Source of the DNA: a virus | Virus record (IMG/VR): IMGVR_UViG_3300030333_003079 | Location: 1 to 21,778 of that record | Strand: one strand, 5' to 3' | DNA length: 21,778 nucleotides | Translations under genes and position numbers: made by a program | The notes under the pieces: generated by a model | Database searches by the model: none | The model's input: only the letters and a program-made list of their open reading frames with translations | Told to the model about the DNA's origin: nothing | Shown: one piece after another, positions 1-21,778 of the stretch | How the letters are laid out: each line of letters begins with the position of its first letter | How positions within the stretch are numbered: position 1 is the first letter of the stretch

Positions 1-1778
1 CGTGCTCGCCCAACTGTAAGTGGGGCATCTTGTCCTCCTTGTAGGCCACCGGCAGTATTGGCAGCAGCCTGTTCCATTTGACCGTGAATGTTTCTGAATC
101 GGCGTTCAGGTGTGGCCCGAAGTCCACCAGTGCGTGCTGCGAACCGCAGGTCCTCAGTTGATAGTTCCTTGAGAATATCCCAAGCAATATCGAAGGCTTT
201 CTTGGTGCTCTGACCGTTACTTCCTTGTCGAGCGCGGTTGGCACTAGGGGCTTCTGCAACAAGTCCGCCATCTTTTGTGTGACTCATGTCTTTGCCTCCT
301 TTTCCGTATATGCCACGTTGTCTGCGCTCGCGCTTAAGGTCTACGCGATACTTAACGCGAGAGGGTGAGGAATGATAATCCTTGTCGTACTTTTGCTTGT
401 TCTTCTTGGCCTCAGGACTCTTTGCGTGTTTAAGCATTAGTCGCACCAAGTCTTCGGGAGCAATAGGTGCTTGACTCGCATATATGGGAAGGCCATCTGG
501 ACCGATTTCGTGCGGCACTCCAGACATAGCACCTGATTTAATTCCAATAAGTGATGGTCCATAATCTGCTGCGGCTCTTCTGGTCCTCAGTCCTTGTCCT
601 CCAACGGACCACACAACAGGTTTTCCACCTACAGGGTAGTTGGGCGAAGGCCCTAATCCTTCAAGCATAGCACGGTCAGCACGGTCGGGACTCATACCCC
701 TGATGGCCATGATGGGTGTATTGGGGTCACTATCGTGCCCCATGAAACTCCCCAGCGTGGTTTGATATGTATTGTCTTTGAGCAACTGGTCGAGTATTTC
801 CATGTAGTAGGATTTGTTGCCGCCGATGTATGTCATCGGCATGGCTGGGTCGGTTGTGTCAATCATGTGAGTGTGCTGATTTCCTAACTTTTCTAAGCCT
901 GATACACCGTGTGTCGTAGCGATGACACCAGTAGGCTCGTTTGTTTCAGGATGGTATCGACCTACCAATCTTGTGATGGCGTGAGTGTTCATTTGTGTAG
1001 GGTCATTTGCATCAGGAACAGGTGGGTCGAACTTGTGTGTAACGATGGCATATTTGTCGGATGTCATGAGCCCTTGTACGTTGTTCATAATTTTTCGACC
1101 ATGTTTTTGCCAAGCGGCTTTTGACCTATCTCTGATTTCATCATGAATTTCTTCAGGAAATCTTTCCTTTAGTCGCTTATCGAAGTGTTCTTCTTCTTTC
1201 CCTGTAGGGTCGTTGAATACAAGTTCGGGAAGAGGTTCCGTGCCGGGTGGAATAGGTGCACCTACTTTGTTGGCTGCGACCCGCTCTCTCTTTTTCCGGT
1301 TTGCCGACGCGATTGCAAATGGGTTGCCCATTGGCTTTTCACGCTTAGGTGGCCGCTTACCGTGTCGTCGCTTAAGCAACCGCCAAGAGAGGTCCATGGG
1401 CTCGCCTGTGTGGATGTCTTGGAATGATTGGTCAAATCCTACCAAATTAGGTGCTTGGTCTATGCTGTCACCTACTCTCCAACTCTCGTTTTCTGCATAT
1501 CTTCTCTCACTTTCATCGTTGATTGCGTGCGCTAAACCAACATCAAAGTGACCATCAGGGGGGTTCATCAGTGCTTCATGAACCATTCGTGCATGAGGAG
1601 AATGTAGGTCAAACCAAGAGGGCTTATGCATATTTTCTAAATCACCGTCTTCAAGTGGGTAAAGTATTCTTTCAAAGCCCTGCATTTCTGCATGAGATAA
1701 ATCGCTTAGTCTGAAATTACTGTATTCATCCTCAGGAAAGCCAGCCATTCCGGGCATAACTGCTTTCTCAAAAGACAC
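1..1778 (-). CDS. Large unrecognised protein, 5' part (3' end beyond window)
   Basis: The minus strand is open from a GTG at 1778 to the left edge: 592 full codons with no stop. The GTG is preceded by a purine-rich SD-like run (GGAGGGGTGA) five to six bases upstream. The next ATG is codon 8. I do not recognise the family. The product is hydrophilic and rich in Pro, His, Asp and Arg, with no signal peptide or membrane segment. Residues 137-170 and 455-490 are strongly basic, as in nucleic-acid-associated or virion-internal proteins. Residues 124-137 (TGEPMDLSWRLLKR) closely match a motif in the plus-strand gene at 7934, and residues 528-537 (AFDIAWDILK) look like a second, weaker copy. A conserved-looking block around 365-425 is rich in Gly and Pro. 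It is transcribed divergently from the gene at 1861. It is real by length, SD and composition; the function is unknown. Confidence 0.8.
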   Translation of the reverse strand, partial: MSFEKAVMPGMAGFPEDEYSNFRLSDLSHAEMQGFERILYPLEDGDLENMHKPSWFDLHSPHARMVHEALMNPPDGHFDVGLAHAINDESERRYAENESWRVGDSIDQAPNLVGFDQSFQDIHTGEPMDLSWRLLKRRHGKRPPKREKPMGNPFAIASANRKKRERVAANKVGAPIPPGTEPLPELVFNDPTGKEEEHFDKRLKERFPEEIHDEIRDRSKAAWQKHGRKIMNNVQGLMTSDKYAIVTHKFDPPVPDANDPTQMNTHAITRLVGRYHPETNEPTGVIATTHGVSGLEKLGNQHTHMIDTTDPAMPMTYIGGNKSYYMEILDQLLKDNTYQTTLGSFMGHDSDPNTPIMAIRGMSPDRADRAMLEGLGPSPNYPVGGKPVVWSVGGQGLRTRRAAADYGPSLIGIKSGAMSGVPHEIGPDGLPIYASQAPIAPEDLVRLMLKHAKSPEAKKNKQKYDKDYHSSPSRVKYRVDLKRERRQRGIYGKGGKDMSHTKDGGLVAEAPSANRARQGSNGQSTKKAFDIAWDILKELSTEDLRFAARTGGLRATPERRFRNIHGQMEQAAANTAGGLQGGQDAPLTVGRA

Positions 1779-1860
1779 GCTAATCACCCCTCCGAAGGAG
1801 ACCAGTCAGAAAAGCATTGTGTGCGCTACGCTTATCGGGTGTGGCACCTTCGCATCGACA
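1779..1860. promoter_or_regulatory. Divergent intergenic region with start signals for both flanking genes
   Basis: These 82 bases separate the minus-strand GTG at 1778 from the plus-strand ATG at 1861, so promoters for both directions must lie here or overlap the genes. On the minus strand the SD-like GGAGG (1789-1793) can pair with CTCC just upstream, giving a four-base-pair hairpin with a three-base loop that would partly hide it. On the plus strand CTTATC (1831-1836) sits about 25 bases before the ATG and could be a weak TATA-like box for a leaderless transcript. The promoter assignments are guesses from spacing only. Confidence 0.35.
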
Positions 1861-3258
1861 ATGGCTGAGCGGGCACTATCACCAGCGGACTACGCGATGG
1901 CGATAGTCAAGGGTGATGACAAGGTCGAGAAATTTGTACCACTTATTGTTCCAGCCGCGTTTGGTGCGGCTGGTGCTTTGCATGGAGCAGGCTTTCGACT
2001 TAGAGATGATGAAGGCAATTTTAACATGAACTTTGGTGGCAACGCAAAGGCCGTAGACCCGTTGACTGGAGGTATGATTGCTGAGAAAGACTTGGGTGAT
2101 TCTACTGGAGCCAAATTTGTGGGCGCTGGTGTCGGTGCGCTTCAGGGTGCGAACCCATTGACTTACCTTCGACCTGTCGCTGCTCTTGGGAGAGGGGCGC
2201 AGGCGCTTCGTGCTAAGCGTGCGGCAAATGTGTTGGAAGCGGGGGATACTGCGAGAGATGCGTATAGAGCAAGAGAACTCGCTGATATTAACCGTGCAAT
2301 AGAGGCTGCTCAAATGCAGCGACAAGCGCAGCGACAAGCAAATATTGGCAACATGTATTCTAGAATAGATGCAATGCCAGCAGGAGGAGATGACGCTTAT
2401 CGCTTCGTAGGAGGCGGTGTTGAGGCGTCTGATGCTACTAGATTCGCTGATGAGTTATTGGCTCCGCCTGTTCCCGGTACTCGTGCTTTCCATGATGCTG
2501 CTGCCGCAGCGGCAAGCCAATCGGCAACTGCAGCAGATAGAGTACAAGACATCAATTATCTTGCCGATTTAGAAAGATTGGATGCAATGCGTGCAGCACA
2601 GCGCCCCGTCAGTGACATGGCCCTTACTGGTGCTGGGGGTGTTGGTAGAGTAGCGGATTTAGTCAGTCGGCCACATTTGCCGTATATGATGGCACCAACA
2701 TTTGCGGGACGTGTTAATCGAGCCCACCAGTACAATCAATTGTCGAGAGCCCAGCAGATGGCTATCGCTGCAAGGCAAGGTGCTAGAGTAGGTCAGGCTG
2801 CGGCTAAGATTGGACCAGCACTTGCTGGCCTTGGTGCCGCTGCTGTTCAGACTCAATTGCCAGAGACACAAACCAACATTCCCAATCAAGGTGTAAGCGG
2901 TAGTGCTTTAGGCCAAGGCGGTATGGGCAACATGGCCGGAGCACGGCATGGTGTCAATCCAGAACGACAAATATGGTCAGGTGAATTGGAACAAAGTCGA
3001 ATCGCAACAGGTGAGAATATGACACTCGGAGATAGATTACTCAAAGAAGCGCAAGAGCGCATGGACAAGGCCCACTGTGGTACAATGAAGGCAGATGGTT
3101 GCCCCGGCTGCCCGAAGTGTGAGGGTGACAACAAAAAGAAAGCCAAGAAGCCTGCTCATGGTATGGTCATCGTGATTGGGTCTAAGGCTGGCCCCGGCCC
3201 ATCAAAAGATGGAAAGCGGGAAAAGTTGGACTCTGACAAGGATGACAAGAAAGAGTGA
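1861..3258 (+). CDS. Gly/Ala-rich protein with hydrophobic N-terminal segments and C-terminal Cys cluster
   Basis: A 465-residue protein from the ATG at 1861. A longer reading from GTG 1819 is open but its nearest SD (AAGGAG) is 17 bases away, so I prefer the ATG, perhaps leaderless. Residues about 26-45 and 85-97 are Gly/Ala-rich and hydrophobic with small-residue spacing, like glycine-zipper segments that insert in membranes. The middle (about 120-330) is Ala/Gln/Arg-rich and helical. Near the C-terminus C406, C414, C417 and C420 form a likely four-Cys zinc site, followed by a Lys/Asp-rich tail. I do not recognise the family. A virion-internal or ejected membrane-active protein would fit the composition and the neighbouring membrane-protein module, but this is inference. 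The gap after it (3259-3388) separates it from the next operon. Confidence 0.75.
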   Translation: MAERALSPADYAMAIVKGDDKVEKFVPLIVPAAFGAAGALHGAGFRLRDDEGNFNMNFGGNAKAVDPLTGGMIAEKDLGDSTGAKFVGAGVGALQGANPLTYLRPVAALGRGAQALRAKRAANVLEAGDTARDAYRARELADINRAIEAAQMQRQAQRQANIGNMYSRIDAMPAGGDDAYRFVGGGVEASDATRFADELLAPPVPGTRAFHDAAAAAASQSATAADRVQDINYLADLERLDAMRAAQRPVSDMALTGAGGVGRVADLVSRPHLPYMMAPTFAGRVNRAHQYNQLSRAQQMAIAARQGARVGQAAAKIGPALAGLGAAAVQTQLPETQTNIPNQGVSGSALGQGGMGNMAGARHGVNPERQIWSGELEQSRIATGENMTLGDRLLKEAQERMDKAHCGTMKADGCPGCPKCEGDNKKKAKKPAHGMVIVIGSKAGPGPSKDGKREKLDSDKDDKKE

Positions 3259-3290
3259 AATTCAATAGCCACTTGGTCCTCGCTTTTGAC

Positions 3291-3326
3291 GGACTGAGGG
3301 GCGCACCCTCTCTTGCTTCTCGGTCC
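3291..3326. other. Foldable inverted repeat in the gap before the GTPase operon
   Basis: GGACTGAG (3291-3298) can pair with CTCGGTCC (3319-3326) through eight pairs, one of them G-U. A competing shorter hairpin pairs GAGGG (3296-3300) with CCCTC (3306-3310) across a five-base loop and uses part of the same left arm, so the two folds exclude each other. No long T run follows, so it is not a classic bacterial terminator. It could be a 3'-end structure of the upstream mRNA or a small structured RNA element. Confidence 0.35.
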
Positions 3327-3345
3327 ACCTACTCAAGATAGAACA

Positions 3346-3353
3346 CTATAATT
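3346..3353 (+). promoter_or_regulatory. TATA-like box for the membrane/GTPase operon
   Basis: CTATAATT lies about 40 bases before the start at 3389. Archaeal transcription would begin about 25 bases downstream, near 3375, leaving a short leader that still holds the SD-like GAGGGAT (3378-3384). It is the clearest TATA-like sequence in a gap in this window, and it precedes six tightly packed plus-strand genes. It is a spacing- and sequence-based inference. Confidence 0.45.
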
Positions 3354-3388
3354 AGGGCCTTGCTGTCGCACGTCACAGAGGGATACTC

Positions 3389-3946
3389 TTGTCTACAATG
3401 AATCGAAACGACCACGACCAAGCAGAAATTCGCCTATTGGGCCTCATTTTGATGCAATCTTTGAGCATCGGATTGGCAGTTGGAATTTTCCACAGTGACA
3501 TGTGGCTAATGCATACTGACCCACTTGTCAATGGAATGACCTATGCCATGGGTGCGTTTGCTGTGCAAGGACTTGCTTACTATGTGTTCAAAATGTTCTT
3601 TCAACAAGGCATGGATGAAAAAGCACGCATCGCGCAAATGGAGCGAGAGCGACGAATGCGCTCGACTGGGCTACAGCAGACGTTTGAGCAGCGCCGTCAA
3701 GATATGGAATTGAAGATGCAAGAACTTCAGTTGGAACAAGAACTACGTTGGTTAGAGGCCAATCCCGGTCAAACACCTCCTTGGCTTGACCAAAGAGCAG
3801 GTAGTGGGGGCATGGACAGTGCTTCCATGTCGTTGGCCACGCCAAGTCATTATGCACAGGAAAAGCCTTCGTTGGAACTCGGTGTATCGTTTGACAAGGA
3901 TGAAAAGCCACGAGCGGCTGATGGTAAGTTCAAGAAAAAGGAGTGA
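3389..3946 (+). CDS. Two-helix membrane protein with a coiled-coil domain
   Basis: A 185-residue protein starting at TTG 3389, chosen because GAGGGAT (3378-3384) lies four bases upstream; ATG 3398 would drop three residues and leave a long spacing. Residues about 16-34 and 48-71 are hydrophobic and form two likely transmembrane helices joined by a short loop. Residues 76-125 are a charged Glu/Arg/Gln heptad-rich segment, almost certainly a coiled coil. The tail (126-185) is Pro/Ser/Lys-rich and disordered. I do not recognise the family. It opens a six-gene run that includes a GTPase with a likely membrane anchor, so it may act as a membrane scaffold or effector for that protein; this is inferred from context. 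The stop is built into the SD of the next gene. Confidence 0.8.
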   Translation: MSTMNRNDHDQAEIRLLGLILMQSLSIGLAVGIFHSDMWLMHTDPLVNGMTYAMGAFAVQGLAYYVFKMFFQQGMDEKARIAQMERERRMRSTGLQQTFEQRRQDMELKMQELQLEQELRWLEANPGQTPPWLDQRAGSGGMDSASMSLATPSHYAQEKPSLELGVSFDKDEKPRAADGKFKKKE

Positions 3947-3947
3947 T
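3940..3947 (+). promoter_or_regulatory. SD containing the upstream stop codon
   Basis: GGAGTGAT spans the TGA stop of the 3389 gene and serves as the SD for GTG 3953. It matches the GGAGGTGAT complement of the 16S rRNA tail except for one base. Stop and SD share bases, which favours translational coupling. Confidence 0.6.
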
Positions 3948-3952
3948 GTTCT

Positions 3953-4198
3953 GTGGGGCGTATTTTCAAAACGCCTACAGATGATGCTGTCGAACAAACG
4001 CTTCGGGCAATGCATACTCAAAACATCATCGACAACACTTACGAAAAGGGGTTAGGGTGGCTGAAAGTTTTGATTTTCAGTACATCAACTGCTTTTGTGG
4101 TGTCTGCATTTGAGTACTATACAGATTGGAACCTTTGGGAAAGCACTGGGAATTGGTTGTCTGAATGGGCTCAAAAGCAATTGGAGAAGTTGATTTGA
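3953..4198 (+). CDS. Small single-pass membrane protein
   Basis: An 81-residue protein from GTG 3953, with SD GGAGTGAT a few bases before it. Residues 34-52 are hydrophobic and form one likely membrane helix. The first 30 residues are soluble and mildly amphipathic. Residues 53-81 are Trp-rich and amphipathic (four Trp within about 20 residues), typical of a segment that lies on a membrane surface. No family is recognised. It ends one base before the ATG of the GTPase gene, so the two are almost certainly co-translated. That makes a membrane receptor or anchor for the GTPase a natural hypothesis, without direct evidence. Confidence 0.75.
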   Translation: MGRIFKTPTDDAVEQTLRAMHTQNIIDNTYEKGLGWLKVLIFSTSTAFVVSAFEYYTDWNLWESTGNWLSEWAQKQLEKLI

Positions 4199-4199
4199 G

Positions 4200-4916
4200 A
4201 TGTCAGCCATTGCCGGTTCTGCCTTGGTTGGTGGGATTGTTTGGGCCAGAGAACTTTGGAACTATTGGAAGCCACGTCGTGTAGGAATCTATGGCCCTGC
4301 TTTGGCTGGTAAGACAACATTGGATAGATATTTGACTACGCCCGGTGAAATGGAGGACATTTCGCTTGAGGACCGGACAAAGCATATGCGCATTTTAGGT
4401 CGCTATATTTTGCCTAGGCCGACACGCAAACGTGTCAGTTGGAAAGGAGAAAAGCGTGTTGTATACAGCGCAGACATTGGTGGAGATGAGAGATTTTGGA
4501 GTCTTTGGATAGACGATATGGTCGATAGACAGGTCGAGGCCGTGGTGTTTTTGTTCGACCACCGTGCAATGCAGGGCGGCGATGCAGCAATTCAAGCGGT
4601 TGGTGGCTTCAAGTATCTTGTCGATGCGTTGATACACAAGCAATATCGCTACCGAGGCTTCAAAACGTGGTGGCGTGGTAAAAAATACAGCCCTAAAATC
4701 GTATTATTGGTAGCCAATAAAGCAGACCAGTGGTGGGATGACCAAGCCAATACGTTGTGGCAACAGCAAAGATTGGGTGAACACAAGATGTTTGACCCAT
4801 TTCGGGAAGATTTGATACGTTTGCAGAAGGCAGGAATCCCTACAAATCGGTCTATGATGGCCACAAAAATTGGTTGGAATGTAGAACCAACTATGGTCGA
4901 TTTGCTCTCAGGCTAA
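4200..4916 (+). CDS. Ras-superfamily (Arf/SR-beta-like) small GTPase with N-terminal hydrophobic segment
   Basis: A 238-residue protein with the GTPase motif set in order. The G1/P-loop is GPALAGKT (32-39). The G3 motif DIGGDERF (92-99) is followed by WSLW, echoing the DVGGQ...LW block of Arf and SR-beta proteins. The G4 motif is NKAD (173-176). The G5-like motif ATKIGWNVEP (221-230) matches the Ras-family SAK...NVE pattern. These residues bind guanine nucleotide and magnesium. The position of the catalytic Gln after DxGG is Asp96 here, so intrinsic hydrolysis may be slow or depend on a partner. Residues 2-16 are hydrophobic and followed by aromatic and basic residues, like a membrane anchor or amphipathic helix. 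It lies between small membrane-protein genes with almost no spacing. The GTPase call is strong; the Arf/SR-beta affinity is suggestive; the biological role is unknown. Confidence 0.88.
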   Translation: MSAIAGSALVGGIVWARELWNYWKPRRVGIYGPALAGKTTLDRYLTTPGEMEDISLEDRTKHMRILGRYILPRPTRKRVSWKGEKRVVYSADIGGDERFWSLWIDDMVDRQVEAVVFLFDHRAMQGGDAAIQAVGGFKYLVDALIHKQYRYRGFKTWWRGKKYSPKIVLLVANKADQWWDDQANTLWQQQRLGEHKMFDPFREDLIRLQKAGIPTNRSMMATKIGWNVEPTMVDLLSG

Positions 4917-4930
4917 TTGGAGGAAGGTAT

Positions 4931-4975
4931 TTGATTATAGTGCACATCGCAGCAAAAGAGAGGGAGTCATTATGA
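4931..4975 (+). CDS. Possible 14-residue leader peptide before the Cys/His protein
   Basis: In the 55-base gap after the GTPase gene, TTG 4931 is preceded by GGAGG (4919-4923) at seven bases' spacing. It opens a 14-codon frame (product LIIVHIAAKERESL, first codon read as Leu) whose TGA overlaps the ATG at 4972 as ATGA. The strong SD would otherwise have no gene to serve, because the ATG at 4972 has its own (GAGGGAG). It is too short to judge by composition and may be chance. Confidence 0.25.
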   Translation: MIIVHIAAKERESL

Positions 4976-6015
4976 TACCAAATATGATGAATTTTGGTGG
5001 TTATGGTCAGATTCCACAGCAAGGTGCTTCCTTGTCGATGGTAGACCAAAATCAGTTGATTGCATTGTCACAACAGGGCAATGCGAGCCTAACACATGAA
5101 CAATTACTGGAAATGCAGAGTGCTCAGCAAGGGATGAGAGAGGTTGCAGAGAAGAAAAACTTGGTTGTACCCAAGGTCAATTTCTATCCGAGTCGCCATC
5201 CTGACCCCCGAAAAGCAAGAAGAGCCGATATTAAGCAAGCCCGGCGTCTTTTGAAGCCGCTGAAGCGTAGTTGGTGGAATCCATTACGATGGGTTTGGGG
5301 ACAAAAATACCGCTTTAATCGAAATGCCAGTCAATGTGTAGTCGATGGTTGTGATGTAGAGGAGTTAATCAAGTACGATAACCTCTATGCGAAGATTTGT
5401 GACGAAGAAACAGGTCGTTCTTTGTGGGATATGTACTGGAAAAACCCTGTAACTGGGGAGCCAGAGGCCTTTGTTGCACGTGAAAACGTCACTGATGGGC
5501 GTAAAATGAGGGGTACATATTGCCCAGAACACCTGCATTTGTACCATTTATTGTGCAAATGGGAGACTCAGGAGGAAACAGAGCGCAAAAAGACCAAAAC
5601 TGGCATGAAAGAACTGGTCAAAAAGGGCGTAAGTACGGTCGCAGTACCCATTTCTCTCATCAAAAAGAAGGACAATACACCCCCATTTTTGACCAAATAC
5701 GAGGATTTTTTCGTTCAATTGGAGGCAGATGCGCGTACACACCCCGGAATTAGCATTCTTCACTATCAAAATCCTGAAACAAAGTTGAATGATGTCACAA
5801 TGGTGGTCTTTGATTTGCGTCTTTTCCAGAAAGAATTGGCTGAAATTGATACAACTTTGATGGATGCACTAGGAACTGTGGGCATTACGGCCCCTCCCGC
5901 AAATGCTATGCCTGTTCAGCCTATCGCAGATACCATCACGCAGCCTATGGGCAATGAAATGGGCCTTCCACAGCAGATACAGCAGACAGATTTAGGGATT
6001 CATACAAATCAGTAG
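4972..6015 (+). CDS. Basic Cys/His (probable zinc-binding) protein with disordered ends
   Basis: A 347-residue protein from ATG 4972, with SD GAGGGAG shortly before it. Residues 1-60 are Gln/Met-rich and disordered. Residues 72-117 are very basic with a Trp-rich stretch (WWNPLRWVWG, 101-110) that could touch a membrane surface or nucleic acid. The core holds C122, C127, C143, C184, H187, H189, H192 and C195, enough for one or two zinc sites. Residues 207-235 are Lys-rich, and 236-300 look like a compact alpha/beta domain. The tail is Pro/Gln/Met-rich. No family is recognised. It is part of the membrane/GTPase operon; the tail composition resembles the N-terminus of the next protein, suggesting a shared assembly. 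An HK97-type capsid role was considered but nothing supports it. Confidence 0.78.
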   Translation: MIPNMMNFGGYGQIPQQGASLSMVDQNQLIALSQQGNASLTHEQLLEMQSAQQGMREVAEKKNLVVPKVNFYPSRHPDPRKARRADIKQARRLLKPLKRSWWNPLRWVWGQKYRFNRNASQCVVDGCDVEELIKYDNLYAKICDEETGRSLWDMYWKNPVTGEPEAFVARENVTDGRKMRGTYCPEHLHLYHLLCKWETQEETERKKTKTGMKELVKKGVSTVAVPISLIKKKDNTPPFLTKYEDFFVQLEADARTHPGISILHYQNPETKLNDVTMVVFDLRLFQKELAEIDTTLMDALGTVGITAPPANAMPVQPIADTITQPMGNEMGLPQQIQQTDLGIHTNQ

Positions 6016-6023
6016 GTGAAATA

Positions 6024-6662
6024 ATGGGACTTTTTGGAAATAGTAATGCGCAAGTACCGAATGGTGCACTGAATCTCAGTGCTTCAGGGGCACCAATGGC
6101 AGGAAATCAACAGCAAGTATTCGGGGCTGGCCCGAATATGTTCAATCAACAGAATGCATTTGGTGCGCAAGGTGGAATGGGAGCGGCTTTTGCACAAGGG
6201 CTAGGCGTCCCGAACCAACCTGTAGCCCCTCCATCTGAGACAGAGATTCTAATTCACCTACTAAACTCAAATGTGCCTGTAGAAAAGTGGCTTGCAGGTC
6301 AGAACTTCCAGAATGTTGTGAACATGTTGTCTAGTATGGTGACACTCTGCATTCATCACTATTTCAAAAACGCCAAGTTTGTTGCTGATGATGATGGGAA
6401 CTTGCAGATTGATGTGGCCTCTTTGCCTTCAGATGTCCAAACTGTCTCGGCAGAGAATGTATTGATGGATTTACAACAAGTCCAAAGTGCAGCGCAGCAG
6501 TCTGTTCAGCAGTGCCAGATGACACAGCAGCAAATTGTAGCCATTGCGAACCAATCGTTGATGAGTAGTGCACTTGGCGCTGCGATGAATGAGGGTATTT
6601 TCACGAAAGGCATGAGTGCAATGGGCTCAGGTATTCGTGGATTCGTAACAGGAGGAAGATAA
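6024..6662 (+). CDS. Gln-rich protein with disordered N-terminus and helical core
   Basis: A 212-residue protein from ATG 6024. AGGTGA (6014-6019) overlaps the upstream TAG stop and serves as SD. Residues 1-70 are Gly/Gln/Asn/Ala-rich and disordered. Residues 72-120 form a compact helical region (ETEILIHLLN..., then two more helices). Residues 120-190 are Gln/Ser-rich and helical, likely an oligomerising coiled coil. The C-terminal 25 residues are Gly/Met-rich and moderately hydrophobic. No family is recognised. It lies two bases upstream of the two-helix membrane protein gene, with that gene's SD inside its last codons, so the two are probably made together. A virion structural role is plausible from composition only. 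Confidence 0.78.
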   Translation: MGLFGNSNAQVPNGALNLSASGAPMAGNQQQVFGAGPNMFNQQNAFGAQGGMGAAFAQGLGVPNQPVAPPSETEILIHLLNSNVPVEKWLAGQNFQNVVNMLSSMVTLCIHHYFKNAKFVADDDGNLQIDVASLPSDVQTVSAENVLMDLQQVQSAAQQSVQQCQMTQQQIVAIANQSLMSSALGAAMNEGIFTKGMSAMGSGIRGFVTGGR

Positions 6663-6663
6663 G

Positions 6664-6912
6664 ATGAGAGGAAATACAGGGTTCATCCCCAATGACATTG
6701 CACAGATAGCCGTTGAGTGGTTTAATCCACGTAAGTCAGTAATTGTTGACATGGTGATGATACAGTTGCTTTCGATGACTCTGACATTATTGTCAGTACT
6801 GATTTTCAAAGGCGACCAAATCGACTCATCTAACATGGCTTGGATGGTCGCAGGGTTGTTTGGTTCCTTCTTGTTGGCGTCGGCTGTTTATTCCCGAATC
6901 ACGTCGATATGA
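6664..6912 (+). CDS. Small two-helix membrane protein
   Basis: An 82-residue protein from ATG 6664, with SD GGAGGAAG in the last codons of the previous gene. Residues about 27-48 and 59-77 are hydrophobic helices joined by a short polar loop, a hairpin topology with an N-terminal soluble stretch of 25 residues. No Cys, and no known motif. It has the size and shape of small phage membrane proteins, including holins, but there is no endolysin nearby and archaeal hosts mostly lack peptidoglycan, so I do not call it a holin. It ends the membrane/GTPase operon; its 3' end overlaps the convergent minus-strand gene by 25 bases. Confidence 0.75.
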   Translation: MRGNTGFIPNDIAQIAVEWFNPRKSVIVDMVMIQLLSMTLTLLSVLIFKGDQIDSSNMAWMVAGLFGSFLLASAVYSRITSI

Positions 6913-7169
6913 GGACCCCACTTTTTGAGGGGACAAGTCGATGAGGAAAGAGTGGTCTTTACGCGCATCTGGCACCCACATTCTGTGCAGCGATTGCTCG
7001 CTTCAATCCAGTGTGGGCAGGCCCTGCAAATGCTATTCCGCTCTTCCCTAACTTCAGTTGGTACAAATCTGCGCATACCGATGTCTCTGGCCGCTTTTGC
7101 AAGGTCAATTCCTGTCTGAGGACGTATGGGAACGCCTCGGATTCTGGGGGCTCTAGGTAACTTTCGCAT
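6888..7169 (-). CDS. Small multi-Cys zinc-binding protein of phage type
   Basis: A 93-residue protein on the minus strand from the ATG at 7169; the frame stays open to another ATG at 7232, which would add 21 residues and overlap the start of the plus-strand gene. The C-terminal half has C48-x2-C51-P, C61-x2-C64-G-C66 and C79-P, followed by KKW. From memory, this order of CxxCP, CxxCGC and CP..KW occurs in a widespread family of small phage proteins of unknown function. The N-terminal half is basic (RKLPRAPRIRG) and Pro-rich. It is the only minus-strand gene between 1779 and the end of the window, sitting exactly between the membrane/GTPase operon and the packaging genes. Neither start has a clear SD; a leaderless transcript is possible. 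Confidence 0.68.
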   Translation of the reverse strand: MRKLPRAPRIRGVPIRPQTGIDLAKAARDIGMRRFVPTEVREERNSICRACPHWIEASNRCTECGCQMRVKTTLSSSTCPLKKWGPHIDVIRE

Positions 7170-7230
7170 CACTACGTGATGAATGCCGTTCCACCATAAG
7201 GTTAATCCTTCGACCAATAGTGCCGAATGC

Positions 7231-7932
7231 ATGGTCGGGGGTCGTCAGACTAAACGGTCTTGCTCATTTTGCCAAGATGAGAACCGTGACGAACTGGAAA
7301 GACAAATCACCGCAGGTGAAGTTACGGCCCGAGAATTAGACCGTGAAAAAGGCTGGAGAGACAACACCACTCAGCGCCATATCAGCAATCATATGGGAGA
7401 GTACATCAAGGCTGCAAACCCCTCTTGCCCAGTGTGTTCATGTGATGAGCGAAGTGAACTAGAAATGCAATACTTTGAGGACGGAAGGTCCTGTGAAGAT
7501 ATTTCAAATGAGTTGGGTTGCTCAGAAGATGCAGTGTATCGCCACATGAAAGACCACTTCCAACCCATTGTCAAGAAATCAGCAACGGCTTTGGTTGCAG
7601 TCAAGGTGGGGCATGAGATTGATTTGCTCCGTGAAAACGTGCAGGGTCTGAATGGGAAGTTAACTCAATTGATGGATGAGGTCAGCATTCACGATGATGG
7701 TGCCGTTAGCGATTTAGTGCGTTTGCACAAGGAAGTTCGTGAAACTCTCAAAGACCTCGTGGCTTATCAGTCAAAGTGGGCTGAGCCTGAAGAGAAAATG
7801 GTGGCCAACACAATCAATATCCTCAAAGTGGAGATGGCAAAGGAATCTCCAGAGACATGGAAGCGAGTTAAGAGTGCGCTTCTCAACCAAGAAGATGGTG
7901 AGTTTGACCTTACAGAGGTCATAGGTGATTGA
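7231..7932 (+). CDS. Tandem zinc-finger/HTH protein, candidate small terminase subunit
   Basis: A 233-residue protein from ATG 7231; an in-frame ATG at 7183 would add 16 residues but lacks an SD and would run into the divergent gene. It holds two copies of a module. Copy one has C11-x2-C14 and H50-x3-H54; copy two has C66-x2-C69 and H105-x3-H109. All four ligands repeat at exactly 55 residues, and R19/R74, E21-L-E/E76-L-E, Q25/Q80 and R49/R104 are also shared. The segment between Cys and His pairs reads as a helix-turn-helix (GRSCEDISNELGCSEDAVYR in copy two). Residues 125-233 are helical with coiled-coil character, suitable for oligomerisation. DNA recognition by a small terminase fits the family features and the position upstream of terL, although three other genes lie in between. 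A virus regulator is the alternative. Confidence 0.72.
   Translation: MVGGRQTKRSCSFCQDENRDELERQITAGEVTARELDREKGWRDNTTQRHISNHMGEYIKAANPSCPVCSCDERSELEMQYFEDGRSCEDISNELGCSEDAVYRHMKDHFQPIVKKSATALVAVKVGHEIDLLRENVQGLNGKLTQLMDEVSIHDDGAVSDLVRLHKEVRETLKDLVAYQSKWAEPEEKMVANTINILKVEMAKESPETWKRVKSALLNQEDGEFDLTEVIGD
7923..7929 (+). promoter_or_regulatory. SD that decides the start of the 7934 gene
   Basis: AGGTGAT lies four bases before ATG 7934, directly against the TGA stop at 7930-7932. This favours ATG 7934 over the in-frame GTG at 7925, which lies inside the SD itself. Confidence 0.55.
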
Positions 7933-7933
7933 T

Positions 7934-9115
7934 ATGCCAAGTGGAATGGGAGGTATGGCAACGGGTAGTGATACCCGAATGTACAACCCCCGCTCGGAAT
8001 CTTCACGAATGTACTCTGCTGACGAAAGTCGCGGTGATTACAGGCACGGTTATGGTGACCCAGAAGACATGGAGCGCCAGCGTGACAAACAACAAGCGCA
8101 GGAAGAAGCGGACAAAACCAAAGACCTGCCACATATCAAAGTCGAAGTTGAGCATCAGGGCCCGGATTTACAAAACCCCCTTTCCCCCTTGCCGGGCGCT
8201 GAGAACGAAGAGCCCTTGATGAATGAGGACGAGAATGCAGTGGGCGCAGAAGTCTCTCAATTAACAGGGATGCCCGGCTCTATGGGTGCTCAACTTGACC
8301 AAGCAGTCGGGGCCAGAACGGGCACTGGTTCCGCAATGGGTGGCTATCGCCCTCTGTTGGCTACAGGTGAGCCGATGGATGGTGCTTGGTCCACACTACT
8401 CAAAAGAGTCAAGCCTTGGAGCGCACCTCAGTTTGACCAGACTCCGGTTGTTCGGCATCCAGAGCGTGCATCTTTGACGATGAGCCAAATCAAACCACGT
8501 AACCTTTCAACATACGGAGGCAAAGGTGGGCTTGACGAAGCCAAGAGTCCGTTGAAGCGAACTCACCAAGGTAGAGGTCAGGCTCACGCGGCTCACGAAT
8601 TCGTTGCGCCTTACCACCAGTACCTGAGTACACAAGCCCATCGCCGCCAAATGGGTGGAATTGGTCTACCCGGTCATGGTGCAAAAGAAGTTGGTCGTGG
8701 GAGTCCGAAGATTACAATCCACCGATTGGCAGGTGAAAGCAAAGGACCGGGCACCATACCCAAAAAGCCCAAAGAAATGTCTGTAAGTCCAGTTCCTAAG
8801 GTCCCAATGGCCATCAAGGCTGAACTAGAGCACATCCAAGATTTACTACTCAAGGCCAAGAGCCCAGCCGATTACCTCCACTTCTCACAGTTGCGCTCAA
8901 TGCTGCGACGTGTGAAGGAACTGATGGAGCGAAAGGAGAGTCGTCTGAAGGCCACAGCCAATATGCAGGGTGGACCCGGTGAGACTGGGCATCGTGATGG
9001 TGGTACAACGACCAACCACGGTGGCACTGAGACATTGAATCCAGAAGATGACACCAAGAACTGGGGCGCTTCATCAGCCCATCTGGTCGCACGTGGTAGC
9101 GGGAGGAGTGCCTGA
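7934..9115 (+). CDS. Largely disordered protein sharing a TGEPMD motif with the minus-strand gene
   Basis: A 393-residue protein. Residues 1-130 are Gly/Met/Ser/Glu-rich and disordered with a charged stretch at 42-66. Residues 144-158 (TGEPMDGAWSTLLKR) match residues 124-137 of the minus-strand protein at 1-1778. Residues 160-290 are Pro/His/Lys-rich with little secondary structure. Residues 291-340 form two charged helices (a likely coiled coil), and the last 50 residues are Gly/Thr/His-rich. No family is recognised. It lies between the candidate small terminase and a large His/Pro-rich protein, with stop-start overlap (TGATG) at the 3' junction. A scaffold or virion-internal linker role would fit a disordered, late-gene product, but that is inference. 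Confidence 0.75.
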   Translation: MPSGMGGMATGSDTRMYNPRSESSRMYSADESRGDYRHGYGDPEDMERQRDKQQAQEEADKTKDLPHIKVEVEHQGPDLQNPLSPLPGAENEEPLMNEDENAVGAEVSQLTGMPGSMGAQLDQAVGARTGTGSAMGGYRPLLATGEPMDGAWSTLLKRVKPWSAPQFDQTPVVRHPERASLTMSQIKPRNLSTYGGKGGLDEAKSPLKRTHQGRGQAHAAHEFVAPYHQYLSTQAHRRQMGGIGLPGHGAKEVGRGSPKITIHRLAGESKGPGTIPKKPKEMSVSPVPKVPMAIKAELEHIQDLLLKAKSPADYLHFSQLRSMLRRVKELMERKESRLKATANMQGGPGETGHRDGGTTTNHGGTETLNPEDDTKNWGASSAHLVARGSGRSA

Positions 9116-11277
9116 TGCCGGTCCTTGTTCGTAAGTCATGGCCACAAAGCGCATCCGTTCTGTCTATTCTGATGAGTGGTGGATTGATTCGGAAGTCTGA
9201 GGGACTTTGGCACGAAGGCGAAGGAATGCACCATGGCTTTGGGCCTGAAGAATTGTTTGATGGGATAGATGACCACCCATACGATGACACAGACGCACCC
9301 GGCCTAAAGCCTCACCATACTCCTTATGGTTACAACCCAAAGACTGGTGAACTCCAATTCAATGAAGATGGTACACCGGCTGGTTACCACGCCATTGATG
9401 CTGTTGCAAATCATTTACGAGAGCAGATAGAAGAAGCAGGCCTTGATACAGAGGCTATTAGTCCACGGGCTCTCATACAGTTGGCCATTGACATGCACAA
9501 TTTAGAACATCAGATGCCTGATGGTTCACCCGGTCCACATACACTTCCCGGCTTTGATAGTGTATTGTGGCGCCGAATTTTTGGTGGCCCGTATCAAAAG
9601 GGGCTATCTGCTAAAGAAATGCAAAGTCGAGGTCATGACCCTGATGACACAGGTATTGCTCCAAAGCCATTGCAAACCATGAATCTAAACATGGGCAATG
9701 TAAACCGTCGTGGTGCTGCAACTGGGCGATGGTTTGATAGTGGTTATGTGCCATTTTATCAGGCTCTCAGGGCGGTTGTGAATGATACAAACGAGAGATT
9801 AGGCAGAAGGGGTATGCCACAGATTGATACCAGCAGTATGGAGTATTTGACAAAGCCTCATGTCAATCCTAGTAAAATGAGCAACAATAAAGTTCGTCAC
9901 CTTAGGGGTGGAGAAGGCCGACATCTATTGGACACAGGTCGAACTTATGGTGAAGCCCTTGACGACCCGAATGCAAACGTCAGTTCTTGGTCTATCGCAG
10001 CATCAACACTCACAGACAGAGGCGGATTTCCTGAAGCATTTATTTCAGCACCTAGAAATCCTGATGGGACTGTCAAAACCACAGGTCGCCGTGGTCGAAA
10101 AGGAAAAGTTGACGAAGAAACAGGCGAACAGACTGGGGGTATGAGGGGACACGCAGTCACTGCGTTTAGGGATGCGGGCCTTGAGTTGACACCGGATGAA
10201 TTAGACCACTTTCTTGCCATGCCATTGGCAAAGGTTCTGTTTGGGCAACCCCGCGAAGGAGTTCCCAAAAAAATTCTAGATAACTTGGCAGCAGAGCACG
10301 GTATAGACATGCAATCGCCTGAATTTATCAGGCATCTTTCAAGTATGTCTCCTCAAAAACTACCCAAAGAATTGCACCAAAGCAGAGGTTCTCACCACTA
10401 TGCGCACAAACTTGCAGCGTTGAGTCGATTAGTTGGCGATAAATTTGACCAAAGTAACTACATGCCTAGTGACTCATCAGGCATTTTACATGAATCAAAC
10501 ATCGAAGACCATGAGTTGGCAGCCAAGATTTTGTCACACATGGTAGGGCACTATGAGATAGAGCCCCACGACTTTGGTGCTGAGTTGCAACCCAGCGCAG
10601 GTCACCCAATGGATGGCTCACACCATGCCTTCCCTGAACATTATCAGGATTACGTAGCATTAGACAGTAGTCAAATGCACCCCAATACTCATTTGCATGG
10701 GGATAGTTACAGTCGGGAAGAACTACCAGAACAAGAACCTCAAGCCCAACCTCTCCAGATGCGGCCAGCCCCTATGGCAGAAGCGCCAGTACCCCCTCGT
10801 AATCCGACACCACAAGAATTGGGTCGCTTGGCCACAATGGGTCAATTGAGGCCGGGCTCTGAGTTTGTAGGTCGTAGGACACCAGATACTGGGCAAATGA
10901 TTACACCTGCTACCGCACAGAGAGCACAAGCACTGTCACAGCCGGGACAAACAATGTTTGACCCATACAGTGGTGCTTGGCTTCGTAGCCGCGACGATGT
11001 GTTAGGTGCAATGGACACCGTCCTCAAGGCCATGGAAGATTTGCAATTGGAAACAGCAATGCAGGATGCGACAGTGATGAAGCATGTTCCTACCCGATTG
11101 GATACAGGTTCTACAACTGAGGTTGGTATGTTTGCCAAATCTCTAGGCTTGACAGGTCACGATGTGCGAGCGATTCATTCTGCACAGGGCGACTGGTCAA
11201 AAGTTGCCAAGCAGTGGAGCGTCAATGAAAAGACGGTTCGGGTTATCAAGGCTGCAATGAGGGGGTCACTTTCATGA
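9115..11277 (+). CDS. Large His/Pro-rich protein with C-terminal HTH-like end
   Basis: A 720-residue protein from ATG 9115, which shares one base with the upstream TGA; SD GGGAGGAG lies about ten bases before it. I do not recognise the family. The body is soluble, rich in His, Pro, Gly and Asp, with no membrane segment. Residues 90-150 have regular helical patterns around an IQLAIDMHNLEH segment. A basic linker (TTGRRGRKGKV) occurs near residue 325. The region around 530-640 is Pro/Gln-rich and likely disordered. The last 45 residues (GLTGHDVRAIHSAQGDW then KVAKQWSVNEKTVRVIKAAM) resemble a helix-turn-helix, suggesting DNA contact or a docking domain. Composition resembles the proteins at 1-1778 and 18162-end. 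It overlaps the next gene by four bases (ATGA), so it belongs to the late operon. Confidence 0.78.
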   Translation: MPVLVRKSWPQSASVLSILMSGGLIRKSEGLWHEGEGMHHGFGPEELFDGIDDHPYDDTDAPGLKPHHTPYGYNPKTGELQFNEDGTPAGYHAIDAVANHLREQIEEAGLDTEAISPRALIQLAIDMHNLEHQMPDGSPGPHTLPGFDSVLWRRIFGGPYQKGLSAKEMQSRGHDPDDTGIAPKPLQTMNLNMGNVNRRGAATGRWFDSGYVPFYQALRAVVNDTNERLGRRGMPQIDTSSMEYLTKPHVNPSKMSNNKVRHLRGGEGRHLLDTGRTYGEALDDPNANVSSWSIAASTLTDRGGFPEAFISAPRNPDGTVKTTGRRGRKGKVDEETGEQTGGMRGHAVTAFRDAGLELTPDELDHFLAMPLAKVLFGQPREGVPKKILDNLAAEHGIDMQSPEFIRHLSSMSPQKLPKELHQSRGSHHYAHKLAALSRLVGDKFDQSNYMPSDSSGILHESNIEDHELAAKILSHMVGHYEIEPHDFGAELQPSAGHPMDGSHHAFPEHYQDYVALDSSQMHPNTHLHGDSYSREELPEQEPQAQPLQMRPAPMAEAPVPPRNPTPQELGRLATMGQLRPGSEFVGRRTPDTGQMITPATAQRAQALSQPGQTMFDPYSGAWLRSRDDVLGAMDTVLKAMEDLQLETAMQDATVMKHVPTRLDTGSTTEVGMFAKSLGLTGHDVRAIHSAQGDWSKVAKQWSVNEKTVRVIKAAMRGSLS

Positions 11278-12362
11278 AGCCGGTTGCTGTTCTCAAGTCC
11301 CGCCCTGTTGCGGTAAGAAAGCAGTCTGGTCCTCAACTTCAGTATGACATGCAAGGGCGACCTTCATTCGTATTTGGTGCAGGTGGCGGCGGTCGCGGTG
11401 GCGGCGGTCGTTCAAAGCGTGAGCGCTTACTTGGAGCCGCTGGTGGTCTCGTAGGCGTTCTTGGTGGGGCATTGACCCCAACTCGTAGCCTAGGTGGTTT
11501 GCTTGGTGGGATGTATGCTGGAGGTGCACAGGGTAGTGCAGTGGCCGGTGGGTTGGGAAGAAGACTCACAGGTCGTAGGCGTCAGGCCGAGTTAGATGCG
11601 AGAGCAGAACTTAGAGATGCAGAGGCAAAGCGACGTGGTCAAGAACGTGTTCAACTTCGGGAAGACTATCGAGGGGCTAAAGGTCCAAGTCGATTCAAAA
11701 CATTTCGTGAAACAGGTCAGTTCAAAACAGGAAAACACCGGGATGCCGAGATGCGCGAATTCTTGGAAGGTAAGAGGGACCGAATGGAAGGTGAAACAGA
11801 TGCATCGTATGCGCAGGCAGGCCCTCGTGGTGGCCTAAGATATGACACACGAGAGCGACAACTACAGATGGCACAGTATGAAAAGGACAATGCTGCATAC
11901 GAAGCCGCGCAACGTAAACACATACTGAGGGAAGCGGCTAAACTTGGCGTAACACCTGATTTAACCAGCATACAAAGTCTACCTATACCACCGAGAACTG
12001 TAGGGCCGATGGATGATGTGAATCAACAAAACTTAGCACGGTTTGCAGCAATAGCAGGTGCCGAAGATGCTGTGACAACACCAGCCGAGCCCGGAACCGG
12101 AGATGCAATGGTGGCTAACGGCGGTGCGGCATTTGGGCATCCTCAACCTGAGGGAAATATAGAGGGGAATTTATTGGCGACTGAACAAGTGGCATCTGAA
12201 CATGGTGATGCCAATAGGACACCAACACTTAGAGACTTTACATCACCTAACGCTCCTGAGTCACCTCCACCGTTGACCCCTGAACAACGACAAAATGTGG
12301 CAGCACAGGCAAAGCCAGTGAGTCTAGAGGATTTCATGAGTGGCGGCACCATTGACGGGTGA
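11274..12362 (+). CDS. Glycine-zipper protein with charged helical middle
   Basis: A 362-residue protein whose ATG overlaps the previous stop as ATGA. Residues 35-46 are a Gly/Arg repeat (two GGGGR units). Residues about 52-93 alternate Gly with Leu/Val/Ala (for example LLGAAGGLVGVLGGAL), the pattern of a glycine zipper able to form a membrane hairpin, bordered by basic clusters (RSKRER before, RRLTGRRRQ after). Residues 100-230 are highly charged and helical (Arg/Glu/Gln). Residues 240-362 are Pro/Glu/Ala-rich and disordered. No family is recognised. A comparable hydrophobic Gly/Ala pattern occurs in the protein at 1861. A virion protein that inserts into the host membrane during DNA delivery is a reasonable idea but only inferred. 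It lies immediately upstream of terL. Confidence 0.78.
   Translation: MKPVAVLKSRPVAVRKQSGPQLQYDMQGRPSFVFGAGGGGRGGGGRSKRERLLGAAGGLVGVLGGALTPTRSLGGLLGGMYAGGAQGSAVAGGLGRRLTGRRRQAELDARAELRDAEAKRRGQERVQLREDYRGAKGPSRFKTFRETGQFKTGKHRDAEMREFLEGKRDRMEGETDASYAQAGPRGGLRYDTRERQLQMAQYEKDNAAYEAAQRKHILREAAKLGVTPDLTSIQSLPIPPRTVGPMDDVNQQNLARFAAIAGAEDAVTTPAEPGTGDAMVANGGAAFGHPQPEGNIEGNLLATEQVASEHGDANRTPTLRDFTSPNAPESPPPLTPEQRQNVAAQAKPVSLEDFMSGGTIDG
11382..11410 (+). repeat. Two tandem copies of a 15-base G-rich unit
   Basis: GGTGGCGGCGGTCG occurs at 11382-11395 and again at 11397-11410, with C between. It encodes the GGGGRGGGGR stretch of the glycine-zipper protein and is locally much richer in G+C than its surroundings. 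It is a site prone to copy-number change. Confidence 0.8.
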
Positions 12363-12363
12363 T
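12357..12363 (+). promoter_or_regulatory. SD overlapping the stop upstream of terL
   Basis: GGGTGAT includes the TGA stop (12360-12362) of the glycine-zipper gene and lies three bases before ATG 12367, linking terL translation to its upstream neighbour. Confidence 0.5.
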
Positions 12364-12366
12364 TGA

Positions 12367-13869
12367 ATGGCCGAGGAGAACATCAATCAACTCATCGTCG
12401 ATATGGACCGTGAGATGAGTAAGAAGTCATTCAAGTACTTCTTCGTCGATATGCTTGGCTTTGATTTCTCAACCCATCACGAAGCATGGGAGAAAGGGCT
12501 ACATGAAAACCGATACTACTGCGTGAAAGCGTCACGTGACCACGGTAAGTCTGTGTTCTTCATGAGTTATGCACTGTGGATTGCAGCGTTTAATCCCGGC
12601 ACCAGCATCATGGTCTTCAGTCACAGCCTTGAGCAAACGCTTGAGCACATGCGATTCATCCGTATGCAAATTGAAGAGACTCCTGTTCTACAACACCTCA
12701 AGCCTGAGGGCGGTCGTCCGTGGAACAAGTCCTACTTCGACTTCACCAATGGCAGTCGTTTGATGGCCAAGTCGGTTGGCGGTGCTACTCGTGGATTCCA
12801 CCCTGACGTTGTGGTCTGTGACGACATTTTGTGGGGGACTTCAGCCTCAGAGTTGCAGCGTGCAGCCGATTGGTTCTATGCGGTTCTCCTTCCTGTTCTT
12901 CACCACTCATCACGCTTGATGATGGTCGGTACGCCATTCAGTTACAACGATTTGTATGCTGAGTTGGAGACCAAAGATACGTTCCAAGTTGAGACTTATC
13001 CTGCAATTCTTGCCAATGGTGAACCATTGTGGCCCAATCGTTGGCCACTTGATGCTCTCAAAACACGTGAGGCGTCTATGCCCGCGATTCAGTTTGCACG
13101 TGAGTACCTTTGCGAGCCTATCCACGACCTATCGAGTATGTTCCCCAATGACATTCTGGAACAGGCACGGGATGACACGCTTATTCTGCTGGACAAGGCA
13201 GAGATGGAGTACGACGAGGATGGAGAGACTGCTGGAATCTTTGGGCAGCATTTCGTTGGTTGGGACCCTGCAATCGCATCGGACAAAAAGGCCGACTATA
13301 CCGCCATGCTGACGTTGCGTATCCTACCTGATAGCGAGGAGAAGCAGATTGTCAATGCTTTGAATCAAAAGAATCTCAACAGCACTGCACAAAAGCGACA
13401 GATTATCCTCCTCAACAACCGATTCAAGCCTGAGATTATCGAACTTGAAGGCAACAACTTTCAGCGAATGTTCCAAACCGAGTTGGAAGACATGCGGGAC
13501 GACATTCCCGTGCGTACAGTTATGACGACTAAGCAGCGTAAGGAGAGCATGTTTATGTCACTCTTGATGGCATTTGAGCAAGGCAAGATACGCACACCTT
13601 GGGGTAATGAAGCCAGCAGAGAGTTTACGCGAACACTGGAGACCCAACTCAATCGCTTTGGCATGACCAAGCAGGGTAAGTTGGAGTCGGTCGGTGTGCA
13701 CGATGACTTGGCCATGGCACTTGCTTTGGCGAATTGGGCTACAAAGGAATTCCGTGGCAACATTGTCATGCTTGATGACGATGATATGCCGGGCTTTGAT
13801 GACTGGTTTAAGGGAGGAGAAGCACCATCTAAAGGTGGCACAAGACCAAGTGAGTGGTTTATTGCGTGA
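12367..13869 (+). CDS. terL: Terminase large subunit (packaging ATPase-nuclease)
   Basis: A 500-residue protein of normal length for TerL. The ATPase domain has Walker A ASRDHGKS (55-62), Walker B VVVCDD (148-153) with the acidic pair, and a coupling motif LMMVGTP (184-190). The RNase H-like nuclease domain shows GWDPA with D300, a second acidic residue D310, E361 in an ELEGN segment, and D446/D447 in HDDLA. These are the expected metal-binding acids in the expected order. TerL cuts concatemeric viral DNA and drives it through the portal into the prohead. The ATG lies three bases after GGGTGAT. The next gene starts 38 bases after the stop, and the portal gene follows one gene later, as usual in tailed viruses. 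No intein or frameshift is seen. This is the most secure call in the window. Confidence 0.97.
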   Translation: MAEENINQLIVDMDREMSKKSFKYFFVDMLGFDFSTHHEAWEKGLHENRYYCVKASRDHGKSVFFMSYALWIAAFNPGTSIMVFSHSLEQTLEHMRFIRMQIEETPVLQHLKPEGGRPWNKSYFDFTNGSRLMAKSVGGATRGFHPDVVVCDDILWGTSASELQRAADWFYAVLLPVLHHSSRLMMVGTPFSYNDLYAELETKDTFQVETYPAILANGEPLWPNRWPLDALKTREASMPAIQFAREYLCEPIHDLSSMFPNDILEQARDDTLILLDKAEMEYDEDGETAGIFGQHFVGWDPAIASDKKADYTAMLTLRILPDSEEKQIVNALNQKNLNSTAQKRQIILLNNRFKPEIIELEGNNFQRMFQTELEDMRDDIPVRTVMTTKQRKESMFMSLLMAFEQGKIRTPWGNEASREFTRTLETQLNRFGMTKQGKLESVGVHDDLAMALALANWATKEFRGNIVMLDDDDMPGFDDWFKGGEAPSKGGTRPSEWFIA

Positions 13870-13906
13870 AAGATAGTGCTATAAACGGGGAAGAGGAGGC
13901 GTAAGT

Positions 13907-15199
13907 ATGTGGGATTCGTTGGTCGTCAATTATGGCGAAACACTTCCTGAAATTTTGTCCAATCACCCACAGATAGATGTCGATATGGCTTCTAGTATAA
14001 TCAAGTCTACATTGGATGAGCCTATTCAGAAGACTGCGCCTTCAATTACGCTTCAGTTCCCACCTACAGGTGAGGGTTGGATTAAGGCTTACACAGGCAT
14101 GAATGCAACGCAGTTGGTCAAGCAACTGAAGAAGCAGCGCCGACACAACAAAGATGTCAAAGATGACATTGACCATTTGGTCAAACTCATTCGTACAATC
14201 AAGAGTGAAGAGGTCGAGGCTACGCTCAATGGTATAGGCTGGGCTACAGACCGGCACGATACACTTCGCTCGCTTGGTTTGTCTGACCGTGACCTCAAAT
14301 CACTACGGTTGTTCCACAATTCACGTAGTTCTTCACTTCTGCGAGCATGTGAAATGTGGGAGACTTCTGATATGGCACTCAAGGCACTTGATGAGTATCA
14401 GGATGTTTGGGGTGAAGCCGAGCAAAAGGCGTGGGTAAACGCAATGGAGACTCGCAAAGCCGCACGCTCTGTTTGGAGAAAGTCTCTACATCAGATTGAC
14501 AGCCTTACCAAGGACCAAAAGTCTTGGTTGGAGTTGGCAAAGGCAGAACTGGATGACAAAGGCCCCATGACTTCTCGCTCAATTACTGAAAACATGATGG
14601 GTTCAGCACCCTCAGGTGTAATCCGTAGTCTGACTCCGGCAAAGATGAGTAAGTTACTCAAAATGTATGGCGAGGAAATGGACATTATCAAAGGTACACG
14701 AAAGGGAGAATATGTTCTGCTAAAGTCCGATGGCCTTGTACTGAAGAACTCTGACGTATGGGGCTATGCGGCTGGGTTCCTTGATGCTGATGGTTCAATT
14801 TACATCACCGACCGTGATGAGCCACGTGCCTCTTTCATTGCCACGGGCAACAGAGGACGTGTGCATTGCGAGCAATTACACAAGGTATTGGACTGTGGCA
14901 TTCTTCAGTTGGACCAAAAGGTGTACAAAGACGGCCAGCGTTCACAACACCGGGTATCATTTTATTCTAAGGAGGATTTGAGAAAACTCCTCACAGGTTT
15001 GGGTCCACACCTTCGGATGAAAGAAACACAGGCAAAGGCTGTGTTGGCTTTCATTGACGAAAAGGATTCGACGAGAAAAGGACAATTGCGTAAATTGGTA
15101 CAGTATCTCAACTGGGAGGGAACACAGAAAGGTGAGGACTGCCTCCGCCAGTGGGGAGTAGACCAAGATACGGTCATGAGTTGGGCAGGTGGTCTATGA
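13907..15199 (+). CDS. wHTH-LAGLIDADG fusion protein between terL and portal
   Basis: A 430-residue protein from ATG 13907 with a strong SD (GAGGAGG). Residues 1-200 are mostly helical and unrecognised. Residues about 205-275 look like a winged helix-turn-helix (helices around 222-253, then a beta-wing ending at YVLLKSDG). Residues 284-385 match a single LAGLIDADG domain: the motif is GYAAGFLDADGSIYI (286-300) with the catalytic-type acidic residue D295, followed by basic beta strands and the typical PHLRMKETQAKAVLAFI (367-383) ending. It has one motif, so it would act as a dimer or be non-catalytic. It is not inside a recognisable intein or intron: it is an ordinary gene with its own SD, and its stop overlaps the portal start. 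Either a homing endonuclease captured into a virion gene, or a packaging-associated nuclease in the place of HNH proteins elsewhere. Confidence 0.82.
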   Translation: MWDSLVVNYGETLPEILSNHPQIDVDMASSIIKSTLDEPIQKTAPSITLQFPPTGEGWIKAYTGMNATQLVKQLKKQRRHNKDVKDDIDHLVKLIRTIKSEEVEATLNGIGWATDRHDTLRSLGLSDRDLKSLRLFHNSRSSSLLRACEMWETSDMALKALDEYQDVWGEAEQKAWVNAMETRKAARSVWRKSLHQIDSLTKDQKSWLELAKAELDDKGPMTSRSITENMMGSAPSGVIRSLTPAKMSKLLKMYGEEMDIIKGTRKGEYVLLKSDGLVLKNSDVWGYAAGFLDADGSIYITDRDEPRASFIATGNRGRVHCEQLHKVLDCGILQLDQKVYKDGQRSQHRVSFYSKEDLRKLLTGLGPHLRMKETQAKAVLAFIDEKDSTRKGQLRKLVQYLNWEGTQKGEDCLRQWGVDQDTVMSWAGGL

Positions 15200-16944
15200 T
15201 GGCAGAAGGAGAACAGGGCAGAGTTAGTCGATTTTTGAGTGCCATTGCATCTCCGTTCCGTCGCCGGTCTACACCGGCTCCTCAGATGCCTTTGTGGACA
15301 ACGGGTATTCAAGAGCCTGTACTTGTTCAAGGTGTTACACTACCAGCCCTATATGCAGTGGCCAATGAGAACTTGATTCTACGAACCGTAATCACAACTC
15401 TACAGCAGGAAATTTTCCGCCGTGGCTATTACTGGGAAAAGGCATACCACAAGAAATGCGTTGAGTGTGAAAAGGAATACCAGCATGACATTGAATCATG
15501 TGACTTGTGTGGAGGAGAAGTCAAAGACCCTGACCCTGACCAAGCCATCTATGCTCGTTGGTTTGTAGACCAACGGAACAGCATGAACCAGTCATTCATG
15601 GATGTGCTTCGTGAAATCGAGTATGATTTGAACATCACCGATGATGCATTTTTGATTCTGATTAAGGAGTATTACATTGACGAAGAGAGTGGTGAGCCTG
15701 CTTTCTATCGTGTAAAGGAAGCGATTCGTGGTGACCCTATCTTCATGCGCATTGTTGCTGACAAGCGTGGTGTACGAGGTGGTCGCTATCGTGTCTGTCC
15801 GCTTCACCGTGATGTCGTTCGCTCTTTCCATGAGGAAGAGAAAAACTGCCCTACATGCAGTCAAAAATTAGAGGATGTACATTACGTCAATACTGCAGGT
15901 TCAGGCAAAACACAGTATTTCCTTGATGGAGAAGTCTTGCATATTTCCAAGTACCAACCTTCCAAGTTGTATGGGCGTGCGCCTGTGGCCACGCTATGGC
16001 GACAAGCCATGACATTAACAGCAATGGACAATTACATGTACACAGCCTACAGTAAGAGGCGAACCCCACGTGGTATGATTTCAATTACCACAGACAACAT
16101 TGAATCCATGAAATCTTTCTGGAAGGGCGTTGATGAGAAGTTGGAGCGTGACCCTCATTACATTCCTAAGATTGGAATCGAAAGTCAGACAGGGCGCGGT
16201 GGTGTGAATTGGGTCAAGTTCATGGACACTCTGGAAGAAATGCAGTACATTACTGTCCGTGATGAAATGCGACAGCGCATTGCTTCGTTCTACGGCGTGT
16301 CCAATGTGTTCATGATGGATACAGGTAAATCTGGCGGCCTCAACAACGAAGGATTGCAAGTTCTTGTTACCAATCGTGCAGTTGAGTTTGGTCACAAAGT
16401 GTATACTGAGAACTTATTCCCACGTATGTTAGAGCAAATGGAAGTTACAGATTGGAAGTTGACACTGTATCCATCGGAAGAAGAGGACGAGGTCACTCGA
16501 CTTCGTCGAGATGAGATGGAAGTCAACATTGCACAGCGCATGGCTATGCTTGGTTATCAGGCTCAATTGCTGGAAGAAGGTACACGAGACATTCGCTTCA
16601 TTTACAAGCAGCCTGACCCCGGTATGCAGCAAGGTCCACCCGGCATGGGTGGCGGTATGGGTATGGGTATGCCAATGGGCGGAATGCAGATGGGTGGCGG
16701 TATGGGCACACCCGGTGCACTTCCGAGCCGAAATATCCCACCACAACTCGCAGGCGCCATGGGCGCTGCAGCCCGAGGACCGGGTTCACAACCCGGTGGG
16801 GAAGGCATGGGAATCCGCACACCGAGCAGCCCTGCGGCTCCTCAACGGCGTAGTGGAATGAGTGGAAGTCCAGTATCATCAGTACAGCAACGAGGTATGC
16901 AACCGGGCCCCGTTGAACAGGCATCTCGATTCAGAGGTGCTTGA
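15196..16944 (+). CDS. Portal protein with two Cys clusters
   Basis: A 582-residue protein. The start is ATG 15196 or the adjoining ATG 15199, with AGGTGG just upstream and overlap with the previous stop; a frame open from 15151 has no signal. Residues 50-475 have the portal layout: an N-terminal clip/wing region, a DITDDAFLIL-like strand set around 145-160, HISKYQPSKLYGRAPV (249-264) followed by long helices, and FYGVSNVFM in the core, patterns I associate with phage and archaeal-virus portals. Inserted are two probable zinc sites: C88/C91/C102/C105 and C201/C218/C221 with H204. The tail from about residue 474 is Met/Gly/Pro-rich and disordered. The portal forms the dodecameric DNA channel at one capsid vertex and docks TerL. 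Position after terL supports the call. Confidence 0.9.
   Translation: MMAEGEQGRVSRFLSAIASPFRRRSTPAPQMPLWTTGIQEPVLVQGVTLPALYAVANENLILRTVITTLQQEIFRRGYYWEKAYHKKCVECEKEYQHDIESCDLCGGEVKDPDPDQAIYARWFVDQRNSMNQSFMDVLREIEYDLNITDDAFLILIKEYYIDEESGEPAFYRVKEAIRGDPIFMRIVADKRGVRGGRYRVCPLHRDVVRSFHEEEKNCPTCSQKLEDVHYVNTAGSGKTQYFLDGEVLHISKYQPSKLYGRAPVATLWRQAMTLTAMDNYMYTAYSKRRTPRGMISITTDNIESMKSFWKGVDEKLERDPHYIPKIGIESQTGRGGVNWVKFMDTLEEMQYITVRDEMRQRIASFYGVSNVFMMDTGKSGGLNNEGLQVLVTNRAVEFGHKVYTENLFPRMLEQMEVTDWKLTLYPSEEEDEVTRLRRDEMEVNIAQRMAMLGYQAQLLEEGTRDIRFIYKQPDPGMQQGPPGMGGGMGMGMPMGGMQMGGGMGTPGALPSRNIPPQLAGAMGAAARGPGSQPGGEGMGIRTPSSPAAPQRRSGMSGSPVSSVQQRGMQPGPVEQASRFRGA
16635..16715 (+). repeat. Low-complexity GGTATGGGTATG-type tract in the portal tail
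   Basis: Short imperfect repeats of GGTGGCGGTATGGG and GGTATG encode the Met/Gly tail of the portal. It is internal to the gene and in frame. The antisense reading gives an artefactual His/Thr-rich open frame. Confidence 0.75.
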
Positions 16945-16980
16945 GAAAGGTTGAAGTCATGAGAAGGAGTGGAGAACGAT

Positions 16981-17322
16981 ATGAGCGAACTACGCAAGTT
17001 AGACCCAATGGCCCGTAAGATGCGGGTACATGTCGATGCGTTTTACAAAGCAATTGAAGAAAATGATGCAATGACGGCCCGTGGTCACATTGGTGAAATT
17101 CAAAAATTCGCTGAGTATTTGAGTAACGATGTAGAGTCAATTGTAAACAAGGCAGAGAAGATTCAGGGCATCAATGATGTGTATGCTGGTGGATTCCCCG
17201 TACAGAAGTTCAAGCAGACTGAGAAAGTTCATCCTGCTTCAGACCAAGTACTTGCAGGGACCATCCGAACGAATCGGATTGGTAGCATTATGCGACCACA
17301 GAGCAACCGAAGTCTACAGTGA
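16981..17322 (+). CDS. Small helical protein after portal
   Basis: A 113-residue protein from ATG 16981, chosen over GTG 16969 because AAGGAGTGGAG lies just upstream at proper spacing for the ATG. Residues 8-62 are predicted helical with charged and hydrophobic alternation (two long helices). Residues 63-113 are basic, Pro/Gly-containing and probably extended. No Cys, membrane segment or known motif. It lies between portal and further small genes, where many tailed viruses encode scaffold, head-completion or capsid-associated proteins, but nothing allows a specific assignment. Confidence 0.72.
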   Translation: MSELRKLDPMARKMRVHVDAFYKAIEENDAMTARGHIGEIQKFAEYLSNDVESIVNKAEKIQGINDVYAGGFPVQKFKQTEKVHPASDQVLAGTIRTNRIGSIMRPQSNRSLQ

Positions 17323-17327
17323 GTGAT
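17321..17327 (+). promoter_or_regulatory. SD overlapping the upstream stop
   Basis: GAGTGAT begins inside the TGA stop (17320-17322) of the preceding gene and lies four bases before ATG 17332. The same motif recurs at the next junction. Confidence 0.55.
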
Positions 17328-17331
17328 TTAG

Positions 17332-17709
17332 ATGACAGAGCAAGCAGAAGAGGGTAATGTCGCTGAGACATTGATGCAGGCACTGATTTCAAAGATGGAA
17401 CACATGGACCAGACCATCCAAAATCTACAGGAAGAGAATGCGATTATCAAGAAGCACATGGCGAATCCAACAGGTTTGCTAAAGAAAATGGGTTTTGTCT
17501 CAATGAGGACACCATTTGCTGAAGATGTTCGACCTGATATTTTCCGAGGGGATTCACATGAAATCCTCAAGGCAGAAGAGGGGCGACCAGAGATTTCTGT
17601 TCCTCAATCCAATTCAGAGTTCCATAATATGAATTGGTCAGATATTCATGAATTGGCTGAATCAGCCAAAGACGCCGGTTATATCGGCAACGTACCTATG
17701 CTAGAGTGA
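17332..17709 (+). CDS. Small coiled-coil protein
   Basis: A 125-residue acidic protein from ATG 17332. Residues 10-46 have a clear heptad pattern (LMQALISKMEHMDQTIQNLQ, then EENAIIKKHM), so an oligomeric coiled coil is likely. Residues 50-75 (GLLKKMGFVSMRTPFAED) look like a short conserved motif. The rest is acidic and partly disordered, ending in a short helix. Scaffold-like features (acidic, coiled coil, next to portal) are present, but it is short for a scaffold and the family is not recognised. Its stop lies inside the SD of the next gene, indicating coupled synthesis. Confidence 0.74.
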   Translation: MTEQAEEGNVAETLMQALISKMEHMDQTIQNLQEENAIIKKHMANPTGLLKKMGFVSMRTPFAEDVRPDIFRGDSHEILKAEEGRPEISVPQSNSEFHNMNWSDIHELAESAKDAGYIGNVPMLE

Positions 17710-17710
17710 T
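17704..17710 (+). promoter_or_regulatory. SD containing the upstream stop codon
   Basis: GAGTGAT contains the TGA stop (17707-17709) of the 17332 gene and lies four bases before ATG 17715. This decides the start in favour of the ATG over the in-frame GTG at 17706, which is part of the SD. Confidence 0.6.
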
Positions 17711-17714
17711 TAAG

Positions 17715-18146
17715 ATGAAGCCAAGATTTGTACCCCGCGACAAAGGTTTTGAGAACCTGTTGAAAGAAGCCATTGAATTAGAAGAGCGCCTTGAGAAGGC
17801 TGTCCCTGAGTTCCAGCAAAAAGAGGGCTCAAAGCATGGCCAGACTCAGTTTATGACGCAATCTGCCGGTAAGAACAACGTGCAGAACCATGGGTACATG
17901 ACCAACAATGTCGTTCCCGAATCTGAAGATGTCAAGAACACAGGTGCCAAGATGGAAAACTCCAAGATTTTGGACACCTACAAAAACCACTATCCCAATA
18001 CGGAATCTACCACCGCAAGCCACGAGACAACTGGTGGCAAAGATGAGAAGCCTGCATCTCTCAAGAAGATGGGTACATCTGGCGAGCAGTGGAGACTGGA
18101 TACTATCGCCAAGTCTGTCCGCGACCTGTCCCGCCGTTTGGAGTGA
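17715..18146 (+). CDS. Small charged protein with disordered middle
   Basis: A 143-residue protein from ATG 17715. Residues 8-38 form an amphipathic charged helix (Glu/Lys-rich). Residues 39-115 are Asn/Thr/Gly/Lys-rich and disordered. The last 25 residues (WRLDTIAKSVRDLSRRLE) form an amphipathic C-terminal helix, a layout seen in scaffold-like and virion linker proteins. No known motif. It is the last of three small genes between portal and the giant gene at 18162 and probably belongs to the same head-assembly unit; the specific role is unknown. Confidence 0.72.
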   Translation: MKPRFVPRDKGFENLLKEAIELEERLEKAVPEFQQKEGSKHGQTQFMTQSAGKNNVQNHGYMTNNVVPESEDVKNTGAKMENSKILDTYKNHYPNTESTTASHETTGGKDEKPASLKKMGTSGEQWRLDTIAKSVRDLSRRLE

Positions 18147-18161
18147 ACGGCTGGTGATGGC

Positions 18162-21100
18162 GTGAAAGAAGGCCCTGCTGAGATTTACAAGCGGTCTCGC
18201 AAGGTTTTCTTCCGCTCGTTAATGGATGGCATCGGCAAGTCCGGTGCGGCTGTTGACTATCATTTCGCTTTACTCAATCTCCAGCGACACGACGGTGTCG
18301 TTCCCATGAACCACATCGACCAAATGCTACAGAAGATGGTCGAGCCGGTTCTGAAGCAAGAAGAGTTTGCAGATTTCTGGGGGCAGCAAGAAGCAGCCAT
18401 GCGTCAAGCACAGATACAGGCTTACTTTGCAGAAGTTGAGCGTCAAGAACGTGAGGCAAGAGATTACAGCCAGAGGCAGGGGGCGGGAGGTGCTGCTCCG
18501 TGGACTCAAATTAGACACTTTGAGGGCTCAGGAGGCGTGCCGGGTCAGCAAGTCTCTGGTCGAGATGAGCCGCCGATGGTGGCTAGGGACTTTACTGAAG
18601 GTGGCGTTTCTGATGAAGGTGCAGGTGCAGAAGAATCTTTGCGAGGTTTAGATGCACCCGGTGCAGCACGAGAATGGAGTGAAGGTGCATTCACTTTCCC
18701 AAGATGGCATCAGCAGAAAGTACCAGTATATCGTGATGGTAAGATAGTTGGTTACAATGTAGTCGGTCAGGAAGACCTAGAATCACGATTGTATGGGGGT
18801 GGCATCTATGGAGTACAAGCGCGTGAAGGAGAGTGGGTCGGAGGAGGACACTTAGAACAGCGCGTTGTCGCAGAAGCCGCAGATAATCCAAGAATGCAAG
18901 GCAGGACTTGGCCTCGTATTTTGAATACCGCGACTGCCTTTGACGATGGGAGACCATCACAAGGGTTTGAAGATACAAATTCTTGGTTGATGGGCCATGG
19001 TTCACCACTTCATGGTGATTATGATTATGATAATCCAATTCCGGGCACTTTGCCGCCATGGGTGGAACTACTCAGAGATTTCTATTTGCATCCAGTCGCG
19101 CATGGTCTGACACAGAGTCAAATAGACCATGAGAAAGACCGTCGCTGGGAGCAATTTCACAGAGAACATCCAGATTATAACGAACTTGGTGCAAGAGTAA
19201 AGATTGGGCACCCGATTGTAGATGCATGGGACGGTGCCAGTAATTATCTTGGCAAGTCAAACATGACACCACACGATATGTATGAACGACATTACGACGA
19301 GTGGTTGGCTGATAATGACATTTTGAACTCCTTCCATTCAGATGATGCCGATGGAGAACGAAAATTACGTGAGACTCACATGAATCAGGCTATTGAAAAC
19401 TGGCTAAAAATTGGCCAGATGGATGAGGAAGGGCATCCCATTGGAATGGGCTTGGGAGATTACTTCTATGGTTTAGAATGGTTGTCACCCAAAGAACGCT
19501 CTGCTGTGTATGACCACAGGAGAGTGCATGGGACGGATGACCATAACCACCAGAGAGTCAAAGATGCACGAGGATTTGAAATGGGCAGACTCAAGCGCAA
19601 TAAATGGAACAGGTTCCAACCGCTGTATGAGCACTTTGGTAGAGAGCCAGACATGCCGGGAATCTTTGGGGAGCATAATCTCATTCCTGTTAAGCAAGAC
19701 AAGGCTAAGCCTCAACATATCCGAGAAGCCTTGAAAGAAGGCTCACTTGACCAAGAAATCATTCGGCACCATTATGCTCAGACAGGAGAAGAAGACGGTG
19801 ATGTTGGTCGTGGTATTCCGAAAATGGGTAAGGTCATCGAGGATAGATTTGCGGGAGAAGATGGCGTAGTAAGCCTCAAGCAGTTATTGAGACTTGCAGG
19901 TATTGACCACAACACCTTAGGTAGGGGCAAAGACCGATACAGTAACCTTGAATTTTACAAAAAGGGTGAACACCCAGATTATCCAAATTGGGACCCGGAT
20001 ACAGCACCTATTACAAAAGCAGGTCAGCAGGGTGACATTAGGAAGGATATTCGCCGGATTATGAATCAGGCCAACAGACTGTCTAACGATAATTATCATG
20101 CTCGGAAGATGAATAATGCTGGTGCGTTTCACCTAAATCAGAGAGTCAATCCCAATCAATATGTCAAAGGAAAAGTACCGAATGACCATTTCAATTATGC
20201 AGGTTACAAGCACCCTGAGACAGGAGAATATATCCCTGAAAATTCTACACTATCCACCCATTGGGGTCGCCCATTTCGCTATCATGGTGGCACAGGACGA
20301 CATCACAATATAGCCCTTGACATCATTCACCAACATACAGGGGAACGAGTTGAGGATAAGGAGGGCAACCCAACTGGCGAAATACATTCTCTAATGGGAA
20401 TTAGCAGTGATGTTGCTTCGACTGAAGGGATGAGTGATGAACGCATTGCTGCACTCAAACTGCTCCCGTTCCATGCGAACTTTGACCTCGCTGACAAATC
20501 TATAGGTGCAATGGGGCCTTTTTCTCCGGCGTTTGGCTCTGAAAGAGAACGGGAGAAGAAGAAGAAATATGAGAGGACAGACCCTGATGACCCCATGAGT
20601 AGACGCCTTGTTGGCGAAGAATTGGGTGGGCTGAAATACAAATCTCCTTCTAGGCCTGAAGTTTTCAATCAGTGGAACACAAAAGTCATGTCTCAAGTGA
20701 AAGGAGGTAAATCTGACATTACGAGGTTTGGGACGCATACCTCTATGCCTGCTTCCAACCACATGATTCAGGAACTTTTCCAGCACTACATGGATGAAAA
20801 GCAAAGGGAGGCGGCACTGAATGGGATACGAAAAGGGCGCATTGAAGGAATGGATAGCCATCTCAACATTCGCCTTCCGCATAGAGGGCAGTCTCAATTG
20901 TTTGGCCCGTCACATCATGAGAAAAATGTGGATGATATTTCAAAAAGGCGAGCCGCTCAGATGGGCTGGACAAATCACCCATTGAACCCTGCACCTAGTT
21001 ATGTGGACCACAATGCACTTACGCCTGAGCACACGAAACACATAGGCTCCTTGCAGAGTATGAAGGAAGGAATGGGAACAGGGCAAGCAGAACCAAGTGG

Positions 21101-21778
21101 AGAATTTGGCACGACCTATAGTGAGGATAGGGAAGCGGCTGAATTTGAGTTGGATATGCTGAACCAAAAATTACTGAATGCGGAGCATCAATTGGAAAAG
21201 GATTTTCCTGATATTCGTAATCGTATTAAGCGCAACGAAGCAACACCTGAAGAAGTTCAAGGTTGGCTGAAGCGGTCGGGTGAATTCAAAGATATTCGGA
21301 GGCAACTTCATGATGCCGAAGACGCAATGGACGATGTAGATGCAACAGAAGCAGAGAATTTACCACAAATACGTGGTCCTTTGGAATCCCATGATGCAAA
21401 GCATAAGCGAGATACAGAGGTTATCGGTGACGAAGCAGCAGATATGCGTCAGCGTTGGGAGCAGGCTACAGGACAGAGCGCATTTGACCCCAATGATTTG
21501 TGGACAAGTATTTGCAATGCAATGGAATTTGCAAGGAAGAGCAACACCTATCTCAATATGAAAGACCCGAGTGAACATGGGCGCACAAGTCTTAGTATGG
21601 ACTTCAAAGAGCGACCCACTGATGTCGTTACAGGTGGAGAAAGGCAGGCAAGCATCAAAAGTCATGTGCATAATAATGGAAATTTGCTGACTTCTGCGAG
21701 TTCTGATGAAGAGTTCTATGAGGCACTAGAACTTGACCCTGAGGATTATCACCACAGCCAGACGATTGCGCACGTGAA
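18162..21778 (+). CDS. Giant unrecognised protein, 5' part (3' end beyond window)
   Basis: Open from GTG 18162 to the right edge: 1,205 full codons without a stop. GGTGAT (18153-18158) lies three bases before the GTG; no ATG occurs until codon 21. Residues 1-100 are helical and charged; 101-170 are Gly/Ala/Glu-rich and likely a linker. The body is hydrophilic, rich in His, Asp, Tyr, Gly and Pro, with no membrane segment or familiar catalytic motif. Residues about 785-800 hold a Lys/Glu run (EREREKKKKYER). Residues about 990-1065 are a long charged coiled-coil-like helix. Composition resembles the proteins at 1-1778 and 9115. It sits where tailed viruses usually have protease/capsid genes, so it may be a fused or multi-domain virion protein, a polyprotein, or a tail-associated protein. 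Its whole length is unknown. Confidence 0.82.
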   Translation, partial: MKEGPAEIYKRSRKVFFRSLMDGIGKSGAAVDYHFALLNLQRHDGVVPMNHIDQMLQKMVEPVLKQEEFADFWGQQEAAMRQAQIQAYFAEVERQEREARDYSQRQGAGGAAPWTQIRHFEGSGGVPGQQVSGRDEPPMVARDFTEGGVSDEGAGAEESLRGLDAPGAAREWSEGAFTFPRWHQQKVPVYRDGKIVGYNVVGQEDLESRLYGGGIYGVQAREGEWVGGGHLEQRVVAEAADNPRMQGRTWPRILNTATAFDDGRPSQGFEDTNSWLMGHGSPLHGDYDYDNPIPGTLPPWVELLRDFYLHPVAHGLTQSQIDHEKDRRWEQFHREHPDYNELGARVKIGHPIVDAWDGASNYLGKSNMTPHDMYERHYDEWLADNDILNSFHSDDADGERKLRETHMNQAIENWLKIGQMDEEGHPIGMGLGDYFYGLEWLSPKERSAVYDHRRVHGTDDHNHQRVKDARGFEMGRLKRNKWNRFQPLYEHFGREPDMPGIFGEHNLIPVKQDKAKPQHIREALKEGSLDQEIIRHHYAQTGEEDGDVGRGIPKMGKVIEDRFAGEDGVVSLKQLLRLAGIDHNTLGRGKDRYSNLEFYKKGEHPDYPNWDPDTAPITKAGQQGDIRKDIRRIMNQANRLSNDNYHARKMNNAGAFHLNQRVNPNQYVKGKVPNDHFNYAGYKHPETGEYIPENSTLSTHWGRPFRYHGGTGRHHNIALDIIHQHTGERVEDKEGNPTGEIHSLMGISSDVASTEGMSDERIAALKLLPFHANFDLADKSIGAMGPFSPAFGSEREREKKKKYERTDPDDPMSRRLVGEELGGLKYKSPSRPEVFNQWNTKVMSQVKGGKSDITRFGTHTSMPASNHMIQELFQHYMDEKQREAALNGIRKGRIEGMDSHLNIRLPHRGQSQLFGPSHHEKNVDDISKRRAAQMGWTNHPLNPAPSYVDHNALTPEHTKHIGSLQSMKEGMGTGQAEPSGEFGTTYSEDREAAEFELDMLNQKLLNAEHQLEKDFPDIRNRIKRNEATPEEVQGWLKRSGEFKDIRRQLHDAEDAMDDVDATEAENLPQIRGPLESHDAKHKRDTEVIGDEAADMRQRWEQATGQSAFDPNDLWTSICNAMEFARKSNTYLNMKDPSEHGRTSLSMDFKERPTDVVTGGERQASIKSHVHNNGNLLTSASSDEEFYEALELDPEDYHHSQTIAHV

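What the first reader, a model, noticed from the sequence alone, without database searches (positions are those of the whole stretch)
4200..4916. Virus-encoded Arf/SR-beta-like GTPase with an N-terminal membrane-type segment
Seen: GPALAGKT, DIGGDERF...LW, NKAD and a Ras-type G5 (ATKIGWNVEP), in a gene flanked by membrane-protein genes and upstream of packaging genes. Known: Arf and SR-beta proteins use a DVGG(Q)-type switch II and act at membranes. Inference: this is a viral membrane switch. The Gln normally after DxGG is Asp96 here, so turnover may need a partner. I know of no described Ras-superfamily GTPase as a core late gene of a tailed virus.
Basis: partly seen in the sequence, partly recalled or inferred. 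Interest (0 to 1): 0.88.

Follow-up and report, generated by a model that had tools for sequence, protein, structure and literature searches.

The report
Core small GTPase of marine archaeal viruses
A widespread group of tailed viruses that infect ocean archaea carries, in every genome long enough to show it, its own molecular switch of the Ras/Arf kind next to small membrane proteins; such a gene is not known as a standard part of tailed viruses and gives a lead on how they act on the membrane of their hosts.

Summary
ORF 4200-4916 (238 aa) encodes a genuine small GTPase. P-loop, DxGG, NKAD and ATK motifs are intact, and their key residues are invariant in 101 distinct relatives. The predicted fold matches small GTPases, with Arf/Arl proteins ranked first. 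Profile comparison gives 97% probability to Asgard Arf-like and Ras-like sets, against 14% for an AAA ATPase.

The virus is a magrovirus-type tailed virus of marine Poseidoniales archaea. The gene is a strict core gene: starting blind from the capsid gene, 23 of 23 contigs that reach its position carry it. It sits in a fixed late block behind two membrane-protein genes (78/78, 80/80), before a Cys/His-rich protein (80/80), about 8 kb before terL.

Two corrections. The N-terminal helix is only weakly membrane-like. Asp96 is not typical: the position is Gln in 53, Glu in 36 and Asp in 12 of 101, with repeated changes.

Function is inferred: a GTP switch at the host membrane late in infection, most likely in envelope remodelling or exit; virion assembly is the main rival. 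No held paper describes it.

The parts
4200..4916 (+). Small GTPase gene, 238 aa (stop included in the coordinates)
4203..4268 (+). N-terminal helix, residues 2-23, G/A-rich and aromatic, weakly hydrophobic; possible membrane contact
   Evidence: model; composition
4293..4316 (+). G1 / P-loop GPALAGKT, residues 32-39
4377..4379 (+). Thr60, invariant, best candidate for the switch I (G2) threonine
   Evidence: placement by inference
4473..4508 (+). G3 / switch II DIGGDERFWSLW, residues 92-103, with Asp96 at the usual Gln position
4716..4727 (+). G4 NKAD, residues 173-176
4860..4868 (+). G5 ATK, residues 221-223
3389..3946 (+). 185-aa membrane protein: strong hydrophobic segment (16-34), a second weaker one, then a long helical tail; conserved neighbour
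   Evidence: found in 78 of 78 loci within reach
3953..4198 (+). 81-aa protein with one hydrophobic segment of borderline strength; conserved neighbour directly upstream
   Evidence: 80 of 80 loci
4972..6015 (+). 347-aa protein with conserved Cys/His cluster (C122, C127, C184, H187, H189, H192); possible zinc-binding partner
   Evidence: 80 of 80 loci; alignment; no known fold
6024..6662 (+). 212-aa protein, Gly/Gln-rich N-terminal part; conserved neighbour
   Evidence: 80 of 80 loci
6664..6912 (+). 82-aa protein with two transmembrane segments; conserved neighbour
   Evidence: 80 of 80 loci
7183..7932 (+). HTH protein, likely small terminase subunit
   Evidence: terminase role inferred from position
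12367..13869 (+). Terminase large subunit
   Evidence: phrog_38 E=7e-56; 76 of 76 loci
15151..16944 (+). Portal protein
   Evidence: phrog_18178 E=2e-65

Best explanation
The gene encodes a real GTP-binding switch of the small-GTPase (Ras/Arf) superfamily that is a core late gene of magrovirus-type tailed viruses of marine Poseidoniales archaea. Most likely the protein sits at the inner face of the host membrane through its N-terminal helix and the two membrane proteins encoded just upstream. It cycles between GDP and GTP forms, and in the GTP form it recruits or organises viral partners, plausibly the neighbouring Cys/His-rich protein, to drive a late membrane step, most likely envelope remodelling that lets virions leave the cell. 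Shown: motifs, purifying selection, strict conservation and fixed gene neighbourhood; fold by prediction. Inferred: membrane location, GTP cycling, partners and the exit role.
For: Motif residues invariant in 101 sequences; model pTM 0.75 with Ras-type order of strands and helices; 1057 PDB chains at E<=1e-3, top 50 all small GTPases; Arf/Arl ranked 1-5 with Z 13.1-14.2, rmsd 2.7-3.1 over 151-161 residues; hhalign 97% to Arf-like and Ras-like sets, AAA 14%, terminase 0.1%. Core gene: 23/23 in a capsid-first sweep and 4/4 in a polymerase-first sweep. Fixed block with membrane proteins in 78/78, 80/80 and 80/80 loci. dN/dS 0.03-0.07. A euryarchaeal Arf-like GTPase, ArvA, drives vesicle formation and is encoded with a zinc-finger protein proposed as its GAP (PMC10927574).
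Against: The N-terminal helix is mostly below the transmembrane threshold. There are no biochemical data. Fixed proximity to the terminase genes fits assembly equally well. The downstream protein has no detectable similarity to any GAP or known fold. No lysis gene was identified by homology.
Confidence: 0.4

Rival explanations
1. Assembly switch: the GTPase and its neighbours act in virion morphogenesis, for example tethering procapsid assembly or the packaging complex to the membrane, or as an internal virion protein delivered with the DNA.
For: Fixed position about 8 kb upstream of terL on the same strand and close to the probable small terminase gene; Gly/Gln-rich conserved neighbours.
Against: Haloarchaeal viruses with related capsid and portal proteins have no recognisable copy next to terL (the search is narrow, so this is weak). 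Two to three of the neighbours are membrane proteins.
Confidence: 0.3
2. Host-directed mimic: the GTPase interferes with or replaces a host small GTPase, such as an ArvA-like vesiculation switch or an SRP-receptor-like membrane targeting factor, to redirect secretion or block vesicles or superinfection.
For: Arf-type switch II with LW spacing; Arf-like GTPases of euryarchaea act on the membrane (PMC10927574); SR-beta appears in the structure list at Z 12.1.
Against: No close cellular homologue in 84,980 genomes by the motif scan; the only three hits are virus contigs binned into unrelated genomes. Strict conservation in a fixed late block suggests a structural or exit role rather than an optional accessory.
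Confidence: 0.2
3. Not a working GTPase: another P-loop NTPase (for example a kinase), or a GTP-binding protein without hydrolysis.
For: No significant match of the window protein alone to Pfam, PHROGs or PDB; Asp at the catalytic Gln position.
Against: NKAD is a guanine-specific motif (established knowledge) and is invariant; 29 of 34 relatives hit TIGR00231 small_GTP and 14 hit Roc; fold and profile results. A non-hydrolysing form remains possible.
Confidence: 0.05

Closest known systems
Arf/Arl family GTPases (Arl8, Arl1, Arf1; Asgard ArfR)
   Same: Top structural matches; DxGG switch II followed by LW at the same spacing as in the Asgard protein 8oun; helix before the P-loop
   Different: About 15-20% identity; roughly 40-70 residues longer, with a family-specific TPGEM stretch and a long stretch before NKAD; no sign of myristoylation; residue 96 Gln, Glu or Asp
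ArvA, archaeal vesiculating GTPase (Haloferax volcanii HVO_3014)
   Same: Euryarchaeal, Arf-like, N-terminal helix thought to touch the membrane, zinc-finger protein encoded nearby (PMC10927574)
   Different: Cellular, with arvB and arvC; direct sequence comparison could not be made here
SR-beta (SRP receptor beta subunit)
   Same: Small GTPase domain after an N-terminal membrane segment; in the structural list (5ck3, Z 12.1)
   Different: Weak hydrophobicity of the helix here; no SR-alpha partner known; other families score as well or better
MglA / Rup prokaryotic small GTPases
   Same: Prokaryotic members of the same superfamily
   Different: The G3 Asp, not conserved in MglA (PMC4316618), is invariant here; no MglB/Roadblock neighbour found
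Rab/Ran-like GTPases of giant viruses (for example mimivirus Rab, 5xc5)
   Same: Virus-encoded small GTPase; a role in virion membrane biogenesis has been proposed (PMC4569851); in the structural lists
   Different: Eukaryotic hosts and Rab/Ran sequences; here a separate family in tailed viruses of archaea

Membership tests
Ras-superfamily small GTPase | G1 GxxxxGK[S/T] | tested here: met
   GPALAGKT; G32, G37, K38, T39 invariant in 101
Ras-superfamily small GTPase | G3 DxxG | tested here: met
   D92 and G95 invariant
Ras-superfamily small GTPase | G4 NKxD | tested here: met
   NKAD invariant
Ras-superfamily small GTPase | G5 loop of the (S/A)(A/T)K type | tested here: met
   AT[K/R]: A221 in 100/101, T222 in 101/101
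Ras-superfamily small GTPase | G2 switch I threonine | tested here: inconclusive
   Thr60 invariant and suitably placed, but residues 36-55 are modelled with pLDDT under 50
Ras-superfamily small GTPase | Ras-type alpha/beta fold | tested here: met
   Predicted model; 1057 PDB chains E<=1e-3; Z up to 14.2, rmsd 2.8 over 161 residues
Ras-superfamily small GTPase | GTP binding and hydrolysis | not testable with these tools
   needs purified protein
Arf/Arl/Sar family | DxGG switch II with LW ten and eleven residues after the Asp | tested here: met
   D92-x-G-G...L102-W103; LW 101/101, first G 92/101, Gln 53/101; same spacing in 8oun
Arf/Arl/Sar family | closer to Arf than to other small GTPases | tested here: inconclusive
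   Arf/Arl ranks 1-5, but Rag, Rab and SR-beta lie within about 2 Z; hhalign 97.0 Arf-like against 96.9 Ras-like
Arf/Arl/Sar family | N-terminal amphipathic, usually acylated helix and interswitch toggle | tested here: inconclusive
   helix 2-23, hydrophobic moment about 0.48; acylation and toggle not testable
SR-beta | N-terminal transmembrane anchor | tested here: inconclusive
   13 of 101 reach KD 1.6
SR-beta | SR-alpha (SRX) partner | not tested
   no partner search made
MglA | G3 aspartate not conserved; MglB (Roadblock) usually encoded nearby | tested here: not met
   D92 invariant; no Roadblock hit among neighbours; features from PMC4316618
ArvA | sequence family of HVO_3014 with arvB and arvC downstream | not tested
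Magrovirales | 90-110 kb genome, PolB and other replication genes, chaperonin, head and replication modules in opposite directions | tested here: met
   relative G001, 108.6 kb: late genes +, replication genes -, PolB, thermosome, clamp loader; criteria from PMC12999244 and PMC5332604. The window's own record is a 54 kb fragment; its capsid protein is 81% identical to that of G001.

The most novel reading that the evidence does not exclude
The GTPase block is the membrane-remodelling or exit machine of these archaeal tailed viruses: a virus-encoded Arf-like switch with its own membrane partners and regulator, doing the job that holins and endolysins do for phages of walled bacteria.
Probability: 0.25. 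Interest if true: 0.93.

Novelty: new variant of a known kind. Interest (0 to 1): 0.8.

Why it matters
How tailed viruses of archaea leave their hosts is, to my knowledge, unsolved, and no lysis gene of these common ocean viruses was recognised here. A strictly conserved small GTPase locked next to small membrane proteins gives a concrete set of four to six genes to test. It would be the first small GTPase shown to be a core gene of a group of tailed viruses, and it adds a viral branch to the archaeal GTPases that are discussed as forerunners of eukaryotic membrane traffic.

Tried and rejected
Chance host gene pick-up: rejected; 214 viral contig stretches hold a relative and conservation is strict. 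Kinase or other P-loop family: rejected by fold, motifs and profile controls. Cellular origin from the three MAG hits: rejected; the contigs show the viral gene order. A copy in haloarchaeal Druskaviridae or related viruses: none found, but an empty narrow search proves little; the gene before terL in HCTV-1 has no GTPase motif. Known function for the downstream Cys/His protein: structure predicted, no significant match. Foldseek TM-scores are modest (0.4-0.6), as the family has inserts and switch I is poorly modelled. hhalign could not separate Arf-like from Ras-like. An Asgard protein with a weak profile match (E=2.5e-6; sequence) is a distant superfamily member only. Named magrovirus records OR863078, PP497040 and ON649702 were not in the collections. 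PMC11706807 and PMC5434244 were not held, and Zhou et al. 2023 was not consulted, so an earlier annotation as a GTPase in a table cannot be excluded. Whether the GroEL-type magrovirus clades carry the gene, and whether Poseidoniales hosts have a similar GTPase, was not tested.

Full report
Observation. ORF 4200-4916 on the + strand encodes 238 residues and starts one base after the stop of the gene before it. The window protein alone has no significant match in Pfam, PHROGs, NCBIfam or the phage collection, and only a trivial P-loop match in PDB. With its relatives the picture changes. Scanned one by one, 29 of 34 relatives hit TIGR00231 small_GTP (best 5e-4) and 14 hit Pfam Roc (best 8e-4), with weaker Arf, RagA and Ras hits. 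The best GTPase in a profile search of PDB sequences is an Asgard GTP-binding protein, 8oun, whose DLGGQ...NLW aligns without gaps with the viral switch II; at E=0.12 this is only suggestive.

Family. One scan of viral contigs gave 106 relatives and a profile-based scan 214. In 101 distinct sequences every catalytic motif is intact: P-loop G, G, K, T, T; D92 and G95; N173, K174, D176; T222. Stretches peculiar to the family, TPGEM (47-51), R59, T60, H62, W100, LW (102-103) and GW (225-226), are also invariant. The residue after DxGG, Asp96 in the window, is Gln in 53, Glu in 36 and Asp in 12. On a maximum-likelihood tree these states need 11 changes, against about 40 when shuffled, so the position has moved repeatedly between Gln, Glu and Asp, and the window's Asp lies in a mostly Glu branch. 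Purifying selection is strong (dN/dS 0.03-0.07 in the three pairs that are not saturated).

Fold. AlphaFold2 on 34 sequences gave mean pLDDT 72 and pTM 0.75, with the strand and helix order of a Ras-type domain after an N-terminal helix (2-23); residues 36-55, which lead into switch I, are unreliable. Foldseek found 1057 PDB chains at E<=1e-3, the top 50 all small GTPases or complexes with them, at TM-scores of only 0.4-0.6. A second alignment ranked five Arf/Arl chains first (Arl8b, Arl10B, Arl1, Arl10C and Arf1; Z 14.2 to 13.1), followed within about two Z units by Asgard RagA and ArfR, Arl2, Rab5 and SR-beta. The viral library returned Rab, Ran and Ras proteins of giant viruses. Profile-profile comparison gave 97.0% for five Asgard DxGG-type proteins and 96.9% for 24 Asgard Ras-type proteins, against 14% for the virus's own AAA clamp loader and 0.1-1.1% for terminase, portal and helicase. 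It is therefore a small GTPase; an Arf leaning is likely but not proven.

Virus. The window lies in a 54 kb virus record. Relatives reach 109 kb and more. PolB is present in 16 of 19 large records with the GTPase and a chaperonin in 20 of 25; the one examined is of the archaeal group II (thermosome) type. The PolB is nearest to haloviruses; capsid and portal proteins are nearest to haloarchaeal Druskaviridae, about 33% and 28% identical. Late and replication genes run in opposite directions. This fits Magrovirales, viruses of Poseidoniales (PMC12999244), and in particular the thermosome-bearing clade 1 of Nishimura and colleagues (PMC5332604). Equating that clade with Apasviridae is my inference. 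The window record's own capsid protein is 81% identical to that of the 108.6 kb relative.

Core gene. To avoid circularity I started from the major capsid protein, some 20-25 kb away. Of 45 contigs, 23 reach at least 21 kb upstream of the capsid gene and all 23 carry the GTPase; all 22 without it end before its position. A second sweep from PolB gave nine contigs with a capsid gene; the four with enough sequence carry the GTPase (one cut by the contig end) and the five others stop short. Both sweeps sample relatives of this clade, not all magroviruses.

Neighbourhood. In the 80 loci of the first scan the order is fixed: 185-aa membrane protein (78/78 within reach), 81-aa protein with one hydrophobic segment (80/80), GTPase, 347-aa protein with a conserved Cys/His cluster (80/80), 212-aa protein (80/80), 82-aa two-segment membrane protein (80/80), HTH protein that is probably the small terminase subunit (80/80), then terL about 8 kb downstream (76/76). 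The 347-aa protein was modelled (pLDDT 73) and has no significant structural match.

Mechanism. What is shown is a conserved, selected GTPase in a fixed late block with membrane proteins. What is inferred is a membrane-located GTP switch. The best precedent is ArvA of euryarchaea, an Arf-like GTPase that drives vesicle formation and is encoded with a zinc-finger protein proposed as its GAP (PMC10927574). By analogy I propose a late membrane step, most likely exit. An assembly role beside the terminase is nearly as likely. The N-terminal helix is G/A-rich and aromatic with hydrophobicity mostly below the transmembrane cut-off, so peripheral or shallow insertion is more likely than a classical anchor. 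Loss of Gln96 need not mean a dead enzyme: Glu or Asp might still serve, or a partner may supply catalysis; only an assay will tell.

Known or new. No paper found in the held library describes a GTPase in magroviruses; a survey of prokaryotic small GTPases contains neither 'phage' nor 'virus', and a survey of archaeal tailed viruses mentions GTP only as GTP cyclohydrolase. Key magrovirus papers could not be read, so prior annotation is possible. Virus-encoded small GTPases are known in giant viruses, which is why I rate this a new variant of a known kind rather than categorically new.

Noticed in passing
L002:43-3618, 5806-7251 (-), 10057-10425, 17928-18815; L087:280-600; L091:6948-7352, 7575-8650: Seven different proteins of one near-complete relative share a short peptide near the N-terminus of the type (D)xAWxLLK. 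It could be a capsid-targeting or maturation-protease tag.
   Followed up: no
window 4972-6015: 347-aa protein next to the GTPase with conserved Cys/His residues and no detectable known fold, present in 80 of 80 loci; a candidate regulator.
   Followed up: partly
window 6664-6912: 82-aa protein with two transmembrane segments, conserved 80/80; similar to holins in size and topology only.
   Followed up: partly
window 13907-15199: ORF between terL and portal with a C-terminal HNH/LAGLIDADG-like endonuclease part (phrog_5046, E=9e-11).
   Followed up: no
L084, L085, L086: Contigs binned as Maricaulis, Asgard archaeon and Cytophagaceae genomes carry the viral gene order and are misbinned virus sequence.
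   Followed up: yes
L088:4413-20000; L083 from about 3000 to its end: Very long open frame (over 5,100 aa in L088) at the end of the late module, probably a giant tail or fibre protein; in L083 a long stretch lacks listed ORFs, perhaps because one frame runs off the record.
   Followed up: no

Follow-up and report, generated by a model that had tools for sequence, protein, structure and literature searches.

The lag Gene and Its Neighbors

The window analyzed here is the whole stretch of viral DNA, 21,778 nucleotides in length. Between the genes for the large terminase (TerL) and the portal lies an intact open reading frame, running from ATG to TGA and encoding 430 amino acids, which is called lag in this report. 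The features are collected in Table 1. The gene for TerL ends 37 nt upstream of lag, and the portal start is an ATG at either 15196 or 15199 (ATGATG at 15196-15201), so that it overlaps the lag TGA at 15197-15199. Because terL and portal are complete reading frames on either side of it, lag is a free ORF, and an intein or an intron is ruled out. The sequence-only reading of this DNA had described an ordinary coupled gene, and this description holds.

TerL carries a nuclease domain of its own. A gene for a helix-turn-helix and coil protein, separate from lag, was seen in 5/5 records searched, the one containing the window included; no homology of this gene to HVTV-1 gp108 was demonstrated. The winged helix of lag could suit a small terminase, but the separate gene appears from its sequence to be the better candidate for that role. 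With a nuclease domain in TerL and a separate candidate small terminase, lag fills no obvious gap in the packaging machinery.

Table 1. Positions of lag, its parts, and neighboring genes in the window
Feature	Position	Strand	Basis
Candidate small terminase, HTH then coil, gene separate from lag	7183..7932	+	HTH_20 4.5e-5
Large terminase (TerL)	12367..13869	+	Terminase_6C 5.5e-9; phrog_38 6.9e-56
lag, helical + winged-helix + LAGLIDADG protein	13907..15199	+	ORF; AlphaFold2 model, pLDDT 91
Helical N-terminal region, residues 53-199	14063..14503	+	model of N-terminal part
Winged helix, residues about 200-275	14504..14731	+	models; VIA-align Z 7-9.6, best 1ldd (9.6) and 2od5 (9.3)
LAGLIDADG domain, residues 280-416, I-CreI/I-MsoI type, one motif	14744..15154	+	profile and structure matches
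LAGLIDADG motif GYAAGFLDADGSIYI, residues 286-300	14762..14806	+	sequence, alignments
D295, metal-binding Asp, aligned with I-CreI D20	codon 14789-14791	+	alignments
K372, aligned with I-CreI K98	15020..15022	+	kept in 136/136 distinct sequences
Portal	15196..16944	+	phrog_18178 1.7e-65

Two further observations were made in the flanking genes. A scan of synonymous variation for a target site, with terL as one of the three genes scanned, found unusually low variation among 53 TerL representatives at about 12757-12804 of the window (p 0.0045 by permutation within terL). No clear pseudo-palindrome was seen there by eye, and the low variation could reflect a DNA element, the target of a nuclease, or codon preference. 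In the portal, a zinc-ribbon-like insert is found at 15448-15513 (DZR E 0.0067; residues 100-121 of the 15151 frame), and its two Cys pairs are invariant in an alignment that takes in haloviruses.

The LAGLIDADG Domain and Its Active Site

The lag protein of the window, taken alone, matches Pfam LAGLIDADG_3 weakly (E 0.18) and phrog_5046 at 9.4e-11. A profile of 14 lag sequences matches I-CreI-derived chains at 6.9e-8, and one of 89 sequences matches I-CreI- and I-MsoI-derived chains at 1.2e-12. Using the model of lag as the query, Foldseek returned 45 matches with E < 0.001, these being I-MsoI, I-CvuI, I-CreI, and designed derivatives. The VIA-align superposition of the domain on I-MsoI (1m5x) gave a Z of 15.3 and an rmsd of 2.0 over 126 residues; I-MsoI and I-CvuI both align at a Z of 15, and the rmsd for the I-CreI/I-MsoI type ranges from 2.0 to 3.0. 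The LAGLIDADG helix and the alpha-beta-beta-alpha-beta-beta-alpha fold are both present in the model. A chance match is excluded by the agreement of the two profiles, phrog_5046, and the structural alignment. No meaningful family for lag was found in NCBIfam.

Among the distinct proteins, D295 is kept in 130/136, with Asn in the remaining 6, and K372 in every one. By alignment, D295 and K372 are the counterparts of D20 and K98 of I-CreI. The conservation of D295 had been singled out for checking in the sequence-only reading, and the residue proves to be conserved within a fold of the I-CreI/I-MsoI type. Since each chain has a single LAGLIDADG motif, two lag chains would be expected, by analogy with I-CreI, to pair and act on a DNA site that is pseudo-palindromic.

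The entry phrog_5046 is labeled "HNH endonuclease"; it covers the LAGLIDADG part and matches 14/14 lag members scanned, and the label looks wrong. In BFVD, the whole lag model matched A0A516LD89, a viral protein of 533 amino acids (E 2.4e-17, 428 columns, 21% identity), and the LAGLIDADG domain also matched L7TNM9, a LAGLIDADG protein of HVTV-1.

The N-Terminal Region

The full-length AlphaFold2 model, built from the alignment of 89 sequences, has a pLDDT of 91 and shows helices at about residues 58-199, then a winged helix (about 200-275) and, from 281, the LAGLIDADG domain. Its pTM of 0.65 indicates a less certain placement of the parts relative to each other. When the N-terminal part was folded separately from the LAGLIDADG domain, the pLDDT was 94 and the pTM 0.84. 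The intact ORF, the profile and structure matches, and both models thus bear out the earlier description of a winged-helix and LAGLIDADG protein between terL and portal with a long helical N-terminus.

A comparison of the winged-helix region with known domains had also been proposed. In VIA-align, residues 200-279 superpose on the WHB domain of cullin (1ldd) with an rmsd of 2.0 over 72 residues and on 2od5, a protein of an uncultured marine organism that putatively binds nucleic acid, with 3.2 over 74; domains of the Fur and MarR types gave Z values of about 7.5. Foldseek with the N-terminal model found no match below E 0.29. With Foldseek silent and the VIA-align matches broad, the winged-helix fold class is clear and no specific relative is indicated. 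For the helical part there was no confident match to a solved fold or to a portal partner in searches that reported mostly on the winged helix.

A conserved N-terminal part of about 230 amino acids is always fused to the LAGLIDADG domain: all 244 family matches have both halves, and the suggested search for N-terminal homologues without LAGLIDADG yielded 0/244 N-terminal matches among the loci collected. There are 11 LAGLIDADG-only ORFs from bacterial MAG contigs, which are distant genes of the homing type.

The pairing of a winged helix with a LAGLIDADG domain raises the alternative that lag binds DNA to regulate transcription of the late or packaging genes. WhiA, a domesticated LAGLIDADG protein with a helix-turn-helix DNA-binding domain, shows that a homing enzyme can become a regulator, and the few lag proteins with Asn at position 295 would suit a pure binder. 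The retention of the catalytic Asp and Lys in nearly all of the proteins is unlike a pure binder, however, and lag resides inside a structural operon, in step with the portal. Furthermore, no WhiA family was among the Pfam matches at the limits used. We regard a WhiA-like regulator as quite improbable. WhiA is a cellular regulator, whereas lag is viral and its catalytic residues are mostly intact. The order of the domains in WhiA is reversed relative to that in lag.

Distribution and Gene Order

A scan with a single protein found 16 relatives of lag, and a profile scan contributed the best 80 of 293. The gene is upstream of portal in 96/96 of these loci, and terL was found upstream of lag in 88/96, the other 8 being without a terL match. 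Because these loci had been chosen by lag itself, the distribution was retested from the portal. With portal profiles that were first built from lag-bearing loci, lag is present in 79/80 loci (best 80 of at least 348), and the exception begins 239 nt before the portal. The portal of HVTV-1 was then used as the lead sequence, and the best 80 of at least 209 relatives comprised 8 loci already collected and 72 new ones; lag is found in 68/72 of the latter. The four without it are haloviruses, with portals 79-87% identical to that of HVTV-1. For the combined portal-selected loci from the two best-80 lists, lag is thus present in 147/152, and the five misses are the four haloviruses and the one truncated locus. 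Many of the loci are on contigs that had already contributed a locus, and the locus counts are therefore not independent. Counted by sequence, the best-scoring loci supply 145 distinct lag genes accompanied by a portal and 136 accompanied by TerL as well as portal. One copy of lag was found in each of 8/8 records searched whole.

The sequence-only reading had named a sporadic insertion, absent from most relatives, as the observation that would speak against a stable gene. The frequency among the portal-selected loci argues for the stable gene, and none of the marine loci whose sequence extends far enough upstream of the portal shows an empty site; a sporadic insertion is ruled out.

In 133/145 distinct loci the stop codon of lag and the start of the portal are -4 to +3 nt apart, under a start-choice rule that favors adjacency. 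The other spacings are -11 in 2 loci, +5 in 1, and 277-1058 nt in 9. The gap between terL and lag in the 136 distinct loci is shorter than 200 nt in 90, 200-1000 nt in 13, and longer than 1000 nt in 33. With a tight spacing on one side and variable gaps on the other, lag stays with portal more than with terL. The interval between terL and lag resembles a cargo hot spot: roughly one in three distinct loci (L058, L059, L060, L061, L062, L066, L088, L123, and others) has additional ORFs there, in stretches of about 0.5-3 kb; the inserts of the 15 loci inspected include small basic and low-complexity ORFs.

Which Viruses Carry lag

No full-length match turned up among named phage records when the P0001 lag protein, its C-terminal part, or either of two divergent relatives was used as the query. 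A family B DNA polymerase was found in 4/4 long relatives (92-109 kb), and none was found in the 54-kb record of the window, which is possibly a fragment. The polymerase fits the description of Magrovirales (PMC12999244), and the published grouping of magroviruses with Druskaviridae by portal (PMC8651126). Since no named magrovirus in the phage collection was matched, it is by inference that the lag carriers would constitute a large clade of marine tailed archaeal viruses of the magrovirus-like kind, with Poseidoniales as the putative host. One locus with the terL-lag-portal module, L098 (PAUP01000076.1), is filed under a Cytophagaceae MAG; its contig has the same length (18054) as that of L112 from IMG/VR, the two portals are 100% identical, and it is probably a mis-binned virus.

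The Same Slot in Haloviruses

Judged by portal, the closest named records are the haloviruses HVTV-1, HCTV-1, HCTV-5, and HCTV-16. The slot between terL and portal was compared in six haloviruses. An HNH protein occupies it in 3/6 (HVTV-1 gp111, HCTV-5 gp106, and an ORF of L197); in the other 3/6 (HCTV-1, HCTV-16, and L196) terL directly adjoins portal and the slot is empty. These HNH proteins of HVTV-1 and HCTV-5 share the position of lag, but they carry zinc-binding repeats, are non-homologous to it, and are sporadic. Neither the HNH protein of HVTV-1 nor any ORF near the portal in HVTV-1, vir335, or vir519 showed homology to lag. The terL and portal genes overlap in vir335 and are separated by a gap of about 200 nt in vir519. 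In HCTV-5 (L192) four annotated HNH genes surround terL, portal, and the following genes, forming a cluster of nucleases that are likely mobile.

With HNH genes in haloviruses and lag in the marine clade, the junction between terL and portal has taken nuclease genes more than once, and a nuclease is fixed there only in the marine clade. The sequence-only reading had suggested that a different nuclease fold may have taken the position of HNH proteins. This is fair with respect to the slot. The halovirus HNH gene is itself sporadic, however, so replacement of one nuclease by the other is only one possible history, and independent arrivals at a hot spot fit equally well. In the portal tree the haloviruses are placed beside all 136 marine sequences (support 0.959), whereas Druskaviridae are described in PMC8651126 as having emerged from within marine viruses. 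The history may be a gain of lag in the marine clade or a loss in the haloviruses.

Selection and Shared History

Values of dN/dS were calculated pairwise by the method of Nei and Gojobori. For 140 close pairs, the median dN/dS of lag is 0.059; TerL has 0.039 and portal 0.044. The correlations of pairwise identity are 0.89 for lag and portal, 0.82 for lag and TerL, and 0.91 for TerL and portal. By these estimates lag is under strong purifying selection and is broadly co-evolving with portal and TerL. Of 102 strong splits in the TerL+portal tree, the tree of the N-terminal part of lag recovers 74 and contradicts 16, and that of the LAGLIDADG part recovers 65 and contradicts 23. The history of lag, as read from these trees, is mostly common with that of TerL and portal, plus some recombination or error. 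We conclude that lag is very probably a resident core gene and not a passing selfish element.

The opposing explanation is that lag is a free-standing homing endonuclease of the selfish kind, fixed by a sweep and maintained because, in mixed infections, it cuts or excludes the genomes of competitors. In fold and catalytic residues lag matches homing enzymes, sporadic HNH genes occupy the same slot in haloviruses, and the agreement of the LAGLIDADG tree with that of TerL and portal is only partial. Terminase neighborhoods are also hot spots for homing genes (PMC10448857), and for this reason position alone proves little. However, the marine loci lack empty sites, the N-terminal part is always fused, and a clade without the metal-binding Asp retains the whole ORF under purifying selection, which is unexpected for a purely selfish nuclease. 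We consider this explanation unlikely, and the clade described below is the observation that it explains worst.

A Clade without the Metal-Binding Aspartate

Asn replaces D295 in six distinct sequences (L079, L080, L164, L166, L169, and L171), which have GFFDSNG in place of GFLDADG. Q375, aligned with Q101 of I-CreI, is Leu in six of 136 sequences, and the D295N sequences inspected show that change. On the TerL+portal tree the D295N sequences group together as a single clade (support 0.999) that lies inside the viruses with D295. The stem branch of this clade is 0.365 for the LAGLIDADG part versus 0.041 for TerL+portal. Relative to the nearest D295 relatives, the N-terminal part is 78% identical and the LAGLIDADG part 47-49% (four of the six checked); for comparison, in 741 D295 pairs with an N-terminal identity of 55-70%, the identity of the LAGLIDADG part has a mean of 80% and a minimum of 41%. 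Within the clade, dN/dS (13/15 pairs computable) is 0.02-0.19 for the LAGLIDADG part and 0.009-0.071 for the N-terminal part. This order is opposite to that in 116 D295 pairs, for which the medians are 0.062 and 0.106, respectively.

From the single clade, the long stem, and the dN/dS values, it is predicted that cutting was most likely lost once, with fast change of a domain that is still maintained. The change of Asp to Asn is compatible with DNA binding, since the complex of I-CreI(D20N) with DNA has been crystallized; this structure (1t9i) is among the structural matches of lag. No second copy of lag was found in the six D295N records (fragments up to 59.6 kb), and, the records being fragments, a compensating gene may lie elsewhere in these viruses. 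The loss of a key cutting residue in one lineage, with retention of the gene, suggests that lag now serves the virus. The sequence-only reading did not foresee this clade, with its fast-diverged LAGLIDADG domain in a constrained gene.

In the D295N clade, constraint on lag is strongest in the N-terminal domain, and the gene is linked tightly to portal rather than to terL. Both observations would suit a protein of capsid or neck assembly, or of the virion, in which the LAGLIDADG fold is structural or functions in DNA ejection. The active site is nevertheless conserved in the other lineages, and the helical part matches no portal partner in the searches described above, so a virion or assembly role is very unlikely in our estimation.

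Proposed Function and Relation to Known Systems

The preferred reading of lag is a domesticated homing-type nuclease, resident in the core of the head and packaging operon, that recognizes a DNA site and cuts in most lineages; we consider the chances for and against it to be evenly balanced. What was observed directly is the nuclease fold, an active site that is conserved, a fixed order of genes, co-inheritance, and purifying selection; from here we infer a packaging role. In the proposed sequence of events, a homing-type endonuclease would have become a resident gene of the operon. The protein would bind a specific site in the viral genome, and the winged helix and helical region may provide further contacts with DNA or dock onto TerL or portal. 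In most lineages lag would cut or nick at this site and thereby assist the initiation or termination of packaging, much as gp74, an HNH protein, assists TerL in HK97. In the D295N clade, recognition without cutting may suffice, or another nuclease, such as that of TerL, may make the cut. A more specific version is that lag is the site-specific recognition and cutting subunit of packaging across an entire, abundant order-level group of marine archaeal viruses, with one lineage having made it a cleavage-dead recognition subunit through an Asp-to-Asn change of the I-CreI(D20N) type. This version is tentative, and we find it possible though rather doubtful.

The I-CreI, I-MsoI, and I-CvuI homodimers share with lag the domain fold, the single motif, the metal-binding Asp, and a Lys equivalent to K98. 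These enzymes are intron-encoded and mobile. In lag, unlike in these enzymes, the LAGLIDADG domain sits behind a helical and winged-helix part and is resident in a viral structural operon. The gp74-type HNH proteins of HK97 resemble lag in being nuclease genes that adjoin terminase genes in tailed viruses. In contrast, lag has the LAGLIDADG fold, follows terL, and is coupled to portal. HK97 gp74 promotes cos cleavage (PMC9410871), and HNH packaging proteins help the cutting of genome ends (PMC9410871, PMC10448857). The discussion of HK97 in PMC10448857 allows for nucleases of the homing type, located next to terminase genes, having been co-opted to process genome ends, and points out that homing genes also accumulate in this region.

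Judged by titles and openings of abstracts, the literature on terminase and portal in viruses, archaeal ones included, on Poseidoniales viruses, and on domesticated homing endonucleases in phages contains no account of a LAGLIDADG protein as a terminase partner, and a mention in the magrovirus papers is possible. The word LAGLIDADG does not occur in PMC10160649, PMC8651126, PMC10768690, or PMC13108676, and the lag gene is unmentioned in PMC12999244. The word occurs three times in PMC10448857, and the occurrences inspected concern phage ICP1 and inteins.

If the proposal is true, a second nuclease fold would be added to the packaging modules of tailed viruses. The lag gene would then provide a case, documented in many genomes, of a selfish nuclease that became a core viral gene, and the D295N clade would be an internal control that separates recognition from cutting. 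It would also be a marker gene for magrovirus-like viruses. No account of DNA packaging in these uncultured ocean viruses was met in the literature surveyed, and lag would, if the proposal is true, offer a concrete handle on it.
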